From Polyangiaceae bacterium (GTDB lineage Bacteria > Myxococcota_A > Polyangia > Polyangiales > Polyangiaceae): a stretch of 64,000 nucleotides of DNA. Positions 1 to 64,000 of this stretch are shown here, in pieces (position 1 is the first letter of the stretch; each line of letters starts with the position of its first letter). The DNA is taken from the NCBI GenBank assembly GCA_025936045.1, contig JAICUB010000008.1:117389-181388 (forward strand), in the 5' to 3' direction. A program made the position numbers and the translations under genes. The notes below the pieces were generated by a model. That model was not told the origin of the DNA and ran no database searches. It saw only the letters and a list, made by a program, of their open reading frames with translations.

Positions 1-39
1 CGCCCCCAAACCAGCTCGAGCGAAGCGCCGGAGTGCCGC

Positions 40-519
40 TCACTCGGCGGCGGCGAACGCCGGGTCGGTCGTGAGGGCGCGCAACACGGCGCGCACGGCC
101 GACCGGGCCGTGGATTCCTTGCGAGCTTCTGCCTGTTTCGGCGTCGCGCCGGGTCCGATGATGCCGAGCCCGACCGGCTTGTCGTGACGCAGGGACGTTT
201 CGACGAGCGCTCGTTGCACGACGTGCCCCATCACTTCGCCGTGCAACGTTTCGCCCTTTTCGATGCAGCCGAGAACGACGAGCGCGTCGACCTTTCGCTT
301 CCGTAGCGTGCGTTCGGCCGCGAGCGGCGCTTCGTAACAGCCGGCGACGCGCTGCGTGGACACGATGAGCGCGCCGCCTTGCGCGGCTTCGTCCGACGCG
401 GCGGCGAGCATGACCTCCGTCAACTTCTCGTGAAAGTCGGCAGCAACGATCGCGAGCCTGAGCTTCTGCTTCGATTTCGCCACGCGGGCACCATAATCGG
501 AAAGTCGCGTCCGGAGCAC
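40..519 (-). CDS. ribH: 6,7-dimethyl-8-ribityllumazine synthase
   Basis: Protein reads KLRLAIVAADFHEKLTEVM...VDALVVLGCIEKGETLHGEVMGHVVQRALVETSLRHDKPVGLGII, the lumazine synthase pattern. The true start is probably the internal M/V near VAKSKQKLRL. Confidence 0.88.
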   Translation of the reverse strand: MLRTRLSDYGARVAKSKQKLRLAIVAADFHEKLTEVMLAAASDEAAQGGALIVSTQRVAGCYEAPLAAERTLRKRKVDALVVLGCIEKGETLHGEVMGHVVQRALVETSLRHDKPVGLGIIGPGATPKQAEARKESTARSAVRAVLRALTTDPAFAAAE

Positions 520-624
520 CGTTCGGAAACGAGGGGATTTTCTCGGGACCGAAATTGTATGGGTGCCGCCGTACGCGACGCGCGTCGTGTGCTGCCAGCG
601 CCGGGCGCTTCCGCCGTGACGGCG

Positions 625-1779
625 TTACGTGCGAAAGCTCGCGTGATAGGCGGTGTCTTCGAGCGGGAGGGCGGCCTTGGTGGGATCGAGCGGCGTCGAG
701 CAATCGAGCATGACGGCGAGCTCGTCGGTCCATTTGTCGGGGTGCGGGTTTTCATACGCGCCCGGATGCGGGCCGTGCGTGATGCCGGCGGGATGGTGCG
801 AGAGGCTGCCGGCAGCGACGCCCCGTCGCGACGAGAACGCGGCGTTCGCGTAGAAGAGCACTTCGTCGACGTCGACGGACGAATGCGGATACGGAATCGG
901 GTTCGCGTCGGGGTGAAAGTCGAGCGGCCGCGGCACGAAGCTGCAAACGAGCGCGCCGGGCGCTTCGAACGTCGCGTGCACGGGTGGCGGCAAGTGCACT
1001 TGCCCGACGCGCGCCGAAAACGACGTGATCGGCAGCACGAACGGATAGAGCGCGCCGTCCCAGCCGATCACGTCGAGCGGTGAGTGCGCGCTGCGATAAC
1101 GATGCCACGCGCCGCGTCGCTTCACGACGAGGTCGCGCAGTCCTTCGTCGAGCGGGGCGACCGCCGCGGGGGCCCGAAAATCGCGGTGAGAATAGGGCGC
1201 GTCCATGCGGAGCTGCCCGCTACGGTTGCGGTACGCCGGCGGCAGCCCGAGCACGCCGGCGAACTCGAGCCAGAGCCACGCTTGCGTGAGGCCCGGCGCC
1301 GGCAGAAAGCGATGCAGGGTGCCCTTCGGCACGCACACGTAGTCGCCGCGCTCGAACGCGACGTCGCCGAAGACGCTGCGGAGCACGCCCGCCCCTTCTT
1401 GCACGAAAAAGAGCTCGTCGCCGTCGGCGTTCGAGAAGTAGTGAGCGTCGGGGGCGATCGGCTTGAGGAATCCGATCGTCACGTCACGGTTCACGAGCAA
1501 CGCGGTGCGCGCGCTCGCGCTGGTCGCTCCGTGCGGCAATTCGAGACAGCGATAATGGCGGCGCAAGAGCGCGCGGGACGGCGAGAGCTCGACCGGGTGC
1601 GGCGTCGTCTCGAGCGGCACGGGCTCGGCCTCGTGCGGCCGGTGCTGGTGATACAGGATGGAAAACGCGCCGTCGAAACCCGAACGCGTGAGGCACTCCT
1701 CGTAAATCACCGCGCCGTCGACGCGCTGGCGAAGGTGCGGTTTTTTCGGCACGTGCCCGAGCGCCCGGCGCTCGAGCAT
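625..1779 (-). CDS. hmgA: homogentisate 1,2-dioxygenase
   Basis: Cupin-type HGD features (ILYHQHRPHEAEP, FVQEGAGVLRSVFGDVAFERGDYVCVPKGTLHRF, HPAGITHGPHPGAYE); abuts hppD. Confidence 0.9.
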   Translation of the reverse strand: MLERRALGHVPKKPHLRQRVDGAVIYEECLTRSGFDGAFSILYHQHRPHEAEPVPLETTPHPVELSPSRALLRRHYRCLELPHGATSASARTALLVNRDVTIGFLKPIAPDAHYFSNADGDELFFVQEGAGVLRSVFGDVAFERGDYVCVPKGTLHRFLPAPGLTQAWLWLEFAGVLGLPPAYRNRSGQLRMDAPYSHRDFRAPAAVAPLDEGLRDLVVKRRGAWHRYRSAHSPLDVIGWDGALYPFVLPITSFSARVGQVHLPPPVHATFEAPGALVCSFVPRPLDFHPDANPIPYPHSSVDVDEVLFYANAAFSSRRGVAAGSLSHHPAGITHGPHPGAYENPHPDKWTDELAVMLDCSTPLDPTKAALPLEDTAYHASFRT

Positions 1780-2940
1780 CTAGATCGAGCTCCCGTGATT
1801 GTGATTCTGCTCTTGCTCGATGCTTTCGAAGAGCGCGCGAAAGTTGCCGGCGCCGAACCCCTGATCCCCACGGCGCTGAATGAGCTCGTAGAAGAACGGG
1901 CCGGCCTCTGCGTTGCCGTGGAGGTTCGCCGAGTCCTTCAGGAAGATTTGGAGGAGGTAGCGGCCCGGTCCGTCACCGTCGACCAAGATGCCGAGCTCCT
2001 CGAGCTCGTCCAGTCGCTCCTTGATGCTGCCGATGCCCGAGCTCCGCAGCCGTTCGGGCAGCATGCGATAGTACGCGGAGGGCGAGGGCATGAACTCGAC
2101 GCCGCGGCCGCGCAGTCCGCGAACCGCGCGCGTCACGTCCCCGAGCGCGAGCGCGACGTGCTGCACGCCGTCCCCGCGATGCTCCTCGTGGAACACGTTG
2201 ATCTGCGAGGCCTTGAAGTTCGGCCGATAGGGTTCGTTGTTCGCGAACTTCACGCCGCTCAGCGGGTCCCACATCACGATCGAGCGCAGGCCCGAGCCGT
2301 GCTCGTCCACGCGGTGGCTCACGTCGTCGGTGTGGAACTCGACGTGCCAGAAGCGCTCGAAGCCGAGCACGTGCTCCAGCCACAGGATCGCCGGCGCCAT
2401 CGTCTCGAAGTTCGCCGTCACGTGGTCGAAGTGCGTGAAGCCGAACGCGTTGCGTCCGCCGCGTGCTTGTTCGTGACGCACGAAGCCGGGATACAGCGGG
2501 CCCGCGCCGTGGCGTTCGACGAAGCGAAAGGTCGTGTCGCCGAAGGGGGTCGTGATCAGAAAAGTTTTGACGAGCCCTTCGACGGTTTCGGTCGCGACGA
2601 CCTCGTGCACGGGCGTCCCGCCGCGCCCCTCCAAGAGCTCGAACGCGCGATCGGCGCTCTCGACTTCGAGAATGATGCTGCCGATGCCGTCCGGGTGCTT
2701 CTGGAGGTAGCGGTGCGCGCGCCCGCCGACGCCGACCGGTGTCGAGCACACGACGCGACAGCCGCCCGCTTCGAACACGGACGCGCGCTGGTGCCCGCCT
2801 TCCACGAGCTCGACGCCGCTCTCCCCGATCTCGGCGAAGTCGAGCTTCTCCGTGTAAAAGCGCCTGCTGCGCTCGAGATCGTGCACGTAGTAGTGCAGCG
2901 CCTCGATGCGCCGAATGCCGAGCGGTGCGAGCGCAGGCAT
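1780..2940 (-). CDS. hppD: 4-hydroxyphenylpyruvate dioxygenase
   Basis: VOC/glyoxalase-fold HPPD: FTHFDHVTANFETM, QHVALALGDVTRAV, C-terminal GRYLLQIFLKD...PFFYELIQRRGDQGFGAGNFRALFESIE. Confidence 0.93.
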   Translation of the reverse strand: MPALAPLGIRRIEALHYYVHDLERSRRFYTEKLDFAEIGESGVELVEGGHQRASVFEAGGCRVVCSTPVGVGGRAHRYLQKHPDGIGSIILEVESADRAFELLEGRGGTPVHEVVATETVEGLVKTFLITTPFGDTTFRFVERHGAGPLYPGFVRHEQARGGRNAFGFTHFDHVTANFETMAPAILWLEHVLGFERFWHVEFHTDDVSHRVDEHGSGLRSIVMWDPLSGVKFANNEPYRPNFKASQINVFHEEHRGDGVQHVALALGDVTRAVRGLRGRGVEFMPSPSAYYRMLPERLRSSGIGSIKERLDELEELGILVDGDGPGRYLLQIFLKDSANLHGNAEAGPFFYELIQRRGDQGFGAGNFRALFESIEQEQNHNHGSSI

Positions 2941-3017
2941 ACGCGGAGTATACGCCGAGCGGCGCGAAGATGCCCGGATTCGCGCGCGTGGAGCTGCCCC
3001 GAACGTCCGGGGGCTCG

Positions 3018-5447
3018 CTATTTCCTACTTGCCCCGCCCCGCGTCACGATCCTCGAAATTGCTTCATTGAACTTCTTCGCCTCCTCCGCGCACGGCGCTG
3101 GGCACGCTTCTTTCTTCTTTTTCCCGCAACCCTTCTTCGCGCCGGTCGCGAGCGGCGCGAGGATCGCGATGCTGCGATCGTCGCCGCGCTCGGCGACGCG
3201 CTTCAAGAGCGGAACCTTGGCGGCGCACGTCTGTGCGAGCCGTAAGTCGTAGGCGACGGAGAGCGCCGGCGACTCGCGCTGCCGGATGACGGACGTGGCG
3301 AGCAGCGCTTGCGCTTGCTTCGTCGTCTTGACGTCGTTGAGCATGAGCTCGTAGAGCAAGTCGGGCCCCGCGCTGCCCATGTGAGCGGTCATCGCGTCGA
3401 TCGCGAGCTTCGAAGCTTGGCCCGGAACGCTCGCGGCCTTTTTCACGAGAAAGCGCAGGTCGGGGTCTGCGGTCGCCTCGGGCGCGGCGTCGAACAGGCG
3501 AGTCGCGACGCTCATGGCGTCGGGCAGGCCGGTCGAGCGGCTCGCGAACGCCATCACGAGCGGCTTGAGCACCGCGGGGTCCTTCGGGTACGCCTCCGCG
3601 AGCGGGATCAAGCCGTCCGCGCCGAGCGCGACCGCCCGCGCGAGCTCGTCCGTGGGCGCGTGCGCGACCGCTGACGAGGCCGAAGCCGGCGCAGGATTCG
3701 GTACCGGTTCCGGCGCAGCGACGCTCGACGGGGACGCGGCCTTCGCCGGCGCGCGCGGCGGCGGTTCTTCCGGCGCGAGGGCCGTCGCCGGCTCCCGTGC
3801 CGCGCCCTTCAGCTGCGGCGAACGCCCGCGCCAGACGAAGCCGGCGTAAATGATGAACAGACAGACGACGGCGCCCGCGAACGTGAGCACCGGCGTCACG
3901 CGCCGCAAAATGCCGGAGCTTTGCCGCTCGATGCCGATGCGCGCGCCGCTGATTCCGCTCGTCACGAGCGCGATCGCGAGGAACAAGAGGTTCCAACCCG
4001 GCCAGGCCTGGCCCGATGTGTGACCGAGCCAGCGCAGCGTGAAAATGCGCCCGACCACGTCGTCGAGGAAGTGAACGGCGATGGCGGCGAAGCCGTAGCT
4101 CAGGACGCCCGCCGTGACCGCGCCGCGCAGCGCGTGAAGCAGGCCGAGCACCCGCGCGTGGTTGCCCCACACCGTGCGCCGCAAGCGCGCGAAGAGCACG
4201 AGCGTCGGTGTGATGAGCGTGCCGACGACCGCGGCGAGGAAGAGCGCCACCTCGGGGCGCGTGAACGTGAGCTTGCCGGTCACGAGCTCGAGCGCCGGCA
4301 GCGTGCTCGAGATGCCGGCGATGAGCAGTCCGAGCGCGAGTATGCCGTAGAAAATGAGCCGCGGGCGCGCCGTGCTCACCGCGCGCGCGTCGGCCTCGAG
4401 CAGCGAGCGCGACGAACGCTGCGCCGCGCGCGCCCCCGGGCCGTCGTCTTCCACGATTTCGAGCTCGTCCGACGCCAAAAACGGCTCGAGCGCGCGCCGG
4501 AGCTCGCCCATCGTCTGGTAGCGCTCTTCGCGGCGGCGTGACATCGCGCGCTGGATCACGAGCTCGAGATTCTCCGGCACGGCGGGGTTGATCGTGCGTG
4601 CGCGCGGCGGCTCTTGCGAGAGCACCGCGAGCACGACGGCCTGCAGCGTGTCCGCTTCGAACGGCGGCCGCCCGCACACGCTCGCGAAGAGCACGGCGCC
4701 GAGGCCGTACACGTCCGTGCGCGGATCCACGCCCGTGCCGTCGGCCTGCTCGGGCGCCATGTAGGCGGGCGTGCCCATGATCATGCCGCTCTGCGTGAGC
4801 TGCGTGCCCGGCGCGTCGACGAAGCGCGACAAGCCGAAATCGAGCACGCGGACAGCCGGGCGCGGCGTCATCACGCCGTGCTCGTTCGCGAGCAAAAACA
4901 CGTTGTGCGGCTTCAAATCGCGATGAACGACGCCGCGCGCGTGCGCCGCCTCGAGCGCCTTGCACACCTGCACGACGATGTGCGCCGCTTCCGCGACGGC
5001 GAGCGGCCCGTGCGTCGCGATCTCGTCGGCGACGTCGTGGCCGATCAGATACTCGCACACGAGGTACGAGTGGCCGTCGGGGGTCGTATCGACGTCGTAG
5101 ACCCCGACGACGTTTGCGTGCGAAATGCAGGCGGCCGCTTCGGCTTCACGCCGGAAGCGTGTGACCACCTCGGGGTTCCGCGTAAATTCGGGCCTGAGCA
5201 CCTTGATCGCGAATTGCTTGCTCGGGATGCGCGTGTGTCGCGCACGATAGACGCGACCCATCCCGCCCTCGCCGAGCACGGACTCGAGCACGTAGGTGCC
5301 GTTCAGGTTCTTACCGACGAGGTCGTCCTCGTCGCTCGAGAGCGACGCGGCGGAGGACAACGGCGCGCGCGAGGTCGGTTCCTTCTCGACGACGGCAACG
5401 GCGCCGCCGCGCTTGAACGATGGGAACCACTTGGGCATCGCGCACAA
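3018..5447 (-). CDS. Hanks-type serine/threonine protein kinase with C-terminal membrane and Pro/Ala-rich region
   Basis: Kinase motifs GEGGMGRVYRA, VVHRDLKPHN, VLDFGLSR, GTPAYMAPEQ; hydrophobic segments after the kinase domain. Confidence 0.92.
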   Translation of the reverse strand: MCAMPKWFPSFKRGGAVAVVEKEPTSRAPLSSAASLSSDEDDLVGKNLNGTYVLESVLGEGGMGRVYRARHTRIPSKQFAIKVLRPEFTRNPEVVTRFRREAEAAACISHANVVGVYDVDTTPDGHSYLVCEYLIGHDVADEIATHGPLAVAEAAHIVVQVCKALEAAHARGVVHRDLKPHNVFLLANEHGVMTPRPAVRVLDFGLSRFVDAPGTQLTQSGMIMGTPAYMAPEQADGTGVDPRTDVYGLGAVLFASVCGRPPFEADTLQAVVLAVLSQEPPRARTINPAVPENLELVIQRAMSRRREERYQTMGELRRALEPFLASDELEIVEDDGPGARAAQRSSRSLLEADARAVSTARPRLIFYGILALGLLIAGISSTLPALELVTGKLTFTRPEVALFLAAVVGTLITPTLVLFARLRRTVWGNHARVLGLLHALRGAVTAGVLSYGFAAIAVHFLDDVVGRIFTLRWLGHTSGQAWPGWNLLFLAIALVTSGISGARIGIERQSSGILRRVTPVLTFAGAVVCLFIIYAGFVWRGRSPQLKGAAREPATALAPEEPPPRAPAKAASPSSVAAPEPVPNPAPASASSAVAHAPTDELARAVALGADGLIPLAEAYPKDPAVLKPLVMAFASRSTGLPDAMSVATRLFDAAPEATADPDLRFLVKKAASVPGQASKLAIDAMTAHMGSAGPDLLYELMLNDVKTTKQAQALLATSVIRQRESPALSVAYDLRLAQTCAAKVPLLKRVAERGDDRSIAILAPLATGAKKGCGKKKKEACPAPCAEEAKKFNEAISRIVTRGGASRK

Positions 5448-5503
5448 GGTCGAGGGTCACCCAGTTTACCGATCGTCTCCGCTATCAGCCATCCCGCGCG
5501 CAC

Positions 5504-6143
5504 TCAGGCGGCAGGCTCGCGATCCGGCTGTACGTTCGGGTGAGCAGACTGGAATTCGGCGAGCGTGGAGCATTCCGCGTCGACTCGACGAAGCGTCGGG
5601 AACGGCCCGAGATCGACGTCGAACCGGCGTGCCGAATACATCTGGGGCACCAAATAAATGTCGGCCAACGTCACACCATCACGCACCAAAAAGCGCCCGG
5701 CGGATGCTCCGGCCAGCGCTTCGAGGGCGCCGAGCCCGCGTTCGATGGCGCGCCTACGGAAGGCGACGACGTCGAAGTTCGATTGCTCGAGCTCCCGCTG
5801 CAGCGACAAGTTTTGCGACGGTTGAATCCCGGAGTTGACGATCTCGGCGAGTTGGCGCGCGCGCGCGGTCGGCGGGCGCCGCGGGCAAGAGCGGCCGCTC
5901 GGGAAACCGCTCCTCGAGATATTCGATGATCGCCATCGACTGGGTGAGTCGGAAGAGCTTGCCGTCCTCTTCGAGCTCGAGCACCGGCACCTGGGACAGC
6001 GGGTTCAGCTCGCGATATTCCTCGGTGCGCTGCTCGCCGCGCAGGAGGTGCACGGGCTTCGTCTCGTGCGGCAACGCCTTGAGCGCGAGGGCGATGCGGA
6101 CACGCCAAGCCGAGCTGCTCCGCCAATAGCCGTAAAGCTTCAT
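5504..6143 (-). pseudogene. maiA: maleylacetoacetate isomerase (GST family), split by a frameshift at a (GC)n tract
   Basis: N-part ORF 5754..6143 (MKLYGYWRSSSAWRVRIALALK...) and C-part ORF 5504..5809 join as ...DRARA|RQLAEIVNSGIQPSQNLSLQRELEQ... if 1 nt is removed or 2 nt added in the GC tract at 5855-5867. May be an assembly or sequencing error. Confidence 0.82.
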
Positions 6144-7114
6144 TCAATCACCGTTTGCTCGATCGCGCCGCAGGGGCCGTCTCCGTGCTCGTCCAAGAGC
6201 TCGATCCGAATGCGATCGTTCTTTTTTAGGTAGGCGGTCGTGGGTGCGCCGTGTGCGATCGTCTCGAGCGCGCGCCGTTCCACGAGACACGAAACTCCGC
6301 GCTCGGGTGCGGCGTTCGACACCGTGCCGCTGCCGAGCACCGTGCCCGCGGCGAACGCGCGCGTCCTCGCGATGTGCTCGATCAAATCCGCGAACGAGAA
6401 GTGCATCTCGGGGCCCGTCTCGGTGTCGCCCGCGACGGCGCCGTTCAGCGTCGAGCGAAGGCGCATGAACACCCGGCCGTCGCGCCAGGCGGCTCCGAGC
6501 TCGTCGGGAGTCACCGCGAACGGCCCGAAGGCCGTCGCGGGCTTCGCCTGAAAGAAGCCGAACCCCTTGGCGAGCTCGGCGGAGACGAGCCCGCGGTAGG
6601 TCACGTCGTTGGCGATCATGACGAGCCGAATTGCGCGTTCCGCTGCGGCCGCGCGCGTCCCCCGCGCCACGTCGCCGAGCACCACCGCGATTTCGGCCTC
6701 GAAATCGAGTCCCCACGCCGGATCGCCCAGGGTTATCGGCTCCGTCGGCGCGAGCAGCACGCTCGAGCCGCCCTGGTAGACGAGCGGGTTCGTGAGTAGG
6801 TCGGCGGGCGGCTCCGCGCCGCGCGCCTTGCGCACGAGCCGCACGTGGTTCGGGTAGGCGGAGCCGTCCACCCATTCGTACGCGCGGGGCAGCGGCGCCG
6901 CGAGCTCCTTCACGTCGAGCGGCTCGCCGAACGCCGCGTCCGTCTCGAGGCGCGTCGCGAGCGCTTCGAGGCCGTCGCGCGAGCGCTCCCAGGTGTCGAG
7001 CGCTCGCTGCAGCGTCGGTGCAACGGAGACGGCGGAGGCGCGGCGATCCCCCGCCTTGGCCACCACGACGAGCGCGCCGTCGCGCGAGCCGTCCCGGAGC
7101 GTCGCGAGCCGCAT
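6140..7114 (-). CDS. fahA: fumarylacetoacetate hydrolase family protein
   Basis: MRLATLRDGSRDGALVVV...LDFEAEIAVVLGDV...LVMIANDVTYRGL...GFGFFQAKPATAFGPFAVTP. Stop overlaps the maiA start (ATGA). The longer ORF to 8272 is antisense to phhA and is not supported upstream of 7114. Confidence 0.9.
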   Translation of the reverse strand: MRLATLRDGSRDGALVVVAKAGDRRASAVSVAPTLQRALDTWERSRDGLEALATRLETDAAFGEPLDVKELAAPLPRAYEWVDGSAYPNHVRLVRKARGAEPPADLLTNPLVYQGGSSVLLAPTEPITLGDPAWGLDFEAEIAVVLGDVARGTRAAAAERAIRLVMIANDVTYRGLVSAELAKGFGFFQAKPATAFGPFAVTPDELGAAWRDGRVFMRLRSTLNGAVAGDTETGPEMHFSFADLIEHIARTRAFAAGTVLGSGTVSNAAPERGVSCLVERRALETIAHGAPTTAYLKKNDRIRIELLDEHGDGPCGAIEQTVIE

Positions 7115-7216
7115 GCCGCGCAGCGTAACGCTCCGGGGCGGTCCCGCCAATGGCTCGCAGCGGCCCGGGTTCGAGGCCCGCGGGCGGTCCGCAGGAACGG
7201 AAGCTAGAATTCGAAC

Positions 7217-8941
7217 GTGCCGAGCGACTTTCCACGCGTGCCCGCTCACCTCCGGCGTTTCGTCGTGGAGCAGGACTACGCGCAGTATTCGGCGGTCGAT
7301 CAAGCGGTGTGGCGCTTCGTGCTCTTGCAGATGCGCGGCCGTCTCGCCGAGAAGGCGCACCCCGCGTACCGCGAAGGCCTGACGGCGACGGGTATCTCGG
7401 TCGAGCGCATCCCGAGCATCGCGGAGATGAACGAACGTCTGTCGCGCTTCGGCTGGGGCGCGGTGTGCGTCGACGGCTTCATTCCGCCGCGCGCGTTCCA
7501 GGAGTTTCAAGCACGCGGCCTTTTGCCGATAGCGGCCGACATGCGCACGCGCGAGCACATCGCGTACACGCCCGCGCCGGACATCATTCACGAAGGCGCG
7601 GGCCACGCGCCGATCCTCACCGAGCCGGCGTACGCCGCTTATCTCCGGCGTATCGGCGAGGTCGGCAAGCGCGCCTTCACCGTGCCCGAAGAGGATCGCG
7701 TGTTCCAGGCGAGCTACCTCCTCAGCGAAGCGAAGGAGGATCCGAGCGCGAGCCCGGAACGCGTCGCCCGCGTCGAGCGCGAGCTCACGGACGCCGTCGC
7801 GAGCGTGCCCGAAGACAGCGAAGGAGCCTGGCTTTCGCGGCTTTACTGGTGGACGGCGGAGTACGGACTCGTCGGCGAGCTCTCGAACTACCGCATGTAC
7901 GGCGCGGGTCTCTTGTCGTCGCTCGGCGAGAGCCACTCGTGCCACGCGCCGAGCGTGAAGAAGCGCCGGCTCGACGAGACGTGCATTCACGTGGGCTACG
8001 ACATCACGCGGCCGCAGCCCGAGCTCTTCGTCGCGCGCGACTTCGAGCATTTGCACGAAGTGCTCGACCGCGTTTCGAAGCTGCTCGCCGCGGAGCTCGG
8101 CGGCGCGCTCGCGCTCGAACGCGCAGAGCGGAGTCAGGAGCTCGCGAGCTTGCGCTTCTCGTCCGGCGCGTGGGCGCTCGGCGTCTTGCGGGCGGTCGGA
8201 CCGAGCTTCGCGGAGCCGGCCTGGCTCGAGCTCGGAGGGTCCGTCGCCTTCGCGTGGGACGGCCTCATCCACGAGCGGCAGCGCGCGCTACGGCCCGAAG
8301 ACGCCATCTTGGTGACCGGCCCGCTCGCGAGCGGCGCGCGGCTCGAGACGCTCGACGAACACGCGCTCGCGGCGCTCGGCGCGGCTGGTCGCGCGACATT
8401 TCGCTTCCGAAGCGCCGCAAACGTCAGCGGTGTCGTGCGCCGGAGCGTGCGTGACGAGGACGGCCGCTTGCTCCACGTCGAGCTCACGGACGCGCGGCTC
8501 GAGCTGCCGGGCCGCGCTCCCGTCGAGCTCGCGGAATATGCGCTCGTGCCGCTCGGCGACTTTTTGACGGCGCATGCGGGCGCCGTCGATCCGACGTACC
8601 ACGCGGAGACCTCGTTTCCGCACGTGCGCGTGCCGAAGCCGCGCATCTTGCCCGCGCGCGAGCAGGCGCTCACGCGGCTGTACGAGCGCGTCGGCGCGGC
8701 GCCCCGTGCGCCCGCAGCGCTCGCCGAGCTCACGAGCGTTCACGACGAGCTCGTGCGCGTCTATCCCGACGAATGGTTGCTCCGCTGGAACCTGCTCGAG
8801 CGGGCGCTACAAATCCCCGCTGCCGCGCCGTTCGCGCGCGGGCTCGCCGCCGAGCTCGAAACGCTGGAGGTTCGCTTCGAGCGACGCGAGCCGATCGCCA
8901 TGGGCCTCGGGTACCTGCAGTCGCGTCTCGTCACGGTTTGA
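7217..8941 (+). CDS. phhA: aromatic amino acid hydroxylase (phenylalanine 4-monooxygenase-like), long form with ~300-aa C-terminal extension
   Basis: RIPSIAEMNERLSRFGWGAVCVDGFIPPRAFQEFQARGLLPIA...TPAPDIIHEGAGHAPILTEPAYAAYL, the catalytic core of the pterin-dependent hydroxylases. GTG start; divergent from fahA. Confidence 0.85.
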   Translation: MPSDFPRVPAHLRRFVVEQDYAQYSAVDQAVWRFVLLQMRGRLAEKAHPAYREGLTATGISVERIPSIAEMNERLSRFGWGAVCVDGFIPPRAFQEFQARGLLPIAADMRTREHIAYTPAPDIIHEGAGHAPILTEPAYAAYLRRIGEVGKRAFTVPEEDRVFQASYLLSEAKEDPSASPERVARVERELTDAVASVPEDSEGAWLSRLYWWTAEYGLVGELSNYRMYGAGLLSSLGESHSCHAPSVKKRRLDETCIHVGYDITRPQPELFVARDFEHLHEVLDRVSKLLAAELGGALALERAERSQELASLRFSSGAWALGVLRAVGPSFAEPAWLELGGSVAFAWDGLIHERQRALRPEDAILVTGPLASGARLETLDEHALAALGAAGRATFRFRSAANVSGVVRRSVRDEDGRLLHVELTDARLELPGRAPVELAEYALVPLGDFLTAHAGAVDPTYHAETSFPHVRVPKPRILPAREQALTRLYERVGAAPRAPAALAELTSVHDELVRVYPDEWLLRWNLLERALQIPAAAPFARGLAAELETLEVRFERREPIAMGLGYLQSRLVTV

Positions 8942-9025
8942 GCTCGGGGGTCGGCTGGAACGGCGCGAGCCGGCGGTTTCTGCGGGCGCGAAACCACGAC
9001 CGCCGCCAAATCAAAAAAATAGCGA

Positions 9026-9082
9026 CTAGTGCTGTGTCCCCAAAATTGCGATGCAATTCTTGGGAGCGTGGCTGCGCACTAG
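9026..9082. repeat. nested imperfect inverted repeat between convergent genes
   Basis: Outer arms ctagtgc (9026-9032) / gcactag (9076-9082); inner stem cccaaaattgc (9039-9049) / gcaattcttggg (9053-9064), loop gat. Confidence 0.7.
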
Positions 9083-9118
9083 CTTGTTTCTGGGGGCGTG
9101 CCCGTCGTGCCCGCCCCC

Positions 9119-9137
9119 GCACGCGCTTCGCGCGTGC
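9119..9137. terminator. GC-rich perfect hairpin (possible bidirectional terminator)
   Basis: gcacgcgc-ttc-gcgcgtgc, 8-bp perfect stem between the 3' ends of phhA (+) and dinB (-). A second stem ggggg​cg (9092-9098) / cgccccc (9112-9118) lies beside it. No U-tract. Confidence 0.4.
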
Positions 9138-9173
9138 CCAGTGCCGCCTCGAATGCATCGTTACTTACGGGAC

Positions 9174-9190
9174 GCGGCACTAGGTGCCGC
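9174..9190. terminator. perfect palindrome overlapping the dinB stop codon
   Basis: gcggcac-tag-gtgccgc, 7-bp stem, spanning the dinB stop at 9180-9182. Confidence 0.35.
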
Positions 9191-10424
9191 GCTTCTTCGT
9201 CCGGCCCGGCGTGAGCTTCTCGCTCCGCTCGACGGCGCGTGAAATGGCGTGTTCGCCGAAGCGCTCGGTGATGGCGTCGAGCGTGCGGCCGAGCTTGGTC
9301 TTCGGCTGCTTGAAGAGCTCGAGCTGCGCGCCGCCGCCCGACTCGAGGTTCGAAAGCGAAACCCCGAGCAAGCGTACGGGTTCGGCGAGCTTCGCCTCGT
9401 CCCACAGCTCGACGGCGACGTTGCGGATGACGGCGCCGTCGTTCGTGGCTTCGCGCAGGGTGCGGCTGCGCGTGACGAGCGGGTAGTACGGTTCGGTGCT
9501 CGCGCTCGAGTCGCGCGCTTCGCGGCGGCCGCGCGCGCGGCTGAGCTTCGCTTTGACGGTGACGGTGCGGCCGGCGTAGTCGTCGTGCCGCAGGCGCCGC
9601 GCGACGGCTTCGGAGTGAGCGGTGAGGGCCCCGGTCACGCGCGTGCGGTCGCTCACGTCGGTTTCGAAGGTGTTCTCTTCGCCGTAGGATTTTGGCTCCC
9701 GATAGGCCTGAACGGGACGCTCGTCCTCGCCGCGCGCGAGCCGTTGCAGCTCGTGCGCGCGCTCGCCGAGCTGCGACGCGAGCAGCGCGGGGTCGTAGCT
9801 CGAGAGGTCGCGGAAGGTCTCGATACCGAGCGAAGCGAGCTTGGCGCCGAGCACCGGCCCGACCCCCCACAACCTTCGAATCGGCAAGGGATCGACGAAG
9901 CTTCGCACGCCCGGCCGCTCCACGACGAGCAGTCCGTCCGGCTTACCGAGCGTGCACGCGAGCTTGGCGACGAGCTTGTTCGGTCCGAGTCCCACCGACA
10001 CGTTGAGCGCCGTCGCGTCGCGCACGGCGCGTTTCAGATCGGCGGCGAGCTTCTGCGGCTCGCCGAGGAGCCTGAGCGAGCCCGTGATGTCGAGGAACGC
10101 TTCGTCGAGCGCGATGGGCTCGATCTCCGGCGTGAAGCTCAGGAAGACCTCGTGCACCTGCGCGGACACGGCCGCGTAGTGCTCGATGTTCGACGGTAGG
10201 TAGACGCCGTCCGGGCAGAGCTCGCGCGCGCGAAAGCCGGGCATCGCCGAGCGCACCCCGAAGGTTCGCGCCTCGTACGACGCGGCGGCGACCACGCCGC
10301 GCTTCGACTGAGCGCCGACGATCACGGGCTTGCCGCGGAGCTCGGGATGGTCGCGCTGCTCGATGGACGCATAGAAAGCGTCCATGTCGGCATGCAGGAT
10401 CCAGCGCTCGCCCTGAGCATTCAC
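9180..10424 (-). CDS. dinB: DNA polymerase IV (Y-family)
   Basis: WILHADMDAFYASIEQRDHPELRGKPVIVG...SYEARTFGVRSAMP...IEPIALDEAFLDIT...SVGLGPNKLVAKLAC. GTG start chosen at VNAQGERWILHADMDAFYAS. Confidence 0.93.
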   Translation of the reverse strand: MNAQGERWILHADMDAFYASIEQRDHPELRGKPVIVGAQSKRGVVAAASYEARTFGVRSAMPGFRARELCPDGVYLPSNIEHYAAVSAQVHEVFLSFTPEIEPIALDEAFLDITGSLRLLGEPQKLAADLKRAVRDATALNVSVGLGPNKLVAKLACTLGKPDGLLVVERPGVRSFVDPLPIRRLWGVGPVLGAKLASLGIETFRDLSSYDPALLASQLGERAHELQRLARGEDERPVQAYREPKSYGEENTFETDVSDRTRVTGALTAHSEAVARRLRHDDYAGRTVTVKAKLSRARGRREARDSSASTEPYYPLVTRSRTLREATNDGAVIRNVAVELWDEAKLAEPVRLLGVSLSNLESGGGAQLELFKQPKTKLGRTLDAITERFGEHAISRAVERSEKLTPGRTKKRGT

Positions 10425-10505
10425 GGGTGGGACCGCGGATGGTAACCCGAGACCCCGGCCGTCGGCTTGGCAGCCGCGCTCGGCTGGTCTAACAACCGGC
10501 ACGTC

Positions 10506-11561
10506 ATGAAAAATCCCTGGATCCTCGTGACCGGCGCGACCGGACTCATCGGCGGCACCCTCGTTCGCAAGCTCGTGGAGCGCGGCGACAAGGTGAAGGC
10601 GTTCGTGCGCGCCGGTTCGGATTTGCGCGGCCTCGAAGGTCTGCCCGAGGATCTCTGCCAGCTCGCGTTCGGCGACGTGACGGTCGAGCACACCGTGTAC
10701 CGCGCGCTCGCGAGCTGCTCGCAGATTTATCATTGCGCCTCGACGTTCCAATACATGCCGCGCCACCCGCAGCAGGTGATCGACTCCGCCGTGCTCGGCA
10801 CGCGCGCGGTGTTCGAGGCCGCACGCCGGCGCGGGATCGAGAACTTGGTCGTCACGAGCAGCGCCGCCGTGCTCGGCACGATCTCGAAGCCGGAAACGAT
10901 GGACGAGACGCACGAGTTCAACCTCGTGGACGAGGAGCCGTACGTCGCGGCGAAGCTCGAGGCCGATCGCGTCGTTCAAGAGCTCGTCGCGGACGGCATG
11001 CCGATCGTCAGCGTGCTGCCCACGGCCGTCTTCGGCCCCGGCGACTACAAGCCGACGCCCAACGGCCAGAGCCTCGTCGAGTACCTGAAGCTCTCTCCCG
11101 GCCTCCACATGCCCGTCTCCGAGGGCGGTATTTCCGTGGTCGACGTGGAAGACGTGGCCATGGGTCACATCCGCGCCATGGAGGTCGGTGACGTCGGCGA
11201 GCGCTACCTCCTCGGCGGCGACAACGTCACCTTCACGCAGTTCTTCCAGCTACTCGCCGACATCACCGGTCTCGCCGAGCCGAGCGATCCGAAGGGACCG
11301 CTCACCATCGGCTTCATGGCGTGGGTGCTCGAGCTCTACGCGAAGTTCACGAATACGCCGCCCACGCTAACCGGGCGTCTCGCGCGCGACTACGCCCACT
11401 CCTACGTTTGGGTCACGAGTGAAAAGGCCGAGCAGGCGCTCGGCTACACGCACCGCCCCGCGCGTGAGACGCTCGCCCGCGCGGTCCGCTGGCTGCTCGA
11501 GCAACACATGGTGCCCGCGCCCGTCGCCGATCGCGTTCGGCTCGAGCTCAGGCCGGTGTGA
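10506..11561 (+). CDS. NAD-dependent epimerase / dihydroflavonol-4-reductase-like extended SDR
   Basis: WILVTGATGLIGGTLVRKLVERGDKVKAFVR; catalytic YVAAK. Confidence 0.88.
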   Translation: MKNPWILVTGATGLIGGTLVRKLVERGDKVKAFVRAGSDLRGLEGLPEDLCQLAFGDVTVEHTVYRALASCSQIYHCASTFQYMPRHPQQVIDSAVLGTRAVFEAARRRGIENLVVTSSAAVLGTISKPETMDETHEFNLVDEEPYVAAKLEADRVVQELVADGMPIVSVLPTAVFGPGDYKPTPNGQSLVEYLKLSPGLHMPVSEGGISVVDVEDVAMGHIRAMEVGDVGERYLLGGDNVTFTQFFQLLADITGLAEPSDPKGPLTIGFMAWVLELYAKFTNTPPTLTGRLARDYAHSYVWVTSEKAEQALGYTHRPARETLARAVRWLLEQHMVPAPVADRVRLELRPV

Positions 11562-12268
11562 GTACGGACGGGCAGCGATCGTCCGGGGCCGGCGCGGCAC
11601 TGGCTCTCGGCGCCGTAGCGGCTGCGATCGCGGCATTGCCGGACGTACGGCGAGTGTCGGCTGGGGGCTTGAGCCCCGGACTCGCCTGGGTGGCGCTCAC
11701 CGGAAGTACGGCGCTCGTCCTCGGTCCGCTGCTCGCGGCAGCGCGGTCACTACGAAACGACGCGGGCAGGACGCGAGCGGTGCTGCTCGGGGCCGCCCTT
11801 GGGACCCTGCCGCTGGCGGTGCTCGGCCAGGTCCTCAAGCTTCAGACGCACCACCGCCCGCTCGGCGCGGCGACCTTCGCGTTCTTGGGGCTCGGAGTCG
11901 TGCTCGGCTGCATTCTCGTGACGGTGCGTGTGCTCGCTTGGGCGAGTCGGGAGCCGACGTGGCCACATCGGATCGCGGGGCGCCTGCTCGTGCTCGCGGC
12001 CGGTATCAGCCTCTGCCTGCCGCTCCTGCGTGCGATCTCGGCAGAGGGTTACAACCACGGCGTCCTCGACGCGTGCCGCGTGGCCATCCTCGCCGCGCTC
12101 GCGTTTCGAGCACTCGATATCGCTCGTGTTCGATCGCTGGCCAGGCGTGCGGGTGTGTTGGCGTGGGTGGTTCTCGTCCTCGCCGGGCTGTTCGCCGGAC
12201 GCGGCGCCATGCGCGCGGCCGTTCGCGAGCGCGCCCCGGTCCTCGGCGGTCCCGTCGCATGGCTGTGA
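11558..12268 (+). CDS. multi-pass membrane protein of unknown function
   Basis: 236 aa with multiple hydrophobic segments; GTG start overlaps the upstream stop (GTGTGA). Confidence 0.6.
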   Translation: MSTDGQRSSGAGAALALGAVAAAIAALPDVRRVSAGGLSPGLAWVALTGSTALVLGPLLAAARSLRNDAGRTRAVLLGAALGTLPLAVLGQVLKLQTHHRPLGAATFAFLGLGVVLGCILVTVRVLAWASREPTWPHRIAGRLLVLAAGISLCLPLLRAISAEGYNHGVLDACRVAILAALAFRALDIARVRSLARRAGVLAWVVLVLAGLFAGRGAMRAAVRERAPVLGGPVAWL

Positions 12269-12354
12269 GAACATCACGCCTTCGAGTTGACTGAGCCGGG
12301 TCTCGTTCCTACATTTTTTGAACGTTAGGCGTCGCCCGAGGCGTCGCCGAGACC

Positions 12355-13590
12355 ATGGCTCGCGTCGTCTCGCGCTTTCTCCTGCTTCTCACGCTCCTCC
12401 TCTTCGGCGGCAGCGCGAGCGCAGTGGAAGACACGGCGAGCGAGCCCGCTCACGTGCGCACCGGCCACACCGAGATCAGCGGGCCGCGACCGAGCGCAAC
12501 CGAGCCACCGGTCGCCGATACCGGCCGTGACGCGCCGCCTCCGGCCGACGCACCCCGCGTCGCCGGTGAAGAACAGTTGAAGCTACCGCCCGTCGCGGCG
12601 GGGTTCAGTACCTACGACGGCGGGTGGTTTCACATCAGCTACTACCCGAGCTCGCGCGAGCGCATCGAGCCGCTCATCGTCGCCGCAGACGAAGCGAAGC
12701 GCAACCTCGAGGAATGGCTCGGCCGGCCAGTGCTCGCGAAGGTGCGCATCGACGTCGCGCGGACCCCCGGTGAGATGGCGACGCTCGCGCCGCGTGGCGC
12801 GCCGTACCCGGAGTACGCGTCGGGCGTCGCGTACTCGGAGCTCGGCCTCGTGTTGCTCACGCTGACCCCGCGCTTCCCGAACGAAAATTTCGATTTGGCA
12901 CAGGTTTTCCGCCACGAGCTCGCGCACGTCGCGCTGGCGGACGCCGTCGGGCCGCACCCGATCCCTCGCTGGTTCAACGAGGGTTTCGCGGTGACGGCGT
13001 CGGGTGAGACGTCGTTCGAGCGCATGGGTACGCTCATGAGCGCGACGCTGTCGGATCGCCTGTTGCCGCTGAGCCAGGTCGAACGCTCGTTCCCGAGCGA
13101 CGAGAACAAAGCGTCCATCGCGTATGCGGAAGCAGCGGACGTCGTTCGCTTTCTCATCCGCCGCGAGGATCGCCACCGCTTCCGCGCGCTCGTGGCTGAG
13201 CTCGGACAGGGCCGCACGCTCGACACGGCGGCGCGTGAAGCGTACGGCGTCGATCTCGTCAGCCTCGAGCACGAATGGCGTGAAGAAGTAGCGAAGCGCT
13301 ACACGTTTTGGCCGATCCTATGCAGCGGTACCGTGATCTGGGCAGGCATGATCGGCCTTTTCGTATGGGGCTGGCGCCGGCGCCGGACTCGCTCGCGCGC
13401 GACGCTCGCGCGTTGGGCGCGGGACGAAGCGCGCGAGGACGACGTGCGCCGGCTCGACGAAAACGCGCGAATCCACATCGTGCTCCAGCGAGCGCCGAGC
13501 GAGATCACGACGCCGATCCCCACCGCCCCCGCGAGTGAAATCGAGGTGCCGCGCGTGCAGCACGACGGCACCTGGCACACGCTGCACTGA
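12355..13590 (+). CDS. peptidase MA-like gluzincin metallopeptidase with C-terminal TM anchor
   Basis: Signal peptide; FRHELAHVALADAVGPHPIPRWFNEGFAV (HExxH with a downstream E); TM segment ILCSGTVIWAGMIGLFVWGWRRRR. Confidence 0.83.
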   Translation: MARVVSRFLLLLTLLLFGGSASAVEDTASEPAHVRTGHTEISGPRPSATEPPVADTGRDAPPPADAPRVAGEEQLKLPPVAAGFSTYDGGWFHISYYPSSRERIEPLIVAADEAKRNLEEWLGRPVLAKVRIDVARTPGEMATLAPRGAPYPEYASGVAYSELGLVLLTLTPRFPNENFDLAQVFRHELAHVALADAVGPHPIPRWFNEGFAVTASGETSFERMGTLMSATLSDRLLPLSQVERSFPSDENKASIAYAEAADVVRFLIRREDRHRFRALVAELGQGRTLDTAAREAYGVDLVSLEHEWREEVAKRYTFWPILCSGTVIWAGMIGLFVWGWRRRRTRSRATLARWARDEAREDDVRRLDENARIHIVLQRAPSEITTPIPTAPASEIEVPRVQHDGTWHTLH

Positions 13591-13608
13591 CGGCGCGCGC
13601 TCGCGCCG
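13591..13608. terminator. hairpin directly after the stop codon, between convergent genes
   Basis: cggcgcg-cgct-cgcgccg, 7-bp perfect stem just after TGA of the peptidase gene, before the convergent SDR gene at 13619. Confidence 0.4.
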
Positions 13609-13618
13609 GTCCGGCCGT

Positions 13619-14440
13619 TCAGCCCTTCGCGGCGAGTTTCCCGGGCACGCGACCGAGCCGGCGCATGGTGCGCGCTGCGGCTCGCGTCACGAGACCGTGC
13701 GGTAGCAGGCGCGCCGCGAACGACTGGAGCCCGTTCACGAGGCCGGGCGTGTAGAGGTGCTCGCCGCGCTCGTAGGCGGCGAGCCCCCGCTCGACGGTGC
13801 GGTTCGGCGTGAGCACGGCGAGGGGTATCGCAGGCCCCTCGAAGCCGGCGGCAGCTTGAAACCCGGTGTGCACCGGGCCCGGACACAGCGCCATCACGCG
13901 CACGCCGCTGCCCTCGAGCTCGGCCGCGAGCGCCAGCGTGAAGCTCACGACGAACGCTTTCGTCGCGGCGTACGTAGCCATGAACGGCACCGGCTGAAAC
14001 GCGGCGGTCGAAGCTACGTTGAGCACGCCGCCGTCACGCGCCGCGATCATGCCGCCGACGAGTCCGCGCGTGAGACGCACGATCGACGCGACGTTGAGCT
14101 CCACCATCGCCGCTTCGCGCGCCGCGTCCAGGTCGGCGAAGGCGCCCGCGCTGCCGAACCCCGCGTTGTTGACGAGGTGCGAGACGTTGAGCTCGCGCTC
14201 GCGCAGCGCCGCGAGCAGCCGGTCGGCGCCGTCCGGGTGCGAAAGGTCGGCGGGGACGACCTCCGCGCGGGTGCCGTTCACGCGCGTGAGGTCCGCCGCG
14301 AGGTTTCGCAGCCGCTCCTCTCGCCGAGCGGTGAGCACGAGGTGGGCGCCCCGCTGTGCGAGGCGTTTGGCGAGCTCCTCTCCGAGCCCGGAGGAGGCTC
14401 CGGTGACGAGGACCCAGCGATTCGAGAAGACCGCGCTCAT
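13619..14440 (-). CDS. short-chain dehydrogenase/reductase
   Basis: VLVTGASSGLGEELAKRLAQRGAHLVLTARR...NNAG...YAATKAF (Rossmann TGxxxGxG, YxxxK). Confidence 0.9.
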   Translation of the reverse strand: MSAVFSNRWVLVTGASSGLGEELAKRLAQRGAHLVLTARREERLRNLAADLTRVNGTRAEVVPADLSHPDGADRLLAALRERELNVSHLVNNAGFGSAGAFADLDAAREAAMVELNVASIVRLTRGLVGGMIAARDGGVLNVASTAAFQPVPFMATYAATKAFVVSFTLALAAELEGSGVRVMALCPGPVHTGFQAAAGFEGPAIPLAVLTPNRTVERGLAAYERGEHLYTPGLVNGLQSFAARLLPHGLVTRAAARTMRRLGRVPGKLAAKG

Positions 14441-14549
14441 TGAAGCTAGATTCCAGCACAACTCGCCCGGAGCCGGCAGCCCGTCGAGTCATACAATCGT
14501 CACCTGTTCGGCATACGCGCGCCCTCGCGAAATCTGCACCGGTCAATCG

Positions 14550-15111
14550 GTGCGGGCATTCGGTCGTCGCAGCCTCCTCGGCTGGCTCTGCCTGAGCGGT
14601 GTCGCCTGCTCCAACGAGGGCGTCGTCACCCTGAACGGCGCGGGCGCGACCTTTGCCTACCCGCTGTATTCGAAGTGGATCGCGGAGTATTGCGCGCAGA
14701 CTCCGTCGGTTCGGATGAACTACCAGTCGCTCGGCTCCGGCGCGGGCGTTCGGCAGATCGTCGCGCACACGGTCGACTTCGGCGCGACCGACGTGCCGGC
14801 CGAGCCCGACGAGACGCGCGACGCCGCCGGTCCGCTCGTCGAAATCCCCGCCGCGGTCGGCTCGGTGGTGTTGAGCTACAACTTGCCCGAGCCTCGGGGC
14901 GCCGCACGACACGTACCTCGTACTCTACGAAGACAACGCGGACGCGCGCCGCGGTGCCGCGCTCGCCTCGTTCGTGTGGTGGGCGGTGCACGACGGCCAG
15001 CGCCTCACGCGCGCGCTCGATTACGCTCCGCTGCCCGCGACGGTCGTCGCCGAAGTCGAAGCGAAGATTCGCGCGCTCGAAGCCGGCGACAAGCCGGCGC
15101 TCGCACGCTGA
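14550..15111 (+). pseudogene. pstS: PstS-like phosphate-binding lipoprotein, internally deleted and frameshifted remnant
   Basis: N-part: lipobox LSGVAC then VVTLNGAGATFAYPLYSKWIAEYC...MNYQSLGSGAGVRQIVAHTVDFGATDVPAEP...VGSVVLSYNLPEP. After a frame change near 14890 the C-part reads GAPHDTYLVLYEDNADARRGAALASFVWWAVHDGQRLTRALDYAPLPATVVAEVEAKIRAL*. The central ~170 aa of a normal PstS are missing. Confidence 0.8.
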
Positions 15112-15130
15112 ACGGCGCCGCGCGGCGAGC

Positions 15131-16042
15131 TCAGTTGCACTGATTGACGATCTTCCACTTCGACGTGTCGGTGCCGGTGCCCGGCGTTTGCGCCGTGCAG
15201 TTGGCGACGCACTCGAAGAGCATTTCGCGGCCCGTGATGCAGCCCGCCGTTCCGACCGCGCACGTGGCGAGACACTGGTCGCCCGCCATGTACCCGTAGC
15301 CCGCGCAGAAGTCGCTCGCGTCTTTGCAGCTCGTCGGCACCGCGGGCGGATCGCAGCTGCTCGTGCCGCTGCCCGCCGTGCCGCTCGTGCCCGAGCCTCC
15401 CGTGCCTTGGCCGGCGGCGCCGCTCGTGCTGCCGCCGCTGCCCGGGCCGCCGCCCGTCGACTTGCCGCCTGCCCCGCCCACGCCCGTGCTGCCGCCTGTC
15501 CCGCCAACGCCCGTGCTGCCGCCTGCCCCGCCCACGCCCGTGCTGCCGCCCTTGCCGCCCGCGCCCGCCGCATTCATGCCGGCGGAGCCGCCGAACGCGT
15601 TCGCGCGGCCTGCCGAACCGCCCGTCGCTGCTCCGGCACCACCGCCCGTGCCGGCGCCGGCCATGGTGCTCCCGCCGCGGCCCGAGCCGCCCTTCCCCGA
15701 GCCACCGGAGCCGCCCGTTCCCAGTTTGCCGCTCGAGCCGCCGCTGCCACCGGAGCCCGCCATCGCGGCGCCGCCCGTGCCCGACGTTCCACCGCTGCCG
15801 CTCGTCGAGCCGCCGGTCCCCCCCATCGGTCCGGCGCTGCCGGAGCCGTCGCCGCCCGTGCCGCCATCGCCGCCCGTGCTCGCTCCGCCGGACCCGAGCG
15901 GCGACATGCTGAAGCTTCCCGGAGTGGGATCCTCCGTCGCCGTGGCGCACGCGGCCGCGACGAGAGCGAGAGTCATGATCAGGCGAGAATGCGAGAGCAC
16001 GCTAGTCTCGAACTTAGCATCTCGCTCGGCACACACGCGCAC
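15131..16042 (-). CDS. lipoprotein with ~180-aa Gly/Ser/Thr-rich linker and small Cys-rich C-terminal domain
   Basis: LALVAAACATA lipobox; low-complexity GGSTGVGGAGG repeats; C-term CDPPAVPTSCKDASDFCAGYGYMAGDQCLATCAVGTAGCITGREMLFECVANC. Confidence 0.75.
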   Translation of the reverse strand: MRVCAERDAKFETSVLSHSRLIMTLALVAAACATATEDPTPGSFSMSPLGSGGASTGGDGGTGGDGSGSAGPMGGTGGSTSGSGGTSGTGGAAMAGSGGSGGSSGKLGTGGSGGSGKGGSGRGGSTMAGAGTGGGAGAATGGSAGRANAFGGSAGMNAAGAGGKGGSTGVGGAGGSTGVGGTGGSTGVGGAGGKSTGGGPGSGGSTSGAAGQGTGGSGTSGTAGSGTSSCDPPAVPTSCKDASDFCAGYGYMAGDQCLATCAVGTAGCITGREMLFECVANCTAQTPGTGTDTSKWKIVNQCN

Positions 16043-16075
16043 GCGTGCATGCGATTTGTACGACTCCGGCGCGGG

Positions 16076-17203
16076 TTAGCGCGGGAAGGCGTACTTCTGC
16101 GCACACCAGCGCAGCCAGTGATCGGCGAGCACGAGCGCGACCATCGCTTCACCCATCGGCACGAAGCGCGGCAAGAGACACGGATCGTGGCGGCCGCGCG
16201 TGCGAATCGTCGTCGGCTCGCTGCTCGTCGTCACCGTCTCTTGCTCGCGCGGCAAGCTGCTCGTCGGTTTGATCGCGGCGCGGAGCACGATGGGCATGCC
16301 GGAGGAAATGCCCCCGAGCATGCCGCCGTGGCGGTTCGTGCGTGTCTGCACGCGCCGCGCGGCGCCCGCGCCTTCGGCGAAGAAGGCATCGTTGTTTTCG
16401 CTGCCGCGCAGCGTGGCGCAGCCGAAGCCCACGCCGTATTCGACGCCGAGTACGGCGGGCAAGCTGAAGAGCGCCTTCGCGAGATCGGCCTTGAGCTTGT
16501 CGAACACGGGCTCGCCGAGCCCCGCTGGCACGCCCGTCGCGACGAGCTCGCTCACGCCGCCGATCGAATCTTGATCTTTGCGCAGCGTTTCGATGAGCTC
16601 GATCATGCGTGGGACACAGGCATGGTCGGGACAGCGCACGATGTTCGGGCCGCCGTCGGGCAGCTTTTCGACCTGTGCGAGGGTGACGGCGCTCGGGTCG
16701 TCGACCTGGGCGACGATGTCACCGACTTGCTTCACGTAGCCGACGACGCGCCCGCCGAAGCCGCGCTCGAGCACCTTCTTCGCGACGACGCCCGCGGCGA
16801 CGCGCGCCACCGTTTCACGCGCGCTCGAGCGGCCGCCGCCGCGGTAGTCGCGACGGCCGTATTTTTGGTCGAACGTGAAGTCGGCGTGACCGGGACGGTA
16901 CTTGTCTTTGATCGCGTCGTAGTCGCGGCTCTTCTGATCCTGATTGCGGACGAGGATGGCGATGCTCGTGCCCGTGGTCTCGCCCTCGAAGACGCCCGCG
17001 AGGATTTCGGGCTCGTCCGCTTCGTTGCGCTGAGTGACGATGTGGCTCTGGCCGGGTTTGCGCCGGCCGAGATCGACCAGCAGATCCTCGACGGTGAGCG
17101 GAATGCCCGCGGGGCAGCCGTCGATGACGACGACGTTGCCAGGACCGTGCGACTCGCCGGCGGTCGTCACGCGGAAGGCTTGCCCGAAGCTATTTCCAGA
17201 CAT
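16076..17203 (-). CDS. aroC: chorismate synthase
   Basis: FRVTTAGESHGPGNVVVIDGCPAGIPL...RPGHADFTFDQKYGRRDYRGGGRSSARETVARVAAG...NRHGGMLGGISSGMPIVLR. Confidence 0.96.
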   Translation of the reverse strand: MSGNSFGQAFRVTTAGESHGPGNVVVIDGCPAGIPLTVEDLLVDLGRRKPGQSHIVTQRNEADEPEILAGVFEGETTGTSIAILVRNQDQKSRDYDAIKDKYRPGHADFTFDQKYGRRDYRGGGRSSARETVARVAAGVVAKKVLERGFGGRVVGYVKQVGDIVAQVDDPSAVTLAQVEKLPDGGPNIVRCPDHACVPRMIELIETLRKDQDSIGGVSELVATGVPAGLGEPVFDKLKADLAKALFSLPAVLGVEYGVGFGCATLRGSENNDAFFAEGAGAARRVQTRTNRHGGMLGGISSGMPIVLRAAIKPTSSLPREQETVTTSSEPTTIRTRGRHDPCLLPRFVPMGEAMVALVLADHWLRWCAQKYAFPR

Positions 17204-17298
17204 CTCACGCTCGAGTTTCGCACGCCGAGAGCACGGTTGCTACTATCGGTGACTCGCTGCTTCCAAGACCATTCAACTCGAGACGACGGCTCACACTC

Positions 17299-18447
17299 AT
17301 GACTCCTCTCACGACTTTGAGCGACGACGAGCGATTGTTCTTCGACACCGTGCTCGGCTTCGCGAACGAGCGCATCGCGCCGAAGGTGTCCGCGATGGAC
17401 GCGGCGAGCACGCTGGAGCCCGCGGTGCTCGCCGGGCTCTTCGAGCTCGGTCTCATGGGCATCGAAACGCCGGCGGAGCGCGGCGGCGGCGGCTCGAGCT
17501 TTTTCAACGCCATCCTCGCCGTGCAGGCGCTCGCGCGTGTCGACCCCGCCGTGTCCGTCGTGGTCGACGTTCAGAACACGCTCGTGAACAACGCGCTCTT
17601 GCGCTGGGGCACGGACGCGCAGAAGGGCCGCTATTTGCCGAGGCTCGCGAGCGAGTGGGTCGGCTCTTACGCGCTCAGCGAGGCGGGCTCCGGCTCCGAC
17701 GCCTTCGCGCTGAAGACGCGCGCCGAGCGGCGCGGCGATCGCTGGATCCTGAACGGCCGGAAGCTCTGGATCACGAACGCCGCGGAGAGCTCGCTGTTCG
17801 TCGTGTTCGCGAACGCCGATCCGGCGCAGGGCTACAAGGGCATCACGGCGTTTCTAGTCGAGCGCGACTGCCCCGGGTTTGCGGTCGGCAAGAAGGAGCA
17901 CAAGCTCGGCATTCGCGCGTCGAGCACGTGCGAGCTCTTGCTCGACGATTGCGAGGTGCCCGAAGACAACGTGCTCGGCGAGCTCGGTCGCGGCTACAAA
18001 ATCGCAATTCTCACGCTGAACGAGGGGCGCATCGGCATCGGCGCGCAGATGCTCGGCCTCGCGGAGGGCGCGCTCGGCCACGCGCTCACGCACGTCCGGC
18101 AGCGCCGGCAGTTCGGCAAGGCGATCGTGGAGTTTCAGGGCGTGGAGTTTCAGCTCGCGCGCATGGCGATGGAAATCGAAGCCGCGCGTCTCCTCGTCTA
18201 CAACGCGGCGCGCCTCAAGGACGCCGGTAAGGATTTCGTGAACGAAGCCGCGATGGCGAAGCTCTTTGCGTCCGAGGTCGCGGAGCGCACGGCGTCACAA
18301 GCGATCGATCTGATGGGCGGCGTCGGGTTTACGCAGGAGTTCCCCGCGGAGAAGCTCTATCGCGACGCGAAGATCGGGAAGATCTACGAAGGCACGACGA
18401 ACATGCAGCTGCAGACGATCGCGAAGGGCTTGGCCTCGAAGTCTTGA
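17299..18447 (+). CDS. acyl-CoA dehydrogenase
   Basis: YALSEAGSGSDAFALKTRAERRGDRWILNGRKLWITNA...RQRRQFGKAIVEFQGVEFQLA...DLMGGVGFTQEFPAEKLYRDAKIGKIYEGTTNMQL. Confidence 0.95.
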   Translation: MTPLTTLSDDERLFFDTVLGFANERIAPKVSAMDAASTLEPAVLAGLFELGLMGIETPAERGGGGSSFFNAILAVQALARVDPAVSVVVDVQNTLVNNALLRWGTDAQKGRYLPRLASEWVGSYALSEAGSGSDAFALKTRAERRGDRWILNGRKLWITNAAESSLFVVFANADPAQGYKGITAFLVERDCPGFAVGKKEHKLGIRASSTCELLLDDCEVPEDNVLGELGRGYKIAILTLNEGRIGIGAQMLGLAEGALGHALTHVRQRRQFGKAIVEFQGVEFQLARMAMEIEAARLLVYNAARLKDAGKDFVNEAAMAKLFASEVAERTASQAIDLMGGVGFTQEFPAEKLYRDAKIGKIYEGTTNMQLQTIAKGLASKS

Positions 18448-18517
18448 ACTGACGCCGCCCGCGCCCGCTTTCGCCGCGTTTTTGGTGAGATCTCCCCGCG
18501 CGCGCTACACTTTCTAG

Positions 18518-19282
18518 GTGCTTACGGAAGCGCAGGTTCGAGAGTTCTTCGACGCTGGTTACCTCGTTCTGCGAGGCACCTTTACGGCCGAGGAGGTCAG
18601 GACGGCGGACGCCGCGTTCCGGCGGCTCGAGGCGCGGGCGCAGGTGCTCGCGGAGAGCGCGCTCGTCGAGGGGTCGTTGTTCGTCGTGGAGCGCCGGGCG
18701 GAGCGTCCGCTGCGCATCGAGCGCATCGTGTGGTGCGGTGGCGCCGAGCCCGAGCTCGGGCGGCTCGGGCGGTCGCCGAAGCTCACGGTACCGGCCTCGC
18801 AGTTGCTCGGCGGTCCGGAAATGGACCAGCTCATCAACCAGGCGCACATCAAAAATCCCGGCGACGGCGTCACGTTCCACTTCCACCAAGACAGCTACCA
18901 TCGCCGCTACGGCACCGAGCTCTTCAGCGACGTGAACGGACGCGGTAGCTTCGTGCAGACGCTGACGGCGATCGACGCGATGAACGCCGACAACGGCGGG
19001 CTCTGGGTCGTGCCGAAGAGTCACCTCGCAGGGCACATCCCGACGCCGGACGGTCGCTTGCCCGAGGGAGCATTCAGCCGCACCGATGCGGTTCCGCTCT
19101 CGGTCGAAGCGGGCGATACGATCCTATTCGGTCCGTTCACGGTGCACGGCAGCGGGCTGAACGCGGGCACGACCCCGCGCCGCGTCTTCATCAACGGCTT
19201 CTGCTGCCCCGGAGCGAACCGTCGCGAGTACCCCGGCGCCGGCACCGGTCTGCGCTTGAAGGCGATCGCGCGGGCGGCGTAG
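18518..19282 (+). CDS. phytanoyl-CoA dioxygenase (PhyH) family protein
   Basis: VREFFDAGYLVLRGTFTAEEV; HFHQDSYHRR...GLWVVPKSH...GDTILFGPFTVHGSGLNAGTTPRRVFINGF. GTG start. Confidence 0.87.
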   Translation: MLTEAQVREFFDAGYLVLRGTFTAEEVRTADAAFRRLEARAQVLAESALVEGSLFVVERRAERPLRIERIVWCGGAEPELGRLGRSPKLTVPASQLLGGPEMDQLINQAHIKNPGDGVTFHFHQDSYHRRYGTELFSDVNGRGSFVQTLTAIDAMNADNGGLWVVPKSHLAGHIPTPDGRLPEGAFSRTDAVPLSVEAGDTILFGPFTVHGSGLNAGTTPRRVFINGFCCPGANRREYPGAGTGLRLKAIARAA

Positions 19283-19350
19283 GCTCGCCGGCCGCCAGGC
19301 AGCTGCCTCTTCCCACGGGCCGGACAGGGAGCTATGGTCCGCGCCCGCAC

Positions 19351-19497
19351 ATGGAAGCCGGACTCGTCACCCTCGCGAAGATCGTGGGCACTCTGCTCTT
19401 TGCCATGGGGCTCGTCCCCTGGATCTTCCTGCTCTCGCCCGGGGACTCGAGCGAGCCTGCCGAAGACGAGACGGGCGCCGGCAACGAGCATCACTGA
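19351..19497 (+). CDS. 48-aa predicted single-TM small protein
   Basis: ATG..TGA ORF below the track cut-off: MEAGLVTLAKIVGTLLFAMGLVPWIFLLSPGDSSEPAEDETGAGNEHH. Confidence 0.55.
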   Translation: MEAGLVTLAKIVGTLLFAMGLVPWIFLLSPGDSSEPAEDETGAGNEHH

Positions 19498-19546
19498 GTT
19501 CGAAGCATGGTAACCGCCGCGTGGCGGCGGCGTACGAAGGGAACCC

Positions 19547-20362
19547 ATGCACTTCGCACAGCGTTCGAACCTTGCTCGGTTGTTCGTGCTCGCCCTGGCG
19601 CTCGGTTGCAGCAAGAAGGAGCCGCCCGCGGGGCTTGCGCCCGTCTCGAGCTCCGCTCTCGAAGCGCCGGACACGGCCGCAGCCGGTGCGCTCCGCCTGA
19701 GCATCGACACGCCCTCGAGCTCCGTGAAGTTTTTGATGGACTCGCCGCTCGAGAAGATCGACGGCGACGCCCCCGCATCGGCCAGCGGCGACCTTTCGCT
19801 CGATCTCTCCGATCTCGCGAAGACGACGGGGCTCGTCCACATCGATCTCGACAAGCTCACGCTCTACCAGCAGAAGCGTCCCGACGGGACCGGCGCTTAT
19901 CAAGCGCGCAGCAAAAATCCCCTCCAAAACGAGCATGCACGCGATTGGCTCCAGCTCGTCCCGCGCGAGGGTGAAGTGACCGCCGAACGAGCGGCGCAAA
20001 ATCGGATTGCGGAGTTTCGCATCGAGAAGGTCGAGCCTTCCACGAAGGACGTGGCGGCGCTCAGCGGAGCCGAGCGCAAGGTGACCGCGACCGTTGCGGG
20101 TACGCTGCGCCTCCACGGTCGGCAGGCGCCGAAGAGCGCCAAGGTCGAGCTCACGTTTCACTTCACGGGCGATCATTTCGACTCCGTCGGCGTGAAGACG
20201 CTCGAGCCGTTCAGCGTGAACCTCGAAGAATTCGAGATTCATCCGCGCGACGGCGCCGGCAAGCTCGTGAAGAGCATCACCGAGACGATCGCGACCACGC
20301 TCAAAGGGAAGATCAAGAGCGAGGCGCCCGTGCAGATCGAGTTCACGGCAAAGCCGAAGTAA
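19547..20362 (+). CDS. YceI-like lipoprotein
   Basis: LALALGCSKKEP lipobox; LSIDTPSSSVKFLMDSPLEKIDGDA...GDLSLDLSDL...ATVAGTLRLHGRQAPKSAKVELTF layout of the YceI/lipocalin-like fold. Confidence 0.7.
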   Translation: MHFAQRSNLARLFVLALALGCSKKEPPAGLAPVSSSALEAPDTAAAGALRLSIDTPSSSVKFLMDSPLEKIDGDAPASASGDLSLDLSDLAKTTGLVHIDLDKLTLYQQKRPDGTGAYQARSKNPLQNEHARDWLQLVPREGEVTAERAAQNRIAEFRIEKVEPSTKDVAALSGAERKVTATVAGTLRLHGRQAPKSAKVELTFHFTGDHFDSVGVKTLEPFSVNLEEFEIHPRDGAGKLVKSITETIATTLKGKIKSEAPVQIEFTAKPK

Positions 20363-20365
20363 AGG

Positions 20366-23308
20366 TCACTCTCGCACGGCTTCGCGCGCGACGCGCAGCA
20401 CTTCCCGCGTGTCGCCGCGCATCAGCTCGAGCACCACGTCCGTTCCTGCGCGTCCCGCGAGACGGCGGCGCGCGTCGCTCATGCCCGTCGGGTGCGAGCC
20501 GTCGACGCCGGCGAGCACGTCGCCCGCGGTGACGCCGGCGCGCTCCGCCTCGCTCGACGGCGCGACGCTCGTCACGACGACCTCGAGCGCCGAACCCGAG
20601 CCGCGCTCGCCGAGCGTGACGGCGACGTTGCCTTGGTCGGCGGTTTCGTCGTTGGATTTGCCGCTGACCACGATGTGGACGCGGTCGCTGACGCGCCCGG
20701 AGCGCACTTCGACGCTCGCGCGCCCGCGGCCGGAAAGGGCCGACACGGCCTCGAGCGTCTGACGGCCCTCGGCGATGCCGTCGAGCTTGAAACGGCCGCT
20801 CGCATCGGTTTGCGTCATGCCCGGCGGGAGCGCGCCGGCGGGCATGAACGCAGGCGCCGAGCCGACGGCGACGCGCGCGCCCGCCACGGGGTTGCCGTTG
20901 CTGTCGACCACGTCGCCTTCGACGCCGCCCGGCTCCGTCAGATCGATCACCGGCAGCTCGAAGGCACGATCGGCGCGGCCCGTCGCGGCGACCGTGGCGT
21001 CGAGCTCGGCGCGCGCATAGTCGGGGTGATTCACGCTGAGGTGTACCGGTCCGCCGGCGACGTCGGCGAAGCGGTAGTGACCCTCGGCGTCGGTGCGACC
21101 GACGCGGCGGACACCGCCGGCGACGAGCGTGACGGACGCGCCCGCGACGTCCTTGCGCCCGCGCACCGCCGTCACTTCGCCCTCGACGAGCACGCCTGCC
21201 TCGAGCGCCACGCGCACGAGCTCCGGCGCGTGCTCGACGGTGCTGATTTTCCGCGGAAACCCGGGTGCTTCGACGACGATGCGCAAGGCGAGCCCGCGTG
21301 CGTCCGCGATTTCGGCGCCGCCGTCGGTATCGGTGAAGAGCGTCTCGCGGAGCGGCGTGTTCGGATCGATCGACAGCACGGCGACGCTCGCGAGCTCGAC
21401 GGGCACATCCTCGCCGCTCACTACCTTGAAGCGCACCGGCTCGCGCGGGGCCGGCAACGTGAGCTCGACTTCGGTGCGCTGCGACTCCGGAATCGTGACC
21501 TCGCGTCGCAGGGCGACACGTCGATCGCCGCCGGGCCTGCGCACGGAGACGGTCACGTCGGCCGGAATGCCGGTGAGCTCGTAGCTGCCGTCGCGTGAGG
21601 TGAGCACGCTGCGAGTGAGCGACGTGCGCTTGCTCGCGACTTCGACTTCCGCGTTTTCCACTGGAAACGAGCGATCGTCGAGGACACGGCCGAACACCGT
21701 GCCGCCCGCGAGCAGGACGATCTTCACGCGTGCCTCGCCGCCCGGGGCGAGCACGACGCTCGTGCTCGCGCCTTCCACGTAATCGGGGTGGCGGGCGACG
21801 GCGCGCACGCGACCAGGAGTGACCGGGCGCGCGGTGAAGGAGCCGCTCGAACTCGTGACCCACGCGTCCACCGCCGGAGGGGGCGCTTGCGCGAGCGTCC
21901 AGAGATCCGCGCCGGGGGTGACGTGGGTGCCGGGCGCCGGGATCGGCGGCACCGGACCCGGCATCACACCGAGCTCGCCCGCGGGCACGAGCGGCAAAGG
22001 TCCCGGCAGGGCGTAGTCGAAGTGCGTGTTGCGAAACGCAGTCGTCAGCGGCGAATCGGAGATGGGGAGGCCGAACGAGTCGGTGCCGACGACATCGATG
22101 GTGGCGCCTTCGATGGGGAAGCCGCGCGCATCGACCACGTCGCCGTGGAGCACGGCGCCGCGCGAGAGGGCCACCGTCACGTCGCGCTCGTCGGCCGCGA
22201 CCGCGACGAGGGCGCCCGACACGAAGCCGTCGGCGCGCGCACCGACGCTCGCGAGGCCGCGCCCGACGGGCCCGAGCGTGACGTGGCCGTTCGAGCCGGT
22301 GCGTCCGAGCAGCGGAAAGGAGCCGACGCCGCCCGGCGCGAGCACGACCTCGGCGTTCGGAACCACGGCGGGGCTTTCGCCGTCGCCGTCGGTGACGAGA
22401 ATGTTCAGGAAGTGACCGGGCTCGAGCACGAGCGTGACCTCATCGTCGCTCCCGCGCTCGAGGCCGTAGCCGACGAGCGGCTCCGAAGCGTCGCTGCCGA
22501 GCGTGGCGAGCAGGTCGTACGAGCCGGCAAGCAGGCCAGCGATGCGGCAACGGCCGTCGACGCCCGCTTCGGTGCGGCGCGCGGGCCACAGACTCGAGCC
22601 GGCTATCGCGACGGTGGCATGGGGGGCGGGCTCGCCGTTCCGATGGGTCACGAGCACCGAAATCGAGCTCAGGCGCCGGAGCACGAGCGTGACGGGGCCC
22701 GTCACCGCGCTGCGCTCGGCGGATTCATAGCCGCGCGCGGTGACGCTGACGCTCCACGGCGCGCCCTGCAAGCGACCGATCTCGGCGTCGCCCTTCCCGT
22801 CGGTGAGGCCGCCGAACGGGACCGGATCGCTCGTATGGATCAGCACGGTCGCGCCCGCGATCGCCGCGCCGCGCTCGTCAGTCACGTGCACGCGCTCTTT
22901 CGCTTCGCGCTCGAGCGTCACGCTGAGCGAAGTCTCGCCGGCTTCGAGCGTCACGGCGCGTGCCGAACGAGCGAGCCCAGGGCTCTCGACGAGCACCCAC
23001 GCCGCTCCGTGCGGCAATTCGCGCAGGCTCGCGCGCCCGCTGGTGTCGGTGAGCGCGGCGCCGACGGGGTACTCGGCGCCGCGCTGCTCCCAAAACACCG
23101 TGATGCTCGCGTTCGGAAGCGGCGCGCCCGTGCTCGTCCTCACGTCGAGCGCCAGCGATGCGTCCCGCTTTCCCGCCGTCACGGGCAGCGGCGCGCTGAC
23201 GATTTCGACGTTGCTCCGTGGCGTGTCGTGCAGCCCGAGCAGCAAGAGAACGCACGCGAGGACCGCTGAAATCAGCGCGGCGGCGTCGAGAAACCGGCGG
23301 GCGTTCAT
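20366..23308 (-). CDS. 980-aa protein with many carboxypeptidase-regulatory/CnaB-like beta-sandwich repeats and a C-terminal PDZ domain
   Basis: Repeated V(x)D..G.PV.GA.V.(x)n.T(D)..G.F.L.G(I/L) motifs; C-term ALEVVVTSVAPSSEAERAGVTAGDVLAGVDGSHPTGMSDARRRLAGRAGTDVVLELMRG is PDZ-like; N-terminal TM/signal anchor. Confidence 0.82.
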   Translation of the reverse strand: MNARRFLDAAALISAVLACVLLLLGLHDTPRSNVEIVSAPLPVTAGKRDASLALDVRTSTGAPLPNASITVFWEQRGAEYPVGAALTDTSGRASLRELPHGAAWVLVESPGLARSARAVTLEAGETSLSVTLEREAKERVHVTDERGAAIAGATVLIHTSDPVPFGGLTDGKGDAEIGRLQGAPWSVSVTARGYESAERSAVTGPVTLVLRRLSSISVLVTHRNGEPAPHATVAIAGSSLWPARRTEAGVDGRCRIAGLLAGSYDLLATLGSDASEPLVGYGLERGSDDEVTLVLEPGHFLNILVTDGDGESPAVVPNAEVVLAPGGVGSFPLLGRTGSNGHVTLGPVGRGLASVGARADGFVSGALVAVAADERDVTVALSRGAVLHGDVVDARGFPIEGATIDVVGTDSFGLPISDSPLTTAFRNTHFDYALPGPLPLVPAGELGVMPGPVPPIPAPGTHVTPGADLWTLAQAPPPAVDAWVTSSSGSFTARPVTPGRVRAVARHPDYVEGASTSVVLAPGGEARVKIVLLAGGTVFGRVLDDRSFPVENAEVEVASKRTSLTRSVLTSRDGSYELTGIPADVTVSVRRPGGDRRVALRREVTIPESQRTEVELTLPAPREPVRFKVVSGEDVPVELASVAVLSIDPNTPLRETLFTDTDGGAEIADARGLALRIVVEAPGFPRKISTVEHAPELVRVALEAGVLVEGEVTAVRGRKDVAGASVTLVAGGVRRVGRTDAEGHYRFADVAGGPVHLSVNHPDYARAELDATVAATGRADRAFELPVIDLTEPGGVEGDVVDSNGNPVAGARVAVGSAPAFMPAGALPPGMTQTDASGRFKLDGIAEGRQTLEAVSALSGRGRASVEVRSGRVSDRVHIVVSGKSNDETADQGNVAVTLGERGSGSALEVVVTSVAPSSEAERAGVTAGDVLAGVDGSHPTGMSDARRRLAGRAGTDVVLELMRGDTREVLRVAREAVRE

Positions 23309-23398
23309 GCAAAAAAAGCTCGTTCGCGGGGCGGTGCGACCGCCGGGCTCACCGTCGTTGGTAGTGCGGCCCGGCCGTCCAAGCTACTCTAGCGAACG

Positions 23399-24571
23399 GT
23401 GACGCGTTTCGTCGGGGCGCTTTCGATCGTGCTCGCGTCCGCAAGCGCTTGTGCCACGGGTGGTCACGACGATCCGCGCGACCTCGTGCGTCCCGAAATG
23501 CCGCCGGGCGAGGAGGACGCGGGCGGTAGCGAGATCACTCCGCCGGACGGCGCCGTGACGCCTTGCGGCCAATTCTGCGGGCAGACGTTTCTGCACGAGG
23601 TCGAGAATCCGCCGAACCTCTATTTTTTGGTCGACCGCTCGAGCAGCATGGATGCGCCCATCGGCAACCTCAGCAAGTACCGGGCGGCCCGCAAGGTGCT
23701 CGGGGAGCTCCTCACCGTGATCGGGCATCGCGTAAAGTTCGGCGCCAGTATCTTTCCGCTGGAAGACGACGCGACGTGCAGTCCCGGCTTCGAAATATTC
23801 CCGCCCACGCTCGGCGGACTGCCGGCCTGCGACGGCTCGCTCGACCCGACCCTCGTGAGCTTCCTCGACGCTTTCGGCTCCTACACGCCGGGCGGTCAAA
23901 CGCCGACCTACGCCGCCGTTTCGAACCTGCGCCCGGAGCTCGAAGGGCTCGACGGCGACACCTACCTCGTTCTGATCACGGACGGCGCGCCGAACTGCAG
24001 CAGCGACGACGCGGCCTGCGACGCCGAGTGGTGCTTGCCCAACATCGAGGGCTACGCATACGGACAGATCAGCTGCTCGCCCGATTTCAACTGCTGCGAT
24101 CCCGCCAATACCGGGCCGAACGCCGGTGAAAATTGCGTCGACGCTGATCGGACCGCGGGCGAGATTTCACGGCTCGCAGCGCACGATATCCCGACTTACG
24201 TCGTCGGTATGCCCGGCGCGGAACCCTATGTCTCCGTGCTGAACCGGTTCGCGGAGGCCGGGGGAACCGCGCGCAAAGGCGCGGTGGAGTACTACGCCGT
24301 GACGGACGAGGACGACCTCCAGGGCGCGATCTACGCCATCGGCACGGGTGTCGCGATTCGGTGCTCCATCGAGCTCGACGCGCCGCCGGACGATCCGAAC
24401 GAGGTGAACGTCTACTTCGACGGTGAGCTCCTTCCGGCCGACCCCGAGGACGGCTGGTCCTGGCAGGACCCTACGACCATCCAGGTCAACGGGGCCGCCT
24501 GTGACCGCCTGAAGTCCGGCGACGTGGTCGATGCCCGCGCCGTCTTCGGCTGCGACACCGTAGTGCGCTGA
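23399..24571 (+). CDS. vWFA-domain lipoprotein
   Basis: ASASAC lipobox-like signal; NLYFLVDRSSSMDAPIG (MIDAS DxSxS), TYLVLITDGAPNC. Confidence 0.82.
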   Translation: MTRFVGALSIVLASASACATGGHDDPRDLVRPEMPPGEEDAGGSEITPPDGAVTPCGQFCGQTFLHEVENPPNLYFLVDRSSSMDAPIGNLSKYRAARKVLGELLTVIGHRVKFGASIFPLEDDATCSPGFEIFPPTLGGLPACDGSLDPTLVSFLDAFGSYTPGGQTPTYAAVSNLRPELEGLDGDTYLVLITDGAPNCSSDDAACDAEWCLPNIEGYAYGQISCSPDFNCCDPANTGPNAGENCVDADRTAGEISRLAAHDIPTYVVGMPGAEPYVSVLNRFAEAGGTARKGAVEYYAVTDEDDLQGAIYAIGTGVAIRCSIELDAPPDDPNEVNVYFDGELLPADPEDGWSWQDPTTIQVNGAACDRLKSGDVVDARAVFGCDTVVR

Positions 24572-24659
24572 CGAGCTCCCGCCCGACGCCCCGCGTCCGC
24601 CGTGCTGCGCGTCCTCAAAATTGACGCGCCTTACGTGCGCTGCACTAGACTCCGAACCC

Positions 24660-24938
24660 GTGCCCGACACCGAGCTCGAGGACTTGCGCCGTTCGATCGA
24701 CGCGGTGGACACGCGCCTGCTCGAGCTGATTCACGAGCGCGTGCGCTTGGTGCTCGAGGTGGGCGCCTACAAAGCTCAGCGTGGCCTGGCCGTTTACGAT
24801 CCGGAGCGGGAGCGCCGCATGCTCGAACGCTTGTCGTTGCTCGCGCAGCCGCCCGTCGAGCCCGACACCGTACGCCGGATTTTCGAGCGCTTGATCGACG
24901 AGTCGCGCCGACTCGAGCAGCGCCACACGTCGCGCTGA
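24660..24938 (+). CDS. aroQ: chorismate mutase (AroQ class)
   Basis: TELEDLRRSIDAVDTRLLELIHERVRLVLEVGAYKAQRGLAVYDPERERRMLERL...IFERLIDESRRLEQ; GTG start chosen. Confidence 0.88.
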   Translation: MPDTELEDLRRSIDAVDTRLLELIHERVRLVLEVGAYKAQRGLAVYDPERERRMLERLSLLAQPPVEPDTVRRIFERLIDESRRLEQRHTSR

Positions 24939-24951
24939 CGCGCTTTCACCG

Positions 24952-27900
24952 TCAGCTCGCCGCGCTCACGCAGGCGCCGAGCTCCTCGAGCGCTCTGGCC
25001 GCGAGCACGAGACCGTCGGCGGCCGCCTCATTCTCGAGCAGGCGCCGCGTGAGCCGTCCGTCGGGGCTCAGGCGATACGGCGAGCGTTTACGCGCCACGA
25101 GCTCGCGCACCTTCGTGGGGTCGAGCGGCGTGTCGTCGCGCAGGAGCAGGCTGACGCTCTTGGCCGTCGCCTCGCAGCCGAGCACGCGCAGCCGCCGGAG
25201 CTCGACCTTGAGTCGCATGAGCTCGACGAAGCGCTTGGCTTCGAGCGGCGGCGATCCGAAGCGATTTTCGAGCTCTTGCGCGAGATCGTCCACTTCCGCC
25301 TCGTCGGCTGCGCTCGCGAAACGCTTGTACAAAGAGAGCCGCACGCCGACCTCGGCCACGTACTCGGCCGCGAGCAGCGCCTCGACGTCGAAGTGGAGCT
25401 CGGGTTCCACCTCGTGCACCACGGTTTCACCGCGGAGCTCGCGCGATGCTTCCTCGAGCATGCGGCAGAAGAGCTCGAAACCGACGCTCGCGGCGAAACC
25501 GCTTTGCTCGGCGCCGAGAACGTCGCCCGCGCCGCGGAGCTCCATATCGAGCGTCGCGAGGTGAAAACCCGAGCCGAGCTCGCTGAAACGTTCGAGCGCC
25601 TCGAGCCGTTGGCGCGCCTCGTCCGAGAGCTGGCTCGGAGGCGGCACGAGCAGGTAGCAATACGCGCGCTCGCGTGCTCGACCGACGCGCCCGCGCAGCT
25701 GGTAGAGCTGCGAGAGGCCCAACATGTCCGCGCGATCGATGATGATGGTGTTCGCGCGCGGGATATCGAGGCCGCTCTCGATGATGGCGGTCGCGACGAG
25801 TACGTCGTAGTCGCCGCCGACGAAGCCGAGCATCGTGCGTTCGAGCACGTCTTCGGTGAGCTTGCCGTGAGCGACGGCGATGCGCGCGCCGGGCACGAGC
25901 GCGCCGAGGCGTTCGGCCCGCTCGTAGATGCCCTCGACGCGGTTATAAACGTAGAAAATCTGGCCCCCGCGAGCGAGCTCCTGCTCGACCGCCTCGCGCA
26001 CGAGCGTCGGATCGAACTGGCTCGTGATCGTGCGGATGGTGCGGCGATCGACGGGCGGGGTCGCGATGATCGACATGTCGCGCAGGCCGCCGACCGCGAG
26101 CTGGAGCGTGCGCGGAATCGGGGTCGCGCTCAGCGTGAGCACGTCGACGCTCGCGCGGATTTGCTTGATGCGCTCCTTGTGGCTGACACCGAAGCGCTGC
26201 TCCTCGTCCACGACGAGCAGGCCGAGGTTCTTGAAGTGCACGTCCTTCGAGAGCAGCCGGTGGGTGCCGATGACCACGTCGACGCCGCCCTCGCGTAGTC
26301 CCTTCACCGTTTCGACCGCTTCCGTTTTGCTCGAGAAGCGACTCAGAACGCGCACGTTGAGCGGCCAATCCGCGAATCGTTGCGAAAACGTCAGAAAATG
26401 CTGCTGCGCGAGCACCGTGGTCGGACACAAGACGGCGACCTGGCGCCCGCTCGTCGCCATGCGGAAGGCGGCCCGCAGAGCGACTTCCGTCTTGCCGAAG
26501 CCCACGTCGCCGCACACGAGCCGATCCATCACGCGCGTGTTCTCGAGGTCCTTCAGTACCTCGGAGATGGCCGCTGCTTGATCGCGCGTCTCTTCGAACG
26601 GGAAGCTCGCCTCGAACGTCGCGTAGTCGTCGTCCGCCGGCGGGATGGCCAGCTTCTCGAGCGCGGCGCGTTCGGCGTAAAGGCGCAAGAGCTCGTCCGC
26701 CATCTGCCGGACTCGCCGGGCGACGCTCGCTTTCGTCTTCGCGAAGGTTTGCCCGCCGAGCCGATCGAGCTTGGGGGCGCCTTCACTCCCCGAATATTTT
26801 TGGATCTGGTTCAGCCGATAAACCGGCAAAAAGAGCTTATCGTTGCCCGCGTACTCGACGACGATGAGCTCGAGCCCGACGCCGCCGACCTCGCGGCGCT
26901 CGAGGCCGACGTATTTTCCGATGCCGTGCTCCACGTGGACGACGAAGTCGCCCGGCGCGAGCGCACGTAAATCCTCGAGCAGCGCGCGGGTCGAGGTGCG
27001 GCGGGCCGGCGCTCTGAGCGCGCGCGGACCGAAAATCTCCTCGTCGGTGACGAGCACGAGCGCTTCGAGCGGCGCGAGGCAACCGCGACCGAGCGGCGCG
27101 ACGCGCACCTCCGTTTCGACGCCGCGATGCTTCAAGAGCAGCGCGATGCGATCGGCCTGGGTTGCCGTGCGCGCGACCGGCATGATCGCGAAACCGTGCT
27201 CTTTCCAGGCAGCGAAGCGTTCGATCAGCGGCTCGAGCGCGGCGTGCTTGCCGCGCGAGGTGCGTGCGAGCTTCATCGCGCGCCCGAGCTCCGAATGATC
27301 CTGCTGCGCAAGTGACGGTGCGTCGGCGGGCGCCGTCTCGAGCTTGCTCACGAGGTCCGTCGCGCCGGCGCCGACGATGCCGCTGCGATGCGCTCCCACC
27401 CATACGCGCGCGGCCAGCTCCCCTTCGAGCTCCGCCAGGTCGGCGTAGAGTCTCGCGACGGGAAAATGCGGCACGACGCCGCGTGCCGCCTCGGCCGTCG
27501 CCGCTTGCTCGAGCTCTTGCACGAGCGCGCGCGCGACCGCGACGGGATCGTCGAACACGACCGCGGCCCCGGGCGGCAAATACGAGAGCAGCGGCACGAG
27601 CTCGTAAAACGCGGGCAAATAGCCGTCGCTACCGAAAAACGAGCGCCCGAACGCGAGGTCGTCGATGAGAGCGCGCGCCTTGGTCGACGGGTAGCTCGCG
27701 TCGTCGCACAACGTGCGCAGGGCGCCGCGCGCGCGGTCGACCGTTTCGGGATCGAGGATGGCTTCACGCGCGGGCGGTAGCCACACGGCCTCGTCTTCTT
27801 GGGTGGTGCGCTGCGTGTCCGGATCGAAGCGCTTCAGCGAGAGCACGAGGTCGCCGAAGAGCTCGGCGCGCAGCGGCTGGCCGAGGTTCGCGGGCCAGAT

Positions 27901-28539
27901 GTCCAGCACACCGCCGCGCACCGCGAAACTGCCGGGGTCTTCCACGACGGGAGCGCGCAAGTAGCCGCTGGCCGTGAGCGCGTGAGCGGCGCGTTCGACG
28001 TCGAGCTCGCCGTTTTTGGCAAGCTCGAACCCCGCGCGCACGAGAGCCTCCGGCGGCGCGGTACGGCGGAGCAAGCCGGACGGAGTCGTCACCGCCGTGC
28101 GCCAGGGCAGCCCTTTCGCCATCGTGAAGAGCGCGGCGGCGCGCTGCATCCCTTGCCGGCGATCGGGATGCACGTCGGCGTACGGGCTCGTCTCGCTGGT
28201 CGAAATGAGAAGCGGCGCAGCGTCGCCCGCCGGCGCGCTACCGTGAGGCAGCCCGAGGACTGCCAACGCCTTCAGGTCCTCGACCGCGCGCTCTGCCGTC
28301 TCTTGCGACGAGGCGACGTAGAGCACGTGCGTGGCTCCTGCGGCGAGCAGAGCGCGGGCGAACAGCGCGGTCCCCGAGCCCGCCGCTCCGACGACGGCAA
28401 AGCCACCGCGCGTTGCGACGGCCTCGCGCGCGGCCTCGGCGACGCGCACGAGGCGCCGGTCGCTCGGAAGCTCGAGCGGCGGCGGCGAGGTTGCCTCTTC
28501 GGGTAAGCCGGCGTTGCGGTCGGTCTCGGCTTCGGACAT
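24952..28539 (-). CDS. mfd: transcription-repair coupling factor
   Basis: 1195 aa; CarD/RID module (GDFVVHVEHGIGKYVGLERREVGGVGLELIVVEYAGNDKLFLPVYRLNQIQKYSG), helicase motifs MDRLVCGDVGFGKTEVALRAAF, VVDEEQRFGVSHKERIK, LSATPIPRTL. Confidence 0.98.
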   Translation of the reverse strand: MSEAETDRNAGLPEEATSPPPLELPSDRRLVRVAEAAREAVATRGGFAVVGAAGSGTALFARALLAAGATHVLYVASSQETAERAVEDLKALAVLGLPHGSAPAGDAAPLLISTSETSPYADVHPDRRQGMQRAAALFTMAKGLPWRTAVTTPSGLLRRTAPPEALVRAGFELAKNGELDVERAAHALTASGYLRAPVVEDPGSFAVRGGVLDIWPANLGQPLRAELFGDLVLSLKRFDPDTQRTTQEDEAVWLPPAREAILDPETVDRARGALRTLCDDASYPSTKARALIDDLAFGRSFFGSDGYLPAFYELVPLLSYLPPGAAVVFDDPVAVARALVQELEQAATAEAARGVVPHFPVARLYADLAELEGELAARVWVGAHRSGIVGAGATDLVSKLETAPADAPSLAQQDHSELGRAMKLARTSRGKHAALEPLIERFAAWKEHGFAIMPVARTATQADRIALLLKHRGVETEVRVAPLGRGCLAPLEALVLVTDEEIFGPRALRAPARRTSTRALLEDLRALAPGDFVVHVEHGIGKYVGLERREVGGVGLELIVVEYAGNDKLFLPVYRLNQIQKYSGSEGAPKLDRLGGQTFAKTKASVARRVRQMADELLRLYAERAALEKLAIPPADDDYATFEASFPFEETRDQAAAISEVLKDLENTRVMDRLVCGDVGFGKTEVALRAAFRMATSGRQVAVLCPTTVLAQQHFLTFSQRFADWPLNVRVLSRFSSKTEAVETVKGLREGGVDVVIGTHRLLSKDVHFKNLGLLVVDEEQRFGVSHKERIKQIRASVDVLTLSATPIPRTLQLAVGGLRDMSIIATPPVDRRTIRTITSQFDPTLVREAVEQELARGGQIFYVYNRVEGIYERAERLGALVPGARIAVAHGKLTEDVLERTMLGFVGGDYDVLVATAIIESGLDIPRANTIIIDRADMLGLSQLYQLRGRVGRARERAYCYLLVPPPSQLSDEARQRLEALERFSELGSGFHLATLDMELRGAGDVLGAEQSGFAASVGFELFCRMLEEASRELRGETVVHEVEPELHFDVEALLAAEYVAEVGVRLSLYKRFASAADEAEVDDLAQELENRFGSPPLEAKRFVELMRLKVELRRLRVLGCEATAKSVSLLLRDDTPLDPTKVRELVARKRSPYRLSPDGRLTRRLLENEAAADGLVLAARALEELGACVSAAS

Positions 28540-28610
28540 CGGGTCGAGCCCGGCGATCTAATACAACTCGGCCGATCGACTAGTACCCGGGCGCGGGACC
28601 TCCGCGGCGG

Positions 28611-29549
28611 CTAGGGATTCTGGTCCGGCAGCTGCTCCCGAGCCGCCAGGAGGTGATTCTTGGCGCGGAGCGTCCATGGGCCGTCCGGGTGTGCGGCAAG
28701 ATGAGCTCGGAAAGCGTCGGCCGACGCCTCGTACGCCCCCGCGCGGAAGAACAGCACGCCGCGCGCAAACATGGCCGGAAAATCGTGATCGAGGGCCTCC
28801 GCGGCAGCGACGTAACCGAGCTCGTGCCGGGCCCGCTCTTGCGCGGTTGCGCCGGACGGATGGCGTAAAAGGAGCGCGTAGCGTTCGCGAAGCTCGTCCT
28901 CGCTGTCTGCGAAGGGCGGCGCGGCGCCGAGCCCCGTGAGCTCGTTCCAGCGCATGCGGAACAAGAGAGCGCGCTCTTCGTCTTCGAGCACGAGCTTTTG
29001 CCCGACGAGCCACGCGCTCCGGCGCGCAAGGTCTGCGAAATCGCCGCCGAGCTCGGTGAGCTCCGTGCCGGCCTTGCCGGTCTGCTCCCACTCGTGCGTC
29101 GCCTGCACGAAGAGCTCCGTTTGAACGGCCCTGAGCGCGAGCAGCGGCCGCCCTGCGTCTTCACGCAGCTCGGCCTTGGCGAGCGAACGGAGCGCGCTGA
29201 GCAGACGCGGCGCATCGGCGCTCTTGTGCGCCACCGCCCCACCGAAGCGCCTCAGTGCTTCGCCCACGGATCGGGCGGCGAACGAAAGCCCTTTCTCGCG
29301 CACCTCCTGCATCCGTGCGCGATCGTCCGCGCGGGCTCGCGCGAGCGTCGAGTGGTGCGGCTCCGGCAGCGGCAAGACGAGCGGTTCCGTCGCGCGCGGC
29401 GCCGCGAGAAGCGCCGCGACGACCACGAGTGCGACACCCACGCCGGCGGGCGCCATCGCGTCGAAATGACGCGCTCGCCGTCCGGCCGCGCCTTGCTTGA
29501 CACGCTCTACGATTCGCTGAAGAGTCGTTGTTGGTCCGCCTGCGCGCAT
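28611..29549 (-). CDS. membrane-anchored protein of unknown function with TPR-like C-terminus
   Basis: Hydrophobic segment APAGVGVALVVVAALLAA; C-term AMFARGVLFFRAGAYEASADAFRAHLAAHPDGPWTLRAKNHLLAA. Internal ATG at 29549 avoids overlap with the divergent PilZ gene (ORF track start 29582). Confidence 0.65.
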   Translation of the reverse strand: MRAGGPTTTLQRIVERVKQGAAGRRARHFDAMAPAGVGVALVVVAALLAAPRATEPLVLPLPEPHHSTLARARADDRARMQEVREKGLSFAARSVGEALRRFGGAVAHKSADAPRLLSALRSLAKAELREDAGRPLLALRAVQTELFVQATHEWEQTGKAGTELTELGGDFADLARRSAWLVGQKLVLEDEERALLFRMRWNELTGLGAAPPFADSEDELRERYALLLRHPSGATAQERARHELGYVAAAEALDHDFPAMFARGVLFFRAGAYEASADAFRAHLAAHPDGPWTLRAKNHLLAAREQLPDQNP

Positions 29550-29571
29550 CGCACCGCCGCTCGAGGTTAGC

Positions 29572-29877
29572 TTGGTCGACAAACGCCTTCACGCCAGAGT
29601 CCCGATCGACGCCACGCTCGTTTGCGAATATGCGGCGGGGAGGAGCTTCGCCGTGTACGCAAAGGACATCAGCGTCGGCGGCATGTACCTCGACGCGCCC
29701 GAGCAGCCGGCGTTCGGTACCAACGTGACGGTGGTGGGGCTCCTGCCGGGCGCGAAGAAAGAGCTGCGCTTGCCCGCCGTGGTTCGCTGGACGAAGCCCG
29801 GCGGGTTCGGAGTGCAGTTCGGTCTGCTCGGCGCTATGGAAACGCACGTCATCAGCGAGTTGATGAAAACCCGTTAG
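29572..29877 (+). CDS. PilZ domain protein
   Basis: DKRLHARVPIDATLVCEYAAGRSFAVYAKDISVGGMYLDAP...RLPAVVRWTKPGGFGVQFG (RxxxR and D/NxSxxG of PilZ). TTG start. Confidence 0.85.
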   Translation: MVDKRLHARVPIDATLVCEYAAGRSFAVYAKDISVGGMYLDAPEQPAFGTNVTVVGLLPGAKKELRLPAVVRWTKPGGFGVQFGLLGAMETHVISELMKTR

Positions 29878-29893
29878 CCGGAGGCACCGGTCC

Positions 29894-30484
29894 ATGAGCG
29901 AGATTCCGCGCTCCCCGGAGCGCTTCTTCGGAGAATACGTGCCCGCCGAGCTCGCGCGGCTCGCGGCGTCGCTCGGCACACTGTCGTCCGTGGGCGCGGT
30001 GGTATTCGACGTCGGCGCCGCAGGCGCCTGGTCCCTGCGGCTCGAGGGCGGCGCGCCCAGCGTGCGGGGCGGCATCGACGCGGATCCGCTCGTGCGCGTG
30101 ACGCTCGCGGCAACCGACTTCGAGGCGATCATCGTCGAGGGCGCCGAGAGGATCGGCGGGAACGACGCGTCCGGCCGGGAGCTCGTCGCGGCGCGCGTGC
30201 TCACGGTCGACGCCGACCGCGCGCGCATGTTGCGCGAGGCACCCGGTTCGGTGACGCTGCGACTGAAGTCGGCCGCCGGCTCCGAGCATCGCCTGACGGT
30301 GACCCTCGGCGGCGCGCAGCCGAAACTCGACGCGCCCGATTGCGAAGTCGAATGTGCGCTCGAAGACTTTTGGGCGCTGCAGGGCGGTCAGAAGAACGCC
30401 TTCGAGCTCCTGATGGACGGCAAGCTCAAGATGAGCGGCAAGGTCGAGCTCGCGATGGCGCTCGCGGCGGCTCTCGGCGGCTGA
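29894..30484 (+). CDS. SCP2 sterol-binding-domain-like protein
   Basis: GAVVFDVGAAGAWSLRLEGGAPSVRGGIDADPLVRVTLAATDFEAI...LMDGKLKMSGKVELAMALAAAL, SCP2-like end. Confidence 0.75.
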   Translation: MSEIPRSPERFFGEYVPAELARLAASLGTLSSVGAVVFDVGAAGAWSLRLEGGAPSVRGGIDADPLVRVTLAATDFEAIIVEGAERIGGNDASGRELVAARVLTVDADRARMLREAPGSVTLRLKSAAGSEHRLTVTLGGAQPKLDAPDCEVECALEDFWALQGGQKNAFELLMDGKLKMSGKVELAMALAAALGG

Positions 30485-30487
30485 GCT

Positions 30488-31609
30488 TCAGCGGATCGCG
30501 AGCGATTCGCCGTCGTAGCGGATGTCGAGCGGCTCGATCACGACGCGCCGCGCTCCCGCTTCGACGCGCCCTGCGTCGAGCAGCGTCCAGCCGCCGCGGG
30601 TTGCGCTGGCGAGCGCGCGCGGCACGGCCGCCTTCGGTACGTACAGCGCGAACCCCGCGCCCATGTTGAACGTGCCGTACGCCTCGTTCTCGTCGATGCC
30701 CGCCACCTCGACCAGGTACTTCAGCACGGGCGGCACCTCGGGGATCGCTTCGATCACGTACGAAAGCTCGAGGCTCGCGCGCATCAGCTTGCGCCAGCCG
30801 TGACCGGTGACGTGCGCGGCGTAGTGAAGCTCGACGCCGTCGTCGAGCAGCGCTTCGACGAGCCGGCCGTAGAGCGGCGTCGGATCGAGCAGCGCTTCAC
30901 CGAACGAGCGCGACCGCGGATCGCCCGGCAGCGGCGTCGCGTAGCCATCCGGCAGAAATTCCGCCACTTTGCGTGCAAGCGTCAGGCCGTTCGTGTGGAT
31001 GCCCACGGCCGGCGCGATCAGGATGCTGTCACCCGCTTCGACACGCGAGCCGAGCAAGAGCTCGTTCTTGTTCGCGATCACTCCGATGGCGGAGCCGCCG
31101 AGCACCACGGTGCCCGGATCGATCATGGACTTGAGCACTTGCGTCTCACCGCCGCCCCACGAGCAGTGCGCTTCCTTGCAGGCGGCGCCCCAACCGAGCG
31201 TGAGATCGGCCATGCGCTCTTCGTTCGCGAACCAATCCGAGCTGCCGGCTCCCCAATACGCCGTGAGACATAGCGGTCGCGCGCCGACGGTGACGAGGTC
31301 GTTCAGGATGGTCGCGACGGTATCGTGCGCGACGGCGTCGTAGAACGTGCGCCCGAGCGCCGGCCCGACCGCGTCCGCCACCAGGTTTTTCGTGCCGAGC
31401 GCCTCCGTTACGGTCGCCAGGTAGCGATCCCCGAGGTCGACGACGTACGCGCTTTCCCCGCGGCTCGCGGCGATTTCACGCGCCCCGCGCAGCAAGAGCT
31501 CGCCTGCGGTCGCGGCAGCGGTGCGCTGCGCGAGGAGCTTTCCTGGGTCGATGACGCCGTAGTCGACGCCGGCTTTGGCGTAACCGTCACGGATTGAGTG
31601 GGGCAGCAC
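30488..31609 (-). CDS. purM: phosphoribosylformylglycinamidine cyclo-ligase (AIR synthetase family)
   Basis: YAKAGVDYGVIDPGK...GTKNLVADAVG...VATILNDLVTVGARPLCLTAYWGAG...GIHTNGLTLARKVAEFL. Confidence 0.9.
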   Translation of the reverse strand: MLPHSIRDGYAKAGVDYGVIDPGKLLAQRTAAATAGELLLRGAREIAASRGESAYVVDLGDRYLATVTEALGTKNLVADAVGPALGRTFYDAVAHDTVATILNDLVTVGARPLCLTAYWGAGSSDWFANEERMADLTLGWGAACKEAHCSWGGGETQVLKSMIDPGTVVLGGSAIGVIANKNELLLGSRVEAGDSILIAPAVGIHTNGLTLARKVAEFLPDGYATPLPGDPRSRSFGEALLDPTPLYGRLVEALLDDGVELHYAAHVTGHGWRKLMRASLELSYVIEAIPEVPPVLKYLVEVAGIDENEAYGTFNMGAGFALYVPKAAVPRALASATRGGWTLLDAGRVEAGARRVVIEPLDIRYDGESLAIR

Positions 31610-31613
31610 GATC

Positions 31614-32975
31614 TTACTTTGCGGGTGGGAGCGCGGCCCAGCGCAGCGACTCGCCGATCTTCGACGTGAGGAGCTGAGTCGTGTAGCGCTTGAGCGACAT
31701 CATGTAGATGCCGGGCTGGCTCTTACGGGTCGAGAAGAACGCGAGCAAGCGGCCGTCGGGGCTGCACGCCGGGTAGGTGTTCGAACCCTGGCCCTGCGTG
31801 AGGCGGGCCATGCCGCGGCCCTGGTCGTCCGACATGACGAGGTCGCGCCGGTCGTTGCCGACGCCGACGGAGTAAACGAGCTTGACGCCGTCTTCCGTGT
31901 CGCAAAAAGTGGGGCCCGACGCGCCGAAGCCGGCCGGCGAGACGGCTTTGCCGTCCACGTACACGCGCTGCGAGCCGTGCGTCGGATCGCCGCCGATCCA
32001 CGCGAGCTTGCCGGTCGGGCTGAACACGGGGTGCGTCGCGAGCTCGGTGGACGTCGACGCTTTGGTCATCCCGCTGCCGTCCGCCAGCCCGACGTAGATC
32101 GAGCTCTTGCCGCCTTCGGCGACGGCGACGGCCATCTTCGAGTAGTCCTTGCTGAACGCGACGGCATAGATGGACGTCGTGAACGACAGCTTCACGGGCG
32201 TGATCGCCTTGCCCTGCAGCTCGAACAGCTGGAACGGCTGGTAGTCGTGGCTGCTCTCGAAGAAGAGCGAACCGTTCGGCCCCCACATCGGCGCGACCGC
32301 GAAGTCGGACGGGTCCGTCAGCGGCTCGAGCCCCTGGCCGTCGGCGTCGAGCCGGAAGATGCGCTGGTTTTTCGTCCAGCGCGCCGCGAACGCGAGCTGG
32401 CTCGCGAATCCGCCGGGCCGCCCGGTGAGCGCTCCGAGGAGCGCGTCCGTGATGCGATGCGCGGTCACGCGCACGTCGGCCTTATCGACCGTGATTTTCT
32501 TCGAGTAGACGGGGTCTTTCCCGACGTTCAGAAAGTACGCGAGCCCGAAGACTTCCGCTTTGCTTCCGTGCGGTCGCGCGGCGACCTTCACGATGGCTTC
32601 GGCGCCGAGGTTCTGCCATGCGGGCACGTCCACCGCATCGTCGAAGGAGTAGAGCCCCATCGGCGCCTTGTTGTCGGGGATGAGCTCGAACATGCCGGTG
32701 AGCTCGATGTCGCGCCGCACCACCGAGCGCACGATCACGTCTTCGATGTCCGCGGAGAGCGACGGCAGGATCGCGATGCGCGGCAGCTTGTCTTCCTTGT
32801 GACCGGTGACGATGAGCTCGCCGAGCGCGGTCTCGCTCGCGGATGGGTTGCCCGCGGGAGCGGAGGCCGGATCGGGCGGGGGCGCGGGTTGAGCCGACAC
32901 GCTGCGCGAGACCGTGAATCCGAGGACGAGCGCGAGCACCGTGAGCCACTGCAAGTAAGCGGACTTCATTTGCAT
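31614..32975 (-). CDS. tolB: TolB-like periplasmic beta-propeller protein
   Basis: Signal peptide; PRIAILPSLSADIEDVIVRSVVRRDIELTGMFELI, then WD40-like/PD40 repeats (HPVFSPTGKLAWIGGD, YPACSPDGRLLAFFSTR); downstream of tolQ-tolR-TolA-like genes. Confidence 0.88.
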   Translation of the reverse strand: MQMKSAYLQWLTVLALVLGFTVSRSVSAQPAPPPDPASAPAGNPSASETALGELIVTGHKEDKLPRIAILPSLSADIEDVIVRSVVRRDIELTGMFELIPDNKAPMGLYSFDDAVDVPAWQNLGAEAIVKVAARPHGSKAEVFGLAYFLNVGKDPVYSKKITVDKADVRVTAHRITDALLGALTGRPGGFASQLAFAARWTKNQRIFRLDADGQGLEPLTDPSDFAVAPMWGPNGSLFFESSHDYQPFQLFELQGKAITPVKLSFTTSIYAVAFSKDYSKMAVAVAEGGKSSIYVGLADGSGMTKASTSTELATHPVFSPTGKLAWIGGDPTHGSQRVYVDGKAVSPAGFGASGPTFCDTEDGVKLVYSVGVGNDRRDLVMSDDQGRGMARLTQGQGSNTYPACSPDGRLLAFFSTRKSQPGIYMMSLKRYTTQLLTSKIGESLRWAALPPAK

Positions 32976-33793
32976 TCGTTGTCTCTCCCCGAGAAGGTGA
33001 TGGGTAGGCTCGACCCCAAAATGTCGGGGTAAAGGGGCGGCGGAGGCGGGAGCTCGGCGCCCACCGCGCCTTGCATCGTGCTCTGTGCGCGCTGATCGAA
33101 GACCGCGTTCCCGCTTTGCTTGCGCGTGGAGAAGCCGGCAACGGTGCGATCGCCTCCGATGTTGGCAGTGAACGACGAGCGGAGCTTCGTGAGCTCCTCG
33201 CACGGGATTTCTTCCTTGCTCGGCGACTTGAACCGAGCGTTGAACCACGCGACGAGCTTTGCCTGATATTGCGAGACGGCGCGGGCCTTCAACGGATCGG
33301 CCTCCGTGCCTTCTTTCACGCCGTCGGCTGCGCCTTCCCCGGTGGCCGTGGGGGCGGCAGCGTCCGGCTGTTCTTTCAGAACCTGATCGACCTGCTTGGC
33401 GACCTCGGCATCGGGCGGGGGCGGGGGGCCCGCGTCGGGTTTCGCGAGCGGGCTCGTCGGGATCGCGTCGGGCGTCTTTGCGGCCTTGGGGGACGGCGCG
33501 CTCTTCTCCTCGACGCGCTTCACGGGCGGCGCCTTCTTCCACATGTCGGGAAGCTTCGACTTGACCTTCTTGCCGCCGAGCTTGAGCAGCGGCGTCTCGT
33601 CGAGGACGGGCGTCACCGAGATCGGAATCGGCTCCGGCGGCGGCGCTTCGTGCGCCACGATGTGCGCTCTGTTCGCGCCGGCGGCGACCGCGAGCGCGAA
33701 AAGGCCGGCCTCTATGACCGCGGTGCCCGCGCCCGCGAACATCACGTCGCGCGGCGTGAACGCGCTCAGACCCCCGGGCGAGGAGCGCGTCAT
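32966..33793 (-). CDS. TolA/TonB-like energy-transducing protein
   Basis: N-terminal TM, Lys/Pro/Ala-rich middle, C-terminal TonB/TolA-like module VSQYQAKLVAWFNARFKSP...; between tolR and tolB. Confidence 0.75.
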   Translation of the reverse strand: MTRSSPGGLSAFTPRDVMFAGAGTAVIEAGLFALAVAAGANRAHIVAHEAPPPEPIPISVTPVLDETPLLKLGGKKVKSKLPDMWKKAPPVKRVEEKSAPSPKAAKTPDAIPTSPLAKPDAGPPPPPDAEVAKQVDQVLKEQPDAAAPTATGEGAADGVKEGTEADPLKARAVSQYQAKLVAWFNARFKSPSKEEIPCEELTKLRSSFTANIGGDRTVAGFSTRKQSGNAVFDQRAQSTMQGAVGAELPPPPPLYPDILGSSLPITFSGRDNECK

Positions 33794-33800
33794 GGCGTCA

Positions 33801-34220
33801 CTACTTCTCTTCCTCGACCTCGGGTTCGACGAGGAGATTCAGCGACTCGACACCGCTGTTGCGCGCCGCCGCGACCACCGTCGCGACGACGCCGTAACGC
33901 GCGTTCTTGTCCGCGCGGATGTAGAGCTCGCGCTCCTTTTGCACGCGCGGGTTGTCCTTGAGCGCTTGATCGATGTGGCTCGTCACGTCCTCTTCGCCGA
34001 AGAGGATCTTCTCCTCTTTGGTGATCGAGATGAGTAGACGCGCGTCTTTGACCGGGGTCTGCGCGGCTTTGACCTCCGGCAAATCGATGCGCAGGCCCGT
34101 CGTGAGCAGCGGCGCCGTCACCATGAACACGATGAGCAACACGAGCATCACGTCGACGAGCGGCGTGACGTTGATGTCGCGAAAGCCTCGCCGGCGGCCC
34201 GAGCCGACCGAGAGCCCCAC
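33801..34220 (-). CDS. tolR: ExbD/TolR biopolymer transport protein
   Basis: RGFRDINVTPLVDVMLVLLIVFMVTAPLLTTGLRIDLPEVKA. Confidence 0.93.
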   Translation of the reverse strand: MGLSVGSGRRRGFRDINVTPLVDVMLVLLIVFMVTAPLLTTGLRIDLPEVKAAQTPVKDARLLISITKEEKILFGEEDVTSHIDQALKDNPRVQKERELYIRADKNARYGVVATVVAAARNSGVESLNLLVEPEVEEEK

Positions 34221-34223
34221 CGC

Positions 34224-34940
34224 TCACTCCCCTCCGCGGACCGCCGGGAACGCCGCGTGGCGTCCGAGCGGAACCGGTTTGTCCCTGCCCTCGTCGCTGA
34301 GGAGCGCGACCCAACCCTCGGAAGAAGCGCCGAGCTCTTCCAAAAAATCGGCGAGGCGCTTGTCGATGTAGTTGTAGCCGATCGTCGCCGGAATCGCGGC
34401 GACGAGGCCGAACGCCGTGGCGATCAGGGCCTCACCGATGGCGGGCGCGACCACGGGCAACGACGCGCTCTTCTCGACGCCGATGCGCAAGAACGCGTCC
34501 ATGATCCCCCACACGGTCCCGAATAGGCCGATGAAGGGCGAGGCGGACGCGATGCTCGAGAGCGTCGGCATCAAGACGCTCGCGCGCTGCTGCTCGGACG
34601 CGATGGCGCGCTTGGCCACGGCGAGCAGGAAATCACCCGTGAGGGCCTGACCCTGCCGGCGCCCGAGCTCGATGACGACGCGGCCGCCCGGCGAATCGGC
34701 GTGCCGGCGTGCGAGGCCGACCAGATCGGTCGCCTGGTGGATGGTCGCAGCTTCTTGCTCGAACGCGCGGTTCCGTGAACGCAACCGCGCGAGCTGACCG
34801 ACCTTCAAAAACCAAATGAACCAAACCGCGACCGACGCGGAGAGGAGAACGAGGAGCACGCCGAGCACCACGCCCGACGACCCGAGGGCTAGAGCGATCG
34901 GATCGAGGGGCCTCGCAGCGCTCGGAGTGGGATCAACCAT
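34224..34940 (-). CDS. tolQ: MotA/TolQ/ExbB proton channel protein
   Basis: LMPTLSSIASASPFIGLFGTVWGIMDAFLRIG...PAIGEALIATAFGLVAAIPATIGYNYIDKRL. Confidence 0.93.
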   Translation of the reverse strand: MVDPTPSAARPLDPIALALGSSGVVLGVLLVLLSASVAVWFIWFLKVGQLARLRSRNRAFEQEAATIHQATDLVGLARRHADSPGGRVVIELGRRQGQALTGDFLLAVAKRAIASEQQRASVLMPTLSSIASASPFIGLFGTVWGIMDAFLRIGVEKSASLPVVAPAIGEALIATAFGLVAAIPATIGYNYIDKRLADFLEELGASSEGWVALLSDEGRDKPVPLGRHAAFPAVRGGE

Positions 34941-34970
34941 CGTCGTCGTTCGTGCAGAGCTTACGCGACG

Positions 34971-35495
34971 TTAGCTCCCGAGCATGACGTCGACGCGGCG
35001 GTCTTTTTCCCAGCCGGGTTCGTCCGTGCCCGTGGCGTCCATCTCACCGCGTGACGTCGTCGCGATCTTGCTCGAGGAGAGACCGGCGTTGACGATCGCG
35101 CCTTTGACGTTGTCGGCGCGACGGCCGCCGAGCACCATGTTGTACTCTTCGTCTCCGCGCGGGTCGGCGTGGCCGACGAGCCGCATGGTCCGACCTTTGA
35201 GTGGGCCGGTCGAGAAGCAGTTCGCGAGCTTCTGCAAGATCGCTTGATCTTGCGGTCGCACGTTCGCGGAATCGTAAGCGAAGTACGCGTCCGCATCGGT
35301 GATGCCGCACGCCTTACGAATGTCGTCCGAAATGTTGATGTTCGAACGTGTCGGCACGTCCCCGGCCTTTTCGGGCGGTGGGGGCGTGGTCGCAGCGGCC
35401 GGCGGCGGGGTCGGCGCCTGGGCGACCGGCTTGGGCTCGGAGCCGCACGCGGCGAGCACGATCAGTGAACCGAGAGGCAAAAGTAAACTTCTCAT
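34971..35495 (-). CDS. pal: peptidoglycan-associated OmpA-family lipoprotein
   Basis: SLIVLAACGSEPKP lipobox; YFAYDSANVRPQDQAILQKLANC...MRLVGHADPRGDEEYNMVLGGRRADNVKGAIVNAG. Confidence 0.92.
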   Translation of the reverse strand: MRSLLLPLGSLIVLAACGSEPKPVAQAPTPPPAAATTPPPPEKAGDVPTRSNINISDDIRKACGITDADAYFAYDSANVRPQDQAILQKLANCFSTGPLKGRTMRLVGHADPRGDEEYNMVLGGRRADNVKGAIVNAGLSSSKIATTSRGEMDATGTDEPGWEKDRRVDVMLGS

Positions 35496-35671
35496 GAGGA
35501 CCTCCTCGCAGTGGATCCGGGAGATTTGTCGCTCGGGCTCTATAGCCCGGTGTCGGGTCCGTTGCGAAGCGCTATGGCGCGGGACCCGCACAAAACCTGG
35601 AACCACTGGGTAATCGCGGTCATTCCTCATCATTTGCGCCGCGGGCCCTGGCGGGCGGGTGGCGCGCCGAC

Positions 35672-36001
35672 TCAGCGCACGGGTCCGAGGTAGGCCAGAA
35701 GGCCGACGGTCGCCAGCACGAAAAAAGCGATGAGCACGTAGCTCACCAGCCGTCCGTGCTTGCGCCGATCCGGGGTGCGCGCGCTCTCGAGGCGCGCGAG
35801 CGCTAGCGCCGTGATGGCCGCGAGCTTTTTCTCCGCGAGCTCGCCGCGGAGGTGGTCCGCCTTCATCCCGCGATAACGGACGGCCGCCTCGACGAGCCGA
35901 TCGTGATGCCGGCAATGCTCGAGGAAGGCGCGATGCGCGGCTTCGTCGTCCCAGTGATCGAGCGCGTGCTTCCACAGGGTGTCGAGCGCGTTATCGGCCA
36001 C
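35672..36001 (-). CDS. small protein with C-terminal TM helix
   Basis: 109 aa, helical, C-term GRLVSYVLIAFFVLATVGLLAYLGPVR. Confidence 0.6.
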   Translation of the reverse strand: MADNALDTLWKHALDHWDDEAAHRAFLEHCRHHDRLVEAAVRYRGMKADHLRGELAEKKLAAITALALARLESARTPDRRKHGRLVSYVLIAFFVLATVGLLAYLGPVR

Positions 36002-36029
36002 TGCGGAGAGCTCCCGAGCGCACGCGCGT

Positions 36030-36455
36030 TCACCCGATGCGAAGCTCTTGTGTCAGGCGCTTCGTGATCGCGAAGTAGTCGCGGCGTCCGTACGGTTCGT
36101 TGAGGATGTGGAAGTCGCGCTGGCTCAAGCCGACGCAACCGAAGCAGTAGGTAGAGCCCGTGAGTGAGACGCAGCGCACGAGGTACGAGCTCGAAGAGCA
36201 ACCCTCGCTCTCGATGCAATGCTGGCAGCCGATGAGGCTCTTCGAGCTACGGCAATGCGAGCTGTCCGTGCAGAGCGCGCAGCGCACGCAGAAATGGCAG
36301 CGCACGAGCCGTTCCGAATCGCGACAGAACGTCGAGTGCGCGCAGGCGGTGCAGCGCTCGCACTCGACGCAGGCATAATTGGCGCGCTCGCGGCCGAAGC
36401 CCGCGACGAGGTCGCGCAAGCGGGACTCGAAGCTCTTCGAGGTGAGCTCGCTCAT
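36030..36455 (-). CDS. cysteine-ladder protein with exact 24-residue Cys repeat
   Basis: 16 Cys; pattern C-x2-C-x2-C-x2-C-x5-C-x8 occurs twice in register, followed by a degenerate unit. Confidence 0.75.
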   Translation of the reverse strand: MSELTSKSFESRLRDLVAGFGRERANYACVECERCTACAHSTFCRDSERLVRCHFCVRCALCTDSSHCRSSKSLIGCQHCIESEGCSSSSYLVRCVSLTGSTYCFGCVGLSQRDFHILNEPYGRRDYFAITKRLTQELRIG

Positions 36456-36461
36456 GCGAAA

Positions 36462-37046
36462 TCAGGCGCGCAGCGAGCGCCGAAGCTCCGCGGCCGCGCA
36501 GCGCGTCGCCTCCTCGTCCGCGGTGTCCTCCAGGCGACGCAGGCGCTGCTCGAGGATCGGTCGCTTGGTGGGCGCCTCGGCGCCGAAGAGGCGACTGAGC
36601 GCGGCCATCGCCGCTCGCGCGAAAGCTTCGTCCACGTGTTCGAGCAGCTGGAGCTGTATGGCTTGCTCGAGCGGAAATTCGACGCCGGCGCGCTGACATT
36701 CGTTGGCCGCGCGTGTGATCATCGCGCGGCCCTCGCTGGCGGCGAGACGCGCCAAGAGTCGCTCCCGTTCGACGCGCGCGGCATCGGCCCCGGGCGACGC
36801 GCTCTCGACGATGCGCGCCGAGCGACGCGCGGCGCGGGGCGCCTCCGTCGCTTCGGTCACGCTCGCGGGCGGCGGCGACGGCTCGGGGGTGGCACCCTCC
36901 GCGGCGAGCTCCGTCGCGCGCTCGGGTTCGGCGGTCGGTCGCGGCCGGCGCGCGGCGAACACGATCGGCTCGACGACCACTCGACCTCCTCGCCGCGGGC
37001 CCCGCCGCTCGTCACGATTAGCGCGCTTCTGCCGTTCTCGCTGCAT
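36462..37046 (-). CDS. uncharacterised helical protein with basic/Pro-rich N-terminus
   Basis: C-term RLLARLAASEGRAMITRAANECQRAGVEFPLEQAIQLQLLEHVDEAFARAAMAALSRLFGAE; 6 bp upstream of the Cys-ladder gene on the same strand. Confidence 0.55.
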   Translation of the reverse strand: MQRERQKRANRDERRGPRRGGRVVVEPIVFAARRPRPTAEPERATELAAEGATPEPSPPPASVTEATEAPRAARRSARIVESASPGADAARVERERLLARLAASEGRAMITRAANECQRAGVEFPLEQAIQLQLLEHVDEAFARAAMAALSRLFGAEAPTKRPILEQRLRRLEDTADEEATRCAAAELRRSLRA

Positions 37047-37116
37047 GCTTTTCTCGAGAGGCTCGCACGCCGCACCGAACGCGAGCTCGTGTTACCTAGG
37101 TACGTCCATTCATAAC

Positions 37117-37815
37117 ATGCCCCCGCTCACGCTGACCATGGGGAAGCTCCGGTGTTCTCGCTCTCGACCCCGTGTTCTCGGGCAAAAAGGCGCGGTGGCT
37201 GTCGCGGCTGCCCTGACCTTCGGCTGTGGCAGCGGGGCTCTGCGCCCGCCGCGTACGACCGAGTCGCCTGCTTCGAGCGAGCCGCCTGCCTCGAGCGAGA
37301 GTTTCGACAGCGACTGGGCCGAGCGCGACTTACGGCGCGTGCCCGCGATCGTCACGCTGCCGAATGCCGGCGCTTGGCATGCGAGCACGAGCGGCACGTT
37401 CACGCTGCTCGAGCAGCGCGCGACGCGCTCCACGCTCGCCTTGCGCGTGACGCTCGCGCCACGGCTCGTGAAACCCGAACAGTGTGAGACGGAAGCACGC
37501 CTCGCGCGCCCGACGCTTCCCGTGGTCGACCCGAGCTCGGTCGTCGAACGGCGCGCGCTCGCGGCACCCGCCGGTTTCGACGTGCGGCTCGTCGTGGGCG
37601 TGACGCCGGTGCCGAACGGCGTGCGTGGTTATGCGCTCGCGACCGGCGCCGGCACCTCCCGCTGTTACGTTGCGGTGTTCGAAACCGAAAGCGCGGGCGT
37701 CGGAGCCGCGGATCGCGTCGCCGAGCGCCTCGCGGTCGTCGTAGCGGGCACGCTCGAAACGCTGCGCGTTCCGAGCGCGGAGCTCCTCGTTCCACCACCC
37801 GCGAGGGTTAAGTAA
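37117..37815 (+). CDS. putative lipoprotein of unknown function
   Basis: AVAAALTFGCGSG lipobox; ordered C-terminal half. The ORF track start at 36703 is antisense to the neighbouring gene. Confidence 0.55.
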   Translation: MPPLTLTMGKLRCSRSRPRVLGQKGAVAVAAALTFGCGSGALRPPRTTESPASSEPPASSESFDSDWAERDLRRVPAIVTLPNAGAWHASTSGTFTLLEQRATRSTLALRVTLAPRLVKPEQCETEARLARPTLPVVDPSSVVERRALAAPAGFDVRLVVGVTPVPNGVRGYALATGAGTSRCYVAVFETESAGVGAADRVAERLAVVVAGTLETLRVPSAELLVPPPARVK

Positions 37816-38022
37816 GTCGACGGCATTTCGTCCGGCCCCGCGTTTGAGTGCAGCAAGCCCAAATCCGAGCCGTAAACACGCGTGAACAAATCATTCGACC
37901 GGGTGGCCGATTGCTGGCATGACGTCACCCGTGCAAGTCCAGGCGCAGAGGTCTGATGACTTCGGGAGCGAAGATCGTAACTTACGCGCCGATCACCGGG
38001 CGGGAGTCTGTGAAACCGCAAA

Positions 38023-38400
38023 TTGTCCGACGTACCGACTCGATTGGCCGATCACATCAGACAGCTTCGCCTTGAGACCGGCCTCACTCAAGCAGAGCTA
38101 GCAGCACGCGCGGGCGTTACCGTCGAAACGGTCGCTCGACTCGAACGAGTCCTTCGCGGGCGTTCATCCGCGAACTCGAACCCATCGCTCGAGACGCTCG
38201 TGCGTCTCGCCGGCGCGCTGGGCGTTGAAGTAGCCGAGCTACTCAGCGAGCCGTCGCGTCCGCGGCCGAAGGAGGATCGCATCAGCATGATCCTCCGCAC
38301 CGCGAATCCGGCGACACGCAGGCGTGTGTTGCGCGTAGCCGAAGCGCTCGTCCGCGAAGACCACGCGGAAGAACGCCCGGTCGCGCGCAAGCGGCGTTAG
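38023..38400 (+). CDS. XRE/Cro-CI family HTH regulator
   Basis: LADHIRQLRLETGLTQAELAARAGVTVETVARLERVLRGRSSANSNPSLETLVRLAGALGVEVAELL; TTG start. Confidence 0.85.
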   Translation: MSDVPTRLADHIRQLRLETGLTQAELAARAGVTVETVARLERVLRGRSSANSNPSLETLVRLAGALGVEVAELLSEPSRPRPKEDRISMILRTANPATRRRVLRVAEALVREDHAEERPVARKRR

Positions 38401-38427
38401 CGGCGCGTAAGACGCCATTTCGGCGCC

Positions 38428-39714
38428 TCACGCGAGCGCGGCGACGATGCGGCCGAGCCGCTTGCTTTCGCTCGCCGTGAGCGTGCCCACGGTGAGGAGT
38501 CCGAGGTTCTCGGGACGAAACAGGCGTGCGGCGGCGGCGCGCACCGCGCGCGGCGTCACCTCGTCGAACTCCGCGAGCCGCGCCTCGGGCGTCCGCGCGA
38601 GACCGAACAGCTCGGCGAAGCCGTGGAACGCGGCGAGCTCGCCGGGTGAGTCACGCATGGCGTCGAGCTGAAAGCCCAGCCGAGCGCGCGCCTTGTCGAG
38701 CTCCTCCTCGCGCGGGCCGTCCGTGCGGAGCTCGCGGCAGAGCGCGACGAGCTCCGCGGCCACCTTGAGCGTGTGTTCGTGCGAGCAGTCCGCCGCGAGC
38801 TCGAGCAAGCCCGCGTCGGCGTGTGCTTCGTAGAGCGCGGACACGTCGTAGCAGAGACCGCCCTCGTCGCAGAGCCGATGGTAGAGGCGCGTCGAGGTGC
38901 CGTCGTCGATCACGCGCAAGAGCAGCTCCGTCGCCGGCTCCGACGCATGCTTGATGCCGGGGGCGCGAAAGCCGAGCCTGAGCGCGGTCTGACTCGAAGC
39001 GTCGCGCACGTGCTTGTGAGTCGGGCCCGCGAGCGCGCGGGGCGGCCGCACGCGCGGAGCTTGCCCGCTCGGCAAGCGAAAGTGGCGTGCAACGCTCGCT
39101 CGCACGGCGTTCGTCGAAAAGCGACCGGCTACGGTCACGACGAGCTCGGAGGTGTAGTAGCGGCGGTGGCAGCGGCGCAGCGCGCCGCGATCGAAGCGCG
39201 CGAGCGTTTCGAGGCCGCCCGTGATCGGGAAGCCGAGCGGGTGCCGCGGAAACACGACCTCGCGCAGCAGATCGTCGGGCGCGGTGCGTCGGCCGTGCGC
39301 GTCGAGGCTCTCGAGGATCTCCTCGCGCACGATGCCCCGCTCGACGTCGATCGCGTCGAAGATGGGCGCGCGACACACCTCCGCCAAGAGCTCGAGCACC
39401 GGCTCGACGTGGGCCGGCGGCACGCCGGCGGAGAGCACCCCGTGATCGGCGTAGGTCGCGGCCGACAGCGTCGCTCCCAGCCGCTCGAAGGCGAGCGCTT
39501 GCTCGTGCGCCGAGGGATGCTCCGCCGTTCCGCGGTGCAGCATGTGTTCGAGGAAATGACAGATGCCGTTGTCGCGCGCGGTCTCGTAGCGGGAGCCGAC
39601 GTGCAGGTGCACCGCGACGGCAGCGGTGCGCGCCGCCGGCATCGGGACGAGCACGAGGCGCGGGCCGCCCGGAAGTACTCGGCGCATGGCGCGTGAAGGA
39701 CGCTCTTTCGGCAT
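38428..39714 (-). CDS. M16 family zinc metallopeptidase
   Basis: GICHFLEHMLHRGTAEHPSAHE (HxxEH inverted zinc motif); C-terminal M16 domain. Confidence 0.92.
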   Translation of the reverse strand: MPKERPSRAMRRVLPGGPRLVLVPMPAARTAAVAVHLHVGSRYETARDNGICHFLEHMLHRGTAEHPSAHEQALAFERLGATLSAATYADHGVLSAGVPPAHVEPVLELLAEVCRAPIFDAIDVERGIVREEILESLDAHGRRTAPDDLLREVVFPRHPLGFPITGGLETLARFDRGALRRCHRRYYTSELVVTVAGRFSTNAVRASVARHFRLPSGQAPRVRPPRALAGPTHKHVRDASSQTALRLGFRAPGIKHASEPATELLLRVIDDGTSTRLYHRLCDEGGLCYDVSALYEAHADAGLLELAADCSHEHTLKVAAELVALCRELRTDGPREEELDKARARLGFQLDAMRDSPGELAAFHGFAELFGLARTPEARLAEFDEVTPRAVRAAAARLFRPENLGLLTVGTLTASESKRLGRIVAALA

Positions 39715-39740
39715 GTCGCGGAACGCAGGCTTGCTCGTCG

Positions 39741-41465
39741 TTAGTCCTCCGCGGACTCCGCCTTGCTTTCCTTCGCGTAGTTCTCGTCGATCTTGAGCTT
39801 CGGGCCGGCCGCCTTGCGCAGATCGGCGACGTAGCGCGCGAGCGCCGCGTCCGACTTGCGTTGCTCGAGGTGGCGCACGAGCGGCTCCTTCTCTTTCTCG
39901 AACCCTTCACGCGACGCCGGCGTCTTCTCTTTCAGCTGCAGCACCACGAGGCCCGTCCGCGTCTGGATGGGCTTTTCGTCGACGGCGTCGGGCGCCGAGA
40001 GCGCGAACGCGCGTGTCGCGAGCGACTCGCTCGGTTCGATGTCGGGCAACGGGTTGCCCGAGACGTTGAACGACGTCGACACCTCGAAGCGCGGCCGATC
40101 GGCGGCGAGCAACCCCGGCGGGACCGGCGCGGCAGCGCCAGCCGCCTTGGCTGCGGGGACGTTGCGGCGCGCGAGCTCGTCAGCGAGCGCACGCGTGACC
40201 TCTTCGAGCTTCGCGCCGCCGTTGGCCTTCTGGATCAGGTCTGCAGCGAACGCGCGCATCGACTGCTCCGCGGCAAAGTGGAGATAGAGGTTTCGCGCGA
40301 CCTGGGCGCGGGCGTCATGGTCGAGCGTCGCCGCGTCGAGCTTGCCGTCGAGGCGCAGGACGTAGAGCGCGCGCGGCGTCTCGATCACGTCGGAGAGCGC
40401 GCCGGTCGTGAGCTTGCTCGCCGCTTCGATCAGCGCTTCGGAGCCGAGGCCGTGGCTCGGGTTGAGGCAACCCACTTTGCCGCCGAGCGCGGCGCTCGGG
40501 GCGCTCGACGCCTCGCGCGCGACCGCGTCGAACGACTCCCCTTTCGCGACACGGGCGCGCAGCGCTTCGAGCTTCGCGCGCGCTTCGCTCTTCTCGTCGT
40601 CGCGCGCGTTCTCCGGCAGCGCCACGGCGAGCTCGCTCACGAGCGGGCAGCCGGCGCTGAACTCGGCCTTGTCGGCCTTGAACGCTTCGTCCACCTGCGA
40701 GGCGTTCGCCGTGGCCCACTTCTCCACCGCGGCAGCGCTCGTGTCGATCGCGTATTTCGCGAACCAGTCGCGGGTCAAGACGACGCTGCGCACGATGGCC
40801 GTCGAACGCTCCTGGTTGTAGACGGTGAACGCCTCGTTGTCGGAGACGCGCACGCGTTCGCGCACCAGTTGGCGCAGGGATTCCGCGAGGAGCTCGCGAT
40901 CTTGAGCGGCGCGAAATTCCTTCGGACCGCGGTTCGCGATGATGCGGATCGATTTCTCGTAAACCTTGTAGTCGAAAGGTTCGCCCGGCGCGTTCGAGAT
41001 CTGGAGCTGTCGGACGCCGATCGGAGTGCCCGGCTCACAGCCGTAGCCCATGGGGTCGCGACGACAGAGACCGAGATTCACCGAGAGCATTTCGGCGGAC
41101 TCGGCGGGCAGCGGCACGCGCGCATGTCCCGCCGCGAGCTCCCGTTCGAGGCGGTCGTCCGAAACGGCGAGGCCGAGCCGCTCCGCTTCCGTCGCGAGGA
41201 GCTCGCGTTCGGCGAGCCCGTCGAGGATGCGCTGCCGCATGCCTAGCCGTCGCGCCGCGCTCGGCTCGAGGCGCTGGGCGGCAAGTCCGTAGGCCGCGAA
41301 GAAATCCTTCTGGTCCAGGCAATTGCCCGCGTACGCGACCGCGCACTCCGCCTTGAACTTCGCCGTGGGGCCGCCGCGACCCGCGCGAAATTCGAGCGCA
41401 AATACCAAAATGACGACCGAGCCGACGATGACGTAGGTGGTCTGCGACCGAAACAGATTCAGCAT
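39741..41465 (-). CDS. membrane-anchored parvulin-type peptidylprolyl isomerase (PpiD/SurA-like)
   Basis: N-terminal TM; AECAVAYAGNCLDQKDFFAAYGL...; parvulin-like ARAKLEALRARVAKGESFDAVAREASSAPSAALGGKVGCLNPSHGL...GALSDVIETPRALYVLRL. Confidence 0.82.
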   Translation of the reverse strand: MLNLFRSQTTYVIVGSVVILVFALEFRAGRGGPTAKFKAECAVAYAGNCLDQKDFFAAYGLAAQRLEPSAARRLGMRQRILDGLAERELLATEAERLGLAVSDDRLERELAAGHARVPLPAESAEMLSVNLGLCRRDPMGYGCEPGTPIGVRQLQISNAPGEPFDYKVYEKSIRIIANRGPKEFRAAQDRELLAESLRQLVRERVRVSDNEAFTVYNQERSTAIVRSVVLTRDWFAKYAIDTSAAAVEKWATANASQVDEAFKADKAEFSAGCPLVSELAVALPENARDDEKSEARAKLEALRARVAKGESFDAVAREASSAPSAALGGKVGCLNPSHGLGSEALIEAASKLTTGALSDVIETPRALYVLRLDGKLDAATLDHDARAQVARNLYLHFAAEQSMRAFAADLIQKANGGAKLEEVTRALADELARRNVPAAKAAGAAAPVPPGLLAADRPRFEVSTSFNVSGNPLPDIEPSESLATRAFALSAPDAVDEKPIQTRTGLVVLQLKEKTPASREGFEKEKEPLVRHLEQRKSDAALARYVADLRKAAGPKLKIDENYAKESKAESAED

Positions 41466-41507
41466 GCGAGCGCGGCGGGGATAGCACGCAGCCCCCGGGG
41501 GAGCGAG

Positions 41508-41939
41508 CTACGAACGCTCGGCGTTTTTCGTCAAACTCAGCGCGACCCGAAGCTCGGCGTAGAGCTCCTGGTCGTCCTTGACGGACAGGACGTAGCTAAC
41601 CTCGTACCAGGTATCGAGGGTGCGGGTCCGATCGCTCGGGTCCTGCACGGGGACGTTGTCGGCCGCGACCTCCTGGTAGCCGCGCTCCGTGAGCTCGCCG
41701 CTCAATGCTCGGGCGCGTCCGAAGAGCGCGTCGGGGCTTTCGCCTGGGAAATTCGAGGACTGGGCGCGTAGCACGACGCGAACGGCCAGGTTTTCGCCCT
41801 GCATGACCGCGACCCCGCTGTCCATCAGCAGGTTGTCCCGCACCCGGTCTGCAAGGGTGACCTGATTGGGCGAGGAGCGGTAAATCTCGAAACCCTCGGC
41901 GACGAGGGATTTTTTCAGGGCACTGGGGGGACCGGGCAT
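41508..41939 (-). CDS. uncharacterised protein (144 codons)
   Basis: MPGPPSALKKSLVAEGFEIYRSSPNQVTLADRVRDNLLMDSGVAVMQGENLAVRVVLRAQSSNFPGE...; start inside the longer ORF. Confidence 0.6.
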   Translation of the reverse strand: MPGPPSALKKSLVAEGFEIYRSSPNQVTLADRVRDNLLMDSGVAVMQGENLAVRVVLRAQSSNFPGESPDALFGRARALSGELTERGYQEVAADNVPVQDPSDRTRTLDTWYEVSYVLSVKDDQELYAELRVALSLTKNAERS

Positions 41940-42293
41940 CTCTTGCACCCCCTCATAAGGCGCTACTCGAAACGATCCACTCTGAACTACGGTCGAGATT
42001 CGTGAAACCGTAAGGTAGGCATCCGCCCCACCCGAGGTCAAGGCGAAAACTCGAGCAATTGTGCGCAGTTTTGCGTGGCGAGCACGCGGGAAACGCAGGC
42101 CGAGGGCGAGCTCACCGAAGCGTCGAGCAGTTTTGCTAGACAACCGAACGCGCGAGCGAGCTCTTGCCGGCCTCCTTGGGTCTCCGGGCCGGAGCGGAAG
42201 AGCTGCGCTGATCGACAGAGCGGCGTTGTGCCAGGCGGAATCGGCACGGGATGGCGCTCTGCGTGGTAATGTCTTGGTTCGAGCGTTTCTGAC

Positions 42294-42659
42294 GTGTCAT
42301 CGACCAACCGGCCTCCGAGCTCTGGCACGCCGCACAGTCAGCGCCGGCAGAGCGGTGGGGCGCGGACGGAGCTTTCCGAGCGGGTGTTGATTCGCGGCTC
42401 GGACGTCGAAACCACTGGCTGGACGCTCAATGTCAGCCGCGGCGGGCTCCGCGCCGTGCTCGAACAGCCGGTCGATCCAGCCCTCGAGTACGAGGTCGAA
42501 GTGGGCGATGCGCCTCCTCGTCGCGCGTGCATCGCCTGGTCGAAGGGTGAAGCGGACGGTCAAATCGTCGGGCTGCGGTTCCTCGACGTGGACGGTTCGA
42601 TCCCGCCGGAAGGGTCGGTTCCGCCTGGAACCGGCTCGGTTCCGCCGGAGGCAGAATAA
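42294..42659 (+). CDS. PilZ-like domain protein with PPEGSVPPG tail repeats
   Basis: ELSERVLIRGSDVETTGWTLNVSRGGLRAVLEQPVDPALEYEVEVGDAPPRRACIAWSKGEADGQIVGLRFLDVDGS; GTG start; tail SIPPEGSVPPGTGSVPPEAE. Confidence 0.72.
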   Translation: MSSTNRPPSSGTPHSQRRQSGGARTELSERVLIRGSDVETTGWTLNVSRGGLRAVLEQPVDPALEYEVEVGDAPPRRACIAWSKGEADGQIVGLRFLDVDGSIPPEGSVPPGTGSVPPEAE

Positions 42660-42748
42660 CGGGCCCTTCGGCGCGGGATCTGCTCGGGCCGCTCGGTCCG
42701 CTCGCACGGGGGCTCGAACGCTATGAAGAGCGACCGGGCCAGCTCCGC

Positions 42749-44731
42749 ATGGCGGATGCCGTCGAGCGGGCACTCCTCGAAGAACGCATCGTGCTCTGTG
42801 AGGCCGGGACCGGCACCGGCAAGACCCTGGCTTATCTCGTTCCTGCCCTGTTGAGCGGGAAGAAGGTCGTCGTTTCGACCGCGACGCGCGCGCTCCAGGA
42901 GCAGATCTTTTTCAAGGACCTGCCACTCGCGCAGGAGGTCCTCGGCCTACCGATCCAGGCGACGCTGATGAAGGGGCTCGGCAACTACCTCTGCCGGCGT
43001 CGTTTTCAGGAGCTCTTGAAGAGCGAGGAGGCGGCGAGGCCGGGTCGCGCACGCGCGATCGATACCGTGCGCGCGTGGATCGAGGAGACGGAGACGGGTG
43101 ACCTCAGCGAGCTCGCGGGGCTGCGTGAGGACGACCCGACCCGGCTCGCGATCGCGTCCTCGAGCGAAACGCGGCTCGGTCAGCCTTGCCAATACTTCGA
43201 CTCCTGTTTCGTCACGCGCATGCGGCGCGAAGCGGAAGCCGCGCAGCTCGTGGTGGTGAACCATCACCTCTTTTTCGCGGATCTCGCGTTGCGCGGGCCG
43301 CACCCCGGGCACGTGTTGCCGGACTACGACGCGGTCGTATTCGACGAAGCGCATCAGCTCGAGGACATCGCTACGGAGTTTTTCGGAGTGCGCGTGAGCG
43401 ACGCGCGTGTCGGGCGCGCGCTCGACGACGCGGAGCGAGCGCTGCGTCACGCGGGGGCGCTCGACGCGCTCTTTCAGCGGGGCGGAGGCGTGTGCGTGGA
43501 GGCCGCACGGCGGGCGACGCGCGCTCTGTTCGCCGAGCTTGCGCGCGGGGCTCCGCGCGGGGACGCGCGCGTGACGCTCGAACGCGACGTCTGGAGCGGG
43601 CCCGCGCAGAGCCGTTGGATCGAGCTCGACGGCGCGCTCGAGCAGATCGAACAGCAGGCGCGTGCGGCGCGCGAGCGCGGCGCATGCTCGCGTTCCGAAA
43701 CGTCGCCGAGCCGGGCAACGACACCGTTTCTCGGCGACGCGCTCGACGCGACCGAGCGACGCATGTCGTCGCTGCGCGAGCAGCTGGCCATCATCGTCGA
43801 TGGCGGCTCCGGACGCGTGACGTGGCTCGAGCTCGGCGCACGCGGGAGCGCGCTGAGCTCCTCGCCTGTCGACCTTTCGTTTCTCTTGCGGCAGCGCATC
43901 TTCGAGACCGTGCCGGCGGTCGTGCTCACGAGCGCGACGCTCGCGACGCGCGTGTCGGCGCGCCCGGCGGAGGACGGCGCGCCCGCGAGCCACAAGAGCG
44001 CGTTCGGTTACGTTCGCTCGCGGCTCGGCCTGAGCGACGACGCGGTGCGAGTCGACGAGCTCGTCGTCGAATCGCCCTTCGATTTCGCCGAACAAGCGCT
44101 GCTCTACACGCCGCGCGACCTGCCGCCGCCCTCGAGCCCGGACTTCGTCGAGCGCGCAGCCGAGCGGGTCGCCGAGCTCGTGCGGCTCGTCGGAGGCGGC
44201 TGCTTCGTGCTCACGACGTCCGTGCGGTCGATGCACGCCTTTCACGAGCGCTTGCGCGCCAGAGTTCCCGAGTTTCGGCTGCTGCTCCAGGGTGACGCGC
44301 CGAAGGCCACATTACTCGGGACCTTCCGCGCGGCGCAGGACGCCGTGCTGGTCGCGACGATGAGCTTCTGGGAGGGCGTCGACGTGCCGGGCCGAGCGCT
44401 CCGTCTCGTCGTGCTCGAGAAGGTGCCGTTCGCGGTGCCCACCGATCCGGTGGTGCGCGCGCGCGCCGAGGTGCTCGAGGCCGAAGGCAAAAATCCGTTC
44501 ATGGACTTCCACGTCCCCGCCGCGGCGATCGCGCTGAAGCAAGGCTTCGGGCGCCTCATCCGCACGCGGCGCGACGCAGGCATCGTCGCCCTGCTCGACG
44601 AGCGCGTGCACAAGAAGGGTTACGGCAAGCTCCTGCTCGAGGCGTTGCCACCGGCGACGCGTACCGACGCCTTCGATCGGGTGGCGAGCTTTTGGTCCCG
44701 CCACGCGCGGACGGCCGCCGGCGCGCCGTAG
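42749..44731 (+). CDS. DinG/XPD-like ATP-dependent DNA helicase
   Basis: LCEAGTGTGKTLAYLVPALLSGKKVVVSTATRALQEQIFFKDLP...VFDEAHQLEDIA...ATMSFWEGVDVPGRALRLVVLEKVPF...QGFGRLIRTRRDAGIVALLDERV. Coding similarity starts upstream of this ATG (LERYEERPGQLRMADAVERAL), so the true start is probably 5' of 42749. Confidence 0.93.
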   Translation: MADAVERALLEERIVLCEAGTGTGKTLAYLVPALLSGKKVVVSTATRALQEQIFFKDLPLAQEVLGLPIQATLMKGLGNYLCRRRFQELLKSEEAARPGRARAIDTVRAWIEETETGDLSELAGLREDDPTRLAIASSSETRLGQPCQYFDSCFVTRMRREAEAAQLVVVNHHLFFADLALRGPHPGHVLPDYDAVVFDEAHQLEDIATEFFGVRVSDARVGRALDDAERALRHAGALDALFQRGGGVCVEAARRATRALFAELARGAPRGDARVTLERDVWSGPAQSRWIELDGALEQIEQQARAARERGACSRSETSPSRATTPFLGDALDATERRMSSLREQLAIIVDGGSGRVTWLELGARGSALSSSPVDLSFLLRQRIFETVPAVVLTSATLATRVSARPAEDGAPASHKSAFGYVRSRLGLSDDAVRVDELVVESPFDFAEQALLYTPRDLPPPSSPDFVERAAERVAELVRLVGGGCFVLTTSVRSMHAFHERLRARVPEFRLLLQGDAPKATLLGTFRAAQDAVLVATMSFWEGVDVPGRALRLVVLEKVPFAVPTDPVVRARAEVLEAEGKNPFMDFHVPAAAIALKQGFGRLIRTRRDAGIVALLDERVHKKGYGKLLLEALPPATRTDAFDRVASFWSRHARTAAGAP

Positions 44732-44764
44732 CGCGCCGCGGTCCTCACCGAGGTCGCTTGGCGG

Positions 44765-46123
44765 TCAGCGGCGCGCGCGCTTCGCCGGCTTGGCGGGGGC
44801 CTTCTTCGCGCGGGCGGGCGCCTTCGCGTTCGACGCCTTGGGATTCGACATCGCTTTGGCGATTGGCGTCGCCTTCACGGTGGGTGCGCCGGCCTTCCCC
44901 GCGGTCGTTCCGGCCTTTGCCGGTTTGCGCGCGGCAGCTTTAGCCCTGGGTGCCGGGACGGCGCGCGCGGGCTTCGCTCGAGCGGCTTGCTTGGTCTTCG
45001 CCGTGGGTTTGGTCTTGGTGACGGGCCTGGCGTTGGGAGCGGGCCTGGTCTTGGCGACAGGCTTGGCCTTGGGCATGGGCTTGGTCTTCGCGATGGGCTT
45101 GGCCTTGGCTGCCGGCTTGGTGTTCGCGATGGGCTTGGCCTTGGCTGCCGGCTTGGTGTTCGCGACGGGTTTTGCCTTGGCGGCCGGTTTGGTCTTGGCG
45201 ACGGGCTTGGCCTTGGGCATCGGCTTGGCCACGGGTCTCGTCTTCGCCGCCTTCACCGGTACCGCCGTTTTTGCCGCAGTCTTAGGGGCCGCCTTCAGCT
45301 GCGCCTTCGGAAGCGCTTTGGGCATCACCTTCGGCGGGAGCTTCGCCTTCGCGGAAGGCGTCGCCTTGGCGACCGGCTTCGGTGCGAGCTTCGTCTTCGC
45401 GGCGGGCTTCGGCGCAGGCGCTTTTGCCGTCACTGGCTTCTTGACGGGCACGGGACGAAGCGGCGCGACCTTCTTTGGCGGCGCTTCGCTGTCGTCGTCG
45501 TCGTCCGCGTCGTCGTCGTCCGCGTCGTCGTCGTCCGCGTCGTCGTCGTCCGCGTCGTCGTCATCCGCGTCGTCGTCATCCGCGTCGTCGTCGTCCGCGT
45601 CGTCGCTCGCCGAGGGCGCGTCCGCTTCTTCAGCCTCCTCGTCCTCGTCGTCGTCCTCGTCTTCGTCTTCCTCGGAAGCTCGCACTTCGAGCCGGATTTC
45701 GTCGGTAGAGGCGGCATCGGGACGGCCGAGGGCGCCGGCCTGGCGTCGCTCGAGCGTCTCTTCGATCTTTCGATCGAGCTCCGCAAACTCGAACGGCTTG
45801 TCCACGTGTGCATCGGCTCCGTAGAGCGGCGACGTCATTTCGTTCAGCGCCTCGCCGATGCCGGTGAGCATGACGACGCCCGTGTGCGCGAGCGACACGG
45901 CCTCGCGGATCTTCCGGCACACCTCCCATCCGCTCATCCCTGGCATCATCACATCGAGGATCACGAGGTGCGGCAGGTGCTCATGGGCGAGCTCCCACGC
46001 TTGATCGCCATCGCTCGCTTCGAGAACGGTGTAACCGCGCGCTCGCAAGTGACGAGCGAGCAGCGCGACGGTGCTCGGTTCGTCATCAGCGACGAGGACC
46101 ACGTACTTGTTGTCGTTGGACAT
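44765..46123 (-). CDS. response regulator (REC) with acidic (ADDDD)n block and histone H1/AlgP-like Lys/Ala/Pro tail
   Basis: REC: VVLVADDEPSTVALLARHLRARGYTVLEASDGDQAWELAHEHLPHLVILDVMMPGMSGWEVCRKI...GADAHVDKPFEFAELDRKI. Then ADDDD x7, then ~240 aa of KPAAKAKP-type repeats. Confidence 0.9.
   Translation of the reverse strand: MSNDNKYVVLVADDEPSTVALLARHLRARGYTVLEASDGDQAWELAHEHLPHLVILDVMMPGMSGWEVCRKIREAVSLAHTGVVMLTGIGEALNEMTSPLYGADAHVDKPFEFAELDRKIEETLERRQAGALGRPDAASTDEIRLEVRASEEDEDEDDDEDEEAEEADAPSASDDADDDDADDDDADDDDADDDDADDDDADDDDADDDDDSEAPPKKVAPLRPVPVKKPVTAKAPAPKPAAKTKLAPKPVAKATPSAKAKLPPKVMPKALPKAQLKAAPKTAAKTAVPVKAAKTRPVAKPMPKAKPVAKTKPAAKAKPVANTKPAAKAKPIANTKPAAKAKPIAKTKPMPKAKPVAKTRPAPNARPVTKTKPTAKTKQAARAKPARAVPAPRAKAAARKPAKAGTTAGKAGAPTVKATPIAKAMSNPKASNAKAPARAKKAPAKPAKRARR
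45061..45180 (-). repeat. 36-bp tandem repeat in the Lys/Ala/Pro tail
   Basis: Unit ttggccttggctgccggcttggtgttcgcgatgggc repeated with minor changes; encodes (P)IANTKPAAKAK-type units. Confidence 0.75.
45491..45608 (-). repeat. 15-bp in-frame tandem repeat encoding ADDDD
   Basis: gtcgtcgtccgcgtc repeated about 7 times with gtc/atc variants, all in frame with the response regulator gene. Confidence 0.9.
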
Positions 46124-46228
46124 GGGAGAAAACTCCAGCTACGGACGGAGCCTATCCGAGACCACGGCCGCTCACGGGTCAAGCCGGCTGACGAGGCCGC
46201 AGCGGGGGAGCCAGCCAGCCTCTTCGCG

Positions 46229-47371
46229 GTGCTGCTCGTCACGGCGCTCGGGTCGGTGAGCGGCGGGGTCTTCTGGACCGGCGTCTTCTTCTTGACCCGC
46301 GAGGACTACGGCTTCTCCGCCGTCGAGAACCTCGTGCTCGCCCTGCTGATGGGGACGGGCTACGCGCTCGTCGCGCGTTCCGCGGGACGCATCGGAGCGA
46401 TGTTCGAGCGCTTCGGCGTGCGGCGACTCGTGGCGTTCGGGCTCGCCGCCTGGGCCGTCTCGGCCGCGCTCCCCGCCGTCGTGACGACGCGCTTCGGGAT
46501 TTGGTCGGGCGCGGTGCTCGGCGCGGCAATCCCCGGTATCGTCTGGCCCGTCGTCGAGAGCTTCCTCGGCGGGGGTCGTCACGGTGCCGAGCTCCGGCGT
46601 GTACTCGGTCCCTTCAACCTGACGTGGACGCTCAGCACGGCGCTGCCGCTCCTCGTGTTTCCGTGGCTCACGCGCTCACATCCACTCGGGCCGCTCCTGC
46701 TCTGCGCTGCCACCAATTTGGCCGCGGTTTTCGCGCTCCGTTTGCTGCCGATGCGTCCCGCGCCGCCGCACCCCGAGCACGCCGAAGCAGCCGTAGGGCG
46801 CGAGTATCCGGCGTTGCTCGTCGCTTCGCGCTGGCTCCTCCCGCTGAGCTACCTCCTGCTCTCCGTGCTCTCCCCGATCCTGCCGTACCGGCTCGCACAC
46901 CTCGGTCTCACGGTCGATGCGGCGTGGGTCGCCGCGACGTGGATGGTCGCCCGCTTCGTCACGCTCGGAGCGATGACGCTGCTACCGTTCTGGCACGGGC
47001 GCTGGAGCGCCCTCGTCGCGGCGGGCGCCGCGCTGATGGCGGGCGTCGCGCTCACGTTGCTCGCGGGTTCGCTCGCGCTCGTCGTGCTCGGACTCGCGCT
47101 CTTCGGAGCGGGGCTCGGCGTGACGTACTTCTGCTCGATCTACTATTCGCTGGCGGTCGGTCACGCTGCCGTCGAAGCCGGCGGCGGTTTCGAAGCGCTC
47201 ATCGGCGTCGGCTACATGCTCGGACCCGTCGTCGGCCTGTGCGGCCGCGCCCTGCCGGGCGGCGCCGAAGGTACCGGCACGGTGCTCCTCGCCTGGATGC
47301 TGGCGCTCGCGGGTGGCGTCCTAGCCGCGCGGCCGTATTTCGCGGTACGCCGAGCGGGTCCGCCAGGCTGA
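46229..47371 (+). CDS. MFS-like multi-pass membrane transporter
   Basis: VLLVTALGSVSGGVFWTGVFFLTREDYGFSAVENLVLALLMGTGYALVARSAGRIGAMFERFGVRRLVAFGLAAWAVSA...; about 10-12 hydrophobic segments. Start approximate (GTG at 46229 or upstream). Confidence 0.75.
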   Translation: MLLVTALGSVSGGVFWTGVFFLTREDYGFSAVENLVLALLMGTGYALVARSAGRIGAMFERFGVRRLVAFGLAAWAVSAALPAVVTTRFGIWSGAVLGAAIPGIVWPVVESFLGGGRHGAELRRVLGPFNLTWTLSTALPLLVFPWLTRSHPLGPLLLCAATNLAAVFALRLLPMRPAPPHPEHAEAAVGREYPALLVASRWLLPLSYLLLSVLSPILPYRLAHLGLTVDAAWVAATWMVARFVTLGAMTLLPFWHGRWSALVAAGAALMAGVALTLLAGSLALVVLGLALFGAGLGVTYFCSIYYSLAVGHAAVEAGGGFEALIGVGYMLGPVVGLCGRALPGGAEGTGTVLLAWMLALAGGVLAARPYFAVRRAGPPG

Positions 47372-47418
47372 GCCCGCTTTCTTTCCCGGATGCAGGTGAG
47401 CCTGCTACGGGTCGCAGG

Positions 47419-47895
47419 GTGTTACGCAGGCTCCCGATCGCGCTCTTTGCCGTTACCGCGTGGGCCGGCTGTTTGGGCCCGCAGACGCCGGCCGGGAAAG
47501 CCAATGACGCGGCGCGCGAGCTCAACGTCCAATCGCGTTTCGGTGACATCTCGAGCATCGTCTCGATGACGTCGCCTGCCGTCCGCGGCGAATTCCTGAG
47601 CCGCCGCGCGGAGTGGGGGCGGCTCATTCGTGTGGTCGACATGGAGCTCGGGAACTTCACGATGATCGACACCGATCACGCGAGCGTGCTGGTCGACTTT
47701 TCGTGGACCCGGGTAGACGAAGGGACGCTGCATACGACGCGTGTGCGCCAGGAATGGAGCGACACGGAGGGCGCCTGGCAGCTCGTGCGCGAGAAGCGCG
47801 CTTCGGGTGACGTGGGGCTCTTCGGCGAGCGCACGACGCCGATCGAGGTGGCCCCGCGCCCCGACGTTCAGTTCGCGACGCGCGTCATCCCCTGA
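47419..47895 (+). CDS. putative lipoprotein of unknown function
   Basis: LRRLPIALFAVTAWAGCLGPQ lipobox; GTG start. Confidence 0.65.
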   Translation: MLRRLPIALFAVTAWAGCLGPQTPAGKANDAARELNVQSRFGDISSIVSMTSPAVRGEFLSRRAEWGRLIRVVDMELGNFTMIDTDHASVLVDFSWTRVDEGTLHTTRVRQEWSDTEGAWQLVREKRASGDVGLFGERTTPIEVAPRPDVQFATRVIP

Positions 47896-47923
47896 CCCGC
47901 GCCTCACCAAAACGCGGGGAAGC

Positions 47924-48088
47924 TCAGGTGCTGGCTGCGGCCGCGGCGGCCTTCTTCTTGCCGACCGGCTTCTTCTGCACGCGGCTCGAGCGAGCGGTCT
48001 CGGCGCGGCGCTTGAGGCGCGCCTTCTTCTTCGCCTGGCCTTTGCGGCGAGTCATCTTCTGCGAATTACGAGAATCGAACTTTCCCAT
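47924..48088 (-). CDS. 54-aa very basic Lys/Arg/Ala-rich protein
   Basis: MGKFDSRNSQKMTRRKGQAKKKARLKRRAETARSSRVQKKPVGKKKAAAAAAST; start chosen at internal ATG 48088. Confidence 0.6.
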   Translation of the reverse strand: MGKFDSRNSQKMTRRKGQAKKKARLKRRAETARSSRVQKKPVGKKKAAAAAAST

Positions 48089-48177
48089 GGCGTTTCCGGC
48101 GCGGACGCTAATGCGTCGTGACGGAAGTAGCAACCGCTGCGGACGTTCCGGAGCGGTCGCCCGAGGCCGCGGTTGGC

Positions 48178-48480
48178 TCAGCCGCTCGAAACGTCCTCGA
48201 GTGCGCGTTCACGGTCGCGAACCTCGAGGCGGTAACGGCTGTTGACGGTCTCGATGTAGAACACGTCGCGGGAGGCGAGGCGGAGTACGCGTTTGACCGG
48301 AGTCGTCACGTACTCGTGCATCCCATCCGAAAACTCGATCACTACGACCGAACCCCGCCGCGGCGCCCTCACCAGGCGTCCTGCAACGGCTCGTGATCCG
48401 CGCCCGAGCTTTCTAAGCACGACCTGCACGTTCATCAGTCTAGCAAGGTCCTTTCGGGAGTCCACCGGTGAGCTCGTCAT
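48178..48480 (-). CDS. uncharacterised small protein, probably all-beta
   Basis: LVRAPRRGSVVVIEFSDGMHEYVTTPVKRVLRLASRDVFYIETVNSRYRLEVRD; alternative start MNVQVVLRKLG. Confidence 0.55.
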   Translation of the reverse strand: MTSSPVDSRKDLARLMNVQVVLRKLGRGSRAVAGRLVRAPRRGSVVVIEFSDGMHEYVTTPVKRVLRLASRDVFYIETVNSRYRLEVRDRERALEDVSSG

Positions 48481-48605
48481 GCGATTTCCAACGGGACTCG
48501 CTCAGATACGGTCAGGCCGCGCCCAGTCTGTAGGCCGACCTGAATAAATTCGACCTGGGTGTCGTAGGCGCCTTGCCTACATCGGCGCTCGGGGTGTGTG
48601 AGCGT

Positions 48606-49631
48606 TCAGTAGGTGAGCGTCGCCGTCAGACGAAAGAAGGCGCCTCGTAGCGCGAGGTCATCGAAGCGCAACGGTTCGAGCCGCGCGGGCCTTTGGTTGT
48701 TCGAGCCCGTGTCCTTGAAATCGACCTTGGACGATGCGGACCACGAGTAGCCGCCGTCGGCGCCGACCCAGCCGCGAGGCCGCGTGGATGCGCCGCGCGC
48801 GTCGCCCGCAAACTCGAACGCCGCGCCCAGCGAGAAATCGCTCGTGAACACCCAAGCCTGCGACTCGCGATCGATGTCGAGTACTTGATCGTGGAGCGTC
48901 GCCGCCGAATGGAGCGCGCCGGGGGCGATACGCCCGAACACGTAAAGGCGTCGGACCAGGTGGTAACGTCCCTCGGCACCGGCCGTGATTCGATGCACCA
49001 CGAGCGACGCATCGGCTTGCCGGGCCGTGGCTTTCGTAGAGCCGTAATCCCAGACGACCAGCGCCGCGACGGACAGCGGACCGCTCGCGTAGAAGGCGCG
49101 GCCGAAGTCCAGCGACACCTGCGGAAGCACGTTGTCCGTACTGAACGGATCGTAACCCTTGCCCGTGACGAACGTCTCGCGAAGGCCCACGCCGAGGCGC
49201 CAGTGCTCTTGGTGTGTGCCCAGCTGACCATCGTCTACCTGGTTGCGGTCGGGTTCCGGAGCTGGACGCGGAGCTAAGGCGGGAGTCGACACGAAGGCGT
49301 TCGCTGAAACGGCGGGTGCGGGCGCCACCGGGGTCGCGTCCGAGTCGGGCGCGCGGGGGCTCGGGGACGGCCTGTCGTCGTCGTCCTCGTCGGTTGCAGG
49401 TTTCGGCGGCGCGGGCGCGGGCGGTGCGGGCGCGGGCAGTGCGGGCGCGGGCAGTGCGGGTGCGGGTGTCGCGCTCGGCGCGGCGGGCCCGGGCGCTTCC
49501 TCGTTCGCTGCGGGCGGCCTTTGCGCGGCGGCACTCGCGGTCACGCCCGCGAGCATTGCGAACACGCACATGGCTCCGAAGGTGGGACGCCCGCGGCCGC
49601 GCGTGAGCTCCGAAAGCAAGCGGTCAATCAT
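48606..49631 (-). CDS. predicted outer-membrane beta-barrel protein with Pro/Ala-rich N-terminal linker
   Basis: Signal peptide, PAPALPAPAPPAPAPPK linker, then alternating beta-strand segments ending in LRGAFFRLTATLTY (terminal aromatic, OMP-like). Start overlaps the upstream gene by 8 bp. Confidence 0.68.
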   Translation of the reverse strand: MIDRLLSELTRGRGRPTFGAMCVFAMLAGVTASAAAQRPPAANEEAPGPAAPSATPAPALPAPALPAPAPPAPAPPKPATDEDDDDRPSPSPRAPDSDATPVAPAPAVSANAFVSTPALAPRPAPEPDRNQVDDGQLGTHQEHWRLGVGLRETFVTGKGYDPFSTDNVLPQVSLDFGRAFYASGPLSVAALVVWDYGSTKATARQADASLVVHRITAGAEGRYHLVRRLYVFGRIAPGALHSAATLHDQVLDIDRESQAWVFTSDFSLGAAFEFAGDARGASTRPRGWVGADGGYSWSASSKVDFKDTGSNNQRPARLEPLRFDDLALRGAFFRLTATLTY

Positions 49632-51219
49632 GGTTCAACCCTCCGTAAGCGAGGCCGCTGTAGAAGCGGGTGTTCGCGGTGTCCGGCGCCAGCGCGTCGA
49701 ACAGCGTGGCTCCGAAGTCGGAGTCGCCCTGATGCAGCACGATCGCCGTGCGCCCCACGCCGCCGTTGCTTTGCGCGATGTCGAAGACGCTCCAGATCGG
49801 TCGCTCGGTATTGAGCTCGTTCGGATTCAAGTCAGCGAGATCGATGCTCGCGAACGCCTCCGTGCCCGGCGTGAACGCCCAAAGGCGCTGGCTCCGACCG
49901 TCCGGCGCGAACGTCAGCTGAAACGTATGTCCGTTGGTCAACATCGGCGAGCTCCGCCGCGCCGCGAGATCCAAGACGTAAAAGTCGCCGGAAACGCCTT
50001 GAAGGATCTTCGAGGTCGTGAAGGTGTCGCCGGGTACGTCGAGCACCTGGCGGATGCTCGCGCCGACGGCGAGCGTATCGAGGCCGTGCGTCGCCGTCGT
50101 CGTGGCGGCGCCGAGATCCCAGAGCCCGACGGTCGGCGTCGTGTTGCTCCAGAGCAGCGCGATGTCCGTGCTCGTGTCGCTTCCGAGGTCGGACGTGACG
50201 AGCGTGATGCCGGTGAACGGCTTCGACAGCGCGACGTTCAGCACGTTGCTGGTTGCGGGATCGACGAGCGCGGCGTTCGTACCGACGAGCGCGACGAGGC
50301 GCGTCCCCGCGTCCGTGTTGACGAAGTGAATCGTGCTCGGCTCTCCGCCCACGTCGACCAGGTTCGGCTCGATGTAAAACGGGCGGTCGGAGCCGGCCGG
50401 CGGGGCCGCGAGCGGCAGGAGCAGGACGTTCGTGTCGTTGTCGAGCCGAACGGCGAGCTCGGAATCGAGGGTCCCGTCCGCGTCGTGAAACGCAACTTCG
50501 GCGGGAGCCCCCGTCGCGCCCTGCTGGTTTTCCGGCATCGGAATCGTCACCTGCCGGGTTGCGCGCTCCTCGTCGCCGATCGAGTCCGACAAATCCACGA
50601 GCGTCACTTCGTTCTGCGTCTCGATCGCGAGCAGGCGTCGCGGGTCGCCGTTAGGCACGCTGAGCTTGCTCGTGAACGAGAAATTCTGCGGCGATCCGCT
50701 GATGCTCTGCACCGTCATCGCGATCGGATCGCGCTCGAGGTCGGCGAGATTGACGAGCAGGATCTCGTTCGGGTTCGAGACGGGACGGCTGTCGCTGCTC
50801 GTCACGTACAAGACCGCCCATTCGTTCTCGGGGTCGAGCACGAGGCCGCTCAAAGGGTCGTTGAATTCGTAAGTGCGCGCGACGCGCGGGGTCGGATCGC
50901 TTTCGATCACCGTCAAGCGCGGCCGCTCGTCACTCGGATTGCGACGCGGTGAAATTCCGCGCGACAGCACGTACAAGCGCTTTCCGTCGGGTGAGGCGGA
51001 GGCGCTGACCAAATTCTGGCCGATCGGGAGGCTGTGCTCCTCGAGCCCGAGCGGACCCGGCGAGGTGAGCAGAAGCGCGCGATCGAGCGTCGGATCGAGC
51101 ACGGCCACGGCGTTGTCGAGCCCGACCGGGTCGGTCGGCGTGAAGGGCGCGTCCCAGTGGCTCGCGCGGCCGCCGCACCCGAGAACCAAACAAGCACAAA
51201 GCCAATGCTTCTTCATCAT
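49624..51219 (-). CDS. predicted beta-propeller lipoprotein (third paralogue-like member)
   Basis: LCACLVLGCGG lipobox; repeated SASPDGKRLYVLSRG / LAVRLDNDTNVLLLPL / QLTFAPDGRSQRLWAF blade-like units; overlaps the upstream gene by 4 bp. Confidence 0.75.
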   Translation of the reverse strand: MMKKHWLCACLVLGCGGRASHWDAPFTPTDPVGLDNAVAVLDPTLDRALLLTSPGPLGLEEHSLPIGQNLVSASASPDGKRLYVLSRGISPRRNPSDERPRLTVIESDPTPRVARTYEFNDPLSGLVLDPENEWAVLYVTSSDSRPVSNPNEILLVNLADLERDPIAMTVQSISGSPQNFSFTSKLSVPNGDPRRLLAIETQNEVTLVDLSDSIGDEERATRQVTIPMPENQQGATGAPAEVAFHDADGTLDSELAVRLDNDTNVLLLPLAAPPAGSDRPFYIEPNLVDVGGEPSTIHFVNTDAGTRLVALVGTNAALVDPATSNVLNVALSKPFTGITLVTSDLGSDTSTDIALLWSNTTPTVGLWDLGAATTTATHGLDTLAVGASIRQVLDVPGDTFTTSKILQGVSGDFYVLDLAARRSSPMLTNGHTFQLTFAPDGRSQRLWAFTPGTEAFASIDLADLNPNELNTERPIWSVFDIAQSNGGVGRTAIVLHQGDSDFGATLFDALAPDTANTRFYSGLAYGGLNHD

Positions 51220-52916
51220 TGCGTCACTTTCGCCGCCAGCTCGAAGCCGGTCAGCGTGCGTTGGGAAGCGTCAGTGAGACTGACGAACGTGATGCGCCCT
51301 TCCGGATGCGCTTGCGCGACGAAGCCGTAATTGCCGACGATGCCGGCCGACAACGGCGGACTCGAGAGTTGGATGAACGTCTGCTCGAGGCTCCCGAGCT
51401 CGACGAGGTACATGCCGTAGCGCGCCTTGCCGAGGTCACGCGTGGTGATCACCGCTTGGGCGCCGTCCGAAGCGAACGCGAGCGCGGTCGGCGGCGCGTC
51501 CGTGCCGATGATCTTCGGCGCGCGGTCGAGTTGCGCGGAGACGATGCTGAACGCGCCTTCCTTGGTGCTGCCCGTCGCGGGCGTCTGGAAGGTGATGCCG
51601 TGTCGTCCGTCGGGTGCGGCGAAGGCGGCTTGGACAGGTGCCTTCAGGTCGACCGCGCGAGCTTCGTACGTCGACCAAGCGCCGCCGCCCGTGAGGATGC
51701 CGAGGTATTGGTCGGCGGTCGCATTACTATAGAGGAGCGCGAGCGACGTGTCGGGGGAGAGCGTGACGCTGCGACCGACCTCGCCGTCGGCCGACGCGCG
51801 AGCGAACGTGCTCGGATCGGCGTCGCCGGGCGGCACGGGCACCACCACGAGCGCGCCTCCGGTCACGGCAAACGCTTGTTTGCCGTCAGCCGACAGATCG
51901 AGATCGGTCACGTAATCGGGCAGCGTCACGGTGTCGCGCGTGCCCGTGCCGAGGTCGACGAAACCGAGCGTCTTTTGGCCGTCGAGCCGCACGACCGCGT
52001 AAGCGCCGTCGGGCGTCACGCTCACGTCGCGGGCGGCCTGGTCGGAGACCGGATCGTCGGTGAGCAGCACGTCGCGATCCGGGTGCGGCGCGTCGCCCAG
52101 GTCGATGACCGTCATGCCCGGCGCGGTCACGAAGAACGCGTGTGCTTCCTGGTCGTCGAACGAGACGGCGGACGGCCGGTAACCGACGGTGAGAATCGTC
52201 GTCGTCACGGGGTCGTCGTCGAGCTTCGCGACCGTCACGTCCTGCAAGCCGTCCGTCGGGTCGAGCTTCGACGCGTCCTCGAGGTCGGCGTTGCTCCAGA
52301 TGACCGCCCATTTTCCGCTCGGCGACACGTCGACGGCGTTTGCGCCCGCGTGCGTCTGCAACATCTGCGATTTGATCACGCCGTCCGCACCCAGGCGCAG
52401 CACGGTGGCATCGTCGCTCCCGGCGTTGAGCACGATCGCCGCGTCTTCGTCGTGACCGGGCAGCGCCGCGACGGTGGTCGGCGCGTTGCCCGCCTCGGCC
52501 AGGCGCACGCTGAAATCGTCGGCTGAGATCAGCGCGACTTTGCCGGTCGTCGGATTGGCGGTCCACACGTAGCGGTCGGTCGCGACCGGTGTCTCGTACG
52601 CGGTCTCGAGCTCCTTCTCGGGTGGGGGGGGCGGCGGCGGCTCGGACGTGCCGCCGCTGCCCGACGGTGACAGGTTGGTCGTCCCGCCCGACCCACTGGA
52701 TCCGCCAGCCGCCGGGCTCCCGTTGCCGGTCGCCCCGCTGCCCTGAAAGCTGCCGCCGCTCCCGTCGGTCAGCCCGCTCGTCGGTGCCTCGGAGCTACCG
52801 TCCACCGAGCACGCTCCTAGCGTCGTTGCAAGAGCACCGAGCGCAACCGTCGCGACCGCAACGGTGAATCGACCGAGCTCCGCGCCTGCGCCTCGATCCG
52901 ATCGCCTGTCAGTCAC
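51216..52916 (-). CDS. predicted beta-propeller lipoprotein (second member)
   Basis: ALATTLGACSVDG lipobox; Gly/Ser linker; VDVSPSGKWAVIWSNAD, VSVTPDGAYAVVRLDG, TLSPDTSLALLYSNAT, GNYGFVAQAHPEGRITFVSL; overlaps the upstream gene by 8 bp. Confidence 0.8.
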   Translation of the reverse strand: MTDRRSDRGAGAELGRFTVAVATVALGALATTLGACSVDGSSEAPTSGLTDGSGGSFQGSGATGNGSPAAGGSSGSGGTTNLSPSGSGGTSEPPPPPPPEKELETAYETPVATDRYVWTANPTTGKVALISADDFSVRLAEAGNAPTTVAALPGHDEDAAIVLNAGSDDATVLRLGADGVIKSQMLQTHAGANAVDVSPSGKWAVIWSNADLEDASKLDPTDGLQDVTVAKLDDDPVTTTILTVGYRPSAVSFDDQEAHAFFVTAPGMTVIDLGDAPHPDRDVLLTDDPVSDQAARDVSVTPDGAYAVVRLDGQKTLGFVDLGTGTRDTVTLPDYVTDLDLSADGKQAFAVTGGALVVVPVPPGDADPSTFARASADGEVGRSVTLSPDTSLALLYSNATADQYLGILTGGGAWSTYEARAVDLKAPVQAAFAAPDGRHGITFQTPATGSTKEGAFSIVSAQLDRAPKIIGTDAPPTALAFASDGAQAVITTRDLGKARYGMYLVELGSLEQTFIQLSSPPLSAGIVGNYGFVAQAHPEGRITFVSLTDASQRTLTGFELAAKVTQ

Positions 52917-54978
52917 CTTGCACCACCCTTGCGGCGAGCTCGAAGCCGGTGAGCGTCCGCGGTTGTCCGGTCACGAGGTCGAGGAACGTGATGCGCCCTT
53001 CCGGATGCGATTGCGCGACGAAGCCGAGGCTCGCCGCCGGATCGGTCACGATCCCGGCTGAAATCGGCGGACTGGCGAGCGTGATCCGCGTGGTCCCGAA
53101 CCCCGGCAATTGCGCGAGATAAACGGCGTGGACCGCGAGGTTCTTCACCGGATCCGTGCCGTCCACCGTGACGAGCGCCTGGCTGTCGCCGACGGCGACT
53201 GCTTGCGGTGGCGCGTCCGTGCCGACGATCTTCGGCGCGAGCGAAGTCGTGAGCGGGATCAAACTGAAGCCGCCCGGCTTTTGGCTGCCCGTCGCCTGGC
53301 CGAGGAGCGCTACGGCGTGCAAGCCGTCCGGGGACGGAAGCACGACTTTCACCGGCGCCTCGACGAGCACGGTGCGCACGACGCTGAACGATTTGGTGTC
53401 GAGGATGACGACGTGATCGCTCGGCGTCGCGTTCGTGTAGAGCAGCGCGACGTCGCCTTGCGGCGCGATCACGATGCTGCCCACCTGGTCGTCGATCGCG
53501 ATTTGTTCGAAGGTGGTCGGGTTTTTGAGCACTTTGGCGAGGTCGAGCGCGGCGACGTACGAGGGCGCCGTGACGGTGCCACTACCCGTGCCGCCGCCGC
53601 CGGCGCTGCCGGGGCCGCCCCCGCTGGCGCCCGTCGATTGCACGGGAGAGCCGGCGTTGCCGGTCGCGCCCGCTTCGGCCGGGGCGCCGCCTTCAGCGGG
53701 TGCGCCGCCTTCAGCGGATGCTCCCGCCTCGGCTTGCCCGGCTACGCCAGTCTCGGTCGCGCCGCTCATCCCGCCTTCGGCAGCGCCGGCTTGATCGCCT
53801 TCGCCTCCGGCGTTGAGGCCGCCAGCCGTACCGGCAGCGTTTGCGCCGCTCGTGCCGCCCGCGCCGCTCGTGCCGCCCGCGCCGCTCGTGCCGCCCGCGC
53901 CGCTCGTGCCGCCCGCGCCGCTCGCGCCGCTCGTGCCGCCCGTGCCGCTCGTGCCGCTCGTGCCGCCTGCGCCGTTGGTGCCGCCTGCGCCGTTGGTGCC
54001 GCCTGCGCCGCCGTTCGAGGGCGTGGTCGAACGCACCACGGCGAACGCGACCTTGCCGTCGGGCGCGAGATCGAGATCGGTGACGGCTCCCGGCAGCGTT
54101 ACCTCCACGTCTTTACCGTCGGCGAGCGAAATCACGTCGACGATGCGGCTCCCTTCGTGCCGCACGACGGCCGCGCTTCCGTCCGGAGTCACGGTGACAT
54201 CGCGCACGCTCTTCGCGTCCTGCGGGTTCGCGGTCACCGCTACATCGCGCGAGACACTCGGCGGATCCGTCGCGGGCAGGTCGACGACGCTGATGCCGGG
54301 CTCCGTGACGAAATACGCGTGCGCCTCGCCCGCGCCGAAGCTCACACGCGAGGGGCGATACCCGACGGTCAGGCGGTACGACGCGGCCGGTGTGACGCCG
54401 AGGTCGAGCACCGTCACGTCTTGCAAGCCTTCGGTCGGATCGGGAGCGTTGACGAGCGTCGCGTCCGACCAGACGAGCGCCCAGCGACCGCTCGGGCTGA
54501 CGGTCATGCGGTTCGCGCCGGGGTGCACCTTTGCGGTCTGCACGTCGAGCTCGCCGTTCACCGCGTGAATGATGCTCGCCGTGTCGTTGCCGATGTTCAG
54601 CACGATGGCCGAAGACGTGGTGTCGTCGCTCGTGCCGAGCGCGGCGACGTAGGTCGGCGCGAGGCCGGCGTCCGCCGTCGTGACCCGGAAGCTCGCGGCG
54701 TCGATCAGAGCGACCTTGCCGCTCAGCGGGTTGGCCGACCAAATCCAACGACCGCTCACGACCGGCGCCGTGTACGAATCGTCGTTCTCCGTCTCGGGAG
54801 GAGGTGGCGGCTGCTGTCCAGTCGAGTTCGACCCGCCCGTGCCTCCGGCCGCTCCGCTACCGCCTGGATACGGCAGGCCGCCAAGCCCGTTGTCACTGAC
54901 CTTGTTGGACGTCGAGCAGGCGCCGATCAGGCTCGCGCCCAAAACTCCCAGGATCGTCAGCCGCCGGTGTGCCACCAA
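52909..54978 (-). CDS. predicted beta-propeller lipoprotein with large Gly-rich insertion (first member)
   Basis: LGASLIGACSTS lipobox; MTVSPSGRWALVWSDAT, VTVTPDGSAAVVRHEG, IVIAPQGDVALLYTNAT, LGFVAQSHPEGRITFLDL match the 51216 gene; ~150-aa GGTSGAGG insert. Confidence 0.82.
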   Translation of the reverse strand: MVAHRRLTILGVLGASLIGACSTSNKVSDNGLGGLPYPGGSGAAGGTGGSNSTGQQPPPPPETENDDSYTAPVVSGRWIWSANPLSGKVALIDAASFRVTTADAGLAPTYVAALGTSDDTTSSAIVLNIGNDTASIIHAVNGELDVQTAKVHPGANRMTVSPSGRWALVWSDATLVNAPDPTEGLQDVTVLDLGVTPAASYRLTVGYRPSRVSFGAGEAHAYFVTEPGISVVDLPATDPPSVSRDVAVTANPQDAKSVRDVTVTPDGSAAVVRHEGSRIVDVISLADGKDVEVTLPGAVTDLDLAPDGKVAFAVVRSTTPSNGGAGGTNGAGGTNGAGGTSGTSGTGGTSGASGAGGTSGAGGTSGAGGTSGAGGTSGANAAGTAGGLNAGGEGDQAGAAEGGMSGATETGVAGQAEAGASAEGGAPAEGGAPAEAGATGNAGSPVQSTGASGGGPGSAGGGGTGSGTVTAPSYVAALDLAKVLKNPTTFEQIAIDDQVGSIVIAPQGDVALLYTNATPSDHVVILDTKSFSVVRTVLVEAPVKVVLPSPDGLHAVALLGQATGSQKPGGFSLIPLTTSLAPKIVGTDAPPQAVAVGDSQALVTVDGTDPVKNLAVHAVYLAQLPGFGTTRITLASPPISAGIVTDPAASLGFVAQSHPEGRITFLDLVTGQPRTLTGFELAARVVQGD
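53570..54015 (-). repeat. Gly/Ala/Thr/Ser-rich tandem repeat tract inside the propeller gene
   Basis: gccgctcgtgccgcccgc-type 18-bp units coding GGTSGA(G/S) repeated; in frame. Confidence 0.8.
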
Positions 54979-55211
54979 GATACCCTACCTCGTGCCGCGA
55001 AAAGAACGTCGCGAGGCGTGCAAGCGCCGGGCCACCGAGCGCGCTGCCGGCGCTACTGGGACGCGCCGGGAGCAAAACCCGCTGCGACGTCGCGCGAGCG
55101 TGCCCCGTCCCCGATTCGCAGCCGAGGCTGTGTTCGGCTCAGCGCGTCAGGTGGCCGCGACAATCCTGTCGTGGTTTCGACGAGCGCGGGTTGTGCCGAT
55201 TCAGTGCTTCG

Positions 55212-55916
55212 TCAGTCGCCGTAGACCGAGCACCTGAACGAGCGCGCGGCGTAAGCCAAGAGCTCGAGTCGTCCCGACACTCCGAGCTTACGGAAGACGG
55301 CGGAAACTTGGTTGGCAACCGTGCGCGTCGACGCGTTGCGCAGCGCCGCGATCTCCGAACGGCTGTGCCCGTCAGCGAGCAGTCGTGTCACCGCGTACTC
55401 CGTCGACGTGAGGAGCGGCGCGAGGCACAAATCGGGTCGCGGAATGCTTGCGATGCCGAACGCCGTGGCACCTTCACCCCAGCCGCGAAAGCGCGCTTCG
55501 GTAAGGTCGGTGCTGCCGTGATGGGCATGAATGGCCGCGACGAGAAAGCTCGGCACCCGCGACGCCTGGCAACTGAAGCCCATCGTCTTCAGTGACTGAG
55601 CGAGTGACCACGCGACGGTGGATGCGGTGCGGCCGAGCTCGATGGCGACGACCTTCTGGCAAGGTGCCGACAGGGTTCGCTCGAGGATTTCGAGCTGGCG
55701 CTCGGTGAGCGAAGCGCGGCCCCCTGGCACCGCGCGCAGATCGAACGCGAGGTAGCTGCGGTCGCCGACCGAGAAACTGTCGACGACGGCCCAGCGACCG
55801 GTGACTAGGTTGTCCCAGACAGCTGCCAGCGCGACGGGCGTGTAGCCGCCCCGCTCACGGGAGGAGGCGGGGGGTAGATCCGATCGAGAGTACTGAGCGT
55901 AGAGCGGTTGGGTCAT
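55212..55916 (-). CDS. regulator with two LuxR-type HTH modules
   Basis: SLTERQLEILERTLSAPCQKVVAIELGRTASTVAWSLAQSLKTMGFS and LTSTEYAVTRLLADGHSRSEIAALRNASTRTVANQVSAVFRKLGVSGRLELLAYAAR. Start MTQPLYAQ; M at 55955 also possible. Confidence 0.78.
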   Translation of the reverse strand: MTQPLYAQYSRSDLPPASSRERGGYTPVALAAVWDNLVTGRWAVVDSFSVGDRSYLAFDLRAVPGGRASLTERQLEILERTLSAPCQKVVAIELGRTASTVAWSLAQSLKTMGFSCQASRVPSFLVAAIHAHHGSTDLTEARFRGWGEGATAFGIASIPRPDLCLAPLLTSTEYAVTRLLADGHSRSEIAALRNASTRTVANQVSAVFRKLGVSGRLELLAYAARSFRCSVYGD

Positions 55917-56065
55917 GACGCTGACACCCTTCAGCAAGGGGCGTTCCAGCGACATTTGGGCGCTTTCAGCGCATTTTCGCAGGGCCTTTTGCTCACCCGG
56001 GTAGACACCGTCAAATGCATTGGACGGTTCGGCCCGCCCCCGCATGACCCTACGGCCGGCTACGC

Positions 56066-57715
56066 CTAGCGCTTGAGACCGAAGGCGTTGATGAGGTTGT
56101 AGATGTGCGCGCGCGTGAGATCGAGATCGCGCGCCGCGGCGCTGACGTTCCACGAGTTGGCTTCGAGCACGCGCTTGACGAGGTCGGCCTGGAACCGTCG
56201 CGTCTCTTCCTGAAAGGTGCGCGTGGGGCCGGGCGCCTGTGCATCGCCGTGCTTCAAAAACAGGTGATGCACCTCGATTTGCGACGCTCGCTGCGACGCC
56301 GCGCGGATGGTCGCCGACTCGACCGCGTTCGCGAGCTGACGCACGTTCCCGGGCCACTCGGCGCTCTCGACCGCGCGAATGGCCGCCGGCGAGAGCGCGA
56401 CGCGCGGGAGCTTGTGCGCCTTGCACGCGCGCTCGCAGAAGTACGTCGCGAGCAGCCCCTTGTCCTCCGGCCGCTCCCCGAGCGAGGGCACGCGCACCGT
56501 CATCACCTCGAGCCGATAGCGCAAATCCTCGCGAAAGCGGCGCTCCGCGACGGCCGCCTGCAGATCGACGTGCGTCGCCGCGATCACGCGCACGTCGGCT
56601 TTCGACGGCCGTGACGCGCCGAGCGGGTAATACTCCTTCGCTTGCAAGAGCTGCAGCAGCTTCGCCTGCGCGGGCAGCGAGAGATCGCCGATCTCGTCGA
56701 GCAAGAGGGTGCCGCCCTGCGCCGCCGCCACCTTGCCTTCACTCCGGCGCGCGGCCGTCGAGTGCGCGCCCGCCATCGAACCGAAGAGCTCGTTCTCGAT
56801 CAGCGTGTCGGGCAAGGCCGCGCAATTGACCTCGACGAACGGCTGCGTCGCGCGCGGGCTGTTCGCGTGGATCAGCCGCGCCAGATCGGTCTTGCCCGTG
56901 CCCGTTTCGCCGGTGAGCAGCACGCCGACTTCGAGCGGCGCGAGGTGCTCGACTTCCTGGAGCAGGCTCGCGAGCGCCGGGCTCCGGCCGTGGAACGCGA
57001 CGGCGCCAAGGCGCTTGCGCAGAGCGCCGAGCTCGCCGCCACCCTGACTTTGCCGCTTGAGCACGAGGTGCTGGCGGAGCGGCGCGAGGTGCTCGGCAAA
57101 TTGCGTGAGCCAGCCGCTCGCCTCGTTTGCGGCGAGCCCGGCGCCCCCCTGGAGGTAGACGATGCCGCACGGCGGGTCACGCCCGATGGGCGCGCACAGC
57201 ACGACGTCGATGAGCGAGCGGCGCACGCTGTCGCGATGCCGGAATCGTGGGTCGAGCAGCGCCGACGGCGTGAACACCACGCGCTCGGTCGCGACCGCTT
57301 CCGAGATGATGCCGCGCGACACGAGCTGGCGGACCTCATCGGTCTGTTGCTCCGAGAAGCCGAACGAGTAACGCCACGGCTCGTCGACGTCGTCGGGCGC
57401 GAACAGCTCGAGGTAGCCTTGCGCAGCGCCCATCACGCCGACGATGAGCTCGAGCGCCTCGCGCAAAAATGCGTGCGGATCCCCCTCGAGGTTCAGCCGC
57501 AAAAGGCCGCGATAGAGGTCGCGTTCCTTCCGCACGTAGTCGTACTCGCCCGTGCTCGGCGGGCGGCGGCTCGAGGGTCGGGCTTCGCTCTGTACGCCTT
57601 CGACGCCCGGGTTGGCTTCGTCGGGGTCCTCAGCGCGGCTGCCCAAATTGACCTCGGATCTCCGTTCAGACCTATCCGTTCCGTGCCGCTCCGTCCAACC
57701 CCGCGCCGATTTCAC
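56066..57715 (-). CDS. sigma54-type AAA+ activator (GAF-like + AAA+ + Fis HTH) with non-canonical GAFTGA loop (GAHSTA)
   Basis: VLLTGETGTGKTDLARLIH (Walker A), ENELFGSMAGAHSTAARR in place of ...GAFTGA, GGTLLLDEIGDLSLPAQAKLLQLLQ (Walker B), C-term DLVKRVLEANSWNVSAAARDLDLTRAHIYNLINAFGLKR. Confidence 0.9.
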   Translation of the reverse strand: MKSARGWTERHGTDRSERRSEVNLGSRAEDPDEANPGVEGVQSEARPSSRRPPSTGEYDYVRKERDLYRGLLRLNLEGDPHAFLREALELIVGVMGAAQGYLELFAPDDVDEPWRYSFGFSEQQTDEVRQLVSRGIISEAVATERVVFTPSALLDPRFRHRDSVRRSLIDVVLCAPIGRDPPCGIVYLQGGAGLAANEASGWLTQFAEHLAPLRQHLVLKRQSQGGGELGALRKRLGAVAFHGRSPALASLLQEVEHLAPLEVGVLLTGETGTGKTDLARLIHANSPRATQPFVEVNCAALPDTLIENELFGSMAGAHSTAARRSEGKVAAAQGGTLLLDEIGDLSLPAQAKLLQLLQAKEYYPLGASRPSKADVRVIAATHVDLQAAVAERRFREDLRYRLEVMTVRVPSLGERPEDKGLLATYFCERACKAHKLPRVALSPAAIRAVESAEWPGNVRQLANAVESATIRAASQRASQIEVHHLFLKHGDAQAPGPTRTFQEETRRFQADLVKRVLEANSWNVSAAARDLDLTRAHIYNLINAFGLKR

Positions 57716-57733
57716 GCTGAAATCAGCGAGAGC

Positions 57734-58972
57734 TCAGGGGGCACTGACGCCCTTCTTCCCTTTTTGCGCGAAGTAGGCGCGCAGAGCGTCGCGCGCGAGC
57801 TGCGGCGCCTTGATCTGCCAGCTCGGGTTATTCACGACGAGCGCGCTCACAGCGACCTCGGGCGCCTCGATCGGCGCGAACCCGATGAACCACGTGTAGA
57901 GCTTCGACGCGTCGGCGGCATCGCCGAGCGTGCCCGTCTTGCCGGCCGCCGTGACCTCGCCGAGGAACGAGGTGCCCGCCGCGTCGTGGAAGCTCTTGAA
58001 CGCGGAGCCGTTCGCGACCGTCTGCGCCATCATGCGCGTGAGGTCGGCGGCGGTCTCGGGTTTGATGGCACGGCGGAGCACTCGCGGCGGCCCGTCGTCT
58101 CTCCAGAGCACCTCGCGATCCTTCATGACCGACGCGACGATGCGCGGCTCGAGCGTCACGCCGCCGTTCGCCACCGTTTGCGCGAGCTCGACCGCCGCGA
58201 GCGGCGAGAGCGTGCTGTGATAAAACCCGGCCGCCGAGCGCGCGAATTCGACTGGATCCGCCGGCAACTTGAGCTCGGGTGCCTGGTTCGGCACGGCGAA
58301 CGGAATCGGGGCGCCGAAGCCGAACGCGCCGCCGACCGCCGTCAAATCTTCGGGCGTGATGTGCTTTTGGGCGAGCCGAGCGAAAACGACGTTGATGCTG
58401 CGGCCGAGCGCGATGCCGAGCGTCGCGCACCATTTGTCGCGGCGCGGGTTGTCCTCGAGCTCGTCGGCTGCGATGCGGCTCTTGCCGCCGTGATAGCACT
58501 GCTCCGTATCCGGGCCGAGGCCGCCCTTCTCGATGAGCGCCGCGCCCGTGACGACCTTGAAAACGCTCGCGGCCGGCGCGTCGGCGCGGACGTTGACGTC
58601 GACCTTGTCGCCTTCTCCGACGTAGCTCGCGTACGCAAGGATCCTCCCCGTCTTCACTTCCATCAGGACGACGCCGGAGCGCGGAATGCGATACCCCTCC
58701 ATCTCGGAATGGATGGAGCGCTGCACGACCGGATCGAGGGTGAGCTCGGCCTGACGTCCTTGTGAGAGCGGCGCCGTCACCTTGGTCGGGCGCACGTCGA
58801 GCCGCAGGAGGTCGAGCCCGTCCAGGGACGGAGGCGCGGCGGGCGCCGCAGCGGCCGGCCGCAACTTCCGGAGCGGCTCGCTCACGTCGATGTTGCCGCG
58901 CACGACCGGAACGAGCGCGAGCACGATCCCGAGAGCGGTCCCGAAGCCGATGAGGCTGCTGTAGCGCCGCAT
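57734..58972 (-). CDS. penicillin-binding transpeptidase
   Basis: ASVFKVVTGAALI (SxxK), RSINVVFARLA (SxN), AAGKTGTLGDA (KTG); N-terminal TM anchor; start at MRRYSSLIGF. Confidence 0.87.
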   Translation of the reverse strand: MRRYSSLIGFGTALGIVLALVPVVRGNIDVSEPLRKLRPAAAAPAAPPSLDGLDLLRLDVRPTKVTAPLSQGRQAELTLDPVVQRSIHSEMEGYRIPRSGVVLMEVKTGRILAYASYVGEGDKVDVNVRADAPAASVFKVVTGAALIEKGGLGPDTEQCYHGGKSRIAADELEDNPRRDKWCATLGIALGRSINVVFARLAQKHITPEDLTAVGGAFGFGAPIPFAVPNQAPELKLPADPVEFARSAAGFYHSTLSPLAAVELAQTVANGGVTLEPRIVASVMKDREVLWRDDGPPRVLRRAIKPETAADLTRMMAQTVANGSAFKSFHDAAGTSFLGEVTAAGKTGTLGDAADASKLYTWFIGFAPIEAPEVAVSALVVNNPSWQIKAPQLARDALRAYFAQKGKKGVSAP

Positions 58973-59220
58973 GCTGCCCGGGAGTATCGGGCCGAGCCCC
59001 GCGGGGCCAAGAAACGCGCCGAGTTCCGGAGCTTGGCGCCCGAAAAAGCTGACGTTTCTGCCGTGACGCGCGCGCGGGAGCGAGCCTGCCGGTAGCGGGC
59101 AGGCGCGCACGGGACTATCGTTGTCTTCGTGGGGCTCGTCCCCGCGAGGTCGCTTCGCCCATTACCCGCGCCGCTAGAGAAGCCGTTTCCAAGGCCAGCC
59201 TCGAAGTCGAGAGCACGGCG

Positions 59221-60204
59221 GTGCTCATGGCCCTCTCCGGGCCGCAGTCGAGCCTGCTCGAAGAGCTTTCGTCCCGCAGCGGCGCGGACGTGAGCCTGCG
59301 TGGCAACGTCATCCACCTCACGGGTGACGAGGAAGACGTGCGGCTCGCGTATCGCTTCCTGACCGGCGCCGCGGAGCTCGCAGGGCGCGGCCACGAGGTC
59401 GGCAAGGACGACGTCGCGCGGTGCCTGCGCGGCTTGCGCGACGACCCCGACGCAAACCTCGCCACGCTGCTCGACGAAGCGATTCTCATCACGCCGCGCA
59501 AGCGCGCGGTCGTGCCGAAGACGCGCGCCCAGAGCGCGTACGTCGAGGCCATTCGCAATCACGATTTGACGTTCGGCATCGGGCCCGCCGGCACCGGTAA
59601 GACGTACCTGGCGATGGCGATGGCCGCGGCGGCGCTCATGCAAAAGCGCGTGAAGCGCGTGATCCTCGCACGCCCGGCCGTCGAGGCCGGCGAGAAGCTC
59701 GGATTTCTGCCGGGCGATCTCGCGGAGAAGGTGAACCCGTACCTGCGGCCGCTCTACGACGCGCTCCACGACATGCTCGACTTCGAGCGCGTCGAGCAGC
59801 TGCGTGAGCGCGGACAGATCGAGGTCGCTCCGCTCGCCTTCATGCGCGGCCGCACGCTGAACGACTCCTTCGTCATCCTCGACGAGGCACAGAACGCGAC
59901 GAGCGAGCAGATGCGCATGTTCTTGACGCGTCTCGGCTTCGGCTCGAAGGCGGTCGTCACGGGCGACGTCACGCAGACGGATTTGCCGCGCGGCGCGCGC
60001 AGCGGGCTGAAAGAAGCGCGCGACCTCTTCACGGGCATCGAGGGCATCGCTTTCTGCGCGTTCAGCGACGCGGACGTGGTGCGCCACCACCTCGTGCAGA
60101 AAATCGTCGTTGCCTACGAGGCGCTCGACCGCCAGCGCACGGCCGAGCAGGACGCGCGGCGCGAGGCCGAAAAGAACCGGGAAAAGCGGGAGGAACCGGA
60201 GTGA
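59221..60204 (+). CDS. phoH: PhoH family ATPase
   Basis: [66 protein letters not shown]...[43 protein letters not shown] start at 59221; similarity suggests a few extra N-terminal residues. Confidence 0.95.
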
Positions 60205-62204
60205 CGGCCCCGGCCGAGTCGCTTTCGCTCCGCGAGCTCGGCCCGCGGGCGAAGGCGGAGCTCCACGTGCTCGACCACGTCGCCGAGCTCTTGGAGACGC
60301 GACCCCTCCACGCCGGCGACGTCGTCCTGCGGCCGCATCCGCTCGTGCTGCTCGTCCGCCGCCAGGAATTCAGCGTGCTCGTCGCGCCTGCCGCGGTGTG
60401 GGACGGAGCGCGCGACCTCGTCGCGCCGTGGCTCGAGAAGCTCGCGTCGATGGAGGCGCGCCTGATCCTGCTCGGCCGCCCGCGCGACCCGGACCTCGAG
60501 CGCGCGCTGAACCTCGGCGTGTGCGCGCTGCTCGGTAAGGAGCCGGGTCTCGACGAGCTCACGGTGGCGCTCCACCAAGCCTTCGAGCTGATGGATTTGA
60601 AGGCGCGCAGCGAGAGCCGCGGCAAGTGGCTGAACCGGTACCGCTACGAGCTCGGCGAGCTCATCGAGATCGCGCGCGCCCTGACGACCGAGCGTGAAAT
60701 CGACCGCCTCCTCGGCTTGATCCTGGAAAAGGCGCGCTTCGTCACGGCCGCAGACGCGGGCAGCATGTACGTGGTCGAGGGTACCGACCCCGTCACGGCG
60801 CGCCGCGCCCTGCGCTTCAAGTTGAGTCAGAACGACTCCGTGTCGTTCGATTCGCGTGAGTTCACGATGCCGATCAGCGCCCGCAGCATCGCGGGTTATG
60901 TCGCGCTCGAGCTCCAGACGCTGCGCATCGAGGACGTGTACGAGATGCCGCCGGGGTCGCCGTTCGGCTTCGATCGCTCGTTCGACGAGAAGGTCGGCTA
61001 CCGCACCCGCAGCATGTTGGTGACGCCGCTCACGTCGAGCAAGGGTGAGGTCATCGGCGTGCTCCAGCTCATCAACAAGAAGCGCGAGCCGAAGCACAAG
61101 CTCCTCACGCCGGGCGACTTCGAGCACAATGTCGTGCCCTTCGACGAACGCAGCGAGGAGCTCGTGAAGACGCTCGCAGCGCAGGCCGGCATCGCGCTCG
61201 AAAACGCGATTCTGTACGACGAGATTCGCAAAATCTTCGAAGGCTTCGTGCGAGCGTCGGTGGACGCGATCGAGGCGCGCGATCCGACGACGAGCGGCCA
61301 CTCGCGCCGCGTGGCCGAGCTCACGGTCGGGCTCGCCCAGGCGGTGGAGCGGGCGGACAGCGGACCCTATCGCGCCGTCGTGTGGCGGCGCGAGGACATG
61401 CGCGAGCTCGAGTACGCGTCGCTCTTGCACGACTTCGGCAAGATCGGCGTGCGCGAGCACGTGCTCGTGAAGGCGAAGAAGCTCTACCCGCACGACCTCG
61501 AGCTCATTCGTCAGCGCTTCGATTTCGTCGTTCGCACCTGCGAGGTGGACGTGCTCGGCCGCAAGCTTCACGCCGCGACGCGCGGCGCGACGGAGAGCGA
61601 GCTCGAGGCGTTCGACCACGAGCTCGCCGAGCGGCGTCAGGAGCTCGAGCAGGCGTGGCACGTCGTCGAGGGCGCGAACGAGCCGACCGTGCTCGCCGCC
61701 GGCGATTTCCAGCGGATCGAGGAGCTCGGGCGTCGATCCTACGCGCGGCTGAACGGCACGCTCGAAACACTGCTCAAGGCTCACGAAGTCAAATCCCTCA
61801 GCGTGATGCGCGGCTCGCTCACGAACGAGGAGTTCGACGAGATCCGCAGCCACGTTTCGCACACGTACCGCTTCCTCTCGCAGATCCCCTGGGGCAAAAC
61901 CTTCTCCGGCGTCGCGAAGATCGCGGGCGCACACCACGAACGCTTGAACGGCACCGGCTATCCCAATCGATTGCGCGCCGAGGAGATCCCGCTTCAGTCG
62001 AAGCTGATGACGATCAGCGACATCTTCGACGCGCTCACGGCGAGTGATCGGCCGTACAAGCGCGCGGTCCCGGTCGAGAAGGCGCTCCACATCCTCTCGC
62101 TCGAAGTCAAAGACGGCCACATCGACGCCGACCTCGTCCGCATCTTCAACGAAGCGCGCGTGTGGGAGCCCATCATGTCCGCCAATCCGCTCAGTCAGCG
62201 CTGA
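60201..62204 (+). CDS. GAF + HD-GYP-type phosphohydrolase
   Basis: GAF-like region, [41 protein letters not shown], ~110-aa insert, [50 protein letters not shown]; overlaps the phoH stop by 4 bp. Confidence 0.9.
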
Positions 62205-62235
62205 CCGGTTTGCCGCTGACGGCGCGGACGCCGCC

Positions 62236-64000
62236 TCAGGGCGCGGGGCGCTCCGTCGAAAGGTCGACGAGCAGGTTCGGAAGTAGGGTCTCGAGCCCTT
62301 GCGCGAAGCCCTCCAGATTGGGACGCACGCCGGGCTTGTAGCCGCGCGAGATGAAGGGGCGCACGAGCTCGGCGTTCCTGCTCAGCACGTGGACCGGCAC
62401 GCCGAATTCCCAGGTGTCGCCGTTCACCTCCGCGACCGGCTGGTGATCCCCGAGGATGATGACGAGCGAGCCGTCCTTGATGAATTGGCCGATGTACTGC
62501 CGCAGGATCTCGAAGTCGTAGATGATCGACTTGCCGTAGGCTTCCGTCGCGTTCTCGAAGTGCGGCCACTCGATCGGGAAGCGCTCCATCGGCACGTCGT
62601 TGAAAAGCGCGCCGTCACCGAGGCGGCCCCAGTCCGCCACCGGGGTCGGCAGCTTGGACCACGGCGCGTGGCTCGAAACGAGGACGTATTGAATGAAGAG
62701 CGGCTGCTTGGCGCGCTCGATCTCGCTGCGGCGCATGAAATCGAGGACGTACTGGTCGGGCATCGTGGCCCAGGCGTAGCTCGGGCCGCGGTAATGGAAG
62801 TCGCGGTTCAGGTAGTTCGCGTCGAACCCGTAGAAGCCGCCGTCAGACAAAGCGCGAGTCGTGTTCGGCTCCGCGAGCACCGTGCGATAGCCGGCACGGC
62901 GGAAGTAGCCGGCGATGGAATGCGGCTTTTTTGCCGCGACGATTTCGTAGTCGAGCTGCGTGCGTACGGGGATCCCCGTATCGAGCGTCGCGTGCGCGAG
63001 CCACGACTGGCCGCCGTAGGTGGTCGAGTTCAGGATCCCGGTCGCCATCGTGAAGCCACGCTCCCCGAGGTCCTTCTCGAAGGCATCGTAGGACGCCTTC
63101 GACGCCGCGACGTGCGGTGGCCACTCGAACATCGTCCGCCCGTACGACTCGACGAGGATCAGATAGACGTTCGTGCCGCGGAGTTTGGCGAGATCGGTCG
63201 GCAACCCGTCGAGCATCGTCTCGGTTTGCGCGATGAGCCTCGCGTACTCGGTCTGTTGGCCGCGCACGTTCCAGAAGAACGCGACCTCTTCCTCGAAGCG
63301 GGGCATCGCGCTCGCGGCAAAGCCACCGGAGTAGTAGGCGTCGAACTTCGGGTTATGACCTGCCGCCGATACGGAGAGGTACGTCAAACCGAGCAGGGCC
63401 GCTCCAACCGTGACTTGTCGACCCTCGCGTAGGTAGCGCTCTACTACTTCGAGCGCGCGGTAGAGGACGAACGCCGTCGCGGCGAGGGCCGCGACACCGA
63501 GCACCGCACCCAGCACCACTTGCCATGCCGGCCAGGTCGAGTTGAGAAAGCGGATGCCGTCGGCGACTTGGCCGAAGTTACTGTAGACGTTGAAGCGCTG
63601 CGCGAAATAGCGCCCCATGAAGCCGTCCCCGAAGCGGAGCAGCCGCACGAGGAACATCCACGCGACGACGAGTCCCTTCATCCAGCGCGGGACGGCTCCG
63701 TTGAGGAGCCCCATGATCGCGAGATTCAGCAGGATGATCGCGATGTCCGTCGACGGCAGGAGGTACCAAAAAGCCGCCTCGTCGAGCGGATAGCGCACGT
63801 TCACCATCGCATCGAGCAGCGCGATCGCGCCGACGAAGCGCAGCGTCGGAGACACGAGGTGTCCCCACGGCTTTGCGGTGGGCCGGTCGCGCGGGTCGTC
63901 TAACTCGTCGTCGTCACGCACGTCGTCGTCGTCACGCACGTCGTCGTCGTCACGCACGTCGTCGTCGTCACGCACGTCGTCGTCGTCACGCACGTCGTCG
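62236..64000 (-). CDS. sulfatase / LTA-synthase-like membrane phosphotransferase (5' end unresolved at window edge)
   Basis: N-terminal TM helices then LRGTNVYLILVESYGRTMFEWPPH...GILNSTTYGGQSWLAHATLDTG...YVLVSSHAPW...LVIILGDHQPVAEV. N-terminus is (VRDDDD)n and reaches the window end. Confidence 0.85.
   Translation of the reverse strand, partial: DDVRDDDDVRDDDDVRDDDDVRDDDDVRDDDELDDPRDRPTAKPWGHLVSPTLRFVGAIALLDAMVNVRYPLDEAAFWYLLPSTDIAIILLNLAIMGLLNGAVPRWMKGLVVAWMFLVRLLRFGDGFMGRYFAQRFNVYSNFGQVADGIRFLNSTWPAWQVVLGAVLGVAALAATAFVLYRALEVVERYLREGRQVTVGAALLGLTYLSVSAAGHNPKFDAYYSGGFAASAMPRFEEEVAFFWNVRGQQTEYARLIAQTETMLDGLPTDLAKLRGTNVYLILVESYGRTMFEWPPHVAASKASYDAFEKDLGERGFTMATGILNSTTYGGQSWLAHATLDTGIPVRTQLDYEIVAAKKPHSIAGYFRRAGYRTVLAEPNTTRALSDGGFYGFDANYLNRDFHYRGPSYAWATMPDQYVLDFMRRSEIERAKQPLFIQYVLVSSHAPWSKLPTPVADWGRLGDGALFNDVPMERFPIEWPHFENATEAYGKSIIYDFEILRQYIGQFIKDGSLVIILGDHQPVAEVNGDTWEFGVPVHVLSRNAELVRPFISRGYKPGVRPNLEGFAQGLETLLPNLLVDLSTERPAP
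63905..64000 (-). repeat. 18-bp in-frame tandem repeat encoding VRDDDD, truncated by window end
   Basis: cgtcgtcgtcgtcacgca repeated about 4-5 times up to the last base. Confidence 0.9.

Follow-up and report, generated by a model that had tools for sequence, protein, structure and literature searches.

The described systems closest to the locus reported here join a lipoprotein to an outer-membrane barrel. In the BamB/BamA pair, BamA is an Omp85 protein of 16 strands with POTRA domains, and BamB is a propeller of the PQQ type (TIGR03300). In Bacteroides, the surface propeller lipoprotein BtuG is stably complexed with the outer-membrane barrel BtuB (PMC10404256), and in E. coli the eight-stranded barrel protein OmpA partners the lipoprotein RcsF via the periplasmic domain of OmpA (PMC7553776). 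The best-known propellers with ten blades are those of the eukaryotic sortilin/Vps10 family (PMC2716378, PMC9356209). Here we describe a four-gene cassette, predicted to encode three propeller lipoproteins and an eight-stranded outer-membrane barrel, in a stretch of 64,000 nucleotides (the window) from the genome of a Polyangiaceae bacterium, and compare it with these systems. Neither the curated families nor the open-licence papers that we searched hold a named module or a described function for this gene set.

Operon structure

The four genes, A to D, all lie on the minus strand: the first propeller lipoprotein, A, at 52909..54978 (689 aa); a second A-type propeller lipoprotein, B, at 51216..52916 (566 aa); a third propeller lipoprotein, C, at 49624..51219 (531 aa); and a signal-peptide barrel protein, D, at 48606..49631 (341 aa). 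A sequence-only reading of the window had proposed this layout, and the coordinates, the strand and the overlaps were all confirmed when the junctions were read. A and B overlap by 8 bp (52909-52916), B and C by 4 bp of the ATGA type (51216-51219) and C and D by 8 bp (49624-49631), which is consistent with one translationally coupled transcript. Gene calling based on codon usage chooses exactly these four frames and offers no rival frame there; for the start of A, either TTG at 54978 or GTG at 54975 is possible. In the gap of about 230 bp that lies 5' of A, a promoter scan gave no convincing sigma-70 promoter or terminator. A search for RNA elements found none.

Propeller lipoproteins and barrel protein

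The lipoboxes noted earlier in A, B and C are present, placing the lipid-bearing cysteine at residues 21, 36 and 15, respectively. This cysteine is aligned in all 39 A-type and all 31 C-type homologues compared, so that the signal peptide, the lipobox and the invariant Cys expected of a bacterial lipoprotein are all found. Between the lipid Cys and the first blade, the A-type proteins have a tether of median 57 residues (44-95), rich in Gly, Ser, Thr, Ala, Asn, Pro and Asp; that of C is short and fixed, with a median of 24 residues (23-39). The sequence-only reading had called the first two propellers paralogous. A and B are clearly so, at 45% identity, and the claim needs widening to C, a further paralogue only remotely related to these two (profile-profile probability 99.3%, E 8e-21, 17% identity). 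The propeller folds that had been proposed are supported by the AlphaFold2 repeats of B, the paralogue of A, and C is classed as a probable propeller from its homology to A and B.

The AlphaFold2 model of B, built from a 39-row alignment, has a mean pLDDT of 84, a pTM of 0.79 and 39 strands. In this model, the strands parse as ten four-stranded repeats of the YVTN type over residues 106-566, with a very short first strand. Most pairings among the profiles of repeats 3-9 give mutual recognition, which is weaker for repeat 10 and almost lacking for repeats 1-2. The ten repeats may form one ten-bladed ring or two five-bladed rings. Foldseek searches with B return propellers at significant E-values and with low TM-scores, as would be expected where the blade number departs from the usual seven or eight. 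Against PDB sequence profiles, A and C retrieve generic YVTN propellers alone. B differs from the seven-bladed lactonase/YVTN type in its ten repeats, and matches to that type are sub-threshold for the window's proteins and sporadic among their homologues. None of the four proteins matches a Pfam or NCBIfam model above the curated cut-off, in agreement with the earlier view of a family without an assigned function. A also carries a Gly/Ala/Thr-rich low-complexity insert of about 150 residues in its blade-6 loop (53578..54033, minus strand), encoded in part by an 18-bp tandem repeat; A copies from the lineage of the window carry a longer version, and the insert is absent from B and from nearly all other A-type proteins.

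D consists of a signal peptide (about residues 1-37), a Pro/Ala linker (38-143) and an eight-stranded outer-membrane barrel (144-341; 48609..49202, minus strand), and its C-terminus, FRLTATLTY, ends in the aromatic residue that the first reading had pointed out together with the signal peptide, the linker and the beta domain. AlphaFold2 predicts the barrel confidently, with eight strands mostly at pLDDT >90, as that reading had anticipated. Its best matches among solved structures by Foldseek are OmpA, Ail, OmpX and OmpW, with TM-scores of about 0.45-0.68 depending on target length. The eight antiparallel strands, C-terminal aromatic and signal peptide of D are those of the OMP_b-brl family; the corresponding Pfam model (PF13505) matches 6 of 30 D homologues at E <= 0.01 (best 1.6e-8) and does not match the window's D. 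Searches of D against PDB sequence profiles gave nothing convincing, and those for Omp85 or POTRA domains no match; the C-terminal peptidoglycan-binding, periplasmic domain of OmpA was found neither in D nor in its homologues. A final F, Y or W is present in 27 of 30 homologues, and the linker before strand 1 varies from 31 to 189 residues among them. Conserved charged residues lie on several strands (E220, R222, R234, an acidic residue at 292 and R334) and could be likened to the salt bridges inside closed barrels of the OmpA type. Loop 1, between strands 1 and 2 (consensus DxGYDxFSxxD), has a mean information content of 2.15, above that of most strands, and the long periplasmic turn T3 has the lowest (0.80). 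Loop 1 is predicted to be extracellular, provided that both termini are periplasmic.

Distribution and co-variation of the cassette

A-type matches occur in 34 of the 59 relatives searched. The wider searches used either an A-type profile (named genomes) or a C-type profile (379 Myxococcota genomes), so neither picked loci for the presence of the other genes. The synteny that had been suggested as a check is indeed conserved: 85 of 97 distinct Myxococcota loci, a few of which share a genome, have A, C and D next to one another on the same strand (84 loci, plus L138, whose D required a more sensitive search). Ten of the remaining 12 stop at a contig edge, and two are lone A genes (L062 and L110). 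These two have neither C nor D nearby and are possibly trailing or dispersed extra copies. Genome G033 (8% contamination) holds three A-type loci (L060, L062 and L063), two of them complete A-C-D sets, reflecting either multiplicity or contamination. The gene orders seen are A-C-D, A-A-C-D, A-C-D-A and C-D-A. Over 84 loci, pairwise distances correlate between A and C (0.92), C and D (0.86) and A and D (0.83), part of which shared species history alone would yield.

The C profile matches 121 of the 379 sampled Myxococcota genomes, 96 of them strongly (E < 1e-20); the weaker matches are probably generic propellers. Judged by the strong matches, the unit is present in about a quarter of the sampled genomes of the phylum. 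When 84,980 species genomes were scanned with an A-type peptide pattern, matches came only from Myxococcota or from records labelled Deltaproteobacteria or Proteobacteria, among them the cultured Minicystis rosea DSM 24000 (L097); the sensitivity of such a pattern is limited, and the scan therefore does not prove absence outside Myxococcota. Many near-complete relatives, congeners among them, lack the cassette, which is thus accessory and does a job that is not essential.

Empty sites define the extent of the unit. In three congeners (G001, G003 and G005), all four genes are absent: a search with the A profile detected no member of the cassette, and its one weak partial match in G003 (E 4e-8) lies in a different protein. 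The genes that flank the cassette in the window's genus, a short penicillin-binding transpeptidase on the left (57734..59110, minus strand) and a conserved 100-aa ORF on the right (48178..48480, minus strand), there adjoin about 190-290 bp apart. The cassette is therefore present or absent as a block among congeners. Because both flanks persist without it, they lie outside the unit, which is the four-gene set. Other genera (G022, G023 and G106) likewise have the transpeptidase immediately upstream of the cassette, which suggests that the cassette occupied this site ancestrally and that G001, G003 and G005 lost its genes together. Taken together with these empty sites, the 85 contiguous A-C-D sets among 97 distinct loci exclude a chance grouping of the genes.

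The neighbouring genes were also considered in their own right. The penicillin-binding protein was rejected as a functional partner, as it persists without the cassette and is adjacent to it in only a subset of loci. Between it and the cassette, the window has a sigma-54 activator (56066-57715) and a LuxR-type regulator, whose real start is probably near 55916 (together 55215-57715, minus strand). This pair accompanies the cassette in G004 and is missing from G001, G003 and G005; as dedicated regulators the two were dismissed, since in G006 the cassette follows directly behind the transpeptidase without them. The 100-aa ORF is 84-99% identical across the genus, unusually high conservation for a small protein of unassigned function, and has no Pfam match above the cut-off. 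Elsewhere in the window, the product of 44765-46123 (minus strand) begins with a CheY-like receiver, continues with a long run rich in Asp (repeated ADDDD) and ends in a tail rich in Lys, Pro and Ala that resembles that of histone H1. A predicted ORF at 62236-63993 (minus strand) opens with repeated RDDDDV units, which are either coding sequence or an artefact of the predicted start site.

A is the gene that duplicates. A tree of 111 A-type proteins shows at least about seven separate origins of tandem A copies (L145; L137; L139/L143; L140; the L130/L133-L135 lineage; the L042/L043/L094 lineage; and the base of the window's group), and C and D are essentially always single copy. In the window's group, the A and B proteins of many genera fall into two distinct sets of orthologues. 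Repeated duplication of A within a fixed operon would be expected if an ancestral complex had two or more A subunits, able to become a hetero-pair, or, alternatively, if A is the ligand-contacting, diversifying subunit.

Discussion

We infer that the products of A, C and D physically associate in one unnamed envelope complex, and we infer likewise its stoichiometry, its ligand binding and its outward side. The module may act as an outer-membrane receptor or scaffold, in which D, as a closed eight-stranded barrel, would be the integral membrane anchor and docking point, the C propeller would be kept near the membrane by its short tether of about 24 residues, and the A-type propellers, on long flexible tethers of about 57 residues, would offer a broad ligand- or partner-binding ring. 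Each complex would probably contain at least two A-type propellers, forming a homo-oligomer from a single gene or, after duplication, an A/B hetero-pair. The outward side is weakly favoured by the conserved outer loops of D, by the long low-complexity tethers and loop inserts and by the diversification of A. As we know of no signal in these bacteria for the export of lipoproteins to the surface, the propellers may instead lie in the periplasm. Taken as a whole, the reading of A-D as one outer-membrane receptor or scaffold complex, more likely facing outward than inward, has in our judgement an even chance of being correct. Its most specific form, a Myxococcota-specific surface receptor in which single-ring ten-bladed propeller lipoproteins, as A/A or A/B pairs, sit with C on a closed eight-stranded barrel, is doubtful. 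The sequence-only reading had named three outcomes that would speak against an undescribed complex (genes that do not co-occur in related genomes, a D not predicted as a barrel, and a function already assigned to the family), and none of them was observed.

The main rival to an outward-facing complex is a scaffold or stress sensor that faces the periplasm, with the propellers hanging from the inner leaflet, D merely anchoring them and its Pro/Ala linker reaching into the periplasm. Outer-membrane lipoproteins face inward by default, and a long N-terminal linker such as that of D (31-189 residues) should itself be periplasmic. In addition, an eight-stranded OmpA barrel is closed and passes no lipoprotein linker (PMC7553776). 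However, D lacks an OmpA-like periplasmic domain, its conserved loops are on the predicted outer face and no conserved signalling gene was found beside the cassette; on balance we regard the inward arrangement as somewhat unlikely. It is also conceivable that A, C and D are co-regulated without associating, so that surface lipoproteins and a small outer-membrane protein would be made together and act separately. The two lone A copies fit this, but the gene content is fixed across classes, the genes overlap and are lost as a block, and duplications within the cassette are restricted to A, which makes mere co-regulation improbable.

The first reading had likened the locus to BamB/BamA, and one operon does hold both propeller lipoproteins and a barrel, so that the propellers might, like BamB, help barrels to assemble, and D might be their client or an adaptor. 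This analogy fails on both components. D is an eight-stranded, OmpA-like barrel and not an Omp85 protein, and the propellers are of the YVTN type with ten repeats, A, B and C giving no match to TIGR03300 or other PQQ models. The best TIGR03300 match of the genome is on another contig, a full-length BamB-like protein (G000 C25:65308-66501; 152 bits, below the curated cut-off), and the cassette is dispensable. A BAM-type accessory role is thus very improbable. Least credible of all, to the point of being hardly worth entertaining, is a surface enzyme module with a lactonase-type propeller: A is weakly similar to lactonase-type propellers and to the hydrazine synthase beta subunit, but these similarities are all weak and generic to YVTN repeats, and the lactonase fold has seven blades rather than the ten repeats seen here.

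If the complex is real, it would bring a further lipoprotein/barrel architecture into a phylum noted for its predation and its social behaviour on surfaces; should the ten-bladed A/A or A/B propellers with C on a closed barrel also prove true, this would be a new architecture of outer-membrane receptors, and a bacterial ring of ten propeller repeats would interest fold specialists. The module is compact and well delimited, and the natural presence and absence among congeners and the availability of the cultured and sequenced M. rosea strain make it directly testable.

Among the known systems, BtuG-BtuB is the nearest working analogue, as it likewise encodes a propeller lipoprotein and an outer-membrane barrel in one operon. 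BtuG is, however, a single seven-bladed propeller, whereas the cassette has two to three propeller lipoproteins, with ten repeats in B, and BtuB is a TonB-dependent transporter with a plug, whereas D is an eight-stranded barrel without a transport pore and so lacks the transporter that characterises SusCD and BtuBG systems. RcsF-OmpA also pairs an outer-membrane lipoprotein with an eight-stranded barrel, and the inward-facing alternative is comparable to it in spirit; RcsF, though, is not a propeller and binds the OmpA periplasmic domain that is absent from D. With barrels of the OmpA/OmpX/Ail/OmpW type (PF13505), D shares the fold and the C-terminal aromatic, and differs in its long N-terminal Pro/Ala linker, in lacking the OmpA periplasmic domain and in its constant company of propeller lipoproteins. 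The propellers share their repeat type and a weak profile similarity with YVTN proteins (TIGR02276; the archaeal surface-layer protein 1l0q; hydrazine synthase beta, 5c2v), but have ten repeats instead of seven, a lipid anchor and no curated match above cut-off. BamB/BamA resembles the cassette in placing a propeller lipoprotein and a barrel at the outer membrane, and departs from it in repeat type, blade number and barrel type, with a BamB-like gene elsewhere in the same genome. Judged by the curated families and open-licence papers searched, the cassette is an undescribed variant of the known outer-membrane lipoprotein/barrel assemblies.
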